Of a stretch of 64,000 bases of DNA, positions 1 to 64,000 are shown piece after piece; position 1 is the stretch's first letter, and each line of letters begins with the position of its first letter. Source of the stretch: Thiohalophilus sp. (GTDB lineage: Bacteria; Pseudomonadota; Gammaproteobacteria; UBA6429; Thiohalophilaceae). The notes beneath the pieces are model-generated. The model did not search any database, was not told the origin of the DNA, and saw only the letters and a list, made by a program, of their open reading frames with translations. Location of the stretch: assembly GCF_034522235.1 (NCBI RefSeq), contig NZ_JAXHLN010000003.1, positions 1,426,001 through 1,490,000 on the forward strand. Direction: 5' to 3'. The position numbers were made by a program, and so were the translations under genes.

Positions 1-298
1 GGGTGGTGGCGGTGGAGTGGTAAGGGCTCTTGTCGAGGTAGTTGGAGAGACCGAGCAATTCGCCGGGGGCAACTTCAAATTGCAGGTTGTCCTGACGACG
101 GATCCCGATGCGTCCCTCGATCAGCAAATAGAGTCTGCCCGGATAGGCATCGCCTTCCCGGAACAGGATAGCACCGCCCTCGAGCCGGTGTCGGGAGCCC
201 TTGCGTTGCAAGGCGCCCCGATCCTCGCCGGGCAAATCGCGCAGCAATGGCAAGGTACTCAGTTGTGTCTTGGCAGGATCGCCCATGCACTCGGTCAC
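1..298 (-). CDS. Cyclic nucleotide-binding domain protein, N-terminal part (runs off the left edge)
   Basis: The minus strand is open from a GTG at 298 (alternative in-frame ATG at 286) to the window edge, about 99 residues. The segments ILFREGD, LYLLIEGRIGI and EVAPGELLGLSNY are the beta-roll of a CAP-ED/cNMP-binding domain, starting about 30 residues from the N-terminus. Such domains sit at the N-terminus of Crp/Fnr regulators and of cNMP-CBS-nucleotidyltransferase signalling proteins. The part that would decide between them lies outside the window. Neither start has a strong Shine-Dalgarno. The opposite-strand frame over this region has no domain and is a shadow. Confidence 0.75.
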   Translation of the reverse strand, partial: MTECMGDPAKTQLSTLPLLRDLPGEDRGALQRKGSRHRLEGGAILFREGDAYPGRLYLLIEGRIGIRRQDNLQFEVAPGELLGLSNYLDKSPYHSTATT

Positions 299-364
299 CG
301 GTAATTTTAACTGAATATACTATACTGACAGAAACATGACCAAACCGGCCGCACAGGTGCCCGC

Positions 365-781
365 ATGTTTCTTTTCCCTGACAAACCGCTTCCCCCGGAT
401 CTGCAGGTGCTGCTGGATGCCGTCGGGTTGCTGGATATCAGTGAATTCAGGTTGTTTGAGCTGGCCTATGAGGCCTGGTATGGCGAGCCGGCGAGTCCTG
501 AAAAGCTGGAATGTGCGTTTGCCCGTTATATGTACCGGGAAGAGGTGCCTTTCTGGGTCCGGCATTACGCCCGGCGCGTATTAAAAGCCGCAGATCGACG
601 CCAGCTGGATACGTCAGTAATGGGCGGGGCTTGTTTGCCGGCAAGCCGCGCCGGATTACGCCGGGGACTGCGCCTGTTTTCAGGCCTGGTTTTCCTGCTG
701 GTGTTTCTCATCGTCCTCGCCAGCCACTCCCCTGAATGGATGCTGCTCGGCCAGGAGTGTCACTTCCCGCCCTGTTATTAA
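365..781 (+). CDS. Hypothetical protein with one C-terminal membrane segment
   Basis: A 138-residue protein of unknown family. The first 100 residues are soluble, with an acidic-hydrophobic helix-like start (PPDLQVLLDAVGLLDISEFRLFELAYEAWYGEP) followed by a basic stretch. Residues about 104-121 form one membrane segment, and a short tail contains two cysteines (QECHFPPCY). It looks like a small inner-membrane-anchored cytoplasmic protein. The Shine-Dalgarno is weak. An overlapping frame starting at 336 has lower-quality composition and was rejected. It is transcribed away from the cNMP-domain gene. No function is proposed. Confidence 0.6.
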   Translation: MFLFPDKPLPPDLQVLLDAVGLLDISEFRLFELAYEAWYGEPASPEKLECAFARYMYREEVPFWVRHYARRVLKAADRRQLDTSVMGGACLPASRAGLRRGLRLFSGLVFLLVFLIVLASHSPEWMLLGQECHFPPCY

Positions 782-1055
782 GACCACTACCTCGTAAGTG
801 TACGCAGGTTTTATAGCACTGAATGCGCTGAAAACAGCGGGATGAATAGCCGCTTTGGCGGTGGCAGGGTTGTTTCAGTGACTTCGACGATTATGACACG
901 GCTGTTTGTCAGAGCCGAAAAAATTCAATATAGCCAGTTCCGCTAAAGTCACGACGCGGGCGGATGACAAAGGCTGTTACCAGGCTGGTCGTATTGGCTT
1001 GAACGGTGTATTGTTGCCCGGGCAGACTTAGAATAATAATTCACGGGGGTTACCC

Positions 1056-1220
1056 ATGCTTGACTGGTTTTTTGTCCTGATTACCGCGTTGATCGCCTAT
1101 CACGGTCTGACGTATCGGGATGAAAGCGGGGAGACGGAGATTGGCCATCTGCTGTTCGGCTCCATCGCCCTGCTGTTCTGCGTGCGGGTGTTGCTGGTCG
1201 ATATTATCGGGGTTGTCTGA
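1056..1220 (+). CDS. Small two-helix inner-membrane protein (54 aa)
   Basis: The ATG at 1056 is preceded at good spacing by a GGGGG Shine-Dalgarno (1045-1049). The 54-residue product begins MLDWFFVLITALIAYHG and has two hydrophobic segments (about 4-17 and 31-50) joined by a charged loop (TYRDESGETEIG). The stop (1218-1220) lies 3 bp from the end of the convergent TPR gene. The codon use resembles the neighbours. Function is unknown. Confidence 0.6.
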   Translation: MLDWFFVLITALIAYHGLTYRDESGETEIGHLLFGSIALLFCVRVLLVDIIGVV

Positions 1221-1223
1221 AGC

Positions 1224-1802
1224 TCACATCTTGTAACTGCGCTGCTGTTCATCCTGTTCGGGATCGCGCAGTTTGCGTTCTTCTTCCGGTAGTGCCAGTT
1301 GTTCTTTCAGATAGCTGGCCCGATCGTCGATGGTCGGCGGTTTATCCGGCTGCAGCCTTAAAAAACGGGTGATCCAGCTGGGCCCGTCCGCCAGTTCCGG
1401 CATGAGTTCGAGCGCCTTTTCATAATCCTTGATCGCTTCTTCGAAGCGCCCCATGCGATCGTGCAGGATGCCGCGATTGGCATAGGTTGGGGCAAACTCG
1501 GGATCCTGTTCGATAGCCTGGTTGAACAGGGGAAGAGCCTTGTCGTATTGCTTGAGTTGCATGAGACTGCGCGCCTTGCCACGCAGGGCCGGTAACAGTT
1601 CACTGTTTTCCTGCAGCGCATGATCATATTCGGCAATGGCGTCGTCAAAACGGCCGTCTTCAAAATGGCGGCTGGCCGCCTCGTAGGCCTTCTCGCCGGG
1701 CACATGTTCGCGCGCCAGCCCTTCGTAGACCATCCAGCCCAGCCAGAGCAGTCCCAGGCCGATAGCGAGCATTTTAAGGGTGCGGTAAACCGGATCATCC
1801 AT
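1224..1802 (-). CDS. Membrane-anchored tetratricopeptide-repeat protein
   Basis: 192 residues. An N-terminal membrane segment (about 9-27, MLAIGLGLLWLGWMVYEGL) is followed by three TPR units at roughly 36-69, 70-103 and 104-137, for example YANRGILHDRMGRFEEAIKDYEKALELMP. The tail is charged and proline-rich. TPR domains are protein-protein interaction scaffolds; the partner is unknown. The start overlaps the end of the upstream small membrane-protein gene by 8 bp, so the two are probably translationally coupled, and both follow the symporter gene on the same strand. Confidence 0.8.
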   Translation of the reverse strand: MDDPVYRTLKMLAIGLGLLWLGWMVYEGLAREHVPGEKAYEAASRHFEDGRFDDAIAEYDHALQENSELLPALRGKARSLMQLKQYDKALPLFNQAIEQDPEFAPTYANRGILHDRMGRFEEAIKDYEKALELMPELADGPSWITRFLRLQPDKPPTIDDRASYLKEQLALPEEERKLRDPEQDEQQRSYKM

Positions 1803-2037
1803 TGGTCGGTAGTCCTGTGATTTGCAGATTAAACAGGAAAGAAAATATCAGGCAGAGAAAAATACTAAGAAACCGGGCGCGATTGAGCTGCCCGTCGATC
1901 TCCGCCTGGCTCAATTTGGTTTTGGTCTTGCGTTGCAGACGCCGTACGCTGAACACCCAGATCAGTTTGCTGACGGGAATAAACAGCAGGCCGGCAAGTA
2001 CCAGTACTGAGATAATAAAATAGAGCATACGCATCAC
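1795..2037 (-). CDS. Small hypothetical membrane protein (80 aa)
   Basis: Two membrane segments (about 5-27 and 57-74) flank a basic amphipathic linker (RRLQRKTKTKLSQAEIDGQLNRAR). It overlaps the downstream TPR gene by 8 bp, which suggests one operon. It lies downstream of the symporter on the same strand but beyond a strong terminator (2071-2095), so it probably has its own promoter or depends on read-through. Family not recognised. Confidence 0.65.
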   Translation of the reverse strand: MMRMLYFIISVLVLAGLLFIPVSKLIWVFSVRRLQRKTKTKLSQAEIDGQLNRARFLSIFLCLIFSFLFNLQITGLPTNG

Positions 2038-2070
2038 ATCGTATTACAAAAATCGGGAAGGGGAAAGAAA

Positions 2071-2095
2071 AAGGGAGGGCCAAAAGCCCTCCCTT
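2071..2095 (-). terminator. Rho-independent terminator of the sodium/solute symporter gene
   Basis: A perfect 10-bp stem AAGGGAGGGC / GCCCTCCCTT with a 5-nt loop. On the minus strand it is followed by TTTTCTTTCC. It starts 22 bp after the symporter stop. Confidence 0.85.
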
Positions 2096-2117
2096 TGTCT
2101 GTTGCCTGTAATGAAGT

Positions 2118-4073
2118 TTACGGTTTATCCACGTCCATATGAATATCGCCGATGTCTTCATGCAGGACTTCGACTTCCTTCTTGGGAACGGTCGACATTT
2201 CCATCTTGTAGGCCAGGAACCACATCATGAACACGCCCAGTGCCCACCACAGAATCTGCCAGGCCCAGATAGAGGGCATGCCAAACAGCCAGGTGCTGGG
2301 ATCGTTCGGGTTGCCGAAGATGGTGTTGCCGATCACCGCACCTGGGCCGATGCCGAAGAAGAACCAGACCAGGGTGATGATCCAGGCCGTCGGTACCAGC
2401 TTCTTCTTGGCGGCCGGGATGGTGGCATGTTCGCGCAGGAAGCTGTGGTAGGTCATCTTGTGGTCATGGTCTGCCTTGTTCTGGGTGAAGAAGGAGACAA
2501 TGACGGCAATGCCCAGGTTAAAGATGATACCCCAGCCGGCGGAGTGGATGGTCCACGGCCAGCGGCCCCACGGCATGAGATCCGCGCCGATTTTCTCGGT
2601 CAGGGTCACGGCGATGAGACCGGCGATCAGCCCCAGCACAACACCCTGGCGGGTCAGCCACGGGAAGTAGCAGACCGCCATCAGCGCCGGCCACATCTGG
2701 AAGCCGTAGGCCACTGCCAGACCACCGAGCAGCACCAGGGCATCAGTTGCGGTAGTTGCGACCGCCAGAGCTGCCAGCACGATGATGGCCACACCGATCC
2801 GGCCCCACAGTTTCTGCTGGGCATGGGTGGCGTTGGGCAGCACATAGCGCTTGAGCAGGTCGCGGGTCAGCATGCCGCCGGCGGTGGACATGTAGGCCGC
2901 GCCGGTGGACTGCATGGCCGCCAGTGCACAGACCGCCAGCAGGCCGGCAAACCAGGGCGTCGCTTCACCCAGCAGATAGATATACTGGGGTATCAGCATG
3001 CCCTGTTTGCCCTCGGAGTCCATCAGGTCGACACCGTGCAGGCCTTCGGCCATGGCGTTATTGACCAATTCCGGATGGGCGGCGAGGAACGCCGTATCGG
3101 CACCCAGGAAGTGGCCCCCCAGGCCCTGAATGGCGGTGAAGACCATCAGGATGATGCCGATCCCGAAGGACGAGGCCCAGACCTGTTGCGGGGCGAACGG
3201 CTTCGGATTGTGGTTGGAGAAGGCCCACATGGAGAACGCCGGCGAGGACTGGATCCCCATCAGCGCGAACATGTAGGTCAGCACCATAATCGCGGTCCAG
3301 GCGCCGCCGACCGGGTTTTCCACCCCGAGTCCCGAGACGAACTGAATCACGCCGGGAATCGCAATGTAGTGACTGTAGCCCGCCGGTGTTCGCGTCTCAT
3401 CAAACTGCGACAGGGCCGCGATCCCGTCGTTGAGGCGATCCCAGCCGCCGACATAATTGAGCGCAATAAGACCAATGGCGACGATCCCCACCGCCAGCAT
3501 AATGGCCTGCAGGGTATCCACATAGGCCACCGCGCGCAGCCCGCCGGAGGCGACGTAGATCAGCACCACCGCGGACAACAGCCACATCCCGACTTCGACG
3601 CCCAGCATACCGTCGGTCAGCACGTTGAACAGGAAGCCGGAAGCGCGCAGCTGCAGACCCAGATAGGGGACCGAGAAGATCAGGGCGACCAGTACAACAA
3701 GTAACCGGATCGAATCGGTCTTGAAATAGTTGGCGAACATTTCCCCCGGTGTCACAAAGCCAAAGCGTTTGCCCAGGATCCATTGCCGCTTGAGGAACAG
3801 CACCCCGGTGAAGGGAATGGTAATGGCATAGAACGAGGCGTAGGCATACTGGAACCCGTCGCGATACAGCAGTCCGGGGTGGCCCATGAAGGTCCAGCCG
3901 GAGAAGGATGTTGCCGTTGCAGCCAGTACAAAAACCCACAACGAAATACTTCGTCCTGCGATGAAGTAGTCCGACGCGGTTTTGGCGGTCATTGCACCCC
4001 TGATACCCCAGAAGATGCAGTAACCCCAGTACAGTGCAACGAATATGAATAGCCAAATAATTTTCGCATCCAT
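2118..4073 (-). CDS. Sodium:solute symporter (SSS/SLC5 family)
   Basis: A 651-residue polytopic protein with about 13-14 membrane segments. SSS-family signatures include SDYFIAGRSISLWVFVLAATATSFSGWTFMG near the N-terminus, YVASGGLRAVAYVDTLQAIML in the middle and AAMQSTGAAYMSTAGGMLTRDL in the later core. It should couple Na+ entry to uptake of a small organic solute across the inner membrane. The substrate cannot be read from sequence. A GGGGG Shine-Dalgarno lies just upstream of the ATG at 4073. The C-terminal tail after residue 570 is longer than in minimal members, with extra membrane segments and an acidic end (VEVLHEDIGDIHMDVDKP). Confidence 0.9.
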   Translation of the reverse strand: MDAKIIWLFIFVALYWGYCIFWGIRGAMTAKTASDYFIAGRSISLWVFVLAATATSFSGWTFMGHPGLLYRDGFQYAYASFYAITIPFTGVLFLKRQWILGKRFGFVTPGEMFANYFKTDSIRLLVVLVALIFSVPYLGLQLRASGFLFNVLTDGMLGVEVGMWLLSAVVLIYVASGGLRAVAYVDTLQAIMLAVGIVAIGLIALNYVGGWDRLNDGIAALSQFDETRTPAGYSHYIAIPGVIQFVSGLGVENPVGGAWTAIMVLTYMFALMGIQSSPAFSMWAFSNHNPKPFAPQQVWASSFGIGIILMVFTAIQGLGGHFLGADTAFLAAHPELVNNAMAEGLHGVDLMDSEGKQGMLIPQYIYLLGEATPWFAGLLAVCALAAMQSTGAAYMSTAGGMLTRDLLKRYVLPNATHAQQKLWGRIGVAIIVLAALAVATTATDALVLLGGLAVAYGFQMWPALMAVCYFPWLTRQGVVLGLIAGLIAVTLTEKIGADLMPWGRWPWTIHSAGWGIIFNLGIAVIVSFFTQNKADHDHKMTYHSFLREHATIPAAKKKLVPTAWIITLVWFFFGIGPGAVIGNTIFGNPNDPSTWLFGMPSIWAWQILWWALGVFMMWFLAYKMEMSTVPKKEVEVLHEDIGDIHMDVDKP

Positions 4074-4435
4074 ATTACGTTACCCCCTTTTATAGTAGGT
4101 ATGGTGGATTGTTGTTGTTCAAGGACCGTTGCAGTCCGAATTTTCTGCCTTAACTATGCACATCCCTGGGGCAAAAGTAAAAGCCATAGTGCATGATTCA
4201 ACATTAGCAGTTATTTCGCAATCCCCCAGCAATAATTAACAAGCGGTTAAGTATTTCGGAAAATTGTAATGTACTAATACTTTGTGGCGGATGAAGGTGT
4301 TTGCGGCAAGTCGGGGAAGGACTTCACAAAACAGCAACTTGCAAATGGATGCGAATACGGGGTTGGCAACGCTATCCGGAGAAGCTTTGGCGGACCACCC
4401 GGCAAAGTCGGTTGAACCCGATAAGGCTGTAATCG
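4074..4435. other. AT-richer spacer upstream of the symporter gene
   Basis: About 360 bp without a convincing gene. It holds the symporter Shine-Dalgarno and presumably its promoter. A 6-bp inverted repeat ATGCAC (4156-4161) / GTGCAT (4189-4194) is a weak operator candidate. A 79-codon open frame on the minus strand (4236-4475) overlaps the next gene and has no protein-like features. Confidence 0.5.
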
Positions 4436-4888
4436 TTAACTCGCCGTATCCCGGGCCTTGAACAGTGTTTGCCACCAGCGGCGACGATTACCCGGCGGTG
4501 GTAAGGCGGCCTTGAGATCAACCGGCTTGATCAACGACAGCACCCAGCCGGGTAGCGGGGGATTGTTGCTGAAGCCGCAGGAGACACCGAGATTGTTGGG
4601 ATCGTAGATTTTTATAAAGCCCGGATCGTCCGGCTGGTCGACATAAACAATGCCGCAGTAATCCTCGTCATGTTCGGTGCGCAACAATTTGTCGATTTCA
4701 TTAATAAAGGTGTCGAGTTGTCGGGTATCGACGGGTTGTTCCGGCGGGACTTCGCCCACGGCATAGATGTACCAGGCCTTCTCCTGATTGCGCAGGGTTT
4801 GCCATAACTGATCCAGCTGCGGCCAGCGCAGCATGCTGGTGAAGCTGCCGCGAAAGGCCTGCAGGTATGTGGGCTGTGATTCTGTCAT
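4436..4888 (-). CDS. Conserved-looking hypothetical protein
   Basis: 150 residues from the ATG at 4888 (MTESQPTYLQAF); an upstream ATG at 4909 is possible but less likely. It is soluble and rich in Trp, Asp and Pro (YIYAVGEVPPEQPVD, DEDYCGIVYVDQPDDPGFIKIYDPNNLGVSCGFSNNPPLPGWVLS), which suggests a compact globular fold. The C-terminus is basic (GNRRRWWQTLFKARD). It sits between gluQRS and the symporter, on the same strand as both. Family not recognised. Confidence 0.65.
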   Translation of the reverse strand: MTESQPTYLQAFRGSFTSMLRWPQLDQLWQTLRNQEKAWYIYAVGEVPPEQPVDTRQLDTFINEIDKLLRTEHDEDYCGIVYVDQPDDPGFIKIYDPNNLGVSCGFSNNPPLPGWVLSLIKPVDLKAALPPPGNRRRWWQTLFKARDTAS

Positions 4889-4979
4889 ACGTTTCCTTAA
4901 TATCAGCATTACGGATGGAATTTTAACATTAAATCAGACGACCGGCGTCCGGGATCCTTACTGCAGAAGCGGCGAGCGA

Positions 4980-5954
4980 TCAACGTTCCGGAACAGAAAG
5001 AGGGTTATCGGGTTCATAGTGGCCTGTGCCGCTCGTCGGTATCTGAACCGGCGACCAGTTACCGATCGCCCAGTCCCAGAAACCCTGCAAACTGCCATGT
5101 TGAATCTCTTCGGGGACCGGATGACCGAGAAACTGCATGGCGTTGACGAGCGGGACAAGCGGTTGCCCGGGAGGGAGCGGTTTTGCGCCGGTTTGTTTGC
5201 TCAGTTTTTGCCCATCGGGGCCCAGTACCACCGGCAGATGCGCATAATCCGGTGAGCGCAGGCCCAGTTGCTGTTGCACATGGATCTGGCGGGGCGTCGA
5301 ATCCAGCAGATCGCTGCCGCGCATCACCTCGGTCATTCCCTGTTCGGCATCATCCAGGGCGACCGCCAGCTGATAGGAGATATAGCCGTCGGCCCGGCGC
5401 AGCACAAAATCGCCGACCTCTTTTCCAAGCTCGCAGATCTGCGTCCCCTGCAGGCGATCGGTAAATTCAATCAGCGTGTCTGTCGTCAGTAGGCGTATGG
5501 CATGTCGCTCCTGACAGGGAAAGCGGCGCGAACGGCAGGTACCGGGATAAATCAACGGTCCCGGGTTATCCCCCTGCAGCTCACGCAACTGACGTCGGGT
5601 GCAGGTGCAGGGGTAGGTAAGATGTTGATGTTGTAACTGGGCCAGCGCCTCGGCATAGATTGATTGTTGCCGACTCTGGTAACGGAGGTCATCCCACTCG
5701 AAGCCATATGCGCCAAGCAACGCAATGATCGCCTCGGCCGCGCCTTCCACCTCGCGTGGCGGATCGATGTCCTCGATTCGCAACCACCACTGTCCCCCCT
5801 GCTGCCGGGCCTGCAGATAACTGCCCACAGCGGCGATCAGCGAGCCGAAATGGAGCGGGCCGGTGGGGGAAGGCGCGAAGCGCCCTCTATAAAAAAAGGG
5901 ACGAGGGCCGAGGGACGAGTGACGAGGAGAAGAGGAAGATTGCGTGTCAGTCAT
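4980..5954 (-). CDS. gluQRS: Glutamyl-Q tRNA(Asp) synthetase
   Basis: 324 residues. The enzyme attaches glutamate to queuosine at the wobble position of tRNA(Asp). It resembles the catalytic core of GluRS without the anticodon-binding domain, as expected for this length. Visible are YRGRFAPSPTGPLHFGS (HIGH-type motif), the zinc-site pattern CTC...Y...C around residues 116-140 (PCTCTRRQ and IYPGTCRSR), and KLSKQ in place of KMSKS. The first about 20 residues are Ser/Pro/Arg-rich and are encoded by a copy of the CTCGTCC-type repeat (5898-5935), so the N-terminal extension is probably not functional. No other ATG lies before the conserved core. With queF in the same window it supports an active queuosine pathway. 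Confidence 0.92.
   Translation of the reverse strand: MTDTQSSSSPRHSSLGPRPFFYRGRFAPSPTGPLHFGSLIAAVGSYLQARQQGGQWWLRIEDIDPPREVEGAAEAIIALLGAYGFEWDDLRYQSRQQSIYAEALAQLQHQHLTYPCTCTRRQLRELQGDNPGPLIYPGTCRSRRFPCQERHAIRLLTTDTLIEFTDRLQGTQICELGKEVGDFVLRRADGYISYQLAVALDDAEQGMTEVMRGSDLLDSTPRQIHVQQQLGLRSPDYAHLPVVLGPDGQKLSKQTGAKPLPPGQPLVPLVNAMQFLGHPVPEEIQHGSLQGFWDWAIGNWSPVQIPTSGTGHYEPDNPLSVPER
5898..5935 (-). repeat. CTCGTCC-family heptamer repeat inside the 5' end of gluQRS
   Basis: The plus strand reads GGGACGAGGGCCGAGGGACG and onward, the complement of the CTCGTCC heptamers found elsewhere in the window. It encodes roughly residues 7-19 of gluQRS. It forms an inverted pair with the copy at 6014-6048. Confidence 0.75.
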
Positions 5955-6013
5955 GTCGGAAGATGCTGATTCATCGTTGAGCGCGAATTACACACCGGAA
6001 TGAAACAGGTTGT

Positions 6014-6048
6014 TTCCCTCGTTACTCGTCCCTCGTCACTCGGACCTG
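6014..6048 (+). repeat. CTCGTCC-family heptamer repeat between nitroreductase and gluQRS
   Basis: Reads CCTCGTTACTCGTCCCTCGT and onward, and ends one base before the nitroreductase stop codon (6049-6051). A flanking 7-bp inverted repeat, AACAGGT (6004-6010) / ACCTGTT (6044-6050), encloses it. Confidence 0.75.
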
Positions 6049-6720
6049 TTACTTATACCACCGGGTAAATTCGTCGACGGCCAATCGCTCAAGGCGATAC
6101 TGGTTGATTGGGTGATCAGGATCGGCGTAACCGAGGGCCATGCCGCAGACGACCTGTAAATCGGTCGGAAGATCGAGCTGCTGGCGGACGATGTCCGGGT
6201 ACTCGGCCAGCGAGGCCTGGGGGCAGGTGTCCAGGCCAAGGCCCTTGGCGGCGATCATGACGTTCTGGATGAACATTCCCATGTCCAGCCAGGAACCCTT
6301 TTCCAGTCGGGCATCGATCAAAAACAACAGGCCGACGGGGGCGTCGAAAAACCGGTAGTTGCGATACCAGGCGGCTTTCTGTTTGTCGCGATCCTCGCGG
6401 CCGATATCCAGCGCCTGATACAGGGCCAGGCCACAGGCTTTACGCCGATCCTTGTAAGGTGACACCCATTCGCGCGGGTAATACTGGTAATCGGGGTTCT
6501 CTTTCTGGCTGCTGTCGCGGGCCTTAATAATAGTATCGCCGAGTTGACGCTTGGTGTCGCCCTGGACGACGCAGACCTGCCAGGGCTGGGTGTTGACCCC
6601 GGAAGGCGCCCAGCGGGCGGTATCCAGTATCGCCTCGATCGTTTCGCGCGCCACCGGTTTGTCCAGATAGGCGCGGATGGAATGGCGCTGGCGAATCGCT
6701 TCATAAACGGCTACAGACAT
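6049..6720 (-). CDS. Nitroreductase-family FMN oxidoreductase
   Basis: 223 residues. The N-terminal RQRHSIRAYLDKPV is the FMN-phosphate-binding start of the nitroreductase fold. It is followed by WAPSGVNTQPWQVCVV, and near the C-terminus by GLGLDTCPQASLAEYPDIVRQQLDLP and VCGMALGYADPDHPINQYR. Members are NAD(P)H-dependent flavoenzymes acting on nitroaromatics, quinones or flavins; the physiological substrate is unknown. It lies downstream of the dksA-type gene on the same strand, separated by a terminator and a repeat-rich spacer, so it is probably transcribed separately. Confidence 0.88.
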   Translation of the reverse strand: MSVAVYEAIRQRHSIRAYLDKPVARETIEAILDTARWAPSGVNTQPWQVCVVQGDTKRQLGDTIIKARDSSQKENPDYQYYPREWVSPYKDRRKACGLALYQALDIGREDRDKQKAAWYRNYRFFDAPVGLLFLIDARLEKGSWLDMGMFIQNVMIAAKGLGLDTCPQASLAEYPDIVRQQLDLPTDLQVVCGMALGYADPDHPINQYRLERLAVDEFTRWYK

Positions 6721-6760
6721 GTCACAGATACCAGGTTCGAGTAAAAATGATTATCGGTAA

Positions 6761-6959
6761 ATTAACGCAAAGGACGCGGAGGCGCAAAGGCGCGGAGAAG
6801 ATAAATTTTTCTGTTCGTCCCGGGTATTGAAATTGTGTATTCCAGGATGCCGCACTCCTGCGCTGACAACACAAGAAACAGATTTTAAATCTCTGCGTCT
6901 TTGCACCCAAACGACGGGCATAAACGGCTCCGCGAACTCCGCGTTTGTGATCAAAACGG
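6761..6959. repeat. Inverted pair of CGCAGAG/CGCAAAG-type repeats
   Basis: The left arm 6761-6802 carries ACGCAAAGGACGCGGAGGCG. The right arm 6885-6959 carries its approximate complement (CTCTGCGTCTTTGCA and CTCCGCGAACTCCGCGTTTG). Arms of short-period repeats flank a spacer of about 80 bp. The family recurs at 25619-25656 and 30282-30453. Confidence 0.65.
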
Positions 6960-6975
6960 TGAAAAGAGAGGTAAA

Positions 6976-6996
6976 AAAGGGGCCGGTGGCCCCTTT
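6976..6996 (-). terminator. Rho-independent terminator of the dksA-type gene
   Basis: The stem AAAGGGGCC / GGCCCCTTT has a 3-nt loop. On the minus strand it is followed by TTTTTTACC. It starts 5 bp after the stop codon. Confidence 0.85.
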
Positions 6997-7001
6997 GTTG
7001 G

Positions 7002-7667
7002 TTATGCGCGGGTACGTTCCCGGATTTCATCCAGGCTCTTGCAGTCGATACAGAGCGTGGCGGTGGGGCGGGCTTCGAGACGCCGTACGCCGATTTCAAT
7101 ACCGCACTCTTCACAGTAACCGTACTCGCCGTTTTCCAGGTTGACCAGCGACTCGTCGATCTTCTTGATCAACTTGCGTTCGCGATCCCGGGTGCGCAGC
7201 TCCATGGCGAAATCCGACTCCTGGCTGGCGCGATCGTTGGGATCCGGGAAGTTGGCGGCCTCATCCTGCATGTGATGCACAGTCCGGTCCACTTCCTCCA
7301 TCAGCTCGCGTTTCCAGTTTTGCAATATTTCACGAAAGTGCTGCGACATCGGCTCGTTCATGTACTCCTCGCCCTTTTTTATCGGGTAGGGCGTAATCTC
7401 ACCGGCATGTTCGGTAACCGACTTGCGCGGAGCCTTCTTTTTAGCGGTTTTCTTCGCGGTTTTCTTCGCGGTCTTTTTGGCGCTGGGCTTTTTCTTGGTT
7501 ACCGCCTTTTTCCTGGCCGTTGACTTCTTCGCGGCGGTCTTCTTTTTGGCCGCGGTTTTCTTTTTCGCCGTGGATTTTTTCGCGGCGGTCTTTTTCCTGG
7601 TGATTTTTTTCTTCGCCGTCGCTTTCTTGGCGGTCTTCTTCTTCGCGGTCTTTTTCTTTGCGGCCAT
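7002..7667 (-). CDS. dksA: DksA-type RNA polymerase-binding factor with a Lys/Ala-rich histone-like N-terminal tail
   Basis: 221 residues from the ATG at 7667, which has an AGGAGA Shine-Dalgarno 9 nt upstream; an open frame extends further upstream but without a ribosome site. Residues 1-83 are almost only Lys, Ala, Thr and Arg (repeats such as TAKKKTA and AAKKST). Residues about 100-221 are a complete DksA: coiled-coil tip DPNDRASQESDFAMELR with the conserved Asp142, Asp145 and Ala147, and a C4 zinc finger (Cys185, 188, 206, 209). DksA inserts into the RNA polymerase secondary channel and works with ppGpp. E. coli DksA is 151 aa, so the basic tail is an addition that could bind nucleic acid. 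That last point is inference. Confidence 0.9.
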   Translation of the reverse strand: MAAKKKTAKKKTAKKATAKKKITRKKTAAKKSTAKKKTAAKKKTAAKKSTARKKAVTKKKPSAKKTAKKTAKKTAKKKAPRKSVTEHAGEITPYPIKKGEEYMNEPMSQHFREILQNWKRELMEEVDRTVHHMQDEAANFPDPNDRASQESDFAMELRTRDRERKLIKKIDESLVNLENGEYGYCEECGIEIGVRRLEARPTATLCIDCKSLDEIRERTRA

Positions 7668-7897
7668 GTGCAATTGTCTCCTGGCGGACACTCTTCCGTA
7701 AAAATAACGCGCTTTTCTACCAGAATCCGCTCCGGGGTGCAATAAAGCCGGCGCTTCCCGGTGCGGTTTTTTTGATCCGCGAGGCCAGGGAAATGTTTAA
7801 CCGCATGAAATTCATGGAAATGTGCCGGCCGTGACAGGTGGCAAAAGCGCCGCTTTCAGGTAAGCTGGCGCGCTTTTGGAGCAGCGAGCAAAGAACG

Positions 7898-8668
7898 ATG
7901 GCGGAACTGACAGCACTGTTATTTGATGTGGACGGCACCCTGGCGGATACCGAGCGGGATGGTCACCGGGTGGCCTTCAACCGGGCCTTCGCTGAGGCCG
8001 GACTCGATTGGGAATGGGATGTGGCCACCTACGGGGAACTTTTGAGCATCACCGGCGGCAAGGAGCGGATGCGCCATTACCTCGAACAGTATCAACCGGC
8101 AGCGCGGTTGCCGGGCGATCCGGCCGAGTGGATTGCCGGGCTGCACCAGGCCAAGACCCGGCATTACGAAGCATTGCTGGGCGAAGGCGGCATTCCGTTG
8201 CGCCCCGGTGTCGAGCGGCTATTGCGCGAGGCGCGCAAAGCCGGTTACCGGCTGGCGATTGCCACCACCACCACCCCGGCCAATGTGACCGCCCTGCTGG
8301 AGAACGCCGTGGGGCCCGACGCGGTACAGTGGTTCGAGGTCATCGCCGCCGGTGACGTGGTGCCGGCAAAAAAACCGGCCCCGGATATTTATGATTACGC
8401 CATGGCAAAAATGGCTCTTACCCCCGCGCAGTGCCTCGCCTTCGAGGATTCGCATAACGGCATACTGGCGAGCAAGGGCGCCGGGCTGAAGACCATCATC
8501 ACGGTGAACGACTACACCCGTGATCACGATTTTGACAATGCCGAGCTGGTGCTGGACAGTTTCGGTGAACCACAACAGCCGTTTCGGGTCTTGTTCGGAG
8601 CGCCGGCTATTCTGAATGGTGCCGAGTACCTGGACATGGCGCTGGTTAAACGGGTGCATTGTGGCTAA
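7898..8668 (+). CDS. HAD-superfamily phosphatase, CbbY/beta-phosphoglucomutase-like
   Basis: 256 residues from the ATG at 7898. HAD motifs are in order: LLFDVDGTLADTE (nucleophile Asp10, general acid Asp12), the Thr motif in RLAIATTTTPAN, Lys in VPAKKPAPDIYDYAM and the acidic motif FEDSHNG. The helical cap lies after motif I. CbbY proteins dephosphorylate xylulose-1,5-bisphosphate and are linked to the Calvin cycle in autotrophs. That role is suggested by family only; no cbb genes are visible here. An upstream in-frame ATG at 7838 is possible but would precede the conserved start by 20 unusual residues. Confidence 0.85.
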   Translation: MAELTALLFDVDGTLADTERDGHRVAFNRAFAEAGLDWEWDVATYGELLSITGGKERMRHYLEQYQPAARLPGDPAEWIAGLHQAKTRHYEALLGEGGIPLRPGVERLLREARKAGYRLAIATTTTPANVTALLENAVGPDAVQWFEVIAAGDVVPAKKPAPDIYDYAMAKMALTPAQCLAFEDSHNGILASKGAGLKTIITVNDYTRDHDFDNAELVLDSFGEPQQPFRVLFGAPAILNGAEYLDMALVKRVHCG

Positions 8669-8684
8669 CGAAGCCATGCAATAG

Positions 8685-8781
8685 CCACTGAACACACTGA
8701 AGACACCGAACTTACCGACTCAGTCGTCGTGTGATGCAGGTAGTCTGTCAGGAAAAGTTCGATGTCTGCGGTGTTAACCGG
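8685..8781. repeat. Inverted pair of CACTGAA/ACACCGAA-type repeats
   Basis: The left arm 8685-8713 (CCACTGAACACACTGAAGAC and onward to GAACTT) is complementary, with mismatches, to the right arm 8755-8781 (AAGTTCGATGTCTGCGGTGT and onward). The loop is about 40 bp. Related arms occur at 29313-29391. The spacer between the HAD gene and the aminotransferase holds nothing else recognisable. Confidence 0.55.
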
Positions 8782-8860
8782 ATTGCCGTCTCATCGAGGT
8801 ACCATGGCGGCGCATTTGTCCGGGGTTTCGGTGCGCTTGTAACAAGGTTACAGTTCAGCT

Positions 8861-10030
8861 ATGTCTGAAACGCCATTCCGTCGTATCGATCGTATCCAGC
8901 CTTTTCGGGTCATGGCCCTGCTGGGTGAGGCGCGCGAGCTGGAGCAACAGGGCCGGGACATTGTGCATATGGAGATCGGCGAGCCCGATTTTCCGACCCC
9001 GGCGCCGGTGATCGCCGCGGCCACCCGGGCCATCGCCGAGGGCGAGGTGCACTACACCCCCGCGGTGGGTCTGTCTGCCCTGCGCGAGGCCATTGCCGGT
9101 TTTTATCAGGACCGCTATGGCGTGTCGCTGCCGGCGCAACGGATCGTGGTCACGCCGGGGGCGTCCGGGGCGTTGCTGCTGGCCCTCGGGGTATTGCTGG
9201 AACCGGGACAGGGCGTGATGCTGGCCGATCCCGGTTATCCCTGTAATCGCAACTTCGCCCATTTTCTCGATGCCCGCGTACAGCCGGTACCGGTGCAGGC
9301 TGACACCGGCTATCAGCTGAGCCTGGCGCAGGTGCAGCAGCACTGGCAGACCGACACCCGGGTGGTGATGCTCGCCTCGCCGGCCAATCCCACCGGGACC
9401 CTGATCCCGCCCGACGAGCTTCGGGCGATCATCGACTGGGTCGAGCACCAGGGGGGCACGGTCATTGTCGATGAGATCTATCACGGCCTGGTGTATGGCG
9501 ACGCGCCGCCCACCGCGCTGGCCTGTGGCGATCGGGTCTTTGTGATCAACAGCTTCTCCAAATATTTCAGTATGACCGGCTGGCGCATCGGCTGGCTGGT
9601 CGCGCCGGCCGATCAGATTCCCGCACTCGACAAGCTGGCGCAGAACCTGTTCCTGTCCGCCTCGACACCGGCCCAGCATGCTGCCCTGGCGGCGTTCGAA
9701 CCGCAGACCCTGGCGATTCTCGAGCAGCGGCGCGAGGCATTCGAACAGCGCCGCGATTTTCTGCTGCCGGCGTTGCGCGAAATCGGCTTTGATATCAAGG
9801 TCGAGCCGCAAGGCGCGTTTTATCTGTATGCCGATTGCAGTCGGTTTACCGATAACAGTTTTGTCTTTGCCCGGAGCCTGTTGCAGGAGATCGGCGTGGC
9901 GATCACCCCGGGCAACGATTTTGGTGACAACCAACCGGAACGGCATGTGCGCTTTGCCTATACGAACTCGCTGGATCGACTGAAAGAGGGCGTACGCCGC
10001 TTGCAAAAACGGCTGGTTCCAGATGGCTGA
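8861..10030 (+). CDS. Pyridoxal-phosphate-dependent aminotransferase, class I/II
   Basis: 389 residues with the fold-type I pattern: HMEIGEPDFPTP near the N-terminus, HYTPAVGLSALREAI, ASPANPTGTLIPPDEL (Asn-Pro pair), IVDEIYHGLVYG and NSFSKYFSMTGWRIGW, with Lys234 as the Schiff-base lysine. The C-terminal ERHVRFAYTNS carries the substrate-carboxylate-binding Arg. It transfers an amino group between an amino acid and a 2-oxo acid; substrate specificity cannot be assigned. It overlaps the next gene by 8 bp, indicating co-transcription. Confidence 0.9.
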   Translation: MSETPFRRIDRIQPFRVMALLGEARELEQQGRDIVHMEIGEPDFPTPAPVIAAATRAIAEGEVHYTPAVGLSALREAIAGFYQDRYGVSLPAQRIVVTPGASGALLLALGVLLEPGQGVMLADPGYPCNRNFAHFLDARVQPVPVQADTGYQLSLAQVQQHWQTDTRVVMLASPANPTGTLIPPDELRAIIDWVEHQGGTVIVDEIYHGLVYGDAPPTALACGDRVFVINSFSKYFSMTGWRIGWLVAPADQIPALDKLAQNLFLSASTPAQHAALAAFEPQTLAILEQRREAFEQRRDFLLPALREIGFDIKVEPQGAFYLYADCSRFTDNSFVFARSLLQEIGVAITPGNDFGDNQPERHVRFAYTNSLDRLKEGVRRLQKRLVPDG

Positions 10031-10727
10031 TGCCTCTCGGACAAATCCGGTTACCCCGTACAGGGATCAACGCTCGGCGCGAATTTATCGGCGCACGGTC
10101 ATCGTGCTGCTGTTCTTGATGGCCGTGGAACTGCTGCTGACCCTGTATAACGGTTTGTGGATCAACGCCGTTCTGGTCATGGCGATCATGATAGTTATTT
10201 TGTCACCCGCGGTAGTGGGACGCCATTTTCAAGTCACGGTCCCGCCGGAGTTTCAGTTGCTTGCCGTGTTGTTTGTCTTCGCATCGTTATTTTTAGGGGA
10301 AATACGCCGCTATTACGATCGGATCTGGTGGTGGGACATCGCGCTGCATACCAGTTCGGGACTGTTGCTGGGTCTGCTCGGTTTTTTGCTGATTTACGTG
10401 CTCAATGAGAACCGGCGTATCGAACTGCATTTGCGTCCGGGTTTTATGGCACTGTTTGCCTTCCTGTTTGCGGTGACGGCCGGGGCGCTTTGGGAAATTT
10501 TTGAATTTTCCATGGATCAGCTTGTCGGTACCAATATGCAAAAACCGATGCTCGGCGACGATTCGGGACTGACCGACACCATGTGGGATCTGATTGTGGA
10601 TGCGCTGGGCGGCCTGTTGATCAGTGTGTTTGGCTGGTGGTATATGAAACGCGGAGAACGGTCTTTTATTGTCGACTGGATACGCAAATTCACCGATCGT
10701 AATCCACGCCTGTTCAAATCCGACTAG
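10023..10727 (+). CDS. Polytopic membrane protein, DUF2238/YjdF-like
   Basis: 234 residues with about six membrane segments. The central motif YYDRIWWWDIALHTSSGLLLGLLGF and the later FAVTAGALWEIFEFSMDQLVG ... DTMWDLIVDALGGLLIS match my memory of the YjdF/DUF2238 family, whose function is unknown. The conserved Asp, His and Glu lie within or next to membrane segments, as in other small membrane enzymes or transporters. It overlaps the aminotransferase gene and precedes the Mrp operon by about 110 bp. Confidence 0.7.
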   Translation: MADASRTNPVTPYRDQRSARIYRRTVIVLLFLMAVELLLTLYNGLWINAVLVMAIMIVILSPAVVGRHFQVTVPPEFQLLAVLFVFASLFLGEIRRYYDRIWWWDIALHTSSGLLLGLLGFLLIYVLNENRRIELHLRPGFMALFAFLFAVTAGALWEIFEFSMDQLVGTNMQKPMLGDDSGLTDTMWDLIVDALGGLLISVFGWWYMKRGERSFIVDWIRKFTDRNPRLFKSD

Positions 10728-10839
10728 GTTGTGCGGTCGTCGGACAGGGTAAACGGTATCCGGGGCTGCATCCGATCGGGCTATTATGATAAAGCCGATC
10801 AGATAACGGCAAAGACACACCGACGAGGAAGTCCAATCG

Positions 10840-11361
10840 ATGCAACAACAGACTGTGTATGCATCCCCCGGCGCGAGGGCGGTGGCATTTGTCAAACGTG
10901 CCTTGCTGTTTGCCCTGATCTGGTGGCTGCTGACGGAGGGCCGGGCCGATGCCTGGGGGATGGGCGCGTTGCTGGTGCTGGTCGGGGCCGCACTCAGTCT
11001 GTCACTGGCCCCGCCGGTGGGCTGGTCGCTATCGGGGTTACTGCGCTTCATGCCGTTTTTTGTCCGTTACTCCCTGGTTGGCGGCGTCGATGTGGCAAAA
11101 CGGGCTTTCTCGCCCGCCATGCCGTTGCAACCGGCCATGATCGAATATCCTCTTGCGCTGACGTTACCCCAGTCGCGGTTGTTCATGGCCGGTGTGATCA
11201 GCCTGCTGCCGGGGACCCTGTGCGTTGAAGTGCAGGACGACAAACTGTGGGTACACGTTCTGGATCAACGCAATGATATTCAGGGCGAGCTGACAGTCCT
11301 GGAGCGCAAGGTCGCCAGGCTGTTTCGTCATGAACGCCAGCTCGACAGGACTCACACGTGA
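10840..11361 (+). CDS. mrpE: Mrp-type Na+/H+ antiporter subunit E
   Basis: 173 residues. Three N-terminal membrane segments are followed by a soluble part with the MrpE signature (YPLALTLPQSRLFMAGVISLLPGTLCVEVQDDKLWVHVLD). It is a small subunit of the multi-protein cation/proton antiporter in the inner membrane. GAGGAAG lies upstream of the ATG as Shine-Dalgarno. It is the first gene of a nine-gene operon in which nearly every junction overlaps by 4-14 bp. The order E-F-G first is that of the antiporter module in membrane-bound hydrogenase (MBH) operons, not the A-to-G order of Bacillus mrp. Confidence 0.88.
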   Translation: MQQQTVYASPGARAVAFVKRALLFALIWWLLTEGRADAWGMGALLVLVGAALSLSLAPPVGWSLSGLLRFMPFFVRYSLVGGVDVAKRAFSPAMPLQPAMIEYPLALTLPQSRLFMAGVISLLPGTLCVEVQDDKLWVHVLDQRNDIQGELTVLERKVARLFRHERQLDRTHT

Positions 11362-11639
11362 CGGCCGTCTACCTGGTTGTCGCCCTGTTCCTGCTGGCCA
11401 CCCTGGTGGCGGGACTGTGGCGGGTGTTGCGCGGACCGGGTGCGGCGGATCGCATGCTGGCGGCGCAGCTGTTCGGCACCACCGCGGTGGCCTGCCTGTT
11501 GCTGCTGGCCGAGGCGGACGGGGCACCCGCGCTGCGGGATGTGGCGCTGGTGTTCGCGTTGCTGGCCGTGGTGGCGGTGGTGACCTTCGTGCGCCGTAAC
11601 TGGCGTATCGATGCGGAGCAGGATCATGACCTTGATTGA
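11358..11639 (+). CDS. mrpF: Mrp-type antiporter subunit F
   Basis: 93 residues with three membrane segments. The segment WRVLRGPGAADRMLAAQLFGTTAVACLLLLAEADGAPALRDVALVFALLAVVAVVTFVRR is typical of MnhF/MrpF (RGP...DR and the later ALRDVAL). The 4-bp overlap with mrpE implies translational coupling. It is a membrane subunit of the antiporter complex. Confidence 0.88.
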   Translation: MTAVYLVVALFLLATLVAGLWRVLRGPGAADRMLAAQLFGTTAVACLLLLAEADGAPALRDVALVFALLAVVAVVTFVRRNWRIDAEQDHDLD

Positions 11640-11922
11640 TGTGACAACGCTGCTGTTGCTGATCGCCGGCGGCCTTTTTTTTCTGGCCGGGACCCTCGGA
11701 CTGTTGCGCTTTCCCGATGTCTATACTCGCCTGCATGCCCTGACCAAGGCCGATAACGTCGGTCTGGGGCTGGTGGTCGCGGCCCTCATGCTGCAAGCGG
11801 ACTCCTGGAGCGGCGCCGGCAAGTTGCTGCTGGTCTGGCTGCTGGTGCTGGTGGCCTCGACCGTGGCCTGCCATCTTATCGCGCGTACCGCGCGCCAGCG
11901 GGGGGTAAGACCATGGCAATGA
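11626..11922 (+). CDS. mrpG: Mrp-type antiporter subunit G
   Basis: 98 residues from the ATG at 11626, which has GGAGCAGG upstream; the in-frame ATG at 11611 would overlap mrpF more and lacks a ribosome site. The segment GTLGLLRFPDVYTRLHALTKADNVGLGLV is the MrpG/MnhG signature. Three membrane segments. It overlaps mrpF by 14 bp. Confidence 0.87.
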   Translation: MTLIDVTTLLLLIAGGLFFLAGTLGLLRFPDVYTRLHALTKADNVGLGLVVAALMLQADSWSGAGKLLLVWLLVLVASTVACHLIARTARQRGVRPWQ

Positions 11923-12209
11923 CGACGCTGCTGGCCTGGATGCTGGATGGGCTGTTAATGCTGGTGCTGCTGTGGCTGGCGTGGCGCGCCCTGGCCTGTG
12001 AGGGCCTGTTCAAGGCGGTGGTGCTGTTTATCGCTTTCGGGCTGGTGTTGTCGCTGGTCTGGGTGCGGCTGGATGCGCCGGACGTGGCCCTTGCCGAAGC
12101 CGCCATTGGCGCGGGGCTGACCGGCGCGCTGCTGCTCTCGGCCCTGGCGCGGCTGGATACCCTCGGTGCGAAGCAGGACGAGGACGGGTCAACGGAGGAG
12201 CCGTCATGA
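11913..12209 (+). CDS. DUF4040-type antiporter subunit (MrpA C-terminal domain / MbhD-like)
   Basis: 98 residues with three membrane segments. FKAVVLFIAFGLVLSLVWVRLDAPDVALAEAAIGAGLTGALLLSAL is the DUF4040 signature (RLDAPDVALAEA). In Bacillus this domain is fused within MrpA; in archaeal MBH it is the separate subunit MbhD, and a separate gene in this position matches MBH order. The acidic tail is hydrophilic (KQDEDGSTEEPS). The ATG at 11913 has GGGGG upstream; the in-frame ATG at 11919 would give an ATGA overlap with mrpG. Confidence 0.82.
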   Translation: MAMTTLLAWMLDGLLMLVLLWLAWRALACEGLFKAVVLFIAFGLVLSLVWVRLDAPDVALAEAAIGAGLTGALLLSALARLDTLGAKQDEDGSTEEPS

Positions 12210-12880
12210 CGTCGTACGGCCCATCACCGTTGTTACGAATCAGCGTCGCGCTGTTGTTGCTGGCCCTGTTCGCTGCCCTGGCCTGGGTGGTGCTGGGACT
12301 GCCGCCGGACAGTGCCGGTCTGCGCCCGGCGGTGACGGCGCAGATGGCGGCCAGCGGGGTGAACCATCCGGTGACGGCCGTGCTGCTGAACTTTCGGGGC
12401 TATGACACGCTGCTTGAGCTGGCCGTGCTGCTGCTGGCGGGGCTGGGCGTCTGGTCGCTGGCGCCGGCCGTGCCGCCAACCACGGAGGCGCCGGGTATGA
12501 TGCTGGATAATCTGCCGCGGCGGCTGGTGCCCCTGATGGTGTTGGTGGCCGGCTACCTGTTGTGGCGCGGCGCAGACGGGCCCGGCGGAGCCTTTCAGGC
12601 CGGCGCAGTCCTGGGCGCCGCCGGGGTCCTGCTGTTGCTGGCGGGCTGGCGCCTGCCTGCGCGCTGGCAGGGTTGGCCGCTGCGCTTGCTGCTGGTCAGC
12701 GGCGTGGCGATGTTTGTGCTGGTCGGCCTGGCGGTCGTACCCTGGAGTGGGCTGCTGCTGGCCTACCCGCTGTCCGTCGCGGGCGCCCTGATCCTGCTGA
12801 TCGAGGCGCTGGCCACCCTGGCCATCGGCACCACGCTGGTGGCGCTGTTTCTCGGCGGCGAACCGGGCGCGCCACAATGA
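12206..12880 (+). CDS. mrpB: Mrp-type antiporter subunit B
   Basis: 224 residues with about six membrane segments. GVNHPVTAVLLNFRGYDTLLELAVLLLAGLGVWSL is the conserved start of the MrpB domain, and LVAGYLLWRGADGPGGAFQAGAVLGAAGVLLLLAG its second half (GPGGAFQAG). Overlaps both neighbours by 4 bp. Confidence 0.88.
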   Translation: MTSYGPSPLLRISVALLLLALFAALAWVVLGLPPDSAGLRPAVTAQMAASGVNHPVTAVLLNFRGYDTLLELAVLLLAGLGVWSLAPAVPPTTEAPGMMLDNLPRRLVPLMVLVAGYLLWRGADGPGGAFQAGAVLGAAGVLLLLAGWRLPARWQGWPLRLLLVSGVAMFVLVGLAVVPWSGLLLAYPLSVAGALILLIEALATLAIGTTLVALFLGGEPGAPQ

Positions 12881-13185
12881 GCGCGGCGCTGCTGTATGCC
12901 GTGACCGGCCTCGGGCTGTTCAGCCTGGGCTTCTATGCCCTGATCGTGCAGCCCCATCTGCTGCGCAAGATCCTGGCGCTGAACATCATGGGCAGCGGGG
13001 TATTCCTGGTATTGACCGCGCTGGCCCGCCGGGCGCCCGGGGGCATGCCCGACCCGGTGCCGCACGCCATGGTGATCACCGGCATCGTGGTGGCGGTGGC
13101 GGCTACCGCGCTGGCGCTGGTGCTGCTGCGCCGGGTGGTCGAAACCACCGGGCAGGCCCGCCTGCCGGATCCCGACAGCGAGTAA
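12877..13185 (+). CDS. mrpC: Mrp-type antiporter subunit C (NuoK-like)
   Basis: 102 residues with three membrane segments, homologous to complex I subunit NuoK. MSAALLYAVTGLGLFSLGFYAL is the first segment; LLRKILALNIMGSGVFLVLTAL and DPVPHAMVITGIVVAVAATALALVLLRR follow (DPVPQALVLTGIVV-type motif). The ATG at 12877 overlaps the mrpB stop (ATGA). Confidence 0.88.
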   Translation: MSAALLYAVTGLGLFSLGFYALIVQPHLLRKILALNIMGSGVFLVLTALARRAPGGMPDPVPHAMVITGIVVAVAATALALVLLRRVVETTGQARLPDPDSE

Positions 13186-13191
13186 CCGCGC

Positions 13192-14664
13192 ATGGATGCG
13201 GCCCGTGTCAGTCTGTTGCCTGTGCTGCTGATTCTGCTGCCGCTGGCTGGTGCGCTGCTGAGTTTCGTGTTTCGCCGTCAGGCCGTCTGGCCGGGTATCG
13301 CCAGCGCCGCTGGCGTGTTTGTCATCGCCGTCGCGCTGGCGTTCAGTTTGACGCAGCCGCAACGCTATCCCGTCGGCGGCTGGGGCGCGCCGCTGGGGAT
13401 CGATCTGGTGGTGGACGGGCTGAGCCTGATCATGTTGCTGATGAGCGCCACGGTCGGTCTGGGGATCAGCCTGTACGCCGGTTATTATTTTTATAGCAAG
13501 CCGCAAATTGCGCGCGCGTTCTGGCCGCTATGGCTGGGCCTGTGGACCGCGCTGAATGGGCTGTTCTTATCCGCGGACATTTTCAATTTGTATGTCACCC
13601 TGGAGTTGCTCGGCCTGTCGGCGGTGGCGCTGGCGGCACTGGGCGGGGGCGCCGCGGCCCTGAGCGGGGCGATGCGTTATCTGCTGGTCAGCCTGCTGGG
13701 ATCGTTGCTCTATCTGCTGGGGGTGGCGCTGTTGTATCACGCTTATGGCAGCGTGGATATTGCGCTCCTCGGCGAACGGATAAGCGCACAGCCGGTGAGC
13801 CTGGCCGCGCTGGTGCTCATGACCAGCGGGCTGATACTCAAGACGGCACTGTTTCCGTTTCATTTCTGGTTGCCGCCGGCGCATGCCAGTGCCAGCTCGC
13901 CGGTCAGCGCGTTGTTGTCGGCGCTGGTGGTCAAGGCTTCTTTTTATATATTGCTTCGCCTGTGGCTGGAGATTTTCCAGCCGCTGGAGTTCGGCTGGGG
14001 GTTCACACAACTGCTCGGGCTGTTGGGCGGTGTCGCCGTGTTATGGGGTTCGCTGCAGGCGCTGCGCCAGACCCGCCTCAAATTATTGATCGCCTATTCG
14101 ACGGTGGCACAGCTGGGGTATCTGTTTCTCGGCTTTCCGCTGGCGGCGGCGGTCGGTCCCGCGGCCTGGCAGGCGGTGATCTATCTGGCGCTGTCCCATG
14201 CTCTGGCCAAGGCGGCCATGTTCATGGCGGCCGGCAATATCCTGCAGTTTGGCGGTCATGATCGCATCGCCGATCTGGACCGGGTGGTGCAGCGTTTGCC
14301 GGTGAGTCTGGCGGCGTTTGCGATTGCCGGGATCAGTATCATGGGATTGCCACCGAGCGGCGGCTTTATCGGCAAGTGGCTGTTGCTGCAGGCGGCGATT
14401 GCAGCCGGCCAGTGGTGGTGGGTGGCGGTTATCCTGCTTGGTGGCATGCTGGCGGCGGCCTATCTGTTCAGGGTGGTCGGTTTCGCCTTTACCCGGGCGC
14501 CGGTATCCCACAAGGCGAATGCCGTGCCGGCAGGAATGGAGTGGATCGCGCTGCTGCTCGCGTTAGGAACGGTATTGCTGGGGTTGATGGTGAGCGGGCC
14601 GCTGGGCTGGCTGGCGATTGGCACGCCGCTGGGTCTGCCGCCGGTTACCGGAGCGGGATCATGA
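13192..14664 (+). CDS. mrpD: Mrp-type antiporter subunit D (NuoN/NuoM-like ion-translocating subunit)
   Basis: 490 residues with about 14 membrane segments. The ion-path residues of the family are present: Glu in NLYVTLELLGLSAVAL (TM5), Lys in GLILKTALFPFHFWLPPAHASASSPVSALLSALVVKASFYILLRL (both the TM7 and TM8 lysines) and Lys in PPSGGFIGKWLLLQ (TM12). It should be a proton/cation channel subunit. It ends with an ATGA overlap with the next subunit. Confidence 0.88.
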   Translation: MDAARVSLLPVLLILLPLAGALLSFVFRRQAVWPGIASAAGVFVIAVALAFSLTQPQRYPVGGWGAPLGIDLVVDGLSLIMLLMSATVGLGISLYAGYYFYSKPQIARAFWPLWLGLWTALNGLFLSADIFNLYVTLELLGLSAVALAALGGGAAALSGAMRYLLVSLLGSLLYLLGVALLYHAYGSVDIALLGERISAQPVSLAALVLMTSGLILKTALFPFHFWLPPAHASASSPVSALLSALVVKASFYILLRLWLEIFQPLEFGWGFTQLLGLLGGVAVLWGSLQALRQTRLKLLIAYSTVAQLGYLFLGFPLAAAVGPAAWQAVIYLALSHALAKAAMFMAAGNILQFGGHDRIADLDRVVQRLPVSLAAFAIAGISIMGLPPSGGFIGKWLLLQAAIAAGQWWWVAVILLGGMLAAAYLFRVVGFAFTRAPVSHKANAVPAGMEWIALLLALGTVLLGLMVSGPLGWLAIGTPLGLPPVTGAGS

Positions 14665-16169
14665 CCCAATGGAATGACTGGATCCCGCTGTGGTTGCTGG
14701 GCAGCTCGCTGTTGCCGGGTCTGTTGATCTTTGCTTTGCCGGAACGCAGCGTACGCCTGCGCACGATTCTCAACCTGTCCGGTGCGGTGTTCAAGATCCT
14801 GCTGGTGGCCTGGATCCTGCGGCATGTCTATTTCGATTATGCCGAGAGTTTTGAAACCCGGTTGAGCCTGTTGCCCGGGCTTGATCTGGTATTGCGGGTC
14901 GGGCCGCTGGCCATGCTGTTTGTGACCCTGTCCAGCGTATTGTGGTTGTTAACCACGATCTATGCCATCGGCTACCTGGAAGGCGCGCCGCATCGCAGCC
15001 GCTTTTTTGGCTTCTTCAGCCTGTGCGTGACCGCCACCGTCGGGGTGGCCTTGGCCGGCAATCTGTTTACTTTCCTGCTGTTTTACGAGCTGCTGACCCT
15101 GTCCACTTATCCTCTGGTCGTGCACCGCGGCAGCGACAGGGCACGCCGTGCGGGACAAAGCTATCTGATCTACACCATCGTCGGTGGCGTGTTGTTGTTG
15201 CTGGGCACGGTCTGGTTATACACCCTGACCGGGAATCTGGAGTTCACCCCGCGTGGCTTCGTGGCCGATCTGGATGCAAGCCATCACCCGGCGCTGATAC
15301 TGATTTTCATTCTGTTGATCGCCGGACTGGGGGTCAAGGCGGCACTGGTGCCGTTACATGGCTGGTTACCGCAGGCGATGGTGGCGCCGGCGCCGGTCAG
15401 CGCACTGTTGCATGCGGTGGCGGTGGTCAAGGCCGGGGCGTTCGGGATAGTGCGCGTGGTGTATGAAGTGTTCGGCGTGGAGTTTGCCGCCACGCTGGGG
15501 GTCACCGTGCCGCTGGCGATCGTTGCGGCGATCACCATTATCTATGGTTCCGTGCGAGCGTTGTTTCAGGACGATCTCAAACGGCGGCTGGCGTTTTCCA
15601 CGGTGAGTCAGGTTTCCTACATTGTGATCGGGGTGGCGATTGCCGGACCGCTCGCCACCATCGGCGGCATGGTGCATCTGGTGCATCAGGGGCTGATGAA
15701 GATCACCCTGTTCTTCTGCGCCGGCAACCTGGCCGAAACCCTGGGCATTCACAAGATCAGCGAGATGTCGGGGGTGGGGCGGCGCATGCCCTGGACCATG
15801 GCGGCGTTTACCATCGGCGCCTTTGGCATGATCGGTTTGCCGCCGGTGGCCGGGTTTATTAGCAAATGGTATCTGAGTCTGGGTGCGCTGGAGAGCGGAC
15901 ATGACTGGGTCGTGGGGGTATTGGTGATCAGCAGCCTGCTCAATGCCGCCTATTTTCTGCCGGTGTTGTATACCGCCTGGTTCGGGCCGCCTCCCGAACA
16001 ATGGCCGCAGGCGCGTGACTTTGGACGCCGTGAAACCGCCTGGGCATTGTTGCTCCCCGCGCTGGTGACGGCCGGCAGTGCGTTGCTGGTGGGGATACTG
16101 GCGGCCACGCCATTCAGTCCGCTGGCCTGGGCCACACTCATCGCCGAACGGGAGTTCTATCTGCCATGA
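14661..16169 (+). CDS. Second NuoL/NuoM/MrpD-like ion-translocating subunit
   Basis: 502 residues from the ATG at 14661 (ATGA overlap with mrpD); the longer open frame upstream is a shadow. All core residues of an active antiporter-like subunit are kept: Glu in FLLFYELLTLSTYPLVVH, Lys in GLGVKAALVPLHGWLPQAMVAPAPVSALLHAVAVVKAGAFGI and Lys in PPVAGFISKWYLSLG. It lacks the NuoL-type lateral-helix extension and the MrpA C-terminal domains, the latter being supplied here by separate genes. A complex with two MrpD-type subunits instead of MrpA plus MrpD is the likely product. Confidence 0.82.
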   Translation: MTQWNDWIPLWLLGSSLLPGLLIFALPERSVRLRTILNLSGAVFKILLVAWILRHVYFDYAESFETRLSLLPGLDLVLRVGPLAMLFVTLSSVLWLLTTIYAIGYLEGAPHRSRFFGFFSLCVTATVGVALAGNLFTFLLFYELLTLSTYPLVVHRGSDRARRAGQSYLIYTIVGGVLLLLGTVWLYTLTGNLEFTPRGFVADLDASHHPALILIFILLIAGLGVKAALVPLHGWLPQAMVAPAPVSALLHAVAVVKAGAFGIVRVVYEVFGVEFAATLGVTVPLAIVAAITIIYGSVRALFQDDLKRRLAFSTVSQVSYIVIGVAIAGPLATIGGMVHLVHQGLMKITLFFCAGNLAETLGIHKISEMSGVGRRMPWTMAAFTIGAFGMIGLPPVAGFISKWYLSLGALESGHDWVVGVLVISSLLNAAYFLPVLYTAWFGPPPEQWPQARDFGRRETAWALLLPALVTAGSALLVGILAATPFSPLAWATLIAEREFYLP

Positions 16170-17797
16170 CCCTGTTACTTGATATGTTGATGGCGTTGGC
16201 ATTGTTGTGGCCGATCGTGCTGGGACTGTTGCTGGTGTACCCGCCAACCTGTCAGCTGGCGCGTCGCCTGTTACCGCTGACCTTGTTGCCGGCCGTGTTG
16301 CTGGTACTGTTGCCGGGTGCCGGGAGCGTATTGCCTCTGCCCGGTGTGTTGCTGGACAGTGCACTTGCGCGTGACGCCACGGCGCGGCTGTTTTTATTTG
16401 TGATCGTATTGCTGTTGAGTCCGGTTATCCTGCAGGTGCCGGCGGCGCAAGGTTCGCATGACAGGCGCCTGTTATTTGAACTGCTATTGCTGCTGTTTAT
16501 CACGGGGTTGCAGGTGCTGGTCTTGTCCGCCGGTGTATTGCTGTTTTTCACCGCGGCGACGGTGGCCGGTTATGCCCTCTACGGCATGCTGGTGTGTGGC
16601 GCGTCAACGGCCGGGCGACGGGCCGGGCATGTGCTGGTGGTGTTGCTGGTAATCAGTGATCTGGTGATCTTCGAGCTGTTGCTGCTGTTGGCGAAATTCG
16701 ATGTCACTTTGGCATTTGTGCAACTGCGCCAGGCACTGGCCGGCATGCGCGAGCAGAGTACACTGATCATACTGATGCTGACGGGGATCGGCATCAAGGC
16801 GGGGGTGGTCGGTCTGCATTTCTGGCTCGCTCCTGTCTGGGTGACTGCAAGACCCTTGCTGCGACTGGCGGTACTGGCATTCATGTTGTGCGCCGGGTTG
16901 CTGGCGTGGTTGCGTCTGCTGCCGCTGGGGCAACTGCATTGGCCGGCTGCCGGGCAGCTCTTGCCGTGGCTGGTGCTGGTCATGATTGGCTATGCCCTTA
17001 TCACGGGACTGATGCAATCGCGGCAGGCGGCACGCTGGGCCCATGTTGTGCTGTTGTGGATCGGCTTGTGGCTTGCCGTGCTGGCGATGCTGTTGACCCG
17101 GCCCGGCTCGATCGCGGCCTTCGCACCGGTCTGGCATTTTGTCCTGCTCGCTTGCGTGCCGGCGCTGGGAGCGCTGGCACTGATCGGCCAGTACCGCGCG
17201 CCGGCAACGCTAGCCGTCTTCGCCGTGGTGAACCTCGTCATGGCCGTGTTGATCCTGCTGGCGGTCGTTCCGGCGAACGGTGATCTATCCAGCGTTGCGC
17301 TTTACACTGGCGGGATGGCGGTGGTGATACTCGCCATGCAGGCGCTCACTGTGCAACGCTTGACGACCCGGGCAATGCCCCGCGGAACCGCGATCACGGT
17401 ATGGCTACTGCTCAATGCGGCCGCGGTGAGCTGGCTTGCTGGTGGGCTGCGCCTTTCACTTGAAACAGTGTGGCCGGCGATCGGCTGGCTGTTCGGCGCG
17501 GCGTTGGCGGGATGGTTGATCGGCAGGTTGGGGCGTGGCCGGGCGAACCTGCCACCGGGTGACATTCTGGTGGTGATACGCCCTGTTCTGAATCGCCTCG
17601 TGCGAGGAGGGCACTGGTTGGGAGAGATTGTTTTACCACGCGGGCGCGGTATGTTGATGTTGCGAGTACAGCAGGGCTGGCAGCGACTGGGTCAATTGAC
17701 GCTCTGGCAGACATTGGAGACCCGTCTTGCACGTTGGGAGACAGCCATACTGCTGCTGTTGATCATTGCGCTGGCGATAGCTTTGTTCAGCCGATAA
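16166..17797 (+). CDS. Degenerate third antiporter-like membrane subunit
   Basis: 543 residues, very hydrophobic, about 14 membrane segments. Weak similarity in plan to the two preceding subunits: GIGIKAGVVGLHFWLAPVWVTARPLLRLAVLAF matches the TM7-TM8 loop of NuoN/L proteins and keeps the TM7 Lys. The TM5 Glu is replaced (LLFFTAATVAGYALYGM), the TM8 Lys is absent and no TM12 Lys is visible. It is therefore unlikely to carry ions by the standard route and may be structural, or may attach another partner. It overlaps the previous gene by 4 bp and ends the operon at a strong terminator. Confidence 0.7.
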   Translation: MTLLLDMLMALALLWPIVLGLLLVYPPTCQLARRLLPLTLLPAVLLVLLPGAGSVLPLPGVLLDSALARDATARLFLFVIVLLLSPVILQVPAAQGSHDRRLLFELLLLLFITGLQVLVLSAGVLLFFTAATVAGYALYGMLVCGASTAGRRAGHVLVVLLVISDLVIFELLLLLAKFDVTLAFVQLRQALAGMREQSTLIILMLTGIGIKAGVVGLHFWLAPVWVTARPLLRLAVLAFMLCAGLLAWLRLLPLGQLHWPAAGQLLPWLVLVMIGYALITGLMQSRQAARWAHVVLLWIGLWLAVLAMLLTRPGSIAAFAPVWHFVLLACVPALGALALIGQYRAPATLAVFAVVNLVMAVLILLAVVPANGDLSSVALYTGGMAVVILAMQALTVQRLTTRAMPRGTAITVWLLLNAAAVSWLAGGLRLSLETVWPAIGWLFGAALAGWLIGRLGRGRANLPPGDILVVIRPVLNRLVRGGHWLGEIVLPRGRGMLMLRVQQGWQRLGQLTLWQTLETRLARWETAILLLLIIALAIALFSR

Positions 17798-17798
17798 A

Positions 17799-17825
17799 AA
17801 ATGCCCCGCGGTGCGGGGCATTTTA
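17799..17825 (+). terminator. Bidirectional terminator between the Mrp operon and the DUF4168 gene
   Basis: Stem TGCCCCGC (17802-17809) / GCGGGGCA (17813-17820) with a 3-nt loop. It is flanked by AAAAAA on the left and TTTT on the right, so it serves both converging transcripts. Confidence 0.88.
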
Positions 17826-17852
17826 TCGTCTTCAGGTCAGTGGCGAGGAAAA

Positions 17853-18239
17853 TTACTGATCGCCAAGTACCTTCTGCTGCAGTTCCGGGTTCTGCTGAAC
17901 TGCCGCGAAGATCTGGTTGTACTCCTGAACAGACAGACCGGCGTCTTCGACAGCGCTGACCATATTCTTCTGGGCCTCTTGCTGCAGTTTCTGGGCCTTC
18001 TGCGGATCTTCAACATTTTCCAGCTTGCCGGCAAAGGATTCACGAATGCTGTTGACTTCGGCAAAAGCGTCCTTGAATTTATTCAGCGATGCGTCATCTA
18101 CCTCGGCGGCCTGACCACCCTGTTGCTGCGGGGGCTGTCCTTGCTGCGCGCCGCCCTGGGCGTAGGCAGTGGTGCCGGCGCCGAAGGTCAGGCCCATCCC
18201 AAACAGTGCAACCAACAGTGATTTTTTGTTAATCCACAT
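17853..18239 (-). CDS. DUF4168-family secreted protein
   Basis: 128 residues from the ATG at 18239, with GAGGAG upstream. A signal peptide (KKSLLVALFGMGLTFGAGTTAYAQ, cleavage after AYA) is followed by a Gln/Gly-rich linker and a helical domain with KFKDAFAEVNSIRESFAGKLENVEDPQKAQKLQQEAQKNMVSAVEDAGLSVQEYNQIFAAVQQNPELQQKV, the DUF4168 pattern. Periplasmic or extracellular; function unknown. Transcribed alone, convergent with the Mrp operon. Confidence 0.8.
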   Translation of the reverse strand: MWINKKSLLVALFGMGLTFGAGTTAYAQGGAQQGQPPQQQGGQAAEVDDASLNKFKDAFAEVNSIRESFAGKLENVEDPQKAQKLQQEAQKNMVSAVEDAGLSVQEYNQIFAAVQQNPELQQKVLGDQ

Positions 18240-18504
18240 AATACAAACTCCTCGGTTTAATTGCTTACGCCCGAACAGGTTGCAAGCACTATGCCGGGTG
18301 ATCGGGAACTTTTTGCAAAACCGCGTAAAGCTAAAAAAATTGAGGCACACCAGTTACCTGGCAGGAGTGTAAAGTTTGTCTTTACATTGGCATACGAGCC
18401 AGGGAATCAAAGCGGGCGTTAAGAAGATTAATTACCGCTAACGATGGCCGGTCTGGTGTGACGATTTGACACATGTGTCGAGGTGTCGAGCGCACAGGGT
18501 GGAC

Positions 18505-19890
18505 TCAGTTCTCATCATTTTCACCAAGACGACGGTAAAGGGTGCGCCGACCGATGCCGAGGATTTCCGCGGCTCGTCGCTTGTTGCCGTCAACGTGCTT
18601 GATAACGTGTTCAATATAGCGACGCTCGAGTTCCTGTAGTGGCAACAGTTCCGTCTCATTGCCGGCCAGCATGTCGGGCAGTCGTGCGTCAATTTTGATC
18701 TCGGTACTTTTGAGCAGGCGGTCGGGCAGGTGTTCGGTATCGATCTGACTGGCATGACAAAACGTGACGGCCCACTCGATAATGTTGGACAGCTCACGCA
18801 CATTCCCCGGAAACGGATAGGCCTTGAGTTGTTGCAGGGCGCGATCGGTAATGCCCTGAATGGGATGGTCGAAGCGGGCGCTGAACTCGTCGATAAAGCG
18901 GGCGGTCAGCAGCCCCAGATCCTCGCCGCGTTCGCGCAATGGCGGAACATGCAGGGTAAAGGTGTTCAACCGATAAAACAGATCCTCGCGGAAGTTACCT
19001 TCACTGACTTCACGTTCCAGATCGCTGTTGGTGGCGGCCAGAATCCGTACCTCGACATGCTCCTCACGATTGGCCCCGACCGGTCGCAGACGCTGTTCCT
19101 GCAAGACGCGCAATAACTTGGCCTGCATGCCGATCGGCAGCTCACCGATCTCATCCAGTAACAGGCTGCCGCCACTGGCTTCCAGAAACAGCCCGCGGCG
19201 TGCCTTTTGCGCGCCGGAGAAGGCGCCCGCGGCATGGCCGAACAGTTCACTTTCGAGCAGTTCGGCGGGAATCGCGGCGCAGTTGACGGCGATAAACGGG
19301 CCGTCGGCATACTCGCTTTCGGCGTGCAGGGCGCGTGCGACCAGCTCCTTGCCAACCCCGCTTTCACCTTCTATCAACACCGGGCCGGCGGCCCGGGCGA
19401 TTTGCGTGATCTGGGTATACAGGCGTTGCATCGGGGCGCTGCGGCCGATGAGGCCATAAAAGTCACCGCTACCCAGCAGTTCGCGGTAGCGGGTCAACTC
19501 CAGACGCAGGCGGCGGGTTTCGTTGACCCGTTGCACGCTCATTATCAGATGTTGCAAATCCACCGGCTTGGTCAAAAAGTCGTCGGCGCCTTCCTTGAGC
19601 GCATCCACGGCCTGGGAGACAGTGCCAAAGCCGGTGATAATGATAAACCCCGGTGCCACCTGCAGCTGTCGGGTCTGCTGCAGCAAGGCCATGGCGTCGG
19701 CGCCGGGCAGGCGTAGATCACTGATAACCAGATCCACCGGCCTGTCCCTGAGCCATTGCCAGGCCTGCTCGGCATCGGGGGCCCCTGCTGTTTGATAGCC
19801 GGCATCCTGTAACTCCTCGATCAGTAATTTGCGCAACGAGGCATCATCTTCCACGACCAGGATGTCAGGCGAATTTGTCGTGTCAGTCAT
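18505..19890 (-). CDS. Sigma-54-dependent response regulator (NtrC family)
   Basis: 461 residues from the ATG at 19890, which has GGAG 6 nt upstream and overlaps the kinase stop. Domains: receiver (about 1-125, DLVISDLRLPG around the phospho-acceptor Asp, Lys in FLTKPVD), AAA+ (about 145-375, Walker A GESGVGKE, sigma-54-contact loop GAFSGA, Walker B LLLDEIGE, arginine-finger region REDLFYRLN) and a Fis-type helix-turn-helix (NKRRAAEILGIGRRTLYRRL). When phosphorylated it should open sigma-54 promoters. One such promoter lies at 21557-21572, just beyond its partner kinase. Confidence 0.92.
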   Translation of the reverse strand: MTDTTNSPDILVVEDDASLRKLLIEELQDAGYQTAGAPDAEQAWQWLRDRPVDLVISDLRLPGADAMALLQQTRQLQVAPGFIIITGFGTVSQAVDALKEGADDFLTKPVDLQHLIMSVQRVNETRRLRLELTRYRELLGSGDFYGLIGRSAPMQRLYTQITQIARAAGPVLIEGESGVGKELVARALHAESEYADGPFIAVNCAAIPAELLESELFGHAAGAFSGAQKARRGLFLEASGGSLLLDEIGELPIGMQAKLLRVLQEQRLRPVGANREEHVEVRILAATNSDLEREVSEGNFREDLFYRLNTFTLHVPPLRERGEDLGLLTARFIDEFSARFDHPIQGITDRALQQLKAYPFPGNVRELSNIIEWAVTFCHASQIDTEHLPDRLLKSTEIKIDARLPDMLAGNETELLPLQELERRYIEHVIKHVDGNKRRAAEILGIGRRTLYRRLGENDEN

Positions 19891-21421
19891 TGTCATCTCC
19901 GGTTTGTGGCCGGGGCAGCACAACGCGAAAACGGGCGCCCCCGAGCGGACTGGTCTCGATTTCGATCCGGCCGTCATGATCGCTGACCGCGGCATGGGCG
20001 ACGGCCAGCCCCAGTCCCGTGCCTTCGTCGACACTCTTGGTGGTATAAAACGGCTCGAAGATACGTTCCCGATCCGCGTCGGCAATACCCGGACCGTCAT
20101 CATCGATCATAAAGCCGACCTGTTCCTCATTGGCGAACCAGCCGATTTGTACGCGGTGTGTCGCGGATTGCACGGCATTGTGCAGCAGATTGGAGAGCGC
20201 CTGTTCCATCCGCAGGCGATCGATCATCAGTGTCGGCGCGGGTGCATGTTCGGTCATACTGACATCGATATGCCGGTAACGGGCGTCGCTGGCGACCTGG
20301 GTGAGGACGGACCGAATCACCCGATCGGCGCGTTCGGGCTGACACTGCAAGGGATTGCTGCGCCCGAAGTCCATCAGCTGGCGCACGATAAAGTTCATGC
20401 GTCGCACTTCATGACGAATCTCTTGCAGTGATTCGGTGACTGCCGGCTCCAGATCGGTGTGGCGCAGCGCACGCTGGGCCTTGCCGTCGACCACATTCAA
20501 AGGTGTGCCCAGTTCGTGGGCCACGCCGGCGGCCAGCTGGCCGATGGCCGCCATGCGCTCCGAGCGTTGCAGGCGGTCTTCGAGTATCGCCTGCTCCTGT
20601 TTCTGGCGTACCACCACCGCCTCCTGGCTGATCAGATTTTCCAGCATCCGGTTCAGGCCGACGGCCAGTTCCTGCAGCTCACGCGGACCGTCGGTGGGCA
20701 CCCGTTGCTCTCGCTTGCCGGCGCCGATCTGGCCAATGGTTTTAAGCATGGCACTGATATGAGAACCGAAGGCCTTGTAATGGCCGTAATAGATCACCAC
20801 GGTCAACAGCAGCGCGGTAATGATCAAAACGGCCAGACCCTGATAACGCAGGCGGGTAATATAGGATTCGAATTCGCTGGCCCGGCGGGTGACCTGCAAC
20901 ATGCCGGTGATCTGTCCGGCATCGTTGGACAAGGGTAAAAAATAGGAATAGACATCCTCGCCGCCGGTAACGCGGTTGTACTCTTCACGCCGATCGCCTT
21001 CGGTGACCATCTGCGCGACCCGGCCGCTGGTGGCGGCCGGCTTGGTCGGACCGCTGGTACCGAGGCGGTTGCCGTCGGCATCGTAGACATAGGCGCCATA
21101 AACGCGGCTGATGCGCAGGGTCGACTCCAGTGCCTGGACCAGCGCACCCTCCCGTCCCTGCTCTATGGCATAGATCAACGGCTGGCGAATCGCCCGGGCC
21201 ACCAGCTCGATCTCTTCTTCCATGCGCTCCTGGGTCTGGGATTCGAGGACGCGAAAGGAATACCAGCCGGCGATGGCACTGAACGCCAGCAAGGGCAACA
21301 GGACAAACATCAGCAGGGCGGTACGCAGGTTATAACGTCGTGGCGACACAATGCCTCGCAAAGTTTTGAGTGAGTCGTTTTGGCACATGAGCGTCTTTCG
21401 GCGGGAAAAGCCCGCTTTCAC
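19883..21421 (-). CDS. Membrane sensor histidine kinase, partner of the NtrC-type regulator
   Basis: 512 residues from a GTG at 21421 with AGAAGG upstream; an ATG at 21388 is the alternative start. It has a membrane segment near residues 35-55, a periplasmic sensor domain of about 130 residues, a second membrane segment (LAVLIITALLLTVVIYYG), HAMP, HisKA (MAAIGQLAAGVAHELGTPLNVV, phospho-acceptor His) and HATPase (NLLHNAVQSA, DDGPGI, GTGLGLAV). It overlaps the regulator gene by 8 bp, so the two proteins are coupled. The signal is unknown. Confidence 0.9.
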   Translation of the reverse strand: MKAGFSRRKTLMCQNDSLKTLRGIVSPRRYNLRTALLMFVLLPLLAFSAIAGWYSFRVLESQTQERMEEEIELVARAIRQPLIYAIEQGREGALVQALESTLRISRVYGAYVYDADGNRLGTSGPTKPAATSGRVAQMVTEGDRREEYNRVTGGEDVYSYFLPLSNDAGQITGMLQVTRRASEFESYITRLRYQGLAVLIITALLLTVVIYYGHYKAFGSHISAMLKTIGQIGAGKREQRVPTDGPRELQELAVGLNRMLENLISQEAVVVRQKQEQAILEDRLQRSERMAAIGQLAAGVAHELGTPLNVVDGKAQRALRHTDLEPAVTESLQEIRHEVRRMNFIVRQLMDFGRSNPLQCQPERADRVIRSVLTQVASDARYRHIDVSMTEHAPAPTLMIDRLRMEQALSNLLHNAVQSATHRVQIGWFANEEQVGFMIDDDGPGIADADRERIFEPFYTTKSVDEGTGLGLAVAHAAVSDHDGRIEIETSPLGGARFRVVLPRPQTGDDND

Positions 21422-21455
21422 CCTGCGCCTTCTCGCTGTTTGTCGCGGTCAGTTT

Positions 21456-21515
21456 ATCATGTGCGGCATGCTGAACCGAGCTGGAATCCCGGCAAGTCGC
21501 GCGGCACGACATGAT
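21456..21515. promoter_or_regulatory. Candidate activator-binding inverted repeats upstream of the sigma-54 promoter
   Basis: ATCATGT (21456-21462) and ACATGAT (21509-21515) face each other 43-100 bp upstream of the sigma-54 promoter, the usual place for NtrC-type enhancer sites. Each is embedded in a GC-rich partial palindrome. Inferred from position and symmetry only. Confidence 0.3.
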
Positions 21516-21556
21516 CAGTACGTTGATAATTAATAATCCGTCCACGTGGCGCGTAC

Positions 21557-21572
21557 TGGCATGGGAATTGCC
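21557..21572 (+). promoter_or_regulatory. Sigma-54 (RpoN) promoter, -24/-12 type
   Basis: TGGCATGGGAATTGCC matches the consensus TGGCAC-N5-TTGC, with GG (21558-21559) and GC (21570-21571) separated by exactly 10 bp. The start of transcription would be near 21583, 70 bp before the secreted-protein gene. Confidence 0.75.
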
Positions 21573-21651
21573 CCTCTATGGGTCACATTAATGAATGAGT
21601 CGTTTATTATAATTTTTAACGCAAAAATTTGCCGATTGGACCGGAGTTGAA

Positions 21652-22017
21652 ATGAGAATTGGACAGATTATCGGGGTTTTAATGCTGGCCGCTGCTGGCG
21701 GGCAGGCTGTTGCCGATTGCCTGCAGGCGGTGGATCATGAAATCGTTTCGGATGAATCCAGTTATGGTCAAATCTGGGTGGAGTGGCAAGCACGGATTCG
21801 TAATCAATGCGAGGAAGTCTACTACACCATGGTGACGATTAACTTTAAGGATGCCGAGGGCGAGCAGATTCACAACTCTCTGACCAGTAAAATGATCAAG
21901 GAGGGCGAGACGGTGACAGTGAATAAACGCTCGTTGGTGGAAGAGGAAATTTACAAGAAAATTGAGGACACTGAGATCGTCCTGAAACCCGAGAAGTTGC
22001 CCAACGAGGTGAAGTAG
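21652..22017 (+). CDS. Small secreted protein, probable sigma-54 target
   Basis: 121 residues. A signal peptide (IIGVLMLAAAGGQAVADC, cleavage near AVA-D) is followed by a beta-rich domain with two cysteines (Cys24 and Cys53). The pattern WVEWQARIRNQCEEVYYTMVTINFKDAEGEQIHNSLTSKMIKEGETVTVNKRS resembles FxLYD-like beta-sandwich domains: a central N-C/Y..V.V.F.D..G motif. The N-terminal Cys is at the expected cleavage site, but the lipobox is poor. It lies divergent from the kinase/regulator pair and behind a sigma-54 promoter, so it is probably controlled by that pair. Confidence 0.7.
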   Translation: MRIGQIIGVLMLAAAGGQAVADCLQAVDHEIVSDESSYGQIWVEWQARIRNQCEEVYYTMVTINFKDAEGEQIHNSLTSKMIKEGETVTVNKRSLVEEEIYKKIEDTEIVLKPEKLPNEVK

Positions 22018-22248
22018 TAAGTTGCCAAACAGGCCATTTTGTTTATGGGGACAAATAAATATTATTTATCAATCGTAATATTCGATTGTCACGAGTAAAA
22101 AATAAACGCGTGAAATGTGAATCGGATGAATATTCCTTACTCCACTATGGTCTAAATAATATGTTACCCAGCCAGTTTCGGATTGGTTGGATTGGAACTG
22201 ACATTGAGATCAGCAGAATTATCACCGGGAGAGTAAAGGAGAAGACCG

Positions 22249-22569
22249 ATGAGCAATATCAAGACTTTGATCGTTTTTGTTGCAACGGCATGGCTGGTTG
22301 CAGGCTGTGCCGGCGGAATGTCCTCTGAACAAAAACAACAGCAATATCAGCAAGAAATGTCCGCCGCCAAAGCCGCTTATGAGAGAGTTCGTGAAGTGGA
22401 ATACGCCTGGCGGGATACGGAAGATCTGATGAAGGCTGCCGAAAAGGCCGCGGGTGAAGGTGAGCTGGGCAAGGCGATCGATCTGGCCGTGGAAGCCAGA
22501 AAACAGAGCGAGATCGCTTATAACCAGTACCAGGATCAAAAGGACGCCGGAGAACACGGCATCAGATAA
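22249..22569 (+). CDS. SoxXA-binding-like lipoprotein
   Basis: 106 residues. The signal peptide has a lipobox (WLVAGC, Cys20). The mature part is one helical repeat-like unit: AAKAAYERVREVEYAWRDTEDLMKAAEKAAGEGELGKAIDLAVEARKQSEIAYNQYQDQKDAG. The WRDT...A..A...G....A..LA..A..Q pattern matches, from memory, SoxXA-binding proteins of sulfur oxidisers, which associate with the periplasmic c-type cytochrome SoxXA. No other sox genes are in the window, so the role is inference. Good Shine-Dalgarno (AAAGGAGAAG) and a terminator right after the stop. Confidence 0.7.
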   Translation: MSNIKTLIVFVATAWLVAGCAGGMSSEQKQQQYQQEMSAAKAAYERVREVEYAWRDTEDLMKAAEKAAGEGELGKAIDLAVEARKQSEIAYNQYQDQKDAGEHGIR

Positions 22570-22577
22570 CTTGATAC

Positions 22578-22603
22578 AAGCCGGACAATTGTCCGGCTTT
22601 TTT
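22578..22603 (+). terminator. Rho-independent terminator of the SoxXA-binding-like gene
   Basis: Perfect 9-bp stem AAGCCGGAC / GTCCGGCTT, loop AATT, followed by TTTTT. Confidence 0.9.
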
Positions 22604-22690
22604 GATTAACCTGCCATGGTCGGGTAGCGGGTAAAGGTGTCGTTCGTTTCACCGAAAGCCCGATCCGGTCATCTACAAATAGTGTTGTTG

Positions 22691-23425
22691 CTATCCCGCC
22701 GGATGACGTTTGAATTGCTCGACCCGCAAAGCCGTCGCCCCGGCAACCGCAACCGGCATCACCAGAAAGTTTAATACCGGAATCAATGTGGCCAGCATCA
22801 CCGCGCCACCGAAGCCCAGTGATAAAAAACGTTTTTGCCGGATTACCCGACGGATGTCCGGGAAACTCAATCCCTGATTGCCCAGCGGGTAGTCGAGGTA
22901 CTCGATGCTCAGCATCCAGGCGCTGAAGATCACCCACAGCACCGGCGCAACCAGGTTGATTACCGGAATCAGGGTGATGATCAACAATACGATGGCGATG
23001 CCGGCGAAGAGCAGCATCTTTTTGACCTCACCGGTCAGGGCCTTGACAGTCTCCTCGAACACCCCTACCTCGCTGATGGGCGAATGTCCGGTCAGGTTTT
23101 TCTCCACCGCGGCGGATAAAAAACTGTTGAACGGCGAGCCGATCAGGTTGGCCAGCACGGTAAAACTGAAGAACACCGCGATGCCTGTGGTGATGGCAAA
23201 AATAAACCAGAGCAGGCTGTCCAGCCAGGCCAGCCAGTCAGGCAACGTCGGCATCAGCCACTCCAGCAGTATTTCGAATTGCGCGGCCAGCAGCCAGATC
23301 AAACCGGCAAAGATCAGAATGTTGATAATCAGGGGAAACACAACATGGCGTTTCACGCCGGGCTTGCCAATCAGGCTCAGGCCGCGCAGCAGATAACCGG
23401 CGCCGGTAAATGGATTACTGATCAT
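22691..23425 (-). CDS. cysZ: Sulfate transporter CysZ
   Basis: 244 residues with four or five membrane segments. The family pattern is clear: NPFTGAGYLLRGLSLIGKPGVKRHVVFPLIINIL at the N-terminus, LIGSPFNSFLSAAVEKNLTG in the middle and SIEYLDYPLGNQGLSFPDIRRVIRQKRFLSLGFGGAVMLATLIPVLNFLVMPVAVAGATAL at the C-terminus. CysZ brings sulfate across the inner membrane for cysteine synthesis. Single gene; the spacer upstream is filled by an inverted-repeat structure. Confidence 0.92.
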   Translation of the reverse strand: MISNPFTGAGYLLRGLSLIGKPGVKRHVVFPLIINILIFAGLIWLLAAQFEILLEWLMPTLPDWLAWLDSLLWFIFAITTGIAVFFSFTVLANLIGSPFNSFLSAAVEKNLTGHSPISEVGVFEETVKALTGEVKKMLLFAGIAIVLLIITLIPVINLVAPVLWVIFSAWMLSIEYLDYPLGNQGLSFPDIRRVIRQKRFLSLGFGGAVMLATLIPVLNFLVMPVAVAGATALRVEQFKRHPAG

Positions 23426-23451
23426 AGTACCTCCTGACAGAGAAGAGCTTT

Positions 23452-23587
23452 ACCACCAAGACACAAAGACACCAAGTAATTAAATTTCTTATACAGCCCC
23501 TACAGGGGCTTTCATCATACTACCCGCTTTGCGGGTAGTATTTGATTATTTTACTTGGTGTCTTAGTGTCTTAGTGTCTTGGTGGTT
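23452..23587. repeat. Inverted pair of ACACCAAG/CTTGGTGT repeats enclosing two hairpins
   Basis: The left arm 23452-23480 (ACCACCAAGACACAAAGACA and onward) faces the right arm 23551-23587 (TTACTTGGTGTCTTAGTGTC and onward, period 8). Between them lie two perfect hairpins: AGCCCC-TACA-GGGGCT (23495-23510) and ACTACCCGC-TTT-GCGGGTAGT (23519-23539). The right arm overlaps the stop codon of the sugar kinase (23586-23588) by two bases. The inner GGGCTTTCATC recurs at 32931-32941. Confidence 0.75.
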
Positions 23588-24896
23588 AGCACTGTTCTTC
23601 AGAATGTAGAGCGATGAGTGCGCTGCCGTAGGCCGCTTCGGTGTTGGGTGCGGTTTCCACCGGGATACCCAGCAGATTCTGGCGTATTTGTGTCCAGGCC
23701 TCGTTGACGCTGCCGCCGCCGGCGGTGAGGATGCGTTTGGGGAAGGGCGCGCCGAGTTCGGCGAGCCGCTCGTAGCCCTGTTTTTCGATGCGCGCGATAC
23801 CTTCGAGCATGCCCTGAAAAAACGTGACATCGTCGTCGGGACGCGGTTCCAGTTGCGGGCTCAGGTGCGGGTCGTTGATGGGAAAGCGTTCCCCCTGAGC
23901 CGGCAGGGGATAGTAGTTGAGTTCGGTTGGCTGTTGCGGATCCAGTTGTGTCGTCATCGCCTGCAGTTGTACATCACTGAAATGGTGTTTCAATACCGCG
24001 CCGCCGCTGTTGGAGGCGCCGCCCACCAGCCACAAGTCGCCCAGCGGCTGACTGTAAACACCGTAGTCGGCCGAGAGAATGGGCGTGGGACCGAGGACTT
24101 TCAGCACCAGCGTGGAGCCCAGCACGGTTACCGCCTCGCCCGGCTTGCCGGCACCGGTCGCGATAAACGAGGCGGTGCTGTCGGTGGTGCCGCTGACGAT
24201 CAATGTCTCCGCTGACAGATTGAAACGTTTGGCCATATGATCGCTGATCGGGCCGACCGGCGCGCCGGGCTGTTGCACCTTCGGCAACCAGGCGTTGTCC
24301 AGCGGCAGGGTATCCATCCAGCGTGGCCAGGTATGGTGCTCGGCATTGAAGCCGGTTTTGAGGCAGTTGTTGACATCACTGATGCCGTAACGATCGGTGA
24401 GTTTGCCGGCAATCCAGTCGGCCTGATGCAGACAGTGGGCAAGGGCGCTTTTATCGACGTGCATGCTCAGCCACAACAGCTTGACCAGCCCGGCGTTGGG
24501 GCTGAGCACCGGGTTATCCGGCGGCGCCATCGCCTTGAGGTGTTCGACGTAAACCGGATCGCGCTGATCGTTGTAGAGCAACGCCTCGCGTAACGGCTCG
24601 CCGGCGGCATTGGTCACCAGCACCGAACCCGAGGTGCCGTCCACGGCGATGCGTTTTACCCGGGTGGGATCGATCTGCTCAAACAGTTCATCCAGCACCC
24701 GTTCCACTGCCTGCCACCAGAGCAAAGGATCCTGAAACCGAGCACTGCCCTCGGCAATGGCAGGAGGCAGATCGGTGCTGGCCGTGTAGAGTATCGTGGC
24801 GTCCCGATTGATCGCCGTCGCCCGGCAACCGGACGTCCCCAGATCAATCCCTACATAGAGTGCAGTGTGACGGTTGTCGGAATGTGAAGAAGTCAT
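23586..24896 (-). CDS. FGGY-family carbohydrate kinase (D-ribulose kinase-like)
   Basis: 436 residues. The FGGY/actin-fold motifs are YVGIDLGTSGCRATAI (phosphate-1), IAVDGTSGSVLVTNAAGEPL, SGTTDSTASFIATGAGKPGEAVTVLGSTLVLK (phosphate-2 region) and ILTAGGGSVNEAWTQI (adenosine motif). It phosphorylates a sugar or sugar alcohol. The short length and motif spelling resemble the D-ribulose kinase branch, but that is a guess. It lies 36 bp downstream of queF on the same strand. Its Shine-Dalgarno (CGAGGT) is the end of a CTCGTCC-family repeat, and its stop overlaps another repeat arm. Confidence 0.85.
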   Translation of the reverse strand: MTSSHSDNRHTALYVGIDLGTSGCRATAINRDATILYTASTDLPPAIAEGSARFQDPLLWWQAVERVLDELFEQIDPTRVKRIAVDGTSGSVLVTNAAGEPLREALLYNDQRDPVYVEHLKAMAPPDNPVLSPNAGLVKLLWLSMHVDKSALAHCLHQADWIAGKLTDRYGISDVNNCLKTGFNAEHHTWPRWMDTLPLDNAWLPKVQQPGAPVGPISDHMAKRFNLSAETLIVSGTTDSTASFIATGAGKPGEAVTVLGSTLVLKVLGPTPILSADYGVYSQPLGDLWLVGGASNSGGAVLKHHFSDVQLQAMTTQLDPQQPTELNYYPLPAQGERFPINDPHLSPQLEPRPDDDVTFFQGMLEGIARIEKQGYERLAELGAPFPKRILTAGGGSVNEAWTQIRQNLLGIPVETAPNTEAAYGSALIALHSEEQC

Positions 24897-24929
24897 ACCT
24901 CGGACCTCGTTACTCGTCCCTCGGCACTG
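24897..24929 (+). repeat. CTCGTCC-family repeat between queF and the sugar kinase
   Basis: Reads ACCTCGGACCTCGTTACTCG and onward. It fills nearly all of the 36-bp gap between the two genes and provides the kinase Shine-Dalgarno on the minus strand. Confidence 0.75.
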
Positions 24930-24932
24930 CCG

Positions 24933-25322
24933 TCAAGGTAACTTGACGGCCTCGGGTGCTTGCCAGTCGGGCTGGCGGTGTTCGGCGATGACGGAAGTAT
25001 AGACACCGCCGCGCACATTGAATTTTGCAGTCAGGCGCATGAAGCGCGGCTCGGTCGCCCGGACCAGATCATCGAGAATGGTATTGGTGACTTTTTCGTG
25101 AAAGGCGCCTTCGTCGCGATAGGTCCAGACGTACATCTTCAACGACTTGAGCTCGACGCATTTGGCCTCGGGTACGTATTCCAGATAGAGCGTGGCGAAG
25201 TCCGGCTGGCCGGTCTTGGGACACAGACAGGTAAACTCCGGCACCTCGATGCGGATGGTATAATCCCGTTCCGGCATCGGATTGTCGAAGGTTTCGAGGG
25301 TTTTGCTGGGCTGGCTGGGCAT
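24933..25322 (-). CDS. queF: NADPH-dependent 7-cyano-7-deazaguanine reductase (preQ0 reductase)
   Basis: 129 residues from the ATG at 25322, the usual size of the single-domain type I QueF. It reduces the nitrile of preQ0 to the amine preQ1 in queuosine synthesis. The catalytic Cys and Asp are in [21 protein letters not shown], the QueF substrate motif is [14 protein letters not shown], and [14 protein letters not shown] follows. The frame stays open upstream for over 100 codons, but that part is built from repeats (GRGTRDE units) and is not protein-like. gluQRS, also in the window, acts later on queuosine in tRNA(Asp). Confidence 0.93.
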
Positions 25323-25380
25323 GGCGCGAAACCATACCCCAACCTGCCCGCCCGGGCAAGCCCGCCCGGGCGGGAGGGCC

Positions 25381-25410
25381 AAGGTACGAGGGACGAGTAA
25401 CGAGGAAGAG
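25381..25410 (-). repeat. CTCGTCC-family repeat, inverted copy
   Basis: AAGGTACGAGGGACGAGTAA and onward. Its complement matches the last units of the array at 25518-25597, so the two enclose the REPIN-like doublet. Confidence 0.75.
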
Positions 25411-25424
25411 AAACATCGAGGGTT

Positions 25425-25497
25425 TGGTAGGAGCGGCTGCGCTGCGATAGATCTTTTGAGCCCGAGACGACCATCGCGCCAAAGGCGCTCCCACAAT
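25425..25497. repeat. REPIN-like doublet (two inverted REP sequences)
   Basis: The left half GTAGGAGCGGCTGCGCTGCG (from 25427) and, on the opposite strand, the right half GTGGGAGCGCCTTTGGCGCG share GTRGGAGCG followed by a small hairpin and GCGAT. Two inverted REPs 20 bp apart are the REPIN arrangement known from Pseudomonas and relatives, which is mobilised by RAYT (TnpA-REP) transposases. No RAYT gene is in the window. Confidence 0.6.
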
Positions 25498-25517
25498 GTC
25501 TGATTTTGAGAGTTTTT

Positions 25518-25597
25518 CCTCGTTCCTCGTCCCTCGTCCCTCGTCCCTCGTCCCTCGTCCCTCGTCCCTCGTCCCTCGTCACTCGTACCTCGGGCCT
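25518..25597 (+). repeat. CTCGTCC heptamer array, 11 units
   Basis: Eleven 7-bp units in tandem: CTCGTTC, then seven perfect CTCGTCC, then CTCGTCA, CTCGTAC and CTCGGGC. This is the longest copy in the window and defines the family period. Confidence 0.9.
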
Positions 25598-25618
25598 GTT
25601 TCGCTAACGCATTGAAAT

Positions 25619-25656
25619 CCTTTGCGCCCCTCTGCATCTCTGCATCTCTGCGGTGA
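25619..25656 (+). repeat. Single CGCAGAG-family repeat arm upstream of smc
   Basis: TCTGCATCTCTGCATCTCTG with flanking TTTGCGCCCC and CGGTGAA. It matches the right arm at 30418-30446 but has no facing partner here. Confidence 0.6.
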
Positions 25657-25754
25657 AGTCATCTTCAGGCTCCGCACGGCGGGAAAATTTGGGCGCCGGT
25701 TTTGTGCGATTGTCAATCTTGCCTGTTTATATAAGGTTACTGTATCTTTCCCCG

Positions 25755-28700
25755 ATGCGACTGACCAAACTCAAACTCTCCGGCTTCAAATCCTTCGTCG
25801 ACCCGACTACCGTTCCGCTGCCCAGCTCGCTGGTCGGGGTGGTGGGGCCCAACGGTTGTGGTAAATCCAATATCATCGACGCGGTGCGCTGGGTGATGGG
25901 CGAGTCTTCCGCCAAGCATTTGCGCGGGGATTCCATGGCCGATGTCATTTTCAACGGCTCCACCTCGCGCAAGCCGGTCGGTCAGGCCACGGTGGAGCTG
26001 GTGTTCGACAACAGCGACGGCAGCCTGGGCGGGCAGTACGCCAATTACAGCGAAATCTCCATCAAGCGCACGGTCACCCGCGACGGGCAGTCCATTTACC
26101 ATCTCAACGGTACCCGTTGCCGTCGCCGGGACATCACCGACATCTTTCTGGGTACCGGCCTGGGGCCGCGCAGTTACGCCATTATCGAACAGGGCACCAT
26201 TTCGCGTATTATCGAGGCCAGGCCGGAAGAGCTGCGGGTCTTCCTGGAGGAGGCCGCCGGTATCTCCAAGTACAAGGAGCGCCGCCGCGAGACCGAAAAC
26301 CGCATTCGCCACACCCGCGAGAACCTGGATCGACTCAACGATCTGCGCGAGGAGCTCGACAAACAGCTCTCCCGTCTGCAACGCCAGGCCAGGACCGCCG
26401 AGCGCTACAAGGTCTTGAAAGAGGAGGAGCGTTTGCTGCGCGCCCAGCTGCAAGCCCTGCGCTGGAAGGGCATCGATGAGCAGGCGACGCAGAGCGACAA
26501 CAAAATCCGCGAACAGGAGACCGCGCTGGAAGGGGCGGTGGCCAAACAGCGGCATATCGAAACCGAGATCGAACAGCAACGCGGTCTGCATACCGAGGCC
26601 AGCGACAAGTTTAACGAGGTGCAGAGCCGTTTTTACAGCATCGGCGCCGACATCGCCCGGCTGGAGCAGTCTATCCAGCACGCCAGGGAGCGTCGCACCC
26701 AGCAGGACCAGGATCTGCAGCAGATCGAAAAAGACTGGAACGACGCCCAGATCCACGTCAATGCCGACAAGCAGCGCATTGAAGAACTGGAAGCCGGCTT
26801 AAAAGCGATCGAACCGGATCTGCAAAGCGCCGAGCAGCGCGAACAGAGCGCCAACGAAAGCCTGCAACGCGCCGAACAGGCGATGCAGGAGTGGCAACAG
26901 GCGTGGGACGACTTCAATCAGCAGTCCGCCGAGCCGGCGCGCCAGGCGGAGGTGGAACGCACCCGCATCCAGCATCTGGACCAGAAACTGACCCAGTTGC
27001 AGCAGCGGCTGGAAAAGGTCGAGCAGGATCTGCAACAGCAGTCTCCCGAACGGCTGCAGCAGGAAGTCGATCAGCTGCAACAGCAGCTGGAACAGACCGG
27101 CGAACAGGTCAGCCAGGCCCAGCAGGCGCTGACGGACAAACAGGAACAGATCACCACGCTGCGCGAGTCCAGTCATCAGGTAAATACCGATCTGGATCAG
27201 GCCCGCAGCCGCTTGCAGGATCTGCGCGGACGCAGCGCCTCGCTCGAGGCGCTGCAACAGGCGGCCCTGGGCAAGGACGAGGGCGCGGTGAATGACTGGC
27301 TGAGCGGCCAGCAACTCCAGGATGCGCCGCGCCTGGCCGAGGAGATGGAGGTGGATGCCGGCTGGGAGCGGGCCGTCGAGTGCGTACTGGGCGCGCACCT
27401 GGAGGCGGTCTGCGTGGCCGGCGTCGATCCGCTGGCTGACATGCTCGGTAGCCTCCAGGAAGGTACCCTGACCCTGTTCGATACTAACGTCTCCGGTCCG
27501 ACCGGTGCCGCACAACACGGCACGCCGTTGCTGGACAAGGTCCGCGCGCCGTGGCAACTCGATGCCCTGCTGGGCGGCATCTATGCCGCCGAATCCCTGG
27601 CCGAAGCGCTGGCACTGCGCGAACAGCTGGCGGCACATGAATCGGTGGTGACCCGCGAGGGGATCTGGCTGGGTGCCAACTGGCTGCGGGTGGTCAAGGA
27701 TCAGGCGCAGGATCAAAAAACCGGCATTCTCAAGCGCGAACAGGAACTCAAGACCCTGGACAGCCAGATCCAGGAGGAGAACGCCCGGGTCCAGGCGCTG
27801 CAGGAGCAGATGGAACAGGAGCGCGAACGCCTGCGCGAGCTGGAGCAGGAACGTGACGATGCCCAGGGGCAACTGAATCAGGCCAGCCGTCGCCAGGCAG
27901 AGCAACAAACGGATCTCAAGGCGCGCCAGAGTCAGATGGAACAGGTCCAGGCCCGCCAGCAGGCACTGCAAAATGAACAACAGGAGTTGCGCGCGGAACT
28001 GGAACGGGATCAACAGGAGCTGCAAGCCAGCCGCGGTCGCCTGCAGGAACATCTGGACACCATGTCCGGCCTGGAACAGCAACGTGAACAGCTCAACAGC
28101 CGGCGTGATGAACTGCGCCAGGCCCTGGAACAGGCCCGCGCCCAGGCCCGGCAGGTGCGCAGCGAAGCGCATGAGATCAAACTGCGGGCGGAAAAACAGC
28201 GCACCGAACTTAGCTCCACCCGCCAGGCGCTGGAGCGACTGGACAACCAACTGACCCAGCTTTCCGGGCGCCGTGACGAGTTGCAAAAGGCCCTGGGCGA
28301 AAGCGAGGCGCCGCTCAGGGAGATGGAGCAGGAGCTGGCGGACAAACTCGACAAGCGTGTGGCGGTGGAGACCGAACTGGGAGAAGCGCGCCAGGCGATG
28401 GAGGCGATCGAGCATCAACTGCGCGAGCTCGAAGAGCAGCGGGTCGCCGCCGAGCAGGCGGCGCAAACCCTGCGCGGCGAGCTGGAACAGATCCGCATCA
28501 GCCAACAGGAGTTCAAGGTTCGTCGTCAGACCCTGGAAGAGCAGATCAACGAATCGGGCTTTGCCCTGGCCCAGTTGCTCGAAGAGCTGCCGCAGGAGGC
28601 CGAAGTCAGCCAGTGGCAGGAGCATGTCGAACAGCTGGAGGCGAAGATCCAGCGTCTGGGTCCCATCAACCTGGCCGCCATCGAGGAGTTCGAGCAGCAG

Positions 28701-29270
28701 TCAGAGCGCAAGGCCTACCTGGATGCGCAAAACGAGGATCTGGTACAGGCGCTGAAGACCCTGGAAGAGGCGATCCACAAGATCGACAAGGAGACTCGCA
28801 CCCGTTTCAAGGAGACCTACGACAAGGTCAACAGCGGGCTCAAGGATCTTTTCCCGCGCCTGTTCGGCGGCGGGCACGCCTATCTGGAGATGACCGGCGA
28901 GGATCTGCTGGAGACCGGCGTCACCGTCATGGCGCGTCCACCCGGCAAGCGCAACAGTACCATTCACCTGCTGTCCGGCGGCGAAAAGGCCCTGACCGCG
29001 GTGGCCCTGGTATTCGCCATCTTCGAGCTGAATCCCTCGCCGTTCTGCATGCTTGACGAGGTCGATGCGCCGCTGGATGATGCCAACGTCACCCGCTATT
29101 GTGATCTCTTGCAGCACATGTCGGACAGGACACAGTTTATTTTCATTACCCATAATAAAGTGACCATGGAAGTCGCCAACCACCTGAGCGGCGTCACCAT
29201 GCACGAACCGGGTGTGTCGCGGATGGTCGCGGTGGACGTGGACGAGGCGGCCAAACTGGCTTCTGCCTGA
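25755..29270 (+). CDS. smc: Chromosome partition protein Smc
   Basis: 1171 residues from the ATG at 25755 (MRLTKLKLSGFKSFVDPT), the family's normal length and start. It is the structural ATPase of condensin, working with ScpA and ScpB (both encoded at 51.5-53.3 kb). Walker A GPNGCGKSN is at 31-39, a long coiled coil follows, the hinge is near 520-640 (WERAVECVLGAHLEAVCV), then a second coiled coil, the ABC signature LLSGGEKALTAVAL near 1071 and Walker B FCMLDEVDAPLDDAN near 1096. The order smc-zipA-ligA is typical of gammaproteobacteria. Confidence 0.97.
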   Translation: MRLTKLKLSGFKSFVDPTTVPLPSSLVGVVGPNGCGKSNIIDAVRWVMGESSAKHLRGDSMADVIFNGSTSRKPVGQATVELVFDNSDGSLGGQYANYSEISIKRTVTRDGQSIYHLNGTRCRRRDITDIFLGTGLGPRSYAIIEQGTISRIIEARPEELRVFLEEAAGISKYKERRRETENRIRHTRENLDRLNDLREELDKQLSRLQRQARTAERYKVLKEEERLLRAQLQALRWKGIDEQATQSDNKIREQETALEGAVAKQRHIETEIEQQRGLHTEASDKFNEVQSRFYSIGADIARLEQSIQHARERRTQQDQDLQQIEKDWNDAQIHVNADKQRIEELEAGLKAIEPDLQSAEQREQSANESLQRAEQAMQEWQQAWDDFNQQSAEPARQAEVERTRIQHLDQKLTQLQQRLEKVEQDLQQQSPERLQQEVDQLQQQLEQTGEQVSQAQQALTDKQEQITTLRESSHQVNTDLDQARSRLQDLRGRSASLEALQQAALGKDEGAVNDWLSGQQLQDAPRLAEEMEVDAGWERAVECVLGAHLEAVCVAGVDPLADMLGSLQEGTLTLFDTNVSGPTGAAQHGTPLLDKVRAPWQLDALLGGIYAAESLAEALALREQLAAHESVVTREGIWLGANWLRVVKDQAQDQKTGILKREQELKTLDSQIQEENARVQALQEQMEQERERLRELEQERDDAQGQLNQASRRQAEQQTDLKARQSQMEQVQARQQALQNEQQELRAELERDQQELQASRGRLQEHLDTMSGLEQQREQLNSRRDELRQALEQARAQARQVRSEAHEIKLRAEKQRTELSSTRQALERLDNQLTQLSGRRDELQKALGESEAPLREMEQELADKLDKRVAVETELGEARQAMEAIEHQLRELEEQRVAAEQAAQTLRGELEQIRISQQEFKVRRQTLEEQINESGFALAQLLEELPQEAEVSQWQEHVEQLEAKIQRLGPINLAAIEEFEQQSERKAYLDAQNEDLVQALKTLEEAIHKIDKETRTRFKETYDKVNSGLKDLFPRLFGGGHAYLEMTGEDLLETGVTVMARPPGKRNSTIHLLSGGEKALTAVALVFAIFELNPSPFCMLDEVDAPLDDANVTRYCDLLQHMSDRTQFIFITHNKVTMEVANHLSGVTMHEPGVSRMVAVDVDEAAKLASA

Positions 29271-29312
29271 AACGTCTCGGGTGGGATGGTTTGTCGGCTG
29301 GTTGAAAACAGA

Positions 29313-29391
29313 ACCACCGATGACACCGAAAGCACTGAAAGAACCACTGCATGGGCGGTTTTATCGGTGTGCTCAGTGTTTTCGGTGGTTT
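29313..29391. repeat. Inverted pair of CACCGAAA/CACTGAAA-type repeats between smc and zipA
   Basis: The left arm AACCACCGATGACACCGAAA (29312 onward) is complementary to the right arm ending TTTTCGGTGGTT (to 29390). The loop is short (about 10 bp). Same family as 8685-8781. It could act as a terminator or mRNA 3' stabiliser after smc. Confidence 0.6.
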
Positions 29392-29479
29392 ATGCTTTAT
29401 TCTGTCTCTGACGAGCTACTCCAGGGGACGGCATAGGCATGCGCTTCAACTTAAATTATGATGATAAGGTCGTGCTGAT

Positions 29480-30274
29480 ATGGATCCGCTGCGGCTGACC
29501 CTGCTTGCAATCGGTGTCGCGTTTATCGCGATTTTCTATCTGGTGATGCGTATCCGCTCCGGTCAGGGGCTGCACTGGCCCGGTTTTCTGCGTTTTTCCG
29601 CCCTGCGTTTACCCTCACTGCGGCGTCCCGCCGGTGAGGAAGAAAACGCTTTTCCCGAACAAAACTCACGCGACACCTGGTACGAGGATCTGGATGACGA
29701 GGATCTGCAGGCCCTGTCGCAAATGTCGTGGCACGCCCGGCGTGATGAGGACGTCGACATGGCCAACCTGGGTGGCCTGAGCGCGGTCGACGCCGATGAC
29801 GAAGAGGCGGGCGAGTCGCTGGTGATCGTGCTCAACATCATGGCCAAATCCGGCCACTACTTCCCCGGCAACGACGTACTCGCGGCCCTGCGCGCCGACG
29901 AGCTGCAGCACGGCGAGATGCAGATTTTCCACCGCTATCCCGATGGCGCCGCAAATGGGCGACCCGTTTTCAGCCTGGCCAACACCGTGGAGCCCGGAAC
30001 CTTCGATCTGAACACCCTCGATCAGCTCCAGACGCCCGGTCTGTCGCTGTTCATGCAATTGCCCGGGCCAATGGATTCACGCGAAGCCTTCGAGCTGATG
30101 CTCAAAACCGGCCGCAACCTGGCCGAACAGCTCGGCGGCGATCTGTGCGACGAGCGGCGCAACGTCCTCACCCTGCAAACCATCGGCCACCTCAAGGAAC
30201 AGATCGAGTCCTTTTTATTCCGTCGCAAAATGGCCAGCATCCAGAAACAGCGGTCTGATAAGGTCCGCAAATAA
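29480..30274 (+). CDS. zipA: Cell division protein ZipA
   Basis: 264 residues. One N-terminal membrane anchor (LTLLAIGVAFIAIFYLVMRI), then an acidic linker (about 50-115, EDLDDEDLQ and SAVDADDEEAGE), then the C-terminal FtsZ-binding domain (about 118-250: LVIVLNIMAKSGHYFPGNDVLAALRADELQHGEMQIFHRYPD ... FSLANTVEPGTFDLNTLDQLQTPGLSLFMQLPGPMDSREAFELML). ZipA tethers FtsZ to the membrane at the division site. The gene pattern smc-zipA-ligA confirms identity. Confidence 0.95.
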   Translation: MDPLRLTLLAIGVAFIAIFYLVMRIRSGQGLHWPGFLRFSALRLPSLRRPAGEEENAFPEQNSRDTWYEDLDDEDLQALSQMSWHARRDEDVDMANLGGLSAVDADDEEAGESLVIVLNIMAKSGHYFPGNDVLAALRADELQHGEMQIFHRYPDGAANGRPVFSLANTVEPGTFDLNTLDQLQTPGLSLFMQLPGPMDSREAFELMLKTGRNLAEQLGGDLCDERRNVLTLQTIGHLKEQIESFLFRRKMASIQKQRSDKVRK

Positions 30275-30281
30275 GCCAAAA

Positions 30282-30453
30282 AGAAATCTTACCGCAGAGA
30301 CGCAAAGGACGCAGAGTATTTATATAAAAATTACACAAGTTTGATTGAAAAAATCATCAAACTTTTAGAGCTATATGAATATTGGTTTATTTTAAATTTA
30401 ATAAACTTGTAATTTAACTTTGCGTTCTCTGCGTCTCTGCGGTGAATCTTTTC
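30282..30453. repeat. Inverted pair of CGCAGAGACGCAAAG-type repeats between zipA and ligA
   Basis: The left arm 30282-30342 contains ACCGCAGAGACGCAAAGGAC; the right arm 30401-30453 contains TTTGCGTTCTCTGCGTCTCT. The complementarity runs on into AT-rich flanks (TTACACAAGTTT / AAACTTGTAATTT), so the arms are over 50 bp. The loop holds a small TTTGAT/ATCAAA hairpin. Confidence 0.75.
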
Positions 30454-30463
30454 TAGAATTTAA

Positions 30464-32488
<2,025 letters not shown>

Positions 32489-32524
32489 ACTTCGTTTCTA
32501 TAGGGAGCTGAAAGGGGGTTAATC

Positions 32525-32797
32525 ATGGATGATGTTAGTAACAACAGCAAAGATGTTGAAAAGAAATTATATATTGAAGGCCATTTGCTGACTGTCCACG
32601 CCTGCTTCGAGGGCGATTCTCAATGGTCATTATCCGTTCAGAATGAAAAAGGAGTGACGACCCACTGGGATGAAAACTTTTCGTCAGCACAGAATGCAAT
32701 AAACACCGCATTAAAGGCGATCAACGAAGAAGGTGTCGACGAATTCATGGCTTATGACTATTTTGGTTATTTGCATGAAGACGACGACAGTCATTGA
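32525..32797 (+). CDS. Small hypothetical protein (90 aa)
   Basis: An acidic protein with beta-strand-like alternation (KLYIEGHLLTVHACFEGDSQWSLSVQNEKGVTTHWDENFSSAQNAINTALKAINEEGVDEF) and an Asp/His-rich end. A clear AAAGGGGG Shine-Dalgarno lies 8 nt before the ATG. Base composition is AT-richer than ligA. Family not recognised; the sequence suggests a small strand-helix fold. Confidence 0.7.
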   Translation: MDDVSNNSKDVEKKLYIEGHLLTVHACFEGDSQWSLSVQNEKGVTTHWDENFSSAQNAINTALKAINEEGVDEFMAYDYFGYLHEDDDSH

Positions 32798-32858
32798 TTC
32801 ACGTGAAGCCGTAGACAGGTTGCTCAGTTAACAGTATGCCGGCATAAGCTGATACACA

Positions 32859-32893
32859 CCTCGTTACTCGCTCCTCGTATCTCGCTCCTCCCC
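32859..32893 (+). repeat. CTCGTCC-family repeat followed by a CCCC-GAA-GGGG hairpin
   Basis: CCTCGTTACTCGCTCCTCGT and onward, running directly into CTCCCCGAAGGGGGAG. The same composite (heptamers plus CCC-GAA-GGG) occurs at 35151-35188 and 58951-59002. Confidence 0.7.
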
Positions 32894-33043
32894 GAAGGGG
32901 GAGTAGGCCCGATATAGCGAAGCGGTATCGGGCTTTCATCTTACTCCCTCCCCACCAAGGGAACACCCGAGGGCATAAAGGTTAGAGCCTGTCCCGCACT
33001 TGATGTGGGGGAGGGGCGATCAAGCATCCAGCTTCTATCTAAA

Positions 33044-33441
33044 TGATCGCCCTCCGGGCGGGCTAAATTTTGAAAGCGCTGACCCGCCAGCGTGCCTCGG
33101 GTTTATCTGACGAAGACCGTCCATGGTCTTCGCACTTCGTGCAGCCTCCGGCTGCCCAAATTCGTTCCCGACGAATTTGTCTTTGTCACGCGACAACGAA
33201 ACGAACCAGGGAAACGCGCCCGAAAGACGCCGCCGGTCCAGCCATTTCCAATGGCTGAACCGGTTCCCTGCGCTTCTCGTTCCAGTCGGGCTCGCCAGAT
33301 GGCACCTCCGTGTGTCGACTGGTGAGTGCGCGGCTTGTCTCATAGAACCCCTCCGGGTTCATTGCGAGTACCCTGCGCTTACAGCGTCAGGGCAACCCTA
33401 CCTGTCTTCGATAGGTCAGGGCACCCTGCGCGCACCCTGAC
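33044..33441. repeat. Array of about eleven consecutive mini-hairpins, many with 3-nt loops
   Basis: Perfect or near-perfect stems follow one another almost without gaps: CGCCC-TCC-GGGCG (33048-33060), CGAAGACC/GGTCTTCG (33111-33132), GCAC-TTC-GTGC (33132-33142), GCAGCC-TCC-GGCTGC (33141-33155), AAATTCGT/ACGAATTT (33158-33178), TTGTC/GACAA (33183-33196), CAGCCATT-TCC-AATGGCTG inside a longer stem (33233-33263), GAACCC/GGGTTC (33345-33360), CGCT-TAC-AGCG inside CCCTG/CAGGG (33371-33392), ACCTGTC-TTC-GATAGGT (33400-33416) and GTCAGGG/CCCTGAC (33415-33441). Read on the minus strand the 3-nt loops are GGA, GAA and GTA. Confidence 0.8.
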
Positions 33442-33613
33442 GGGCTAATCCTCTTTCCACTGCGATGCTCGGCGGCGTCAGCCGGGATCAAAAACCGATT
33501 AGCCGACGTGAGGGAAACTGCTGATATCCAGCCAGATCATCAATGCTTGCCTCGAAGATCCCATGATCAGTTGCTAGTATTAATAGATTCCTGAATGTAA
33601 CAATAATCTTGAT

Positions 33614-33652
33614 AGGCGGACGTCTGCCTGTAACCGTAAAAGACAGGTGTCT
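33614..33652. promoter_or_regulatory. Two adjacent palindromes upstream of the VIT transporter gene
   Basis: AGGCGGACGTCTGCCT (33614-33629, one mismatch) and AGACAGGTGTCT (33641-33652). They lie 44-82 bp before the start codon and could be an operator for metal-responsive control. Inferred from symmetry only. Confidence 0.35.
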
Positions 33653-33695
33653 GTTTAACTGCTGTTAGCTGTGATTATAATCAACGGGAGATCAT

Positions 33696-34385
33696 ATGAG
33701 TCACGCAGAAATCCACAGATCACACCGAGTAGGATGGTTGCGTGCGGCCGTGCTCGGGGCAAATGACGGAATAGTTTCAACTGCAAGTCTTATTATTGGT
33801 GTTGCAGCTGCAAACACTGCACATGAAGGAGTTCTTTTAGCCGGTGTTTCCGGCCTGGTTGCAGGCGCTATGTCTATGGCTGCTGGTGAGTACGTATCCG
33901 TCAGTTCCCAGTCTGATACTGAAAATGCAGATCTTGAACTTGAGAGAGAATCATTAGAAGAAGATATCGAGTTTGAAAAAGATGAGCTTGCCGCAATATA
34001 TGAAGGAAGAGGTGTTGAGCCATTGCTGGCACAAAAAGTGGCTGAGCAGCTTATGGCGCATGATGCTCTTGGGGCGCATGCTAGAGATGAAATAGGTATC
34101 TCAAAGAGTGGTAATGCGCGGCCAGTTCAAGCCGCGTTTTCTTCAGCAGGAACCTTTTCAATTGGTGCCGCGCTTGCGTTAGTTGTTGCATGGGTGGCGC
34201 CGGTTAACTTGCTGATCCTTCTTGTTGCTGTGTTTTCTCTGGTTTTTCTTGCTCTTCTTGGCGGTATTGCGGCGCGTGCAGGTGGCGCATCAATAACTGC
34301 CGGTGCTATCAGAGTTACATTCTGGGGTGCACTCGCAATGGCGCTGACGGCAGGAGTAGGCAGAATTTTTGGTGTTGTTGCATAA
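33696..34385 (+). CDS. VIT1/CCC1-family iron/manganese transporter
   Basis: 229 residues. The family pattern is WLRAAVLGANDGIVSTASLIIGVAAA in the first membrane segment, GAMSMAAGEYVSVSSQSDTE ending the second, a Glu-rich cytoplasmic metal-binding helix (LELERESLEEDIEFEKDELAAIYEGRGV) and three C-terminal membrane segments (GAALALVVAWVAPV onward). It moves Fe2+ or Mn2+ out of the cytoplasm. Codon use is clearly AT-richer than the neighbours (frequent CTT, GAA, AAT, GCA) and the gene sits next to a repeat-dense tract, so recent acquisition is plausible. Shine-Dalgarno GGGAG. Confidence 0.9.
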   Translation: MSHAEIHRSHRVGWLRAAVLGANDGIVSTASLIIGVAAANTAHEGVLLAGVSGLVAGAMSMAAGEYVSVSSQSDTENADLELERESLEEDIEFEKDELAAIYEGRGVEPLLAQKVAEQLMAHDALGAHARDEIGISKSGNARPVQAAFSSAGTFSIGAALALVVAWVAPVNLLILLVAVFSLVFLALLGGIAARAGGASITAGAIRVTFWGALAMALTAGVGRIFGVVA

Positions 34386-34497
34386 TTTTGCATTTAAAAC
34401 TTGCAGAGAGCCAGGGGCAGGTCTTTCTTTTTGCCTTTTTTGATTTTAAATTACATGTGAATTCCGGATAGTATACTTATTTCTTGACACGAAGCTG

Positions 34498-34517
34498 TAC
34501 CTGGATGGTGACAGGTA
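34498..34517. promoter_or_regulatory. Inverted repeat TACCTG-N8-CAGGTA
   Basis: A perfect 6-bp inverted repeat 48-67 bp upstream of the HEAGH membrane-protein gene. Operator candidate by symmetry and position only. Confidence 0.3.
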
Positions 34518-34564
34518 TGCTGTCCGGATTCGCTGTTCATTTATAAACAAGTTATGGACAAGCC

Positions 34565-35059
34565 ATGTTTCGCTGGATTGTTTTTATCGCGTTATTGCCG
34601 TATTCGATCTGGCTGATATTTTCCTATGAGTACCATTTTATCGATAATGTCAATCTGGCGTTCCACGAGGCGGGTCATCTGATCCTTACGCCGTTCGGGA
34701 AGACCTGGCATTTTCTTGGTGGCACGATAGGTCAGTTGTTTTTTCCGGTGGCGATTGCGGTCTACTTCTGGCGACATGGCAAAGCCTTCGAGGCCGGTAT
34801 CGGGGGTGTCTGGTTCGCGGAGAGCCTCATGTATGCAGCACACTACATGAGCGATGCGCGTGACATGCGGATCCCGCTGGTCGGTGGCGGCGTGCATGAC
34901 TGGAATTTCCTGTTTGCGAAATGGGGTGTTCTGTACCGGGCCGAAGCGATAGGTGCATTTTTTCACGCGCTGGCCGCGATATTGCTGGTGGGTGCACTTC
35001 TGTTTATGTTCTGGCAACTCAAAACAGGCAAGCCGGATGCGACAGAACCTTTACCCTGA
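34565..35059 (+). CDS. Membrane protein with an HEAGH motif (putative zinc protease-like)
   Basis: 164 residues with about four membrane segments. AFHEAGHLILTPFGKTWHFLGGTIGQLFFPVAIAVYFW contains HExxH-like HEAGH at the end of the second hydrophobic stretch, as in M50-type site-2 proteases and related membrane proteins. It lacks an obvious NPDG or LDG second motif, though HDWNFLF (Asn, Asp, His) may supply a third ligand. Small size and missing PDZ make a classical S2P role unlikely. Transcribed alone. Confidence 0.65.
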   Translation: MFRWIVFIALLPYSIWLIFSYEYHFIDNVNLAFHEAGHLILTPFGKTWHFLGGTIGQLFFPVAIAVYFWRHGKAFEAGIGGVWFAESLMYAAHYMSDARDMRIPLVGGGVHDWNFLFAKWGVLYRAEAIGAFFHALAAILLVGALLFMFWQLKTGKPDATEPLP

Positions 35060-35150
35060 AGGACCGTTTAGCCGATAATGGCTGACGACTAACGTGCCTG
35101 ATTAATTTTGCCCGGCCCAAGTGAGTAGGCTGGCATTACTTTCTCTTGCC

Positions 35151-35188
35151 TTTCCTCGCCACTCGTTCTTCGCCACTGCCCGAAGGGC
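35151..35188 (+). repeat. Diverged CTCGTCC-family repeat with a GCCC-GAA-GGGC hairpin
   Basis: TTTCCTCGCCACTCGTTCTT and onward, then GCCCGAAGGGC (35178-35188). It lies between the HEAGH gene and the convergent SLC5-kinase gene. Confidence 0.6.
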
Positions 35189-35218
35189 CTGGGCTTGGCC
35201 AGGGATTGTTCAAAAATA

Positions 35219-37927
35219 TCAGGGGTCGTTGGTATTCTCGTCGACCAGGGGGAGTCGCAATCTGAAACGCGTTCCCTGGTTGCTGCTGTTAACGATAGCC
35301 AACTCACCGTGCATTTTCTGGACGAGGCGGCGGCTGATGGCAAGGCCGAGTCCGCTGCCGTTCTGATTGGCGGCATTTTCGCTTCCGCGGCTGAATTTTT
35401 CGAATACCTGTTCTGTATCAGCAATGCCCGGGCCGTTGTCGCTGATATCCAGTTCGTAGTGACTGCCGGTGTTTCGGCTTTCCACCAGGACCCAGGGCCG
35501 GGGGGTGGTGTTATACAGAACGGCGTTGGTTAACAGATTGATGAGTACCTGATAGAGTCGCTCGGCATCGCCGCGCACCTGTGCAACCGTGGCGCGTTCA
35601 CCGCTATTGAGCGTTACCCGATGTTGTTCTGCCAGGCCGTGGCAGGTCTCCAGTGCGCGATCGATGATGGTTTCCGGGTTGATGGGAGTCGATTCGATCT
35701 GCAGATGGCCCTGTTCCAGGTGGCTCATTTCAAGGATTTCATCCAGAAGTCGGGTGAGTCGCAGGCTTTCCTCATGAATGATGCGGATGAACCGTTGGGA
35801 TTGTTCGTTGGACAGCGTGTCGTTGTTCAACAACAACTCGGCGAAAGAACGAATGGAGGTCATTGGGGTGCGGACTTCGTGGCTGACCTGGCTGAGAAAT
35901 TCGTCCTTCCGGGCGTCGAGCTGATGCAGGCGCAGATTGGCGCTGCGTAGCTCATCGGCGGTGGCTTGCAGTTGTATTGATTGTTGTTCCAGGCGGTGGC
36001 TGTACTCGACGACCTGCTGGGTTTCATCCACCAGTTTGATGATCTCGTCCATGCTGATAGTTTCACCGGTGGCAATCTGGGAGACCAGTGCGTGCGCTGT
36101 TGAGGCGCCGATATTACCGGCCAGACGCCGCTCGATAGTCGCGATGCCTTTGGCATCCAGGGGGGGGAGTTGTTGCAGGATCAACTCGCCGCCGGTGAGT
36201 TCCTCGAAAAGCTTGTGGGTCTCCGCCGGGCCGAGAATGCGCTGGGTGAGTTTGTATAGATCCTTGATTGCCGCGTGGCGGTGTATCACCTGGGCTTCGC
36301 TGCCCACCAGATTGCGAAATACATCAATGAATAATGCGCTTTGCAGTTTCTCAAGTGGCCGGTGCGTCGTCCACACCGACACCAGGACAAACAGCGCGGC
36401 GTTGCTGCCCAGGCTCCAGAATACCGAGTGAACCAGCGGGTCCATGCCTTCCAGTCCGAACAGCGCCTGGGGCTTGAGCAGTTCAATCCCCCATGGACCG
36501 TATTCGACCAGTGAGGCCAGCGCACCGCCGGCTTCGCTGAGACTCGGGATGAACAAGGTATAGATCCACAGGATAAAGCCGACCGAGAGGCCGGCAATCG
36601 TTCCTCTGGTGGTGGCATTACGCCAGTACAACACACCCAGCATGGCGGGGAAGAACTGGGCGACACCGACGAAGGCGATCAGTCCCATGGCCGCCAGCGC
36701 GTCGGATTCGCCGCTGAGATGGAAATAAAGATAACCGAGTAACAGGATCACCGCGATAGAGATGCGTCGGGTAATCAACATGAGATGTTTGATGTCTCCA
36801 CTGGTATTCAGGTTCTGGCGTGGCATACGCAGAAGGAGTGGCACGATAATGTGATTGGAGACCATAATGGACAGGGCGATACTCGAGACGATGACCATGG
36901 AAGTGGCCGAGGAGAAGCCGCCGATAAAGGCCAGTAATGCCAGCAGATTCTGATCAGCCGACAATGGCAGAGTGAGCAGAAACATATCCGGGTTCGTTCC
37001 TTGCGGCAGCAGGGCGGTCCCGACAATGGCGATGGGCAACACGAACAGGCTGATTAAAAACAGGTACAGGGGAAAGGCCCATGCCGCGGTGCGCAGGTGG
37101 TTTTCATCGGAATTTTCCACCACGGTAATCTGAAACTGGCGCGGGAGGCAAACAATGGCGATGGCCGAGAGCACCATCATGTTAATCCAGCGCCAGCCGA
37201 ACAGCTCATTGTCATAAATGATGCGCTCGGCCGTGGGCAATTGAAAGACCTCATTCACCCCGCCGGCGATCCCGAAAACAACAAACAGGCCCACGGCCAG
37301 AATGGCGAAGAGTTTGACAATCGCTTCAAAGGCAATGGCCGCCACTACTCCCGGGTTATGTTCATTGGCATCGAGGTTTCGAGTTCCAAACAGGATGGTG
37401 AACAGTACCATGGTCAGTGCGACCCAAAAACCCGGATCGGTATCGGCAATGATGGAAGTGGAAGCACTGTTGTCGCTGGCCAGATTGAATACTTCGAAGC
37501 TGGCTGTTACCGCCTTGAGCTGCAGGGCAATGTAGGGGGTTGCAGCAATCACGGCAATACAGGTCACCAGAACGCCCAGTACGGCGCTTTTGCCAAAGCG
37601 CGAAGAGATCAAGTCGGCGATCGAGGTGATGCGGTATGCATGCCCGATTCGCACCAGCTTTCGCAGCAGGAACCACCAGCCGACGAACACCAGTGTTGGT
37701 CCCAGATAGATCGTGGCGAATTCCAGTCCGTTGCGGGCCGCGGAGCCGACGGCACCAAACAGCGTCCAGGACGTACAATAGACAGAAATTGAAAGTGTAT
37801 ACACCAGGGGGGAACGCAACAGCCGATCACGGCCGGCCCGGGCCCGACGTTCACTGATAAACGCCAGAGCGAATAATATCACCACATAGGCGAGAGCAAT
37901 AAGCAGGACGAAGTTGGTACTGAGCAT
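35219..37927 (-). CDS. SLC5 transporter-histidine kinase fusion (CbrA-like sensor)
   Basis: 902 residues. Residues about 1-500 are a sodium/solute symporter-like domain with 13 membrane segments (LVYTLSISVYCTSWTLFGAVGSAARNG ... ITSIADLISSRFGKSAVLGVLVTCIAVIAATPYIALQLKAV). A linker of about 150 residues is followed by HisKA (EFLSQVSHEVRTPMTSIRSFAELLL) and HATPase (QVLINLLTNAVLYNT, DNGPGI, GSGLGLAI). This is the STAC/CbrA architecture, in which transport and sensing are combined. It is encoded after a response regulator and a small membrane protein on the same strand. The nearby importer suggests a carboxylate or amino-acid signal, which is inference. Confidence 0.9.
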   Translation of the reverse strand: MLSTNFVLLIALAYVVILFALAFISERRARAGRDRLLRSPLVYTLSISVYCTSWTLFGAVGSAARNGLEFATIYLGPTLVFVGWWFLLRKLVRIGHAYRITSIADLISSRFGKSAVLGVLVTCIAVIAATPYIALQLKAVTASFEVFNLASDNSASTSIIADTDPGFWVALTMVLFTILFGTRNLDANEHNPGVVAAIAFEAIVKLFAILAVGLFVVFGIAGGVNEVFQLPTAERIIYDNELFGWRWINMMVLSAIAIVCLPRQFQITVVENSDENHLRTAAWAFPLYLFLISLFVLPIAIVGTALLPQGTNPDMFLLTLPLSADQNLLALLAFIGGFSSATSMVIVSSIALSIMVSNHIIVPLLLRMPRQNLNTSGDIKHLMLITRRISIAVILLLGYLYFHLSGESDALAAMGLIAFVGVAQFFPAMLGVLYWRNATTRGTIAGLSVGFILWIYTLFIPSLSEAGGALASLVEYGPWGIELLKPQALFGLEGMDPLVHSVFWSLGSNAALFVLVSVWTTHRPLEKLQSALFIDVFRNLVGSEAQVIHRHAAIKDLYKLTQRILGPAETHKLFEELTGGELILQQLPPLDAKGIATIERRLAGNIGASTAHALVSQIATGETISMDEIIKLVDETQQVVEYSHRLEQQSIQLQATADELRSANLRLHQLDARKDEFLSQVSHEVRTPMTSIRSFAELLLNNDTLSNEQSQRFIRIIHEESLRLTRLLDEILEMSHLEQGHLQIESTPINPETIIDRALETCHGLAEQHRVTLNSGERATVAQVRGDAERLYQVLINLLTNAVLYNTTPRPWVLVESRNTGSHYELDISDNGPGIADTEQVFEKFSRGSENAANQNGSGLGLAISRRLVQKMHGELAIVNSSNQGTRFRLRLPLVDENTNDP

Positions 37928-37941
37928 GTTCTGCTAACTGC

Positions 37942-38148
37942 TTAGCCGGTGGAGTCGGACTTCAGCTGTCGCGATATCAGCCATATCCCGATGATCAATA
38001 CCAGCCAGAGCCCGAAGATATAAAATACAGGCAACGGGATCCCCCACAGAGTAATCTGTCTGGCAAAAATCAGCGCAAGCGGCGGCAGCAGCAGCACAAT
38101 ACCCAGCGCGAGGAGCGATGCCGCACTTTTGGGGGCTCTAGTGATCAT
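37942..38148 (-). CDS. Small membrane protein between regulator and SLC5 kinase (CbrX-like position)
   Basis: 68 residues from the ATG at 38148, overlapping the response-regulator stop by 11 bp and ending 14 bp before the kinase start. Two membrane segments (about 11-27 and 40-58: SLLALGIVLLLPPLALIFAR and VFYIFGLWLVLIIGIWLISR) with a basic end. In Pseudomonas a small hydrophobic protein gene (cbrX) precedes and is coupled to cbrA; position and type match here, though homology is not shown. Confidence 0.75.
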   Translation of the reverse strand: MITRAPKSAASLLALGIVLLLPPLALIFARQITLWGIPLPVFYIFGLWLVLIIGIWLISRQLKSDSTG

Positions 38149-38530
38149 ACGCCGCGCTCTGTGACTGTCCGACCAGTCGTTCCACACACTGCAGTACCTC
38201 GGCGTTGGAAAACGGTTTGGCAATGAAAGCATCAGTGCCGAGTTGCTCGGCCATGGCGCGATCCTTGGCCTGCCCCTTGGCTGTGAGGACCAGTACCGGT
38301 AGTTGTCTGAATTCCTCGTCGGCTTTGAGTTCCTTGAGTATCTCGAATCCATTTCTGGTCGGTAGCATAATATCCAGGATGAGCAGATCGGGCCGGGTCT
38401 TGCGCAACGCCTCCAGCACCGCGCTGCCATCGGATTCGGCGGTCACCGTGTGGCCGGCCTGACGCAGGATAAAGCTGAGTGCATCGACGATATAAGGTTC
38501 ATCTTCAGCAATGAGTATTTGTCCGCTCAC
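38138..38530 (-). CDS. Single-domain response regulator
   Basis: 130 residues from a GTG at 38530 with AGGGAGA at good spacing; the in-frame ATG at 38557 has no ribosome site. A CheY-like receiver only: ILIAEDEPYIVDALSFILRQAGH, phospho-acceptor Asp in PDLLILDIMLPTRNGFEIL, Thr in VLVLTAKGQ, Lys in AFIAKPFSNAEVL. No output domain, so it may relay phosphate or act by protein binding. Probable partner of the SLC5 kinase encoded just downstream. Confidence 0.88.
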   Translation of the reverse strand: MSGQILIAEDEPYIVDALSFILRQAGHTVTAESDGSAVLEALRKTRPDLLILDIMLPTRNGFEILKELKADEEFRQLPVLVLTAKGQAKDRAMAEQLGTDAFIAKPFSNAEVLQCVERLVGQSQSAAYDH

Positions 38531-38630
38531 ACACGGTCTCCCTGTTTGAATTATCATTATTCGATTTTATTTTGCTTTTGCGATCGACCTGCCAAAGGCG
38601 GGTGTCTGTCAACATAATCTATCAGCAACC

Positions 38631-38768
38631 GCGTTCGATTTGAATGCCCGAAGACTTTGTTCAAAAGATAGCTTTGGCCTCGCGCACGATGTCCGAAAAT
38701 AGTGGTGTCACTGCAGTCACAACGTGAAGATGTAATCTCTCCGCGCCGGTCTTGGGAACTCCTGTTCA
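38631..38768. mobile_element. Decayed copy of the 140-bp MITE-like element
   Basis: The middle aligns base for base with the intact copies: TTTGTTCAAAAGAT, CCGAAAATAG, CAACGTGA and AATCTCTC occur in the same order and spacing as at 59043-59131. The right end (TTGGGAACTCCTGTTCAG) aligns with the terminal repeat ATTCGGAACACTTATTTAG, and the left end (GCGTTCGATTTGAATGCCCG) is more eroded. The right end supplies the stop codon (38766-38768) of the ScfR-type regulator. Confidence 0.65.
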
Positions 38769-40358
38769 GCCCGCCTGGGCGGCCCCACGCCCCGACGTGA
38801 TGGGAGGTTCCTGGCGATGCTGGCAGTCAAGCCGCTGGCACTGGCGACAGGTTGACCCCACCGGCACGGCCGCCCCGGGGGCACGCAGGTCGATGCCCTC
38901 GGCATAGATCGTCCGATCGGCATACAGCACTTCACAGGCCAGCATGACCGAGAACATCACCGGTTGGGCGCGGAAGGTGGCGGCACGTTTGGTGACCGTC
39001 CGCGCGATCATTAAAAAACGGTTGCCGTTATGGAACTCCCCCAGCTCACGAACCACCCGACCGGGTGTCTGGAAGGCGCTGAACACGGGCCACAACGGGC
39101 AGGCATGACCGAAGCGCGGCAGGGAAAGACCAAACAGGGGGAAACGTTTGGAAATATGGCCCGAGGGATCGACGCGCAAAAACGCGAACGGCACCCCTTC
39201 GGCCCCGGGCGCCCGCAGTGTGGTCAGCCGGTGGCATATCTGCTCAAAGCCGGCTTCGTATTTCTGACGCAGTATCTCGATGTCATAATGCTGGGTTTGT
39301 GCATCTTCCAAAAAGGGTGTGTAGGGGAACAGCGCGGCACCGGCCATGTAGCTGGCGAGCGCCCCCCGCGCCCGGGCCCGGGCGGCGTCGGTGGTCAGTC
39401 TGGGGTCGGCGACCAGAGAATTCAGGGTATCCTCAAAGCTCAGTTGCGCGGCAACCCGCATGGTCTGGAAACGCCGGGTGGTGGGCGGAGCGTTGGCCAG
39501 AAAACAGAGCACCCGGTTGTCTTTATCGAAATAGCTCTGGTTGTGCCACAGTGCGTCAGGGGACTGATCATAAGCGCTGGTCCGGATTCGGATAGCAAAC
39601 TTCTCTTCGAGATACTTCACCAGTGCCGCATCAATGTTGCTTCTGTCGAGGCGCTCCAGTTCCCTTCGCAGTTGCAGCCCGGCCTCTTCCACTGCCGGAA
39701 AGTAATTGCGCTCGCCAATGATGAAATCGTCCACCTGCTCGGCAGCGGCCAGCGAGGGATCCAGATTGTTTTGCTCTTCGAAATGCGCAACCAGTTCCTG
39801 GGTCGTGTCGGTCAGGCGGGTACTCTCGTTATGCAGCATGGTTTCAAACCGGTTGCGCTGCGGCGGGTCAATCGTGCCGTCACTGACCAGGATCTCGGAG
39901 ATGGAGCGCAGGCTGGTGATCCGGGTGAGGATGGTATGCATGGTGGCTTGCAACCACGGATCCTGGTTCAGGCGATCGTTCAACAGGGAGAGCGCCTGGT
40001 TACTGTCCAGGTAGGCGCGATACAGTGCCAGAATCAGGCGGGCCCAGTTGGGATTACGGGCAATGATTTGATCGGCATAGTTGCTCTCGAGATCGATATG
40101 ACCCAGCACCGGGTCTGCGGCAAGTTCATGCAGATCATCGCGCAGGCGCTGTTCGGTGATGCCGGTCAGTTCCCCCACCTCCAGGCCCAGGGCGGCGGCA
40201 AGTCGAGTGGCGAGTCGACCGCCGACCGCGCGCTTGTTGGCCTCGATCAGGTTCAGGTAAGAGGCGGAAATTCCCAGCTCACTGGCCAGGGCGGCCTGGG
40301 TTATACCCCGTTCCTTGCGTCGCTCGCGGATCTTGTAACCAATCGCAGCTGCAGTCAT
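38766..40358 (-). CDS. ScfR/RamB-type XRE-family transcriptional regulator
   Basis: 530 residues. An N-terminal HTH_XRE (IRERRKERGITQAALASELGISASYLNLIEANKR) is followed by a long middle with an IrrE-like (DUF955) region (DKDNRVLCFLANAPPTTRRFQTMRVAAQLSFEDTL) and the C-terminal short-chain fatty acyl regulator domain with GSTCRQCQRLDCQHRQ. Family members (RamB, MccR, PrpC-type regulators) respond to acyl-CoA or acetate/propionate metabolism. It is divergent from the ABC importer across a 234-bp promoter region, so it probably controls it and itself. The stop codon lies in the decayed MITE-like element. Confidence 0.85.
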   Translation of the reverse strand: MTAAAIGYKIRERRKERGITQAALASELGISASYLNLIEANKRAVGGRLATRLAAALGLEVGELTGITEQRLRDDLHELAADPVLGHIDLESNYADQIIARNPNWARLILALYRAYLDSNQALSLLNDRLNQDPWLQATMHTILTRITSLRSISEILVSDGTIDPPQRNRFETMLHNESTRLTDTTQELVAHFEEQNNLDPSLAAAEQVDDFIIGERNYFPAVEEAGLQLRRELERLDRSNIDAALVKYLEEKFAIRIRTSAYDQSPDALWHNQSYFDKDNRVLCFLANAPPTTRRFQTMRVAAQLSFEDTLNSLVADPRLTTDAARARARGALASYMAGAALFPYTPFLEDAQTQHYDIEILRQKYEAGFEQICHRLTTLRAPGAEGVPFAFLRVDPSGHISKRFPLFGLSLPRFGHACPLWPVFSAFQTPGRVVRELGEFHNGNRFLMIARTVTKRAATFRAQPVMFSVMLACEVLYADRTIYAEGIDLRAPGAAVPVGSTCRQCQRLDCQHRQEPPITSGRGAAQAG

Positions 40359-40592
40359 GAGCGGTATCGCCTCGCGAAAGTTGTCAATTATTTACATAAG
40401 AGTCGAAAATTCGAGCCATCAATTTACAATGTATTGGCTTTTATATCAAACAGTTATTGCTTTAGTTTACAGGCCGCTCTACAGTTGCGGAGCAATATCG
40501 CCACACACCGGGGCTCGTCGCTTGTATTTCTCGTGACCTCGGGGCAGGAGGAAATATTTACCAATCCACATCAGCTGGAGGAGAACCAGACT
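40359..40592. promoter_or_regulatory. Divergent promoter region between the ScfR-type regulator and the ABC importer
   Basis: An AT-rich spacer. A 12-bp palindrome TCGAAAATTCGA (40403-40414) lies centrally, flanked at equal distance by AATTATTTACAT on the left and CAATTTACAAT on the right. It is a candidate operator for the adjacent regulator. GGAGGAGA (40577-40584) is the Shine-Dalgarno of the binding-protein gene. Confidence 0.45.
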
Positions 40593-41930
40593 ATGAGTGA
40601 TGATTTCAACAAGAAGCGTCGTGACTTTCTCAAGTCAACGGCAGCACTCGGTGTCGCGGGTATGGCGCCAACCGTTTTTGTTCGCAATGCCTGGGCGCAG
40701 GATTTCGTCAATAACCCCGGCAAAGCCGCGGCGATCACCCTGGGCTTTAATGTTCCGCAGACCGGGCCTTATGCCGATGAGGGGGCTGACGAGTTGCGCG
40801 CCTTCAAGCTGGCCGTCAAACACCTCAACGGTGAAGGCGACGGCGGTATGCTCAATACCATGAAACCGATGGCCCTGCAGGGCAACGGTATCCTGGGCAA
40901 GAAGGTCAATTATGTGACCGGCGATACCCAGACCAAGTCGGACGCGGCACGTGCCTCGGCCAAGCGCATGATCGAAAAAGACGGCGCCCTGATGATCAGC
41001 GGTGGTTCCTCGTCGGGCGTGGCCGTTGCGGTACAGTCCCTGTGTCACGAGGCCGGGGTGATGTTCATGGCCGGTCTGACCCATTCCAATGACACCACCG
41101 GCAAGGACAAGCGTAAATACGGCTTCCGTCATTTCTTCAATGCCTATATGTCCGGCCAATCCCTGGCACCGGTGCTCGGGGAGCGTTACGGCACTGATCG
41201 CAAGGCCTACCATCTGACGGCCGACTATACCTGGGGCTGGACCCAGGAGGAGTCCATCAAGAACGCTACCGAAGGGCTGGGCTGGCAGACGGTTGAAACC
41301 GTTCGCACGCCGCTGGGTGCCGGTGACTTCTCCCAGTACATTACCCCGGTGCTGGACTCCGGTGCGGACGTGCTGATCCTCAACCACTACGGCAAGGACA
41401 TGGTCAACTCCCTGACCCAGGCCGTGCAGTTCGGTCTGCGCGACAAGCAGGTCAACGGTAAGGACTTCCAGATCGTGGTCCCGCTGTTCTCACGTCTGAT
41501 GGCACAGGGTGCCGGCGAGAACATCAAGGGGATCCTTGGCAGTACTAACTGGAACTGGGCGTTGCAGGACGCGGCTTCACAGGCCTTCGTCAAGTCCTTC
41601 GGCCAGGAGTATGGCTTTCCGCCCTCGCAGGCGGCGCATACCTGCTATGTGCAGACCTTGCTGTATGCCAATGCCGTGGAAACCGCAGGCACCTTCTATC
41701 CCTGTGAGGTGATCAGTGCGCTGGAGGACTTCCAGTTCGACGGCCTGGGCAACGGCCCGACGCTGTATCGTGGTGCTGACCATCAGTGCTTCAAGCCGGT
41801 GCTGGTGGTAGAGGGTAACGATAACCCCTCCAACCAGTTCGACCTGTTGAAGGTGGTCAAACAGGTACCGACCGAGCAGGTCATGTACGATCCCTCCATC
41901 TTCGGCGGGGAACTGGGTAGCTGCAAATAA
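40593..41930 (+). CDS. ABC transporter substrate-binding protein (branched-chain/amide type) with Tat signal
   Basis: 445 residues from the ATG at 40593 with a strong Shine-Dalgarno. The signal carries the twin-arginine motif RRDFLK (residues 9-14), then a hydrophobic core and AWAQ. The mature part is a type I periplasmic binding fold (ITLGFNVPQTGPYADEGADELRAFKLAVKHLN ... MISGGSSSGVAVAVQSLCHEAGVMFMAGLTHSND). Ligand unknown; amides, urea, branched-chain amino acids or short carboxylates are possible in this family. The reading frame stays open for 520 codons upstream, but that part is antisense to the regulator. First gene of a five-gene importer operon. Confidence 0.9.
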   Translation: MSDDFNKKRRDFLKSTAALGVAGMAPTVFVRNAWAQDFVNNPGKAAAITLGFNVPQTGPYADEGADELRAFKLAVKHLNGEGDGGMLNTMKPMALQGNGILGKKVNYVTGDTQTKSDAARASAKRMIEKDGALMISGGSSSGVAVAVQSLCHEAGVMFMAGLTHSNDTTGKDKRKYGFRHFFNAYMSGQSLAPVLGERYGTDRKAYHLTADYTWGWTQEESIKNATEGLGWQTVETVRTPLGAGDFSQYITPVLDSGADVLILNHYGKDMVNSLTQAVQFGLRDKQVNGKDFQIVVPLFSRLMAQGAGENIKGILGSTNWNWALQDAASQAFVKSFGQEYGFPPSQAAHTCYVQTLLYANAVETAGTFYPCEVISALEDFQFDGLGNGPTLYRGADHQCFKPVLVVEGNDNPSNQFDLLKVVKQVPTEQVMYDPSIFGGELGSCK

Positions 41931-41954
41931 AACGTTTGCGGTCTTACCCCGAGG

Positions 41955-41979
41955 CACCGGCCCGATTTGCGGGCCGGTG
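41955..41979 (+). terminator. Hairpin between binding-protein and permease genes (partial terminator)
   Basis: Perfect 10-bp stem CACCGGCCCG / CGGGCCGGTG with a 5-nt loop. It is followed by TCTGATTATTT rather than a clean T-run. Such hairpins let the binding protein be made in excess over the membrane subunits. Confidence 0.6.
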
Positions 41980-42053
41980 TCTGATTATTTGCGACCTGCC
42001 GGTATAAGCCGACAGGTCATCGTTGTCAGCTTAACGAAATCGGTAAATGTAAC

Positions 42054-43070
42054 GTGGATGCATTTGTACTGCAGATCCTCAATGGCCTGGACAAGGGTAG
42101 TGCGTATGCCCTGATCGCACTGGGGCTGACTCTGGTATTTGGCAGTCTGGGTGTGGTTAACTTTGCCCATGGCGCCAAATTCACCCTGGGGGCGTTTTGC
42201 GCTGTCAGTTTCCAGCAGCTGTTGACCATCTCCAGGAAGGTAAAGGACGAGAGCGTCACCTTCTTCGATGCCTACAAGGAGGTCCCCTACCTGGAGATAT
42301 GGTGGGGCGATACCGGCAGCATGATTATCGACTGGGCGGTGCCCCTGTCGATTTTTCTGGCTATACCGGTCATGTTGCTGATTGGTCTGGTGCTTGAGCG
42401 TGGTCTGTATCAGTTCTTTTACAAGCGCACGCATGCCGAACAGATCCTGGTGACCTTCGGTCTGGCCATCGTGATACAGGAGGTCATCAAGACCTTTTAC
42501 GGTGCCAACCCCATTCCCACCCCGGCACCGGCAATGTTGTCGGGTACCGCGCCGATTGGTGTCTGGCTGGGCCTTGGGGAATCGGTGGCCTATCCGTACT
42601 GGCGGCTGGTGTACTTCCTGTTTTCCCTGCTGGTTATCGGGCTGGTATTTGCTTTTCTGCGCTATACCACTTTTGGCATGGTGGTGCGTGCCGGCATGTC
42701 GGATCGGGAGACGGTCAGCCTGCTGGGGCTCAATGTGGAGCGGAGATTTACCATATTATTCGGTATTGCCTCGGTGGTGGCCGGCCTGGCCGGTGTGATG
42801 TATACACCCATCGTGCCACCGGACTATCACATGGGCATGGAGTTTCTGGTGCTGTCCTTCGTTGTGGTGGTAGTGGGCGGCATGGGCTCCCTGCCCGGGG
42901 CGGTAGCAGCCGGTTTTCTGCTGGGCATTCTCCAGTCCTTTGCCTCCATGAACGAGATCAAGTCTCTGTTACCCGGTCTGGATCAGATCATTGTTTATTT
43001 AATTGCCGTAATTGTGCTTCTGGTTCGCCCGCGCGGGTTGATGGGCCAGAAAGGTGTAATGGAGGATTAA
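42054..43070 (+). CDS. ABC transporter permease, LivH type
   Basis: 338 residues from a GTG at 42054 (weak ribosome site; no ATG fits the conserved start). About eight membrane segments. Signatures: ILNGLDKGSAYALIALGLTLVFGSLGVVNFAHGAKFTLGAF, VRAGMSDRETVSLLGLNVERRFTILFGIASVVAGLAGVMY and VVVVVGGMGSLPGAVAAGFLLGILQ. The insert at about 60-90 (RKVKDESVTFFDAYKEVPYLEIWWGDTG) is longer than in LivH of E. coli. Forms the membrane channel with the LivM-type protein. Confidence 0.9.
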   Translation: MDAFVLQILNGLDKGSAYALIALGLTLVFGSLGVVNFAHGAKFTLGAFCAVSFQQLLTISRKVKDESVTFFDAYKEVPYLEIWWGDTGSMIIDWAVPLSIFLAIPVMLLIGLVLERGLYQFFYKRTHAEQILVTFGLAIVIQEVIKTFYGANPIPTPAPAMLSGTAPIGVWLGLGESVAYPYWRLVYFLFSLLVIGLVFAFLRYTTFGMVVRAGMSDRETVSLLGLNVERRFTILFGIASVVAGLAGVMYTPIVPPDYHMGMEFLVLSFVVVVVGGMGSLPGAVAAGFLLGILQSFASMNEIKSLLPGLDQIIVYLIAVIVLLVRPRGLMGQKGVMED

Positions 43071-43073
43071 GCG

Positions 43074-44216
43074 GTGAAGATGTTCAGTCTTTCACGTAAT
43101 GACAGGTTGTTGATGCTGGGCTTCACCGCCGTGGTCCTGCTGGCGCCGTTGTGGTTGCAACCCTTCGGTGCGGGTTATCCCGATCTGCTGCAGAAGTTTG
43201 CCATCTTCGGATTGTTTGCGATCGGCTACAATATCCTGTTCGGCCTGACCGGTTACCTCTCCTTCGGTCACGCGGCTTTTCTCGGGGTAGGCTCCTATAC
43301 AACGGTATGGTCTTTCAAGCTGCTCTCGCTGAATGTCATTCCGGCGGTGATCCTGGCCACCCTGCTGGCCGGGCTGTTTGCGGTGGTGATCGGCTTTCTC
43401 AGTCTGCGCCGCAGTGGCATCTATTTTGCCATCCTCACTCTGGCCTTCGCGCAGATGAGTTACAAACTGGCCTATTCGGTATTGACTCCCATTACCAATG
43501 GTGAAACCGGACTGCGCGTGCTGCGCGACGATCCGCGGATCATCGACAACATGCTGGGCACTGCTCATGATGGTTCACCCATCGGTTCGCTGTTTGGCAT
43601 CGGCATGCAGGGTTATCCGGCCTTTTATTTTTCGGCGGTGATGTTGATTTTAGGATTTTATCTTTCGGTATTGATCTTCCGCTCACCCTTCGGTCTCAAG
43701 CTGCGTGCGATCAAATCCAATCAAAGCCGCATGCAGTACACCGGCTACAACACCCGGCCGTATCTGCTGTGGGCGTTTGTCATCTCCGGCATGTATGCCG
43801 GGATGGCCGGCTCGCTGCTGGCCGTGACCGATCCCCTGGCCGGAGCCGAGCGCATGCAGTGGACCGCCTCCGGTGAAGTGGTGTTGATGACCATCCTCGG
43901 TGGAACGGGAACCCTGCTCGGCCCGATCATCGGTGCGGCTTTGATTAAATACTCGGAAAATATCTTTTCCGCATTCAATGAGTCCGCCTTGCACGAGGCT
44001 TTCTCGTTCCTGCCGGGCTTTATCGAGAATTTCCTTGTCACCATCGTTCACCCCTTTGTTGGCGAAGGCTGGCATCTGACACTCGGTGCGCTGTTCATGA
44101 TTATCGTGATCTTTTTGCCCGGGGGGCTGATGGATGGTCTGTCACGTATCGCCAGACGCTGGCGAGCGAGAAAACATGGGTCCGATGAAGCGGACAGCTC
44201 ACAGGTGGAGGACTGA
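43074..44216 (+). CDS. ABC transporter permease, LivM type
   Basis: 380 residues from a GTG at 43074 (an ATG two codons later is possible). Membrane protein with [61 protein letters not shown] and [24 protein letters not shown], the LivM signatures. It has a periplasmic insert ([23 protein letters not shown]) common in this family. Starts 3 bp after the LivH-type gene. Confidence 0.9.
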
Positions 44217-44219
44217 CCC

Positions 44220-44987
44220 ATGGCATCGGATATCGTTTTAAACATTGCCTACGTGGACAAGAGCTTCAGCGGGCTGCATGCCCTGAAAGATGTCAATCTG
44301 CAAGTGGAAAAAGGCAAGACCCACGCCATTATCGGCCCCAACGGGGCCGGCAAGTCCACCCTGTTGAATGTCTGTATCGGTCGGCTGGCACCGGATCGCG
44401 GTACCGTGACATTTAACGGCGAGGTCATTACCGGCAAATCCGCTCACGAGATCAATCAGGCCGGGGTAGTACGGGTGTTTCAAACGCCGGAGATCTTCCA
44501 CGATCTGACGGTACTGGAGAATGTGATGATTCCGGCGCTGGCCAGACGCGATGGCTCGTTCAAACTCAATCCGTTTGTGCGCATGGATGCCGAAACCGAT
44601 ATCCTGCACGAGTCGGAGCAGGCCCTCAAGGAGATGAACCTGCTCGAGAAAAAGCACATGCACGCGGCCACCATGTCGCGCGGCGACAAGCGTCGCCTGG
44701 AACTGGCCATGGGCCTGGTGCAGCATCCGCTACTGTTTTTGCTGGATGAGCCCACTGCCGGCATGTCGCGCGCCGACACCAATGCGACCATCGCCTCTTT
44801 GCAGCACATCAAGGAGCGGGGGATGACCAAGGTGATCATCGAGCACGACATGCAGGTGGTGTTTTCCCTGGCGGACAAGATCTCGGTACTGGCACAGGGC
44901 CAGATTATCGCCGAAGGAACACCGGATGAGATCCGTGGCAACCCCAGGGTCCAGGAAGCCTATCTGGGAGGTACCCACAATGAGTAA
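44220..44987 (+). CDS. ABC transporter ATP-binding protein, LivG type
   Basis: 255 residues. Walker A IGPNGAGKSTLLN, Q-loop region VRVFQTPEIFHDLTVLENVMIPAL, signature variant MSRGDKRRLELAMG, Walker B LLFLLDEPTAGMS, switch His in VIIEHDM. It powers the importer from the cytoplasmic side. Overlaps the LivF-type gene by 8 bp. Confidence 0.9.
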   Translation: MASDIVLNIAYVDKSFSGLHALKDVNLQVEKGKTHAIIGPNGAGKSTLLNVCIGRLAPDRGTVTFNGEVITGKSAHEINQAGVVRVFQTPEIFHDLTVLENVMIPALARRDGSFKLNPFVRMDAETDILHESEQALKEMNLLEKKHMHAATMSRGDKRRLELAMGLVQHPLLFLLDEPTAGMSRADTNATIASLQHIKERGMTKVIIEHDMQVVFSLADKISVLAQGQIIAEGTPDEIRGNPRVQEAYLGGTHNE

Positions 44988-45732
44988 ACAGGCTGAAAAA
45001 CATACCGTTCGCGGTACCGGCTCCGATCCGGCCTTTTTCTCCTGCTGGAACCTGCATGCGTATTACGGCGAGAGCTATATCGTGCAGGGGGTCAACTTCG
45101 ATGTGCGCGAAGGGGAAATCGTCGCGCTGTTGGGGCGTAATGGGGCGGGCAAAACCTCGACACTGCGCAGCATCGCGCAGATCGGTTCCCCTCAGTTGCG
45201 TCATGGCGAAGTCTGGCTGGATCACCAGCCGCTGCATACCATGAAATCCTATCAGGCGGCACAAGCCGGTGTCGGCCTGGTGCCGGAGGACCGGCGCATC
45301 ATTCCCGGTTTTACGGTGGAGGAGAATCTCAAACTCGCGCAGATCGCCAAACCCGTTGGCTGGTCGCTGGAACGTATCTATGATCATTTTCCGCGCCTTG
45401 GCGAGCGTCGCCAGCAGGAGGGCACCACGCTCTCCGGCGGAGAACAGCAGATGCTGTCAGTGGCCCGCGCGCTGGCCCGCGACATCAAGCTGCTCCTGCT
45501 GGATGAACCCTACGAAGGGCTGGCGCCGGTTATCGTCAAGGAAATCGAAAAGATCGTCCAGAGTATCAAGGAACTGGGCATTACCACCATCATTGTGGAG
45601 CAAAATGCCATTGCCGCACTGGAGCTGGCCGATCGGGCAGTCATTCTTGATATGGGGCAGGTCGTATTCGATGGCTCGGCCCAGGAGGTACTGGATAATA
45701 CCGAACTGCGTCATCAGTATCTTGCGCTTTAA
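44980..45732 (+). CDS. ABC transporter ATP-binding protein, LivF type
   Basis: 250 residues from the ATG at 44980, which has GGGAGG upstream; the in-frame ATG at 44926 would overlap the LivG-type gene by 62 bp. Walker A LGRNGAGKTS, signature LSGGEQQMLSVARAL, Walker B LLLLDEPYEGLAP, switch VEQN (Gln/Asn instead of His, as is common in LivF). Last gene of the importer operon; a terminator follows. Confidence 0.9.
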   Translation: MSKQAEKHTVRGTGSDPAFFSCWNLHAYYGESYIVQGVNFDVREGEIVALLGRNGAGKTSTLRSIAQIGSPQLRHGEVWLDHQPLHTMKSYQAAQAGVGLVPEDRRIIPGFTVEENLKLAQIAKPVGWSLERIYDHFPRLGERRQQEGTTLSGGEQQMLSVARALARDIKLLLLDEPYEGLAPVIVKEIEKIVQSIKELGITTIIVEQNAIAALELADRAVILDMGQVVFDGSAQEVLDNTELRHQYLAL

Positions 45733-45776
45733 AAGGCGTTATTGAAACGGTTGTTGCCGCGACCGACTGAGGATAG

Positions 45777-45806
45777 AAAAAAGCCCCGCATTGCGGGGCT
45801 TTTTGG
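45777..45806 (+). terminator. Bidirectional terminator between the importer operon and the parvulin gene
   Basis: Stem AAAAAGCCCCGC / GCGGGGCTTTTT with loop ATT. A-run on one side and T-run on the other, so it works for both convergent units. Confidence 0.9.
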
Positions 45807-45807
45807 T

Positions 45808-46608
45808 TTACTTGATTTCGACGTTGGCGTCTTGTCGAAGTTGGATGACGTATTGCTGGATGATCTGGCTGGATTTCATACTGCGCAGCTGATCCTTGAC
45901 CTCTTCGAACTTGGGCGGGGTGACCTTGCGTTCGTCTTCCAGCTTGATGACGTGCCAGCCGAACTGGGTTTTAACCGGCGTTTTGCTGTAGGCGCCTTTT
46001 TTCATCTTGGCCACGGCCTGAGTGAAGGGCGGGACCATCTGATTGGCGTTGAACCAGCCAAGGTCGCCGCCGTTTTTGGCGGTGGGGCCGGTGGATTTGG
46101 CCTTGGCGACGTCGGCGAAGACGGCGCCGCCATCCAGTTCCTTGATGATGGCTTTGGCTTCGTCCTCGCTTTTGAGCAGAATGTGGCTGGCCTTGTACTC
46201 CTTGGCATCGCTGGCGGCCACGCGCTGCTCATACTCTTTTTTCAGATCGCTTTCGCTAACCGGTTTGCTTTGTGCTTCTTTTTGAATCAGCGCCTGGATC
46301 AGGGCATCGGCCTGCAGTTGCTGGAGACGGAAGGCGACAGCCGGATTCTCGTCCAGGTTCTGTTTTTTGGCTTCCTGCAACAGCAGCTCGCGGTTAACCA
46401 GTTCATTGATCAGCGCCTCGCGGTCGATCTCGCCGGACTGACCGTTTTGCTGCTGTGAACGGTATTTGAGATAGCGCTCGTAGGTTTGTTGCGAGATCGG
46501 TTCACCGTTGACGACGGCAACGGGATCGGCGGCCCGGGCGCCGCTGCTCAGCAGCAGTCCGGACACCATGACGGCGGCGGATAATGATATGAGATTGCGT
46601 TTAAACAT
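45808..46608 (-). CDS. Periplasmic parvulin-type peptidyl-prolyl isomerase
   Basis: 266 residues from the ATG at 46608 with AAGGAAG upstream. Signal peptide (ISLSAAVMVSGLLLSSGARAAD), an N-terminal helical SurA/PrsA-like chaperone part (VNGEPISQQTYERYLKYRSQQQNGQSGEIDREALINELVNRELLLQEAKKQ) and a PpiC domain at about 130-225 (ASHILLKSEDEAKAIIKELDGGAVFADVAKAKSTGPTAKNGGDLGWFNANQMVPPFTQAV ... GWHVIKLEDER). Helps folding of exported proteins. First gene after the yciI/yciB pair in transcription order. Confidence 0.9.
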   Translation of the reverse strand: MFKRNLISLSAAVMVSGLLLSSGARAADPVAVVNGEPISQQTYERYLKYRSQQQNGQSGEIDREALINELVNRELLLQEAKKQNLDENPAVAFRLQQLQADALIQALIQKEAQSKPVSESDLKKEYEQRVAASDAKEYKASHILLKSEDEAKAIIKELDGGAVFADVAKAKSTGPTAKNGGDLGWFNANQMVPPFTQAVAKMKKGAYSKTPVKTQFGWHVIKLEDERKVTPPKFEEVKDQLRSMKSSQIIQQYVIQLRQDANVEIK

Positions 46609-46640
46609 AATAAATCTTCCTTTCTTGATGGGAACGGGAG

Positions 46641-46940
46641 TTACGGAAACACTTTCTTGAAAGGTTTGACGGTAACCGATTGATAGACGCCGGCGGCGAC
46701 ATAGGGATCGGCATCGGCCCATTGTCGGGCGTCTGCCTGCGAGGCGAATTCAGCGACGATTAACGATCCGCTGAAGCCGGCCGGACCGGGGTCTTCGCTG
46801 TCGATGGCCGGATGCGGACCGGCCAGGATCAGACGCCCCTGGTCCTTGAGTTGTTGCAAACGTTCCAGATGCGCCGGGCGCGCGGCCAGGCGTGGTTCCA
46901 GACTGTCGGCATTATCCTGAGCGATGATGGCGTATAACAT
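46641..46940 (-). CDS. yciI: YciI-like protein
   Basis: 99 residues: [45 protein letters not shown] ... [40 protein letters not shown] is the full YciI pattern, with the conserved His in RPAHLERL and the Asp in ADPYV. The small dimeric ferredoxin-like fold has no settled function. It directly abuts the yciB gene, as in E. coli and many relatives. Confidence 0.9.
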
Positions 46941-47621
46941 TCAGCTGTCGTTGCCGGGTTCGGGTGACGGGTTGGCCTCTTCAGGCTCCGTGACGTGCAG
47001 GGACAGGTAGACACCGAGTCCGATGAGAAAAATCACGCTGAGTACCAGCATACCAAAAAGTTTGAAGTTTACCCAGATCGATTCCATGGATTTGGCTTGC
47101 TGGCACAGTTCCACCGCCGCGCCGCTGTAGGTGGCGGCGCAGTTTTCCAGATTGACGGCCTGATCGCTGGCCGCCAGCAGCGCCTGTTCGGCGACAAAAT
47201 AGAAGTTGGCGACATACAGATTGGCCACCCCCAGCAGCACCGAAAACAGCGCCATGCTGAGATTGGCGTTACGCCAGATCCGCGCCGGCACCTCGATGGC
47301 GTGCCCCATCATGCGCTGGATCAGCGGTTTTTCGCCGATGAACTGGCTGGCGATAAAGGCGACGGCAAAAGCCCAGTAGACCGCGGTGGGCTTCCACATA
47401 ATAAACGCCTTGTTCTGGAACAGCAGGGTGGCGCCGCCGAGAATAATGATCAGCGCGAGTGTCACCAGATGCATGTTTTCGAATTTGCGATGCCGATACC
47501 AGTAGAAGGCGTTCTGCAAAATGGAGCCGGCAATCGCCACGGCGGTAGCCGGGTAAATGCCATACAGCTTGTAGATGATGAAAAACAGCAGTATGGGAAA
47601 AAAATCGAACAGAAACTTCAT
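46941..47621 (-). CDS. yciB: YciB/septation protein A family membrane protein, with an extra loop
   Basis: 226 residues (E. coli YciB is 179). Five membrane segments with MKFLFDFFPILLFFIIYKLYGIYPATAVAIA, FIMWKPTAVYWAFAVAFIASQFIGEKPLIQRMMG and IWVNFKLFGMLVLSVIFLIGLGVYLSLH. An insert of about 38 residues (143-180) with Cys161 and Cys173 lies between VANLYVANF and IWVNFK. The protein affects cell envelope synthesis and division. The C-terminal tail is acidic (EPEEANPSPEPGNDS). Confidence 0.92.
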   Translation of the reverse strand: MKFLFDFFPILLFFIIYKLYGIYPATAVAIAGSILQNAFYWYRHRKFENMHLVTLALIIILGGATLLFQNKAFIMWKPTAVYWAFAVAFIASQFIGEKPLIQRMMGHAIEVPARIWRNANLSMALFSVLLGVANLYVANFYFVAEQALLAASDQAVNLENCAATYSGAAVELCQQAKSMESIWVNFKLFGMLVLSVIFLIGLGVYLSLHVTEPEEANPSPEPGNDS

Positions 47622-47660
47622 GGCGGTCCAGCCTGGATGAGCGTCAGGGTTAAGAGGGTA

Positions 47661-48422
47661 TCAGTGCAGCGTCGGATTATTGGTCATTTTGTAATATTTT
47701 TCCATGACTTCCCGCACATGCCCCGGGTAGTCGATCACGTCCATCTGTTCCATGCCCTCGCGGAAAAAGGTCGGGGCGTCCTCGGGCAGGCGCAGCAGGA
47801 TCTGTTCGAAGACCGGTTCCATGATCGCCGGATCATGGGTCCGGGTGGCAACGACGCCGTGATTGAGGTTTAGCACGCGCCAGGGGCGCCCGGCATGGCT
47901 CTTGTCCCGGTCTTCCTTGACCACGGGCGCGGCGGCGTTGGCGATCTCATCCATGATGCCGCTTAGTTCGGCGAGAAAGTCGGGGTCCTGGGTCTGGTTG
48001 GCGATGCGTGACAGCGCATCGACCACATTGCGCAACTCCTGCAGGCTGCCGATGTTGCGTGCGGTCCACAGGGCGATGGGAATCGCCAGCTCGTCCAGAG
48101 TCACCTGCAATTCTTCCAGTTCGAGCAGTCCCGCCCACCGGCTCAGGGCGTTGAGCTGGGCGAGGCCGTAATCGCCGAGCTGGCCGAGATCGTCGAGCTT
48201 ATCCGTGAGGGCCTCGCGGGATTTGCCATCGCTGTTGCCATGATACTGGGCATCGACCTGCTGGACGGTTTGCGCGAACTGCTTGAGGTTCTCGCCGATC
48301 TGGTGCGGATCCGCCAGATCGCTGGGGCGGATCGGATTTTCGGCATAGGCCTGCTCCAGCGCCGCGGTGACTTCATCCACTACGTCGGCCAGGGCATTCA
48401 GATCGATCTCGACAACACTCAT
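47661..48422 (-). CDS. Conserved-looking hypothetical protein, all-helical
   Basis: 253 residues, no signal peptide, soluble and helix-rich (MSVVEIDLNALADVVDEVTAALEQAYAENP, DLGQLGDYGLAQLNALSRWAGLLELEELQVTLDELAIPIALWTARN). The C-terminal third (WRVLNLNHGVVATRTHDPAIMEPVFEQILLRLPEDAPTFFREGMEQMDVIDYPGHVREVMEKYY) looks like the most conserved part. Transcribed with yciB/yciI in the same direction. Family not recognised. Confidence 0.7.
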   Translation of the reverse strand: MSVVEIDLNALADVVDEVTAALEQAYAENPIRPSDLADPHQIGENLKQFAQTVQQVDAQYHGNSDGKSREALTDKLDDLGQLGDYGLAQLNALSRWAGLLELEELQVTLDELAIPIALWTARNIGSLQELRNVVDALSRIANQTQDPDFLAELSGIMDEIANAAAPVVKEDRDKSHAGRPWRVLNLNHGVVATRTHDPAIMEPVFEQILLRLPEDAPTFFREGMEQMDVIDYPGHVREVMEKYYKMTNNPTLH

Positions 48423-48619
48423 TCGCGGTTCGCATTTCGCTTACTCATCAGGTCAACCATTTTAACACAGGCACGCGCTCCCGGCAGCCGACGTCCGGTG
48501 GGCCCGGATCGATGGGGGTCTCGCTTTGGGGGGCGGACGCGTTACACTAGGCCCGTTGTTGAACACCGGTGTCGGGCGTGATTGTCCCGACCTGGATCAG
48601 ACCTTTGCGACAGGCCACC

Positions 48620-49480
48620 ATGACATACCGATTCGATCTGCATACCCATTCCACCGCCTCCGACGGCACCCTGAGTCCCACCGCGCTGGTGGCCACGGCG
48701 GTGGAGAAGGGCGTCGATCAGCTGGCACTGACCGATCACGACACCACCGCCGGTCTCGACGAGGCACTGGCGGCGGCGCGCGCGCAGGGAATCGGCTTGA
48801 TCCCCGGCATCGAGCTGTCCGTGAGCTGGGCGCACCAGACCCTGCATGTGGTCGGGCTGCATATCGATCCGGCCCATCCGGCGATGCGCCGGGGCATTGA
48901 GACCCAGCTGGGCTTTCGCCGCTGGCGGGCCGAGGAGATCGGCCGGCGGCTGGAGAAGGCCGGCATCGCCGGGGCTTACGCCGGCGCCTGCCAGTACGCC
49001 AGCGGTGAGCTGGTGGGGCGCACCCACTTTGCCCGCTTTCTGGTGGAACAGGGCCATGCCCGGGACCTCAAGCAGGTGTTCAAGCGCTATCTGGTCAGGG
49101 GCAAGCCGGGTCACGTGCCGGGCGAGTGGGCGACGCTGGCGCAGGCGCTGGACTGGATTCAGCAATCCGGCGGCCTGGCGGTGATCGCCCATCCGGCGCG
49201 CTACAAATTGAGCGCCACCCGGCTGCGCCAGTTGCTGGGTGAATTCGCCGAGCTGGGCGGGGCGGCGCTGGAGGTGGTCTCGGGCAGCCACAGCCGGGAT
49301 GACATGCTGCGCTTTGGCCAGTTGAGCCAGACCTGGAATCTGGCCGCCTCCAGCGGCTCCGACTACCACGGCCCGGAGAATCCCTACCGGGATATCGGCC
49401 GCCTGCCCGAGTTGCCGCCCGGCTGCCGACCGGTCTGGGAGTGCGACGCCTGGGCCCGTTGCACCGGGGTGGCGGCATGA
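48620..49480 (+). CDS. rnm: PHP-domain 5'-3' exoribonuclease/3',5'-nucleoside bisphosphate phosphatase (YciV/Rnm)
   Basis: 286 residues from the ATG at 48620. PHP metal-site motifs: DLHTHSTASDG, LALTDHDT, ELS (Glu of PGIELSV), THFARFLV, AVIAHPARY and GSDYHG. E. coli YciV (RNase AM) trims 5' ends of ribosomal and small RNAs and cleaves 3',5'-bisphosphates. It lies just upstream of yciO with an ATGA overlap, the same order as in E. coli. Confidence 0.9.
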   Translation: MTYRFDLHTHSTASDGTLSPTALVATAVEKGVDQLALTDHDTTAGLDEALAAARAQGIGLIPGIELSVSWAHQTLHVVGLHIDPAHPAMRRGIETQLGFRRWRAEEIGRRLEKAGIAGAYAGACQYASGELVGRTHFARFLVEQGHARDLKQVFKRYLVRGKPGHVPGEWATLAQALDWIQQSGGLAVIAHPARYKLSATRLRQLLGEFAELGGAALEVVSGSHSRDDMLRFGQLSQTWNLAASSGSDYHGPENPYRDIGRLPELPPGCRPVWECDAWARCTGVAA

Positions 49481-50106
49481 GCCAGTTTTTCCAGATTCAT
49501 CCGGTCGACCCCCAGCCGCGGCTGATTCGCCAGGCGGTGGAGCTGCTGCGCCAGGGGGCGGTCATCGTCTATCCGACCGACTCGGCCTACGCGCTGGGCT
49601 GTCATCTGGAGGACAAGAAGGCGATGGATCGGATCCGCCGCATTCGCCAGGTGGACGACAAACACAACTTCACCCTGGTGTGCGGTGATCTCTCCCAGAT
49701 CAGCGCCTACGCCAAACTGACCAACAACACCCTGTTCCGGATCCTCAACAGCCACACACCGGGGCCGTACACTTTTATTCTTAACGCCACCAGCGAGGTG
49801 CCGCGCCGGCTGCTGCACCCCAGGCGGCGCACCATCGGCATTCGCATCCCCGACAACGCCATCGCCCAGGCGCTGGTGGCCGAGCTGGGCGAGCCGATCA
49901 TGAGTTCGAGCCTGATCCTCCCCGGCGAGACCATGCCCCTGACTGATCCCGAGGAAATTCGCGAGCAGCTGGAGCACCAGGTGGATCTGGTCATCGACGG
50001 CGGCCACTGCGGTTTCGAGCCCAGTACCGTGGTCGACATGACCGACGAGGTCCCCCGGGTGGTGCGCCGCGGCAAGGGCGAGAGCGAACCCTTCGAGCGG
50101 GGCTGA
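49477..50106 (+). CDS. yciO: YciO, Sua5/YrdC/YwlC family protein
   Basis: 209 residues from the ATG at 49477. AVIVYPTDSAYALGCHL is the YrdC-like core start, KHNFTLVCGDLSQISAYAKL and NSHTPGPYTFILNAT are the nucleotide/threonine-binding region, and RTIGIRIPDN follows. YciO is the paralogue of the threonylcarbamoyl-AMP synthase TsaC; its own role is less certain. Spelling (SQISAYA, HTPGPYTFIL) fits YciO rather than TsaC. Confidence 0.9.
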   Translation: MSQFFQIHPVDPQPRLIRQAVELLRQGAVIVYPTDSAYALGCHLEDKKAMDRIRRIRQVDDKHNFTLVCGDLSQISAYAKLTNNTLFRILNSHTPGPYTFILNATSEVPRRLLHPRRRTIGIRIPDNAIAQALVAELGEPIMSSSLILPGETMPLTDPEEIREQLEHQVDLVIDGGHCGFEPSTVVDMTDEVPRVVRRGKGESEPFERG

Positions 50107-50116
50107 GCAAGCCGAT

Positions 50117-50147
50117 TTGCCTGCCGGCGGGGCCAACAGGGTATAAT
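50117..50147 (+). promoter_or_regulatory. Candidate promoter for trpS
   Basis: TATAAT at 50142-50147 with TTGCCT at 50117-50122 (19-bp spacer). It lies inside a GC-rich inverted repeat TGCCGGC / GCCGGCA (50122-50128 and 50156-50162). It would give a 5' leader of about 160 nt. Confidence 0.5.
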
Positions 50148-50199
50148 GCCCGCCCTGCCGGCAACCGGGATCGGCAGCGCCGAGACGAGAATAACGATA

Positions 50200-50316
50200 A
50201 TGATGACGGCCCCCATGATCCCCGGTGGCATCCCCGGTGGCATCCCCGGTGGCCCGACCGTTGCCCTGATGTGCCATATAACTGATCTTCGATTGCGATT
50301 CTGGAGCCTGAATTGA
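50200..50316 (+). CDS. Putative 38-codon leader ORF upstream of trpS
   Basis: From the ATG at 50200 (a second ATG follows directly) the frame encodes MMTAPMIPGG, then IPGG units, then VALMCHITDLRLRFWSLN and stops at 50314-50316, overlapping the trpS start as TTGA. The IPGG units come from a 12-bp tandem repeat (CCCGGTGGCATC, 50221-50254). The single Trp codon (50302-50304) overlaps the trpS Shine-Dalgarno GGAG (50303-50306). The leader's own ribosome site is weak. It may be a control peptide or just an open frame. Confidence 0.4.
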   Translation: MMTAPMIPGGIPGGIPGGPTVALMCHITDLRLRFWSLN

Positions 50317-51530
50317 CTGCCTTGCCCAATCAGAAACAACGTGTGCTGTCCGGCATGCGGCCGACCGGTGCCCTGCATCTGGGCCATTACCACGGGGTGC
50401 TGAAAAACTGGATCAAACTGCAGCATGAGTACGAGTGCTACTTTTTTGTCGCTGACTGGCACGCCCTGACGACCCATTACGAGGATCCGCAGATCATCGA
50501 ACAGAGTGTCTGGGAGATGGTCATCGACTGGCTCTCGGTGGGGGTCAATCAGGGCTCGGCCACGCTGTTCATCCAGTCCCGGGTGCCGGAACACGCCGAG
50601 CTGCATCTGCTGTTGTCGATGATCACACCGCTGGGCTGGCTGGAGCGGGTCCCCAGCTTCAAGGACCAGCAGGAGAAGCTCAAGGAGCGGGATCTGGCCA
50701 CCTACGGCTTTCTGGGCTATCCGCTGCTGCAAAGCGCCGACATCCTGATGTACAGGGCCGGCCTGGTGCCGGTGGGCGAGGACCAGGTGGCCCACGTGGA
50801 GCTGACCCGCGAGGTCGCGCGCCGGTTTAACCATTTATATGGCCGCGAGCCGGGCTTCGAGGAAAAGGTTGAGGCGGCGATCAAGAAAATGGGCAAGAAA
50901 AACGCCAAACTCTATCAGGAACTGCGCCGCCGCTACCAGGAGCAGGGCGACGACGAGGCGCTGCACACCGCCCGGGCGCTGCTGGACGATCAGCAGAATA
51001 TTTCCCTGGGCGATCGGGAGCGGCTGTTCGGCTATCTGGAGGGCGGCGGTCGCATTATCCTGCCCGAGCCCGACAGCCTGCTGACCCCGGCACCCAGGCT
51101 GCCCGGTCTGGACGGGCAGAAAATGTCCAAGTCGTATCACAATACAATCTCGTTGCGCGAAGATCCCGACGCAGTCGAGAAAAAACTGCGCACCATGCCG
51201 ACCGATCCGGCCCGCGTGCGACGCACCGATCCCGGCGATCCAGAAAAATGCCCGGTGTGGAAACTCCATCAGGTATACTCCAACGACGAGGTACGCGAGT
51301 GGGTACAGCAGGGTTGCACCAGCGCCGGTATCGGCTGCCTGGAGTGCAAGGGGCCGGTGATCGACGCGATCCGGGCGGAGCTGGCGCCGATCCACGAACG
51401 TGCCAGGGAATATCAAGAGGATACGGGGCTGGTGCGCAAGATTATCCACGAAGGCTGTGACAAGGCCCGGGATGCGGCGCGCCAGACATTGCAGGAAGTC
51501 CGGCAGGCCATGGGCCTGGAGTATCGCTGA
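50313..51530 (+). CDS. trpS: Tryptophanyl-tRNA synthetase
   Basis: 405 residues from a TTG at 50313, with GGAG 6 nt upstream; no ATG or GTG is available before the conserved start RVLSGMRPTGALHLGHYHG (HIGH motif). KMSKS is intact (GLDGQKMSKSYHN). An insert of about 70 residues before KMSKS (FEEKVEAAIKKMGKKNAKLYQELRRRYQEQGDDEALHTARALL and onward) makes it longer than the 334-residue E. coli enzyme; longer TrpRS forms are known in other bacteria. The C-terminal part has WKLHQVYSNDEVREWVQQGCTSAGIGCLECK with several Cys. Confidence 0.95.
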   Translation: MTALPNQKQRVLSGMRPTGALHLGHYHGVLKNWIKLQHEYECYFFVADWHALTTHYEDPQIIEQSVWEMVIDWLSVGVNQGSATLFIQSRVPEHAELHLLLSMITPLGWLERVPSFKDQQEKLKERDLATYGFLGYPLLQSADILMYRAGLVPVGEDQVAHVELTREVARRFNHLYGREPGFEEKVEAAIKKMGKKNAKLYQELRRRYQEQGDDEALHTARALLDDQQNISLGDRERLFGYLEGGGRIILPEPDSLLTPAPRLPGLDGQKMSKSYHNTISLREDPDAVEKKLRTMPTDPARVRRTDPGDPEKCPVWKLHQVYSNDEVREWVQQGCTSAGIGCLECKGPVIDAIRAELAPIHERAREYQEDTGLVRKIIHEGCDKARDAARQTLQEVRQAMGLEYR

Positions 51531-51533
51531 TTC

Positions 51534-52376
51534 ATGACCGAGACCATCGAGCACCACGACAGCCAGGAAAAACCTGAGCAGCAGGAGATGCCTTTCGCCG
51601 TGGTGCAGGGCACGCCGATGACCGCGCTGCCCAGGGATCTCTATATTCCGCCCGATGCCCTGGAAATCTTTCTCGCGGAAACCTTCGCCGGGCCGCTGGA
51701 TCTGCTGCTCTATCTGATCAAACGTCAGAACCTGGATATACTTGATCTGCCCATCGCCACCATCACCGCCCAGTATATGGAATATGTGGGCCTGATGACC
51801 GAGCTGCGCCTGGAACTGGCGGCGGAATACCTGGTGATGGCGGCCATGCTGGCCGAGATCAAATCGCGCATGCTGCTGCCGCGACCGGTGAGCGTGGAGG
51901 AGGAAGAGGGCGATCCACGCGCCGAACTGGTGCGCCGCCTGCAGGAATACGAACGCTTTAAAAAGGCCGCCGAGGATATCGACGAGCTGCCGCGGGTGGG
52001 GCGCGATGTGTTTCCCGCCGAGGTCAAGGCGCCCGATCTCAAGGTGGTGCGCACGCCGCCGGAGGTCGATATCAAGGATGTGCTGGCCGCGTTTACCGAT
52101 GTCATGCGCCGCGCCTCCATGTACGAACACCATCATATCAAGATGGAACCGCTGTCGGTGCGCGAACGCATGTCGCGGGTGCTGGGGGCGGTCAAGTCCG
52201 ACAGCTTTACCGATTTCAATGCGCTGTTTACCCTCGAAGAGGGACGCAGCGGCGTGGTCGTCACCCTGCTGGCGATCCTCGAATTGCTCAAACAACACCT
52301 GATCGAAATGGTCCAGACCGAAGCCTATGGGCCGATTCATGTCAAAGCCAAACAAGCCGAGAATAACCAGGAATAA
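51534..52376 (+). CDS. scpA: Segregation and condensation protein A
   Basis: 280 residues. The core PLDLLLYLIKRQNLDILDLPIATITAQYMEYVGLM is the Smc-binding N-terminal region. AAEYLVMAAMLAEIKSRMLLPRP follows, and the C-terminal winged helix is FTLEEGRSGVVVTLLAILELLKQHLIEMVQTEAYGPIHV. The kleisin links the Smc heads and ScpB. An N-terminal extension of about 50 residues (EHHDSQEKPEQQEMPF) precedes the core. Only 3 bp separate it from trpS. Confidence 0.95.
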   Translation: MTETIEHHDSQEKPEQQEMPFAVVQGTPMTALPRDLYIPPDALEIFLAETFAGPLDLLLYLIKRQNLDILDLPIATITAQYMEYVGLMTELRLELAAEYLVMAAMLAEIKSRMLLPRPVSVEEEEGDPRAELVRRLQEYERFKKAAEDIDELPRVGRDVFPAEVKAPDLKVVRTPPEVDIKDVLAAFTDVMRRASMYEHHHIKMEPLSVRERMSRVLGAVKSDSFTDFNALFTLEEGRSGVVVTLLAILELLKQHLIEMVQTEAYGPIHVKAKQAENNQE

Positions 52377-52393
52377 CAGGGCCGAAGCGATCC

Positions 52394-53269
<876 letters not shown>

Positions 53270-53275
53270 CGTCCC

Positions 53276-54097
53276 ATGGCCGAACGCGTACAGAAAGTCC
53301 TGGCCCAGGCCGGCTACGGCTCACGCCGGGAAATCGAATCCTGGATTGAGCAGGGCCGCATTGAAATCAACGGCCAGCCGGCCAAACTCGGCGACCGGGT
53401 CGAAGCGGAGGACGAGATCCGGCTCAACGGCAAGCCGGTGCGCCGCACCCTCGATCTCGCCCCGCGCCGCATCCTGCTCTATAACAAACCCGAAGGCGAA
53501 ATCTGCAGCCGCAACGATCCCGAAGGCCGACCCACGGTATTCGACAAGCTGCCGCCGGTGAAAAACGGCCGCTGGATCGTCGTCGGTCGCCTGGACATTA
53601 ACTCCTCCGGCCTGATCCTGTTCACCACCGACGGGGAGCTGGCCAATCGCCTGATGCACCCCTCCTATGAGATCGAACGCGAGTATGCCGTACGCGTGCT
53701 GGGCGAATTCTCCGACGAGGCGCGTCGCCAGTTGCGCGCCGGCGTTCAGCTGGACGACGGCCCGGCCCGTTTCGACGACATCGTCGACGGCGGCGGGCAG
53801 GGCGTCAATCACTGGTATTACGTGCTGCTGCACGAAGGGCGCAACCGGGAAGTGCGGCGCCTGTTCGAACAGGTGGGCGTCACCGTCAATCGTCTGATTC
53901 GCACCCGCTTCGGCAACCTGTTTCTGCCGCGTCGTGTGCCGCAGGGCAAGTGGCAGGAACTGGGCGAAAAAGATATCAACAATGTCCTGAAGCTGGTCGG
54001 CATGGACGAAGCCCTGCCCAAACCGCCGCGCGCCCGAAAAAAGACAGTCCGCAAAAAACAGGCAAAGAAAAAAACCGCCCGCCAGCAAGGCCGGTAA
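53276..54097 (+). CDS. rluB: 23S rRNA pseudouridine(2605) synthase
   Basis: 273 residues. An N-terminal S4 domain (VQKVLAQAGYGSRREIESWIEQGRIEINGQPA) and a catalytic domain with the GRLD motif (WIVVGRLDINSSGLILFTTDGELANRLMHPSYEIEREYAVRV) are present; the GRLD Asp is the nucleophile. LHEGRNREVRRLFEQVGVTVNRLIRTRFG is the family's late motif. The Lys/Arg-rich tail (RARKKTVRKKQAKKKTARQQGR) is typical of RluB. Starts 6 bp after scpB, completing the scpA-scpB-rluB run. Confidence 0.95.
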   Translation: MAERVQKVLAQAGYGSRREIESWIEQGRIEINGQPAKLGDRVEAEDEIRLNGKPVRRTLDLAPRRILLYNKPEGEICSRNDPEGRPTVFDKLPPVKNGRWIVVGRLDINSSGLILFTTDGELANRLMHPSYEIEREYAVRVLGEFSDEARRQLRAGVQLDDGPARFDDIVDGGGQGVNHWYYVLLHEGRNREVRRLFEQVGVTVNRLIRTRFGNLFLPRRVPQGKWQELGEKDINNVLKLVGMDEALPKPPRARKKTVRKKQAKKKTARQQGR

Positions 54098-54160
54098 CTC
54101 CGCGTTTGCAGGTGACTGTAGATGGAATGCTCGATGTAAAAAAATAATAAGCAGGTTCCC

Positions 54161-55024
54161 ATGCCCGACAGTAGCCGAACGCCAGAGCCGTCCCCCGTTC
54201 AACACCATGACTATCCGCCCCCGGCACCGCTTCGACCGTTTGTTCGCCGGATCCTGCACAGTTACAGCGCCGAGGCGACATCCACGACCATCGCCGTTCC
54301 GCCCACGGGCGCGCACTATATTACGCATGTCTACGGCGCGCCCATGCAGATGCAATATTCCTATAACGCCGACCAGCCGTGTCCCGCGTTGTTCGTCGGC
54401 GGTCAGCTCAAAAGTGAAGTCCCCGTCGCGCGAATTGACGGCAAGGTGGGTCTGTTGGGTATCGAATTTTACCCGACGGGCTTTTATCGTCTTTTTCGGC
54501 AAGACTGCAGCGCCTTCACCGATTGCATGACCGATTTTGCCCGGGTCGTTCCCGAGCATGCCGCGGCATTGAACGAAGCGCTCTCCCTCAAGACAGACAC
54601 AACAAGTCGGCTCGAAACCCTCGAACACTTTCTCTCCCATTTTGCCGACAACGCCGAACAAACCCCCGGCATCGATCAGGCGGTTGCCTTGATCGAAAAT
54701 CAGGGGGGCTATCTGCGCGTTGAAGAGCTGGCCCAAAAATGTCACTGGAGCCCCAAACAGTTATACAGGTATTTCATGAAGATAGTCGGGGTTTCCCCCA
54801 AGCATTTCGCCAAGATTGTGCAGATCAATGGGGTCGTGGCCCAAATTCATGCCGGCAGTTACGAGGGATTGCACCAGCTCGCCCTGCAGTGCGGCTACTA
54901 CGACCAGGCGCACTTTATCCGTGATTTTCAGCGCCTGATCGGAACCAATCCGCTCGCTTTTTTACAACATCCGGACCCGTTTTTGAAAACCTACCTCGGT
55001 CGGGTGGGATCACCCGACAGCTGA
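54161..55024 (+). CDS. AraC-family transcriptional regulator with DUF6597-type N-domain
   Basis: 287 residues. The N-terminal half resembles DUF6597 (YPPPAPLRPFVRRILHSYSAEATSTTIAVPPTGAHYITHVYGAP ... VGLLGIEFYPTGFYRLF). The C-terminal AraC double helix-turn-helix is LRVEELAQKCHWSPKQLYRYFMKIVGVSPKHFAKIVQINGVVAQIHAG and LALQCGYYDQAHFIRDFQRLIGTNPLAFL. It likely controls the lipoprotein gene downstream. A decayed second copy of its DNA-binding part lies at 57323-57480, upstream of the next lipoprotein gene. Confidence 0.88.
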   Translation: MPDSSRTPEPSPVQHHDYPPPAPLRPFVRRILHSYSAEATSTTIAVPPTGAHYITHVYGAPMQMQYSYNADQPCPALFVGGQLKSEVPVARIDGKVGLLGIEFYPTGFYRLFRQDCSAFTDCMTDFARVVPEHAAALNEALSLKTDTTSRLETLEHFLSHFADNAEQTPGIDQAVALIENQGGYLRVEELAQKCHWSPKQLYRYFMKIVGVSPKHFAKIVQINGVVAQIHAGSYEGLHQLALQCGYYDQAHFIRDFQRLIGTNPLAFLQHPDPFLKTYLGRVGSPDS

Positions 55025-55089
55025 CACCTTATTTAACGTCATAGAAGTCGCGCCTGTCCCCCTTGCACTCAATCCCCTTGAGCGCATTG

Positions 55090-55135
55090 CCGGGGTTGTC
55101 TGTTTTTTACAATACCCCGGCTTGCATTCACGCTA
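55090..55135 (+). promoter_or_regulatory. Copy 1 of a 21-bp motif upstream of a lipoprotein gene
   Basis: A 21-bp motif from 55096 (GTTGTCTG, six T, ACAATAC) matches the one at 57511-57531 in 19 of 21 positions. It has TTGT/ACAA ends. Similarity continues to CGCTA at about 55135. Probably an operator or promoter shared by the two lipoprotein genes. Confidence 0.5.
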
Positions 55136-55165
55136 GTTTCCCATAGCAGCTTTTGTGAACTTGCG

Positions 55166-55303
55166 AAATAAGTGTTCCGAATACCGATCCAGGGAGATTG
55201 CTTCCTCACGTTGTTCCTCGCAATGACCTCGCTATTTTCGGTCATTGCGAGCGAAGCGAAGCAATCTTTTGAACCAGGTGCCCCGGTATTCGGAACACTT
55301 AAT
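55166..55303. mobile_element. MITE-like element, copy 1 (138 bp)
   Basis: Terminal repeats AAATAAGTGTTCCGAATA (55166) and TATTCGGAACACTTA (ending 55301). Inside is a nested inverted repeat: GATTGCTTCCTCACGTTGTT...CGCAATGACC against GGTCATTGCGAGCGAAGCGAAGCAATC. Copy 2 at 59015-59157 is the same element in the opposite orientation. No open frame. Confidence 0.85.
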
Positions 55304-55507
55304 TCAGCTTGTCGAGGGGCGTCAAAGGACGTCTGTTTTGTTGTCGTCCTGCATAAACGCGCCAATGAAAAAGACTTTTTCGATGGTATCTGAAAAACAA
55401 ACAGGTATGTCGTAAACAACACACCAACATGTGACTTCCAGAAAATCAGCCCGGGCCGTGGCCAAAGGGTTTTACAGATTAAGCAGAAAGACCAGGGGGA
55501 AATAAAA

Positions 55508-57106
55508 ATGACGTCGAATCCCAGTATATTGGCAAGTATCTGGCTGCGTGCCGGGTTGATCGCCTTGTCCGTCTCGTTGACCGCGTGCGGCGGCAGCAGT
55601 GGTTCAGGTGATACCGACAGTGGCGAGGTGACACAAAGCGGCTTCACCGGCGCGGCTCAAAAAGGCCCGTTCCGCTCGGGTGGCGAGGCCACTGCGACCG
55701 TGTTGAATGCTGACGGCAGTCCGGGCGGTGATTCGGCCAGCGGCGAGATCGGTGACAGCGGCGCTTACAGTATCGACAGCGCCGCGGTTGACTGGAGCGG
55801 CCCCACCTTGCTGCAACTCGCCGGCACCTATTTTGACGAGACCGCCGGCAACTTCAGCAGCGTCTCCCGGGAACTGGATGCGGCCATCAACATCACCGGC
55901 GACGATCTGCAAGCCAATGTGAACCTGTTTACCCACTTCGCCGCGGCCCGTATCCGGCAGTTGATGGCCGACGGCGAGACCTTCGCCGATGCTGTCACCC
56001 AGGCTCACGACGAACTGCAAACCCTGACCGGCATCGGCGCCGATCCCCGCGAACTTAATCTGCTGGAAAGCGAGGCCGCGCTGGAAGAAGACAGCGCCAA
56101 TCTGCTGCTGTTTTCCGCCGCGTTGCTCACAGCGGGTCTGGATCAGACTGACATCGATGCCATTGCCGCCGATTTTGCCGATAACGGGCTGGTCGACGGC
56201 TCCGTGGATGGCAGCGGCCAGAGCGCCTTTGCACAGATTCAGCAGGCGGCGGAGAACAACGCCAACCTGCTCGATGACGCACGTACCGCGCTGCAAGACA
56301 TGTACGGCGGCGAGCCGCCCCAGGGGGATAACAGCGGTATGGGCTGGCTGCTCGACGCCTGCACCGCGGCCAGACTCAATGAGCCGCGCGTGGTGTGCGA
56401 GGACGAGGCGTTCTACGGCAACGACCGTGACGACAGCGGTGAATTCGTAACCTTCATTCCCCGCGAGGCGGGTCACTATACGGTGGAATTGTTTGGCGAT
56501 CCGAATGCCACTGATGCCAATGTCGGGCAATGCTCCTGGGTCGTATACAAGGATGCAGATACAAGTTCCACCGAGATGGGCGATAGTTACCACTCCAACG
56601 GTTGGTGCGGGGTGGAGGATGTGACCACTTTCCGCCTTGGCGGCGGGCGCGAATATTACATCCGCCCGCTTGTCAGCCAGGATGACGACACCGGCCCCGA
56701 TGCCCGCTTCAAGCTGTCGGTGATTCGGGTTGCCGAGGGCAAGGCGCTGGCGAGCAGCGCCGTCGCGATCCCGGTGGGTGACACCTACGACGCGGTCGTC
56801 GGCAAGCTCATCAACACGTCCGATGAGAGCTACTACCGCTTCGAAGTAGGGCAGGGCGATTACACCATCGGCGCCGGCGGCTATCCGTGCGGCGACGGCG
56901 AGCTGCGCCTGGATCTCTATGAAGACGCCTTCAGTACCAAGATCGAAAAAGCCTGGGAGGCGGACGTATGTTACCAGTCCATGGACGTGAGCATCGAGGC
57001 CGGCACTTACTATCTCAAGGTGGAGAACCGGCTGGGCGGATTTAATCGGGATACTTTCCGGCCGTCGCCGGGCGGTATCGGCTTCGAACTCAGCGTGTCG
57101 CCCTGA
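55508..57106 (+). CDS. Large lipoprotein of unknown function
   Basis: 532 residues. Lipoprotein signal peptide with lipobox LTAC (Cys27), a Gly/Ser linker, then GFTGAAQKGPFRSGGEATATVLNADGSP, a beta-rich start seen in some surface lipoproteins. A helical middle (LDAAINITGDDLQANVNLFTHFAAARIRQLMADGETFADAVTQAHDELQ) follows, and the C-terminal half has beta-sandwich, pre-peptidase-like pattern units (FVTFIPREAGHYTVELFGDP, YYRFEVGQGDYTIGAGGYP, AGTYYLKVENRLGG). Likely at the cell surface. Good ribosome site (CAGGGGGA). Family not named with certainty. Confidence 0.75.
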   Translation: MTSNPSILASIWLRAGLIALSVSLTACGGSSGSGDTDSGEVTQSGFTGAAQKGPFRSGGEATATVLNADGSPGGDSASGEIGDSGAYSIDSAAVDWSGPTLLQLAGTYFDETAGNFSSVSRELDAAINITGDDLQANVNLFTHFAAARIRQLMADGETFADAVTQAHDELQTLTGIGADPRELNLLESEAALEEDSANLLLFSAALLTAGLDQTDIDAIAADFADNGLVDGSVDGSGQSAFAQIQQAAENNANLLDDARTALQDMYGGEPPQGDNSGMGWLLDACTAARLNEPRVVCEDEAFYGNDRDDSGEFVTFIPREAGHYTVELFGDPNATDANVGQCSWVVYKDADTSSTEMGDSYHSNGWCGVEDVTTFRLGGGREYYIRPLVSQDDDTGPDARFKLSVIRVAEGKALASSAVAIPVGDTYDAVVGKLINTSDESYYRFEVGQGDYTIGAGGYPCGDGELRLDLYEDAFSTKIEKAWEADVCYQSMDVSIEAGTYYLKVENRLGGFNRDTFRPSPGGIGFELSVSP

Positions 57107-57129
57107 GCAGGATTGGCACGGAGGCGCCG

Positions 57130-57151
57130 GCCCGTTGCGTATGCAACGGGC
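57130..57151 (+). terminator. Terminator-like hairpin after the large lipoprotein gene
   Basis: Perfect 9-bp stem GCCCGTTGC / GCAACGGGC, loop GTAT, 24 bp after the stop. The downstream T-run is poor. A second perfect stem GGTTGTGAG / CTCACAACC follows at 57192-57217. Confidence 0.55.
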
Positions 57152-57322
57152 GTATTGTGCAAATCCGACACAGCGGCGCGGGATCGCTTCAGGTTGTGAG
57201 CGGGATAACTCACAACCCCGGGTATCGCGCTGTACGCAATGCCGGGGCGGATTCCACCATCAGAACAACCAGGAGTCACGTTTATGTGGGGCAACTTCAT
57301 TCGAGAGGCGCATCGCCGGTTA

Positions 57323-57480
57323 TGTTGATCTGAAGATCACGAGTGGCGTCTGCGCGTTGAACAGTTGGCAAAAAAATGACCCTGTAGTCCAAACGGTTAT
57401 ACCGGGATTACCTGAGGCTGGTCAGGGTTTTCCCTAACGATTTGGCGAGGATTGTGCGGGTCAATTGGCTTGCAGCTCAA
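57323..57480 (+). pseudogene. AraC-family regulator remnant
   Basis: The DNA aligns with the 3' part of the intact AraC gene (about 54689-54842): CTGCGCGTTGAACAGTTGGC, GTTATACCGG, GGTTTTCCC, GATTTGGCGAGGATTGTGCG and GGTCAATTGG occur in the same order as CTGCGCGTTGAAGAGCTGGC and its followers. The frame is broken by a TGA and small gaps. The segment after it also matches the DNA after the intact gene, so a whole block was duplicated and this regulator decayed. Confidence 0.75.
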
Positions 57481-57510
57481 TGAGATACTGAAAATGACCC
57501 GGGTTTCCGG

Positions 57511-57546
57511 GTTGTCCGATTTTTACAATACGGCACATTCCTGCTC
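57511..57546 (+). promoter_or_regulatory. Copy 2 of the 21-bp motif upstream of a lipoprotein gene
   Basis: From 57511 (GTTGTCCGATTTTTACAATA and C), 19 of 21 positions identical to the copy at 55096. It lies about 150 bp upstream of the CsgG-like gene. Confidence 0.5.
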
Positions 57547-57679
57547 AGGCTATCTTCGACAATGGCCTGGTACTTAAGTGATTGGGGAAAGTGCGTTGAT
57601 CAAGGCCTGCCCCGGGCCATGTGCCTGAAAAATTAAAATGTTGCCCCCCTGCAAAACAGAATAACGGAGGACCTGCGTA

Positions 57680-58501
57680 ATGAAACTTCCCGTCACATTG
57701 ATGTCGCTGACAGCCGCGCTCGTTCTGAGCGGATGCGGCGCCGTAAGCGGTTTGACGAGCTCCCAGTCCGGCGCTTCGGCAGAAGCCGATACGACGCTGC
57801 AGGATGAGCTCGGTCCCTATAACGGCCCCCGTCCCCGTGTGGCGGTCGCCGATTTCAAATGGAAGGTCGACCAGGGTGGCCGATCGGTGAAGATCTCCGG
57901 TCTGCCGGGGACAGGCAGTGGCATCACCATCAGCGAGCAGGAACACGGGGTGATGACCGGACTGGAAGACATGCTCACTACCGCACTGGTCCAGAGCCAG
58001 CGCTTTCGGGTACTGGAGCGCAGCCAGCTTGAAGAAGTTCAGTCCGAGCAAAAGCTGGGAGCCTCCGGTCAGGTCGATGCGGCAACTGCCGCACAACGGG
58101 GAAAGATCGCCGGCGCGGACCTTCTGATCGTCGCCGCGGTCACCGGCTGGGAGCCGAATACCAGCGGCGGTTCCGCCAGCGGTGGCGGCGGCCTGCTGGG
58201 CAAGGCCGGTGCCGTGTTCGGCGGTCTCTCCGGGGCGATGAATAAATCGGCCATGGCGATGGATATCCGCCTGATCGATTCAAAGACCGGTGAAGTGGTC
58301 GCGGCCACCAATATCGACGCCGAGGCAAAAGACGTGAATCTCGGTGCCGCCCTGGGCGCGATCGGTGGCGGCGCCTTCGGCGGCGGCGCCCTGTCGTCCT
58401 ACTCCAATACGCCGATGGAAAAAGTCATCCGCGAGTGCATCTACGAATCGACCAAGTACGTCGTAAAAAGTACGCCGAACCGTTACTTCCAGGAAAATTG
58501 A
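57680..58501 (+). CDS. CsgG/HfaB-family lipoprotein
   Basis: 273 residues. Lipobox LSGC (Cys19) in a signal peptide, then PRPRVAVADFKWKVDQGG, EHGVMTGLEDMLTTALVQSQRFRVLERSQLEEVQSEQKL, GKIAGADLLIVAAVTGWEPN and AMDIRLIDSKTGEVVAATNIDAEAKDVNLG, the CsgG-type core. CsgG proper forms an outer-membrane secretion pore for curli; many relatives in environmental bacteria have no known export role. The Gly-rich stretch (GGAFGGGALSSYS) may be part of the membrane-spanning region. No curli genes lie next to it. Confidence 0.85.
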   Translation: MKLPVTLMSLTAALVLSGCGAVSGLTSSQSGASAEADTTLQDELGPYNGPRPRVAVADFKWKVDQGGRSVKISGLPGTGSGITISEQEHGVMTGLEDMLTTALVQSQRFRVLERSQLEEVQSEQKLGASGQVDAATAAQRGKIAGADLLIVAAVTGWEPNTSGGSASGGGGLLGKAGAVFGGLSGAMNKSAMAMDIRLIDSKTGEVVAATNIDAEAKDVNLGAALGAIGGGAFGGGALSSYSNTPMEKVIRECIYESTKYVVKSTPNRYFQEN

Positions 58502-58532
58502 TCCTGGCCATGTACCCGGGGTCGTACTGCTG

Positions 58533-58918
58533 ATCGACACGGAATCAAACAGCGGAAAGTACAGCAGTGTCAGCGGAGGGAGTTACCACACCGCCAGCGG
58601 AAACAACAGCAGCGTCAGCGGTGGCGCCAATAATAACGCCAGTGGGGACTCCAGCAGCGTCAGTGGTGGGGAGTCCAATAGTGTCATCGGGAGCTTCAGC
58701 AGCGTCAGCGGAGGAAGTTTTAATAGCGCCAGCGGGCAATCCAGCAGCGTCAGCGGTGGATATCTCAACACCGCGAGCGAGAGAGAGTAGCGTCAGCGGG
58801 GGGACCCAAAACACTGCCAGCGGGATCCCACAGCAGCGTCAGCGGTGGTGATTCGGTAGAGGCGGCGACAACGGCTGGCTGGGCGGCGGGCTCTTCGGGC
58901 ACCTACGCCGACCCATAA
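58533..58918 (+). pseudogene. Decayed adhesin-type protein with seven 15-residue SSVSGG repeats
   Basis: Translated in three segments (frame changes near 58785 and 58825) it reads as seven units of SSVSGGxxNTASGxx (45 bp each): SSVSGGSYHTASGNN, SSVSGGANNNASGDS, SSVSGGESNSVIGSF, SSVSGGSFNSASGQS, SSVSGGYLNTASERE, SSVSGGTQNTASGIP and SSVSGGDSVEAATTAG, then a short C-terminus ending in TYADP and TAA (58916-58918). The pattern resembles YadA-head or Hep_Hag-like left-handed beta-roll repeats. No start codon or signal peptide remains. Confidence 0.7.
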
Positions 58919-58950
58919 ATTAGGCAGGCACGGTAAATAATTTAACAGTG

Positions 58951-59002
58951 ACCTCGTCCCTCGTCCCTCGTCCCTCGTCCCTCGTTACTCGCCCGAAGGG
59001 CG
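58951..59002 (+). repeat. CTCGTCC heptamer array with a CGCCC-GAA-GGGCG hairpin
   Basis: CCTCGTCCCTCGTCCCTCGT and onward, then CTCGTTACTCGCCCGAAGGG. It lies between the adhesin remnant and MITE-like copy 2. Confidence 0.8.
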
Positions 59003-59014
59003 GGGGGTGGGGTG

Positions 59015-59157
59015 CTAAATAAGTGTTCCGAATACCCGATTACGTTGTTCAAAAGATTGCTTCGCTTCGCTCGCAATGACCGAAAATAGAGAGGTCATTG
59101 CGAGGAACAACGTGACGAAGCAATCTCTCTGGACTGATATTCGGAACACTTATTTAG
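59015..59157. mobile_element. MITE-like element, copy 2 (143 bp)
   Basis: Perfect 20-bp terminal inverted repeats CTAAATAAGTGTTCCGAATA (59015-59034 and, inverted, 59138-59157). Nested inverted repeat AGATTGCTTCGCTTCGCTCG...TGACC against GGTCATTGCGAGGAACAACG...AATCT. Opposite orientation to copy 1. Its right end encodes the TAA stop (59154-59156) of the neighbouring minus-strand gene. Confidence 0.88.
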
Positions 59158-59582
59158 CTGGCCTGTTTGATGCGGTGTTTGGAGCGCAGGGTATAGGGTT
59201 TGAGCTCCGTGGGCAGGTCGAGGTATTCACTCAGCATGATGATCAGCTTGCGTTTGTCGCCGGCGCCGATCTGTTTGAGCTTGTCGATCACTTGCTTGTC
59301 CTCGAGCGAGTCGTTGAAGTCGCGCAGAATGTAGATACCGTAATGCGGCGTGGTATCGATGTGTTTCAGGACCTCCAGCGGCGTCCGGGTATGGGGGAGT
59401 GTGATGTGAGCGGCGCCGAGTCGGTGTATGCCTTCCCCGGGCAGATGCATATAGAACGCCTTGTTACTGAAGCGGCTCAGCTGGGTAAACAGATCGATGA
59501 CCCGATCCGTGTCATAGGTTTCCATCGTCGCCAGTTTGAAGCGGGTTTCAAGAATCTTTTCCAGCTGGTGCAGGTAGTTCAT
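59154..59582 (-). CDS. Stand-alone protein resembling the N-domain of Ycf46-type AAA+ ATPases
   Basis: 142 residues. LEKILETRFKLATMETYDTDRVIDLFTQLSRFSNKAFYMHLPGEGIHRL ... TPHYGIYILRDFNDSLEDKQVIDKLKQIGAGDKRKLIIMLSEYLDLPTELKPYTL follows the plan of the region before the ATPase module in Ycf46-like proteins (RFPLIYVET, IYVLRDFH, LSP.LDLP.EL). The Walker-containing part is absent. The stop codon is supplied by the MITE-like element, so the gene may have been cut short, or the element may have landed at the natural end. Role unknown. Confidence 0.65.
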   Translation of the reverse strand: MNYLHQLEKILETRFKLATMETYDTDRVIDLFTQLSRFSNKAFYMHLPGEGIHRLGAAHITLPHTRTPLEVLKHIDTTPHYGIYILRDFNDSLEDKQVIDKLKQIGAGDKRKLIIMLSEYLDLPTELKPYTLRSKHRIKQAS

Positions 59583-59605
59583 TCTGCTGATTCCAAATGA
59601 TCGGC

Positions 59606-59684
59606 GTTAAACCCCAGTATAATCCTTCTCTTGCGACTTCATAGGTCCGGAGTGTGACCGGGTTCAAATTCCGGGGGGTTTAAC
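59606..59684. repeat. 10-bp inverted repeat enclosing a T-loop-like hairpin
   Basis: GTTAAACCCC (59606-59615) / GGGGTTTAAC (59675-59684), perfect. Just inside the right arm is CCGG-GTTCAAATT-CCGG, which resembles a tRNA T-arm, but no D-arm or anticodon arm fits. TATAAT (59618-59623) lies in the loop. The rest of the spacer (to 59960) holds further stems (CTGACCG/CGGTCAG) and nothing recognised. Confidence 0.5.
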
Positions 59685-59960
59685 ACTTCGGGGAGCTGAC
59701 CGAGGGCCTGAAGGGTTTTGGCTGTACCAACGCGGCCGGTCAGGCACCGCGCAAACAGCGTCCCTGGCAACCCGGGCAGACAGACTTGAGGCAAAAACCA
59801 TAAATATCAATTAAAACAATAACTTGAAGAGTTGTTCCGGTGCGTCGTCGATAACCGGCGCGGTTGCGGCGCGCCGGCACTTGCTTTTGCGGAACGGCTG
59901 GGCAACAGTGCGGTCTAAAAAACGGTTATATCAGCACACAGACACTTGAAGGGGGAAAGC

Positions 59961-61004
59961 ATGTTGCTGAGAAAATTGTGGATCATACTGCCGGCACTGC
60001 TGTTGTCGATGGGACAGCCGGCGTTGGCCGCCGAGGGCGAGGGGCTGGACGAGGGAATGAACAATCCGGGCTATCACGAAAAACCGGACTGGTTCAAAGT
60101 CTCCTTTCTGGATATCCGCGAGGACATCGAAGAAGCCGCCGCGAATAATAAACGCGTGATGCTCTATTTCTACCAGGACGGCTGTCCCTATTGCGCGAAG
60201 CTGCTGCAGGACAATTTCGGTCAGAAGGATATTGCCGAGATGACCCGGGAAAACTTCGATGTGATCGCCATTAACATGTGGGGCGATCGGGAAGTGACCG
60301 ACCTGAACGGCAACATGCTCACCGAGAAAAAGTTCGCCGAGAACCTCAAGGTGATGTTTACCCCGACACTGCTGATGATGGATGAAAACGGCAAGGTTGC
60401 GTTGCGCGTCAATGGCTATTACGCGCCCGATAAGTTCATGGCCGCGCTGGAATATATCAGCGAGAAAAAAGAAAACCAGCTGAGCTTTCGTGAATACTAC
60501 AAGGAAAAAGGCGGCGAAAAAGCCACTGGCAAATTACACCAGGCCGAATTCCTGCAGGATCCGCCCTATAATCTGCAAAAGCTCTCCAGTAAAGACAAAC
60601 CCTTGCTGTTGATGTTCGAACAAAAAGCATGCAGAGCCTGCGACGAGTTGCATGGCGATATCTATCCACGCGAGGCAACCCGCGAGCAGCTGGCACGTTT
60701 CGACGTGGCCCGGCTGGATATGTGGAGCGATGAAAAAGTCGTCGGGCCCGACGGCAAGACCACCACGGCCAAAGAGCTGGCCGGGAAGCTGGATATCAAA
60801 TACGCCCCGACGCTGGTGTTCTTTGATACCGACGGCAAGGAGGTATTCCGTGCCGAGGCCTATTTGAAAGCCTTCCATGTGCAGTCAGTCATGGACTACG
60901 TGGCCTCCGGCGCCTACAAGGAACAGCCCAACTTCCAGCGCTTCATCTCCGCCCGCGCCGACAAACTCGAAGCACAGGGCGTACACGTCGACCTTTGGGA
61001 ATAA
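59961..61004 (+). CDS. Periplasmic double-thioredoxin-fold protein (SoxW-like)
   Basis: 347 residues from the ATG at 59961 with GGGGGAAAG upstream; a TTG at 59946 is a weaker option. Signal peptide (KLWIILPALLLSMGQPALAAE). Two thioredoxin domains: about 40-170 with VMLYFYQDGCPYCAKL (CPYC) and about 205-320 with LLLMFEQKACRACDEL (CRAC), each followed by a cis-Pro loop (TPTLLMMD and APTLVFFD). It should reduce or exchange disulfides in the periplasm, perhaps on sulfur-oxidation proteins. The SoxW link is by motif and context only. Confidence 0.82.
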   Translation: MLLRKLWIILPALLLSMGQPALAAEGEGLDEGMNNPGYHEKPDWFKVSFLDIREDIEEAAANNKRVMLYFYQDGCPYCAKLLQDNFGQKDIAEMTRENFDVIAINMWGDREVTDLNGNMLTEKKFAENLKVMFTPTLLMMDENGKVALRVNGYYAPDKFMAALEYISEKKENQLSFREYYKEKGGEKATGKLHQAEFLQDPPYNLQKLSSKDKPLLLMFEQKACRACDELHGDIYPREATREQLARFDVARLDMWSDEKVVGPDGKTTTAKELAGKLDIKYAPTLVFFDTDGKEVFRAEAYLKAFHVQSVMDYVASGAYKEQPNFQRFISARADKLEAQGVHVDLWE

Positions 61005-61009
61005 TCTCA

Positions 61010-61105
61010 TAAGGCAATGTTGAATGTTGAATGTTGAATTTTAAGTTTTGAATAGCGGACAGATACATATTCAAAATTCAGCATTCAAAATTCAACATTG
61101 CCTTA
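61010..61105. repeat. Inverted pair of TTGAATG heptamer repeats
   Basis: The left arm 61010-61053 (TAAGGCAATGTTGAATGTTG and onward) faces the right arm 61069-61105 (ATTCAAAATTCAGCATTCAA and onward to CATTGCCTTA). Nearly perfect, loop 15 bp. It lies between two convergent genes, so it may end both transcripts. Confidence 0.85.
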
Positions 61106-61133
61106 CATGTCCTCCGCGTTTAATTTCGCAATC

Positions 61134-61901
61134 TCAAGAAAGGGTGTCTTGCTGTGCCTGCAGGATCTGGCCGTTGACGTTTTCGCTGTCGGGGCCGAGC
61201 AGGTAGAGATAGGCCGGCAAGATCCGCTCGATGAGGGCGTGCTGGTTGGGATCCTCGCCGGGGAAGGCGGTGCGCCGGGTCTGGCTTTGCACCGGGCCGG
61301 GGATCAGGCTGTTGACCCGGATCGGGGTGTTGGTCTCCAGCTCGCTGGCCAGGATCTGCATCAGGTTGTCGGCGCCGGCCTTGCTCACGCTGTAGGCGCC
61401 CCAGTAGGCACGGCCGCCCTGGATTTCGCTGGCGGAGGTGAAGATCAGCGACGCGGCGGACGATTTTTTCAGCAGCGGCAACAGGGCCCGGGTCAGTAAA
61501 AAAGGTGCGTTCAGATTGACCTGCAGCACCCGGGCCCACAAGGTCGTATCATAGTGTTCCACCGGCGTGAGTGCGCCGAGTTGCGCCGCGTTATGGACCA
61601 GGCCATCCAGGCGCCCGAACTCCTGCTCGAGGGTCTCGGCCAGCTGTTGATAATGCTCGGGCGTGGCCCCTTCCAGATCCAGCGGCACGATCGCCGGCGC
61701 CGGGTGACCGGCGTCGACAATGCGGTCGTAGACCTGTTCCAGCGTTTTAATGGTGCGTCCCAGCAGGATGACCGTGGCGCCGTGCGCCGCGAGCGTTGCG
61801 GCCAGTTCGGCGCCGATACCGCTGCCGGCACCGGTGACCAGAATGATCCGATCCTGCAGCAGGTCCGGGCCGGGTTGATAATCTGAAAGTGCTGTTGTCA
61901 T
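61134..61901 (-). CDS. yciK: YciK-type short-chain dehydrogenase/reductase
   Basis: 255 residues from the ATG at 61901, which forms an ATGA overlap with hpnE. Rossmann motif LVTGAGSGIGAELA, HNAAQLG (NNAG variant), catalytic Ser in IFTSASEIQGGRAYWGAYSVSKAGADNL with YxxxK, and SLIPGPVQSQTRRTAFPGEDPNQHA, the YciK-specific C-terminal region. Substrate not established for the family. Co-transcribed with the squalene genes here. Confidence 0.88.
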   Translation of the reverse strand: MTTALSDYQPGPDLLQDRIILVTGAGSGIGAELAATLAAHGATVILLGRTIKTLEQVYDRIVDAGHPAPAIVPLDLEGATPEHYQQLAETLEQEFGRLDGLVHNAAQLGALTPVEHYDTTLWARVLQVNLNAPFLLTRALLPLLKKSSAASLIFTSASEIQGGRAYWGAYSVSKAGADNLMQILASELETNTPIRVNSLIPGPVQSQTRRTAFPGEDPNQHALIERILPAYLYLLGPDSENVNGQILQAQQDTLS

Positions 61902-63238
61902 GGGGAAGTGTCTTGTTCCGGGTTCTGGAGGGCCTGATGGGCCAGGGTCGCGCATTGTACCCCGCTTCGTACCGCCCCTTCGAGCGTGGCGGGATACCCG
62001 GTGCGGGTGTAATCCCCGGCCAGCCATAAACCGCGGATTGCGGTGCGGTGGTCGGGACGTTGCGCATTGATCCCGACCCGGCTGGCAAAGGTGGCGCGTT
62101 TTTCACGCAGCACATACGCCTGTTCATGGGCGGGCCAGTCGGGAAACAGGGTGGCCAGCTCCTGCGCCAGCCGGACGATCAGCTGCGGATTTTCCAGTTG
62201 CAGATGATCGCCCCGGCTGCTCAGCACCACCGCCAGCAGACCCGGCTGATCATAAACGCCGCGATCGAAAACCCATTGGCCCAGCCCGCCGAGCAGCCCC
62301 AGCATGGGTTGCGGCAGTTTCACCGTGGGCGGGTAGTGCAAATAGACGGTACAGATTGGCTCATAGGTAAATGCGTCACACTGTTGCCGCAAACTCGCCA
62401 GTGCCGGCTGCGTTCGGCTCAGGGCGCTGAGCGCATAAGGCGGCACGGCGAGTATCACCTGATTGGCGTGAAGCTCACCAGCGGCCGTGCCCACGCCCTT
62501 GATTTGTTGATCTTCGATCAGCAGTCGGGTCACACGTTGACCCAGACGGACTTCACCGCCCTGCTGTTCGATATATTGCATGGCCGGTTCGTTAAACAGC
62601 GTGCCGAGATCATGTTTGGCATAGAGCAGATCCGAATCTCCGCGCTGCTGCAAAAAGGCATCGCGCAGGACATTCACGAACAGCTCGGCGGAACTCTCCG
62701 CCAGCGGCGTGTTCATCACCGCGAGACACAGCGGGTTCCAGAATTTGTGGATCAACTCGGGCGTCTGGCCAGTCTGTTGCAACAGGGCGAGCAGGGATTG
62801 ATCAGTTTGTCCACCCAGCCGGTTGCGCCATAACAGCCAGCCGAATTTGAGGGCCTGTCGACGACTGGCGAAGGTGAGGCCGCGCGCCCGGAGCAAGGCC
62901 CAGAGCAGATGCAGCGGTGCGGGCAAGCGGGGCGCACACAGTTCAAGTCCCGTTCCCCGGCTGTTGTGGATCTGCAGATGCAGGGGCCGGCGCTCGAAAG
63001 CCGATTCGGCGGGCACACCGATCTGTTGCAGCAGCGCCAGCGTGCTGCGGTACGCCCCGATGAACAGATGCTGGCCGTTGTCCACCGCGTGACCGGCGAA
63101 GGCGACCTTGCGCGCCCGCCCGCCCGGCTGGCGGGCCGATTCCAGCAACAGCGGCCGATGGCCGAGACCGGCCAGCCGGGCCGCCGCCGCCAGTCCGGCC
63201 CAGCCGGCCCCGACGATGATCACCGATTCCTGTTTCAT
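61898..63238 (-). CDS. hpnE: Hydroxysqualene dehydroxylase (squalene-associated FAD-dependent desaturase)
   Basis: 446 residues from the ATG at 63238. FAD-binding VIIVGAGWAGLAAAARLAGLGHRPLLLESARQPGGRARKV, DNGQHLFIGAYRSTLALLQQIG, the middle FWNPLCLAVMNTPLAESSAELFVNVLRDAFL and C-terminal RGLWLAGDYTRTGYPATLEGAVRSG. In the HpnCDE route it turns hydroxysqualene to squalene with reduced FAD, ahead of hopanoid cyclisation. The start overlaps the hpnD stop (TAATG). Confidence 0.92.
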   Translation of the reverse strand: MKQESVIIVGAGWAGLAAAARLAGLGHRPLLLESARQPGGRARKVAFAGHAVDNGQHLFIGAYRSTLALLQQIGVPAESAFERRPLHLQIHNSRGTGLELCAPRLPAPLHLLWALLRARGLTFASRRQALKFGWLLWRNRLGGQTDQSLLALLQQTGQTPELIHKFWNPLCLAVMNTPLAESSAELFVNVLRDAFLQQRGDSDLLYAKHDLGTLFNEPAMQYIEQQGGEVRLGQRVTRLLIEDQQIKGVGTAAGELHANQVILAVPPYALSALSRTQPALASLRQQCDAFTYEPICTVYLHYPPTVKLPQPMLGLLGGLGQWVFDRGVYDQPGLLAVVLSSRGDHLQLENPQLIVRLAQELATLFPDWPAHEQAYVLREKRATFASRVGINAQRPDHRTAIRGLWLAGDYTRTGYPATLEGAVRSGVQCATLAHQALQNPEQDTSP

Positions 63239-64000
63239 TAATCCATGTCCGTCCCGGGATGATGTCGGCTGCGCCGTTTTTCCCGCCAGACGGTTTTCCC
63301 GGCCAGCCATAACTTGGCGAACGCGGTCAGACTCAGGCGCCGGGTCAGCACATGAAAACCGTCTTTTTCCAGCTCATCGAGCAGGCCTGCATAGATGGCG
63401 CTCATAATCAGCCCGGCGCGCTGGGCGGGACGATCGATCGCCGGTAAATGATCATGGGCGCGTTGGTAGTAGTCACGGGCCCGACGGGCCTCGAACGCCA
63501 TCAATTGATAAAAGCCGGGGCTCTCCCGGCCTTGCAGCAGATCCGCCTCGCTGACGCCGAACTGTTGCAAATCTTCCTGTGGCAGATAGATGCGGCCGCG
63601 TCGGGCATCCTCGCCGACATCCCGCAGGATGTTGGTCAGCTGGAAGGCCATGCCGAGATCCCGCGCATATTTGAGCGTGCGCCGATCGCGATAACCGAAA
63701 ATCTCCGCCGATAACAGGCCGACCACGCTGGCGACCCGGCAACAGTACAGCGACAGTTCCCTGAACGTGGCATAGCGCTGCTGTTCGAGATCCATCTCCA
63801 TCCCGTCGATGATCTCCATAAAATATTCCTGCGCCAGATCAAAATCGCGGATGGCCGGTTGCAGCGCCCGGGTGACCGGATGTTGCGCTTGCCCGCTGTA
63901 GAGACGCTCGACTTCCGAGCGCCACCATTGCAACTTGACCCGCCGGATCTCGGGCATGCTGTCGGCATCCACCACATCATCCACTTCGCGGCAAAAGGCA
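63238..64000 (-). CDS. hpnD: Presqualene diphosphate synthase HpnD, C-terminal part (runs off the right edge)
   Basis: About 253 residues are visible; the N-terminus lies beyond the window. The frame continues upstream of 63984 as AFCREVDDVVDAD, the first Asp-rich motif region. Also visible are WWRSEVERLYSGQAQHPVTRALQPAI, YCCRVASVVGLLSAEIFGYRD and the second Asp motif LTNILRDVGEDARRGRIYLPQEDLQQFG. It condenses two farnesyl diphosphates to presqualene diphosphate. Coupled to hpnE. Confidence 0.92.
   Translation of the reverse strand, partial: AFCREVDDVVDADSMPEIRRVKLQWWRSEVERLYSGQAQHPVTRALQPAIRDFDLAQEYFMEIIDGMEMDLEQQRYATFRELSLYCCRVASVVGLLSAEIFGYRDRRTLKYARDLGMAFQLTNILRDVGEDARRGRIYLPQEDLQQFGVSEADLLQGRESPGFYQLMAFEARRARDYYQRAHDHLPAIDRPAQRAGLIMSAIYAGLLDELEKDGFHVLTRRLSLTAFAKLWLAGKTVWREKRRSRHHPGTDMD

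Follow-up and report, generated by a model that had tools for sequence, protein, structure and literature searches.

The dense mini-hairpins at positions 33044 to 33441 of the window, by which we mean the whole 64,000-nucleotide stretch of Thiohalophilus DNA analysed here, belong to a multi-copy conserved module that, within the genus, is often tied to integron attI sites and gene cassettes, a connection that goes beyond the original prediction. We propose, with a probability of roughly two in three, that this folded module of ~270 nt forms, together with a Pc-like promoter and an attI copy, integrase-less docking platforms that are scattered and served in trans by a single IntI, and that its fold, comprising pseudoknots and a probable triple helix, is maintained by selection. 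According to this model, many modules would have become joined to a Pc-like promoter and an attI copy, the resulting units would have been spread along the chromosome, the module in each of them taking the position of intI relative to attI, and a single IntI made elsewhere would insert cassettes into these platforms in trans, or would formerly have done so. The common description of an integron is that of a single platform next to its integrase. If the model is true, one integrase could, through dispersed attI platforms, supply many chromosomal sites with accessory genes, each site having a promoter of its own.

The dense stems of the stretch are real and exceed those of shuffled controls. Folded as RNA, positions 33040 to 33500 reach -200.2 on the plus strand against -160.6 (SD 6.1) for shuffled sequences (z = -6.46) and -209.6 against -177.7 on the minus strand (z = -5.19), with 0 of 100 shuffles as good on either strand. 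Exact coordinates place local stems at 33045-33063, 33112-33131, 33132-33142, 33141-33155, 33158-33178, 33233-33263, and 33282-33326, the stems 33132-33142 and 33141-33155 having two bases in common. The predicted minus-strand loops GGA or GAA are present in the stretch, and its C-TNCG-G loops are, in the plus-strand reading, UNCG tetraloops, so that the loop type alone cannot separate DNA from RNA. The borders first given to the array, 33044 and 33441, come near to those of the element but are not natural ones, the conserved module extending from ~33045 to 33486 and its attached attI-like part to 33671. As predicted, nothing protein-like was found as far as tested: a protein-coding reading of the module, through a 102-amino-acid frame on the minus strand, was rejected, this frame having no Pfam match. 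The upstream stem containing GCGAAGC, which had been described together with the array, does exist at 32907-32933 but is a separate short palindrome, apart from the module. This 27-bp palindrome (GCCCGATATAGCGAAGCGGTATCGGGC) recurs at least 22 times elsewhere in the own genome (40 of 74 candidates scored) and has no second copy within the window.

The window copy of the module (33045-33486), delimited by BLAST, anchoring, covariation, and strand lean, is assigned to the minus strand, to which wobble counts lean. It begins with a 5' hairpin with a TCCG (UNCG/C-GNA-G) loop at 33045-33063, apparent in the sequence and corresponding to helix 1 of the covariation alignment, in which 81.7% of the cells are paired. 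The PK1 hairpin, GCGCTG-ACCCGC-CAGCGT at 33076-33102, was recognized by module comparison; its loop ACCCG can pair with CGGGT, and the genus has one other allele, CTCGC with GCGAG. Extra mini-hairpins of ~75 bp (approximately 33107-33181), identified by comparison with locus L033 and other copies, lie within the 5' arm of stem S1 and are followed by the 3' part of S1 with the linker and tail of the PK2 pseudoknot and putative triple helix (33182-33221; PK2 and mirror analyses), a partly decayed segment; the window copy is absent from the listed parsed cases of the PK2 test. The 5' arm of the outer stem (CCCG..GACGCCGCCGG, 33219-33236), seen by repeat search and as helices 7 and 8 of the covariation, has its partner in the 3' arm at 33470-33486 (repeat search, covariation, and stem coordinates). 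Hairpin P0 at 33233-33263 carries, by copy comparison, the allele TCCAGCCATT/AATGGCTGAA, and some other copies have unrelated yet self-paired alleles at this place. The internal-loop motif CCCTGCGCTTCTCG at 33266-33279 contributes 12 invariant columns to the alignment A1, whose copies were partly found via the motif itself. The inner hairpin domain Pa occupies 33282-33326 (covariation helices 9 and 10 and stem coordinates), a 93-bp mini-element is inserted at the apex of hairpin Pb (33335-33427; BLAST and copy comparison), and a second internal-loop motif, CTGCGATGCTCGG, known from the alignment and used in pattern scans, is found at 33460-33472. The 93-bp mini-element also exists outside modules, at L040 to L042 and in part at L043, and the inner-hairpin tips of several modules (window, L036, and L080) carry small hairpin mini-elements, of which there are at least two kinds.

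Beyond the outer stem, the features of the window copy read on the plus strand. A Pc-like promoter at 33552-33580 (TCGAAG, 17 nt, TAGTAT, with a TGC-extended -10), putative in function, has a position that is conserved in most platform rows. An attI-like site with the repeat units GGCGGACGTCTGCCTG and GACAGGTGTCTGTTTA at 33611-33663, decayed and missed by BLAST, was recognized by alignment with the attI beside intI and ends in the core GTTAGCTG at 33664-33671. The cargo slot holds a VIT1-family transporter gene at 33696-34385 (Pfam VIT1, 215.7 bits), and no attC partner CAGCTAAC of the window core occurs between 33001 and 37000. The window copy is thus a worn one, given its 93-bp insert, its interrupted S1, its diverged attI-like repeats, and the lack of an attC partner behind VIT1. 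The original prediction had offered a structured RNA, a cruciform-prone DNA site, or a mobile-element remnant; a structured nucleic acid and a repeated element it is indeed, but the term remnant suits the decayed window copy only.

Homologues of the array turned up in its own genome, in a sister species, and in other genera. BLAST of 32800-33700 against the own genome returned 57 matches, including parts, inserts, and the separate short palindrome, and anchoring on the most conserved motif yielded 12 copies in the own genome (the window copy and 11 others) and 14 in the sister species. Their shared plan of ~270 nt consists of the 5' hairpin, a PK1-type hairpin in many copies, a long S1 with a purine-rich linker and tail, the outer stem, the unpaired motifs CCTGCGCTTCTCG and CTGCGATGCTCGG, an inner stem, and inner hairpins. 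A scan of the GTDB collection for the two-motif pattern at the right spacing found at least 120 stretches, of which 80 loci are listed; the hosts among the matches listed are Stenotrophomonas, Luteimonas, Methylomonas, Methylovulum, Nevskia, Ectothiorhodospiraceae, and Thiohalobacter, together with Acidovorax, Burkholderiales, Desulfobacterales, and one Phycisphaerales MAG. The exact two-motif pattern is present in 14 of 275 sampled Gammaproteobacteria genomes (own and sister included), with up to 24 copies per genome, a host count that is an undercount because exact matching sees just 6 of the 12 own copies; a reversed control pattern was found in none of the same 275 genomes. Two DNA queries had no plasmid match, and the exact pattern had one match in viral contigs (L209:7656-7761). 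A tRNA, tmRNA, or known RNA was rejected as the identity of the array, none being found in the window. Hence the repeat is widespread, strongly structured, and apparently uncatalogued: this conserved and spread Pseudomonadota element, whose pseudoknot covaries and which probably forms a triple helix, has no match in Rfam 15 (4227 models, gathering threshold) in the sequences searched, namely the window, with 0 matches, and 17 chosen loci, with two tRNAs and nothing else, and three sub-threshold Rfam matches had E values of 0.39 to 4.

The link between the module and integrons comes from the sequence that follows it. The integrase model has nine recombinase matches in the own genome, a single one of which exceeds the cut-off (456 bits versus 265; C2:68980-69915) and represents its integron integrase. 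By coordinates, none of the nine lies within 9 kb of a module, remnants too short for the search being possible there, and no intI was found at the platforms. Beside intI, an attI and six attC-like sites bounding cassettes were recognized by eye, and no module stands beside the attI of this true integron. The region 3' of many modules is homologous to the intI-adjacent attI, the best match covering 61 nt at 92%. An attI-like end with at most four substitutions is present in 15 of the 26 module copies of the two genomes, in 11 of these 15 at 146 to 210 nt from the module, and a four-substitution match in a long search stretch could be due to chance; 13 of these 15 ends possess a GTT core, which is lost in L035 and L077, and the attI-like ends of the window copy and of L033 were recognized by eye in addition. 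The paired repeats of the attI-like sites in L037, L039, L031, and L038 are, by eye, of about three kinds, AGAATCT/AGATTCT, AGACGTCT, and GAACGGCCG, and the two repeats within a site often agree, as if such sites were meant for different integrases. In most of 10 platform rows, but not in L073, a block made of a TCGAAA-like box and a TGC-extended -10, 16 to 18 nt apart, can be seen by eye, the -10 lying about 85 to 100 nt before the core; the true attI row has only the -10 part of this block in common. This Pc-like block would work as a promoter.

Cassettes were recognized by a partner test, in which the first bases after the crossover recur, reverse-complemented, at the start of attC, with the true integron as positive control. 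Of the 13 cores, 7 have an exact 8-nt R''/R' attC partner, compared with 4 among 156 mismatched pairings, so that a good part of the platforms carry attC-ended cassettes; the remaining 6 cores are without one, as is the VIT1 slot of the window. A Pfam scan of 8 proteins, with most cargo genes outside it, identified a BrnT toxin behind the first module of L032, DUF4156 behind L031, and VIT1 in the window. We infer that the single IntI acts in trans on these platforms, or did so in the past.

Moreover, the content of the platforms turns over between the sister species. Five syntenic pairs of loci share the upstream sequence and the module (window/L076, L032/L079, L034/L073, L036/L074, and L037/L080), and directly behind the module none of the five shows an alignment of 250 nt or more; the VIT1 slot of the window has no alignment with the sister species. 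Synteny resumes further on at the window and at L037, and a sixth locus, L033, behaves alike, synteny returning there after a stretch that is longer in the sister species. Putative ligA, pilU, and hisC were named by eye among flanking genes. In the sister counterpart of the window (L076), a cassette with an exact attC partner 508 nt on was found. A full module at the counterpart of L038 is unconfirmed because the sister locus ends in module pieces (C6:189009-189129). The search for a full intI in the sister species returned weaker recombinase matches only, and therefore its platforms are not in use by an IntI of its own now.

These results bear on the possibility, which we consider rather unlikely, that the module is an independent structured RNA or mobile repeat whose nearness to attI is a historical accident, the pair having been co-duplicated afterwards with no function in cassette exchange. 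Such an accident would agree with the modules of the genus that have no recognized attI (L034, L036, L071, L074, L075, L079, and others) and with an attI copy and promoter block that stand without a module at L206:1790-1935. It would also agree with the presence of the module in many genera without attI or cassette signal, this signal being found at 0 of 84 modules of other genera in a strict, insensitive, and hence weak test, whose yield was also low for the own genus (1 of 24) and equal in its upstream control (1 of 24). Against it stand the frequency and narrow spacing of the attI-like ends given above and, between the sister species, the retention of the module at orthologous loci while the downstream content changes. 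At L206, the small genes behind the attI copy resemble, by eye, a toxin-antitoxin pair.

The docking-platform model also includes the fold of the module. Alignment A1 draws 36 sequences from the 112 modules that were parsed; modules carrying the long inserts, lacking a complete 5' part, or having the other type of inner domain were left out, and rows L031 and L079 end early at an insert. The tested structure was read from one Methylomonas copy. In these 36 sequences, 83.4% of the cells are paired compared to 66.4% after shuffling, two-sided changes affect 60 of 81 pairs, and 442 cells are doubly changed compared to 163, none of 500 shuffles being as high in any of the three measures (all shuffles in this study ignore kinship among copies). 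When the partners are slid by 1 to 3 columns, the pairing falls to 40 to 50%, a control that favors the structure because it was derived from one aligned row, and further pair types were not above shuffles (324/500). The homologues thus display many compensatory changes, as structured noncoding RNAs in general do, and the original prediction withstood two of its checks, this one and the folding against shuffled controls.

Two pseudoknots covary as well. For PK2, formed by the S1 loop and the tail behind the linker, 4-mer complementarity holds in 51 of the 67 unique pairs, compared to a mean of 21.3 and at most 33 in 2000 shuffles (33 of 112 modules unparsed and uncounted). For PK1, which many of the parsed modules lack, loop and partner are complementary in 21 of 42 cases (shuffled mean 9.0, maximum 17; 51 of 112 unparsed and uncounted). 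The linker is the mirror of the purine strand in the 3' arm of S1, position of the G included, in 29 of the 30 unique variants, shuffles giving 10.0 on average and 18 at most; this test required purine tracts at both places, which narrows the view, shuffled among the accepted cases, and left 53 of 112 modules unparsed and uncounted. A Hoogsteen third strand requires such a mirror relation, and the covarying pseudoknot together with the mirror linker suggests a triple helix. On the minus strand, and following the rules of triplexes, a U-rich linker would probably run parallel to an A-rich strand with U.A-U and C+.G-C triples within an H-type pseudoknot. The telomerase-RNA-type H pseudoknot with U.A-U triples offers a likeness, in that a U-rich linker would here face a long U-A-rich stem on the minus strand; in contrast, our element is a bacterial repeat, and its triple is deduced from covariation only.

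The stems themselves carry a modest strand signal. Mismatches in the stems, read on the plus strand, comprise 54 A-C, equivalent to G-U on the minus strand, versus 20 G-T (18 to 4 in S1 and 36 to 16 in the rest), and the alignment gives 51 to 34. These wobble counts favor the minus strand, modestly, and the lean is not decisive because the copies are related. Among the 85 modules, which include the window copy, both neighbor genes were found for 51, with 17 in ++, 17 in --, 9 in -+, and 8 in +- orientation; the module, whose neighbors show no preferred orientation, is therefore unlike a leader or trailer that belongs to one particular gene. Taken together, the pseudoknots, the mirror linker, and the wobble counts lead us to infer that the folded form is most likely an RNA made from the minus strand.

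The main rival to such an RNA is a role of the module as DNA. One would then deal with a DNA-level repeat in which template switching at quasi-palindromes and insertions at hairpin tips make the stems, and in which single-stranded DNA or a cruciform acts or persists with no RNA involved, an explanation that we regard as unlikely. It would account for the P0 hairpin alleles that swap whole between copies, for the inserts at hairpin tips in several copies, and for the lack of a preferred orientation of the neighbor genes, and C-GNA-G loops are stable in DNA. Nevertheless, template switching within a hairpin would, as we argue, not make PK1, PK2, and the mirror linker covary, and the invariant columns of the unpaired motifs also speak against it.

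Returning to the docking platforms, the module has the place of intI relative to attI and, to judge from the strand lean, is oriented as that gene would be, which suggests that the module may be read from an old integrase promoter. It may also help the platform instead of merely travelling along. A bolder form of the model, which we put forward with considerable doubt, would be a distributed integron with one integrase and about ten attI platforms across the chromosome; at each of them a pseudoknotted, triple-helix RNA would occupy the integrase position as a mark and act in the capture or expression of cassettes. That the platforms are remains of complete integrons, copied around the genome, deprived of intI, and then filled by the module at the intI position, appears improbable: the module does stand in the intI place and intI pseudogenes and losses are reported to be common in the excerpted text of PMC2426708, but of the recombinase matches only the integrase at C2 passes the cut-off and none is close to a module, short pseudogene remnants being possible.

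Compared to a chromosomal integron platform (intI, Pc, attI, and cassettes), the docking platforms share the attI homology, the putative Pc-like promoter, cores of the GTTRRRY type, and attC-ended cassettes, and differ by the lack of intI, by their number per genome, and by a structured module in the intI position. CALINs, as presented in the excerpt of PMC7923331, likewise have cassettes without a nearby integrase but are defined by attC alone, whereas here many slots have an attI copy and a promoter block at their head. In mobile integrons, the delta-attI cassettes are, according to the excerpt of PMC12901181, extra attI pieces outside the primary site and usable by IntI1; they replace attC in one array, in contrast to the longer, chromosome-dispersed, and module-joined copies described here. 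REP and BIME palindromes (excerpt of PMC2817692) are also multi-copy, intergenic, and palindromic, unlike the present module in its length of ~270 nt, its shared multi-stem pseudoknotted fold, and its conserved unpaired motifs. Work on Pc in Vibrio cholerae, to judge from the excerpt of PMC3948777, is among the closest published, and neither dispersed attI platforms nor the module were found among the matches listed from open-licence full text.

Several arrangements of the module and of the platforms were seen in passing. In the distant genome G050, two modules (L063 and L064) stand head to head by eye, with their 3' ends facing and ~100 nt between them. At G001:C2:156023-156442, upstream of one platform, the 5' part of the module is tandemly repeated with a 117-bp period. 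Finally, L032:3680-8370 contains two near-identical platform copies, 3415 bp apart, whose 3' tandem repeats include CTCGTCC runs of unequal length.
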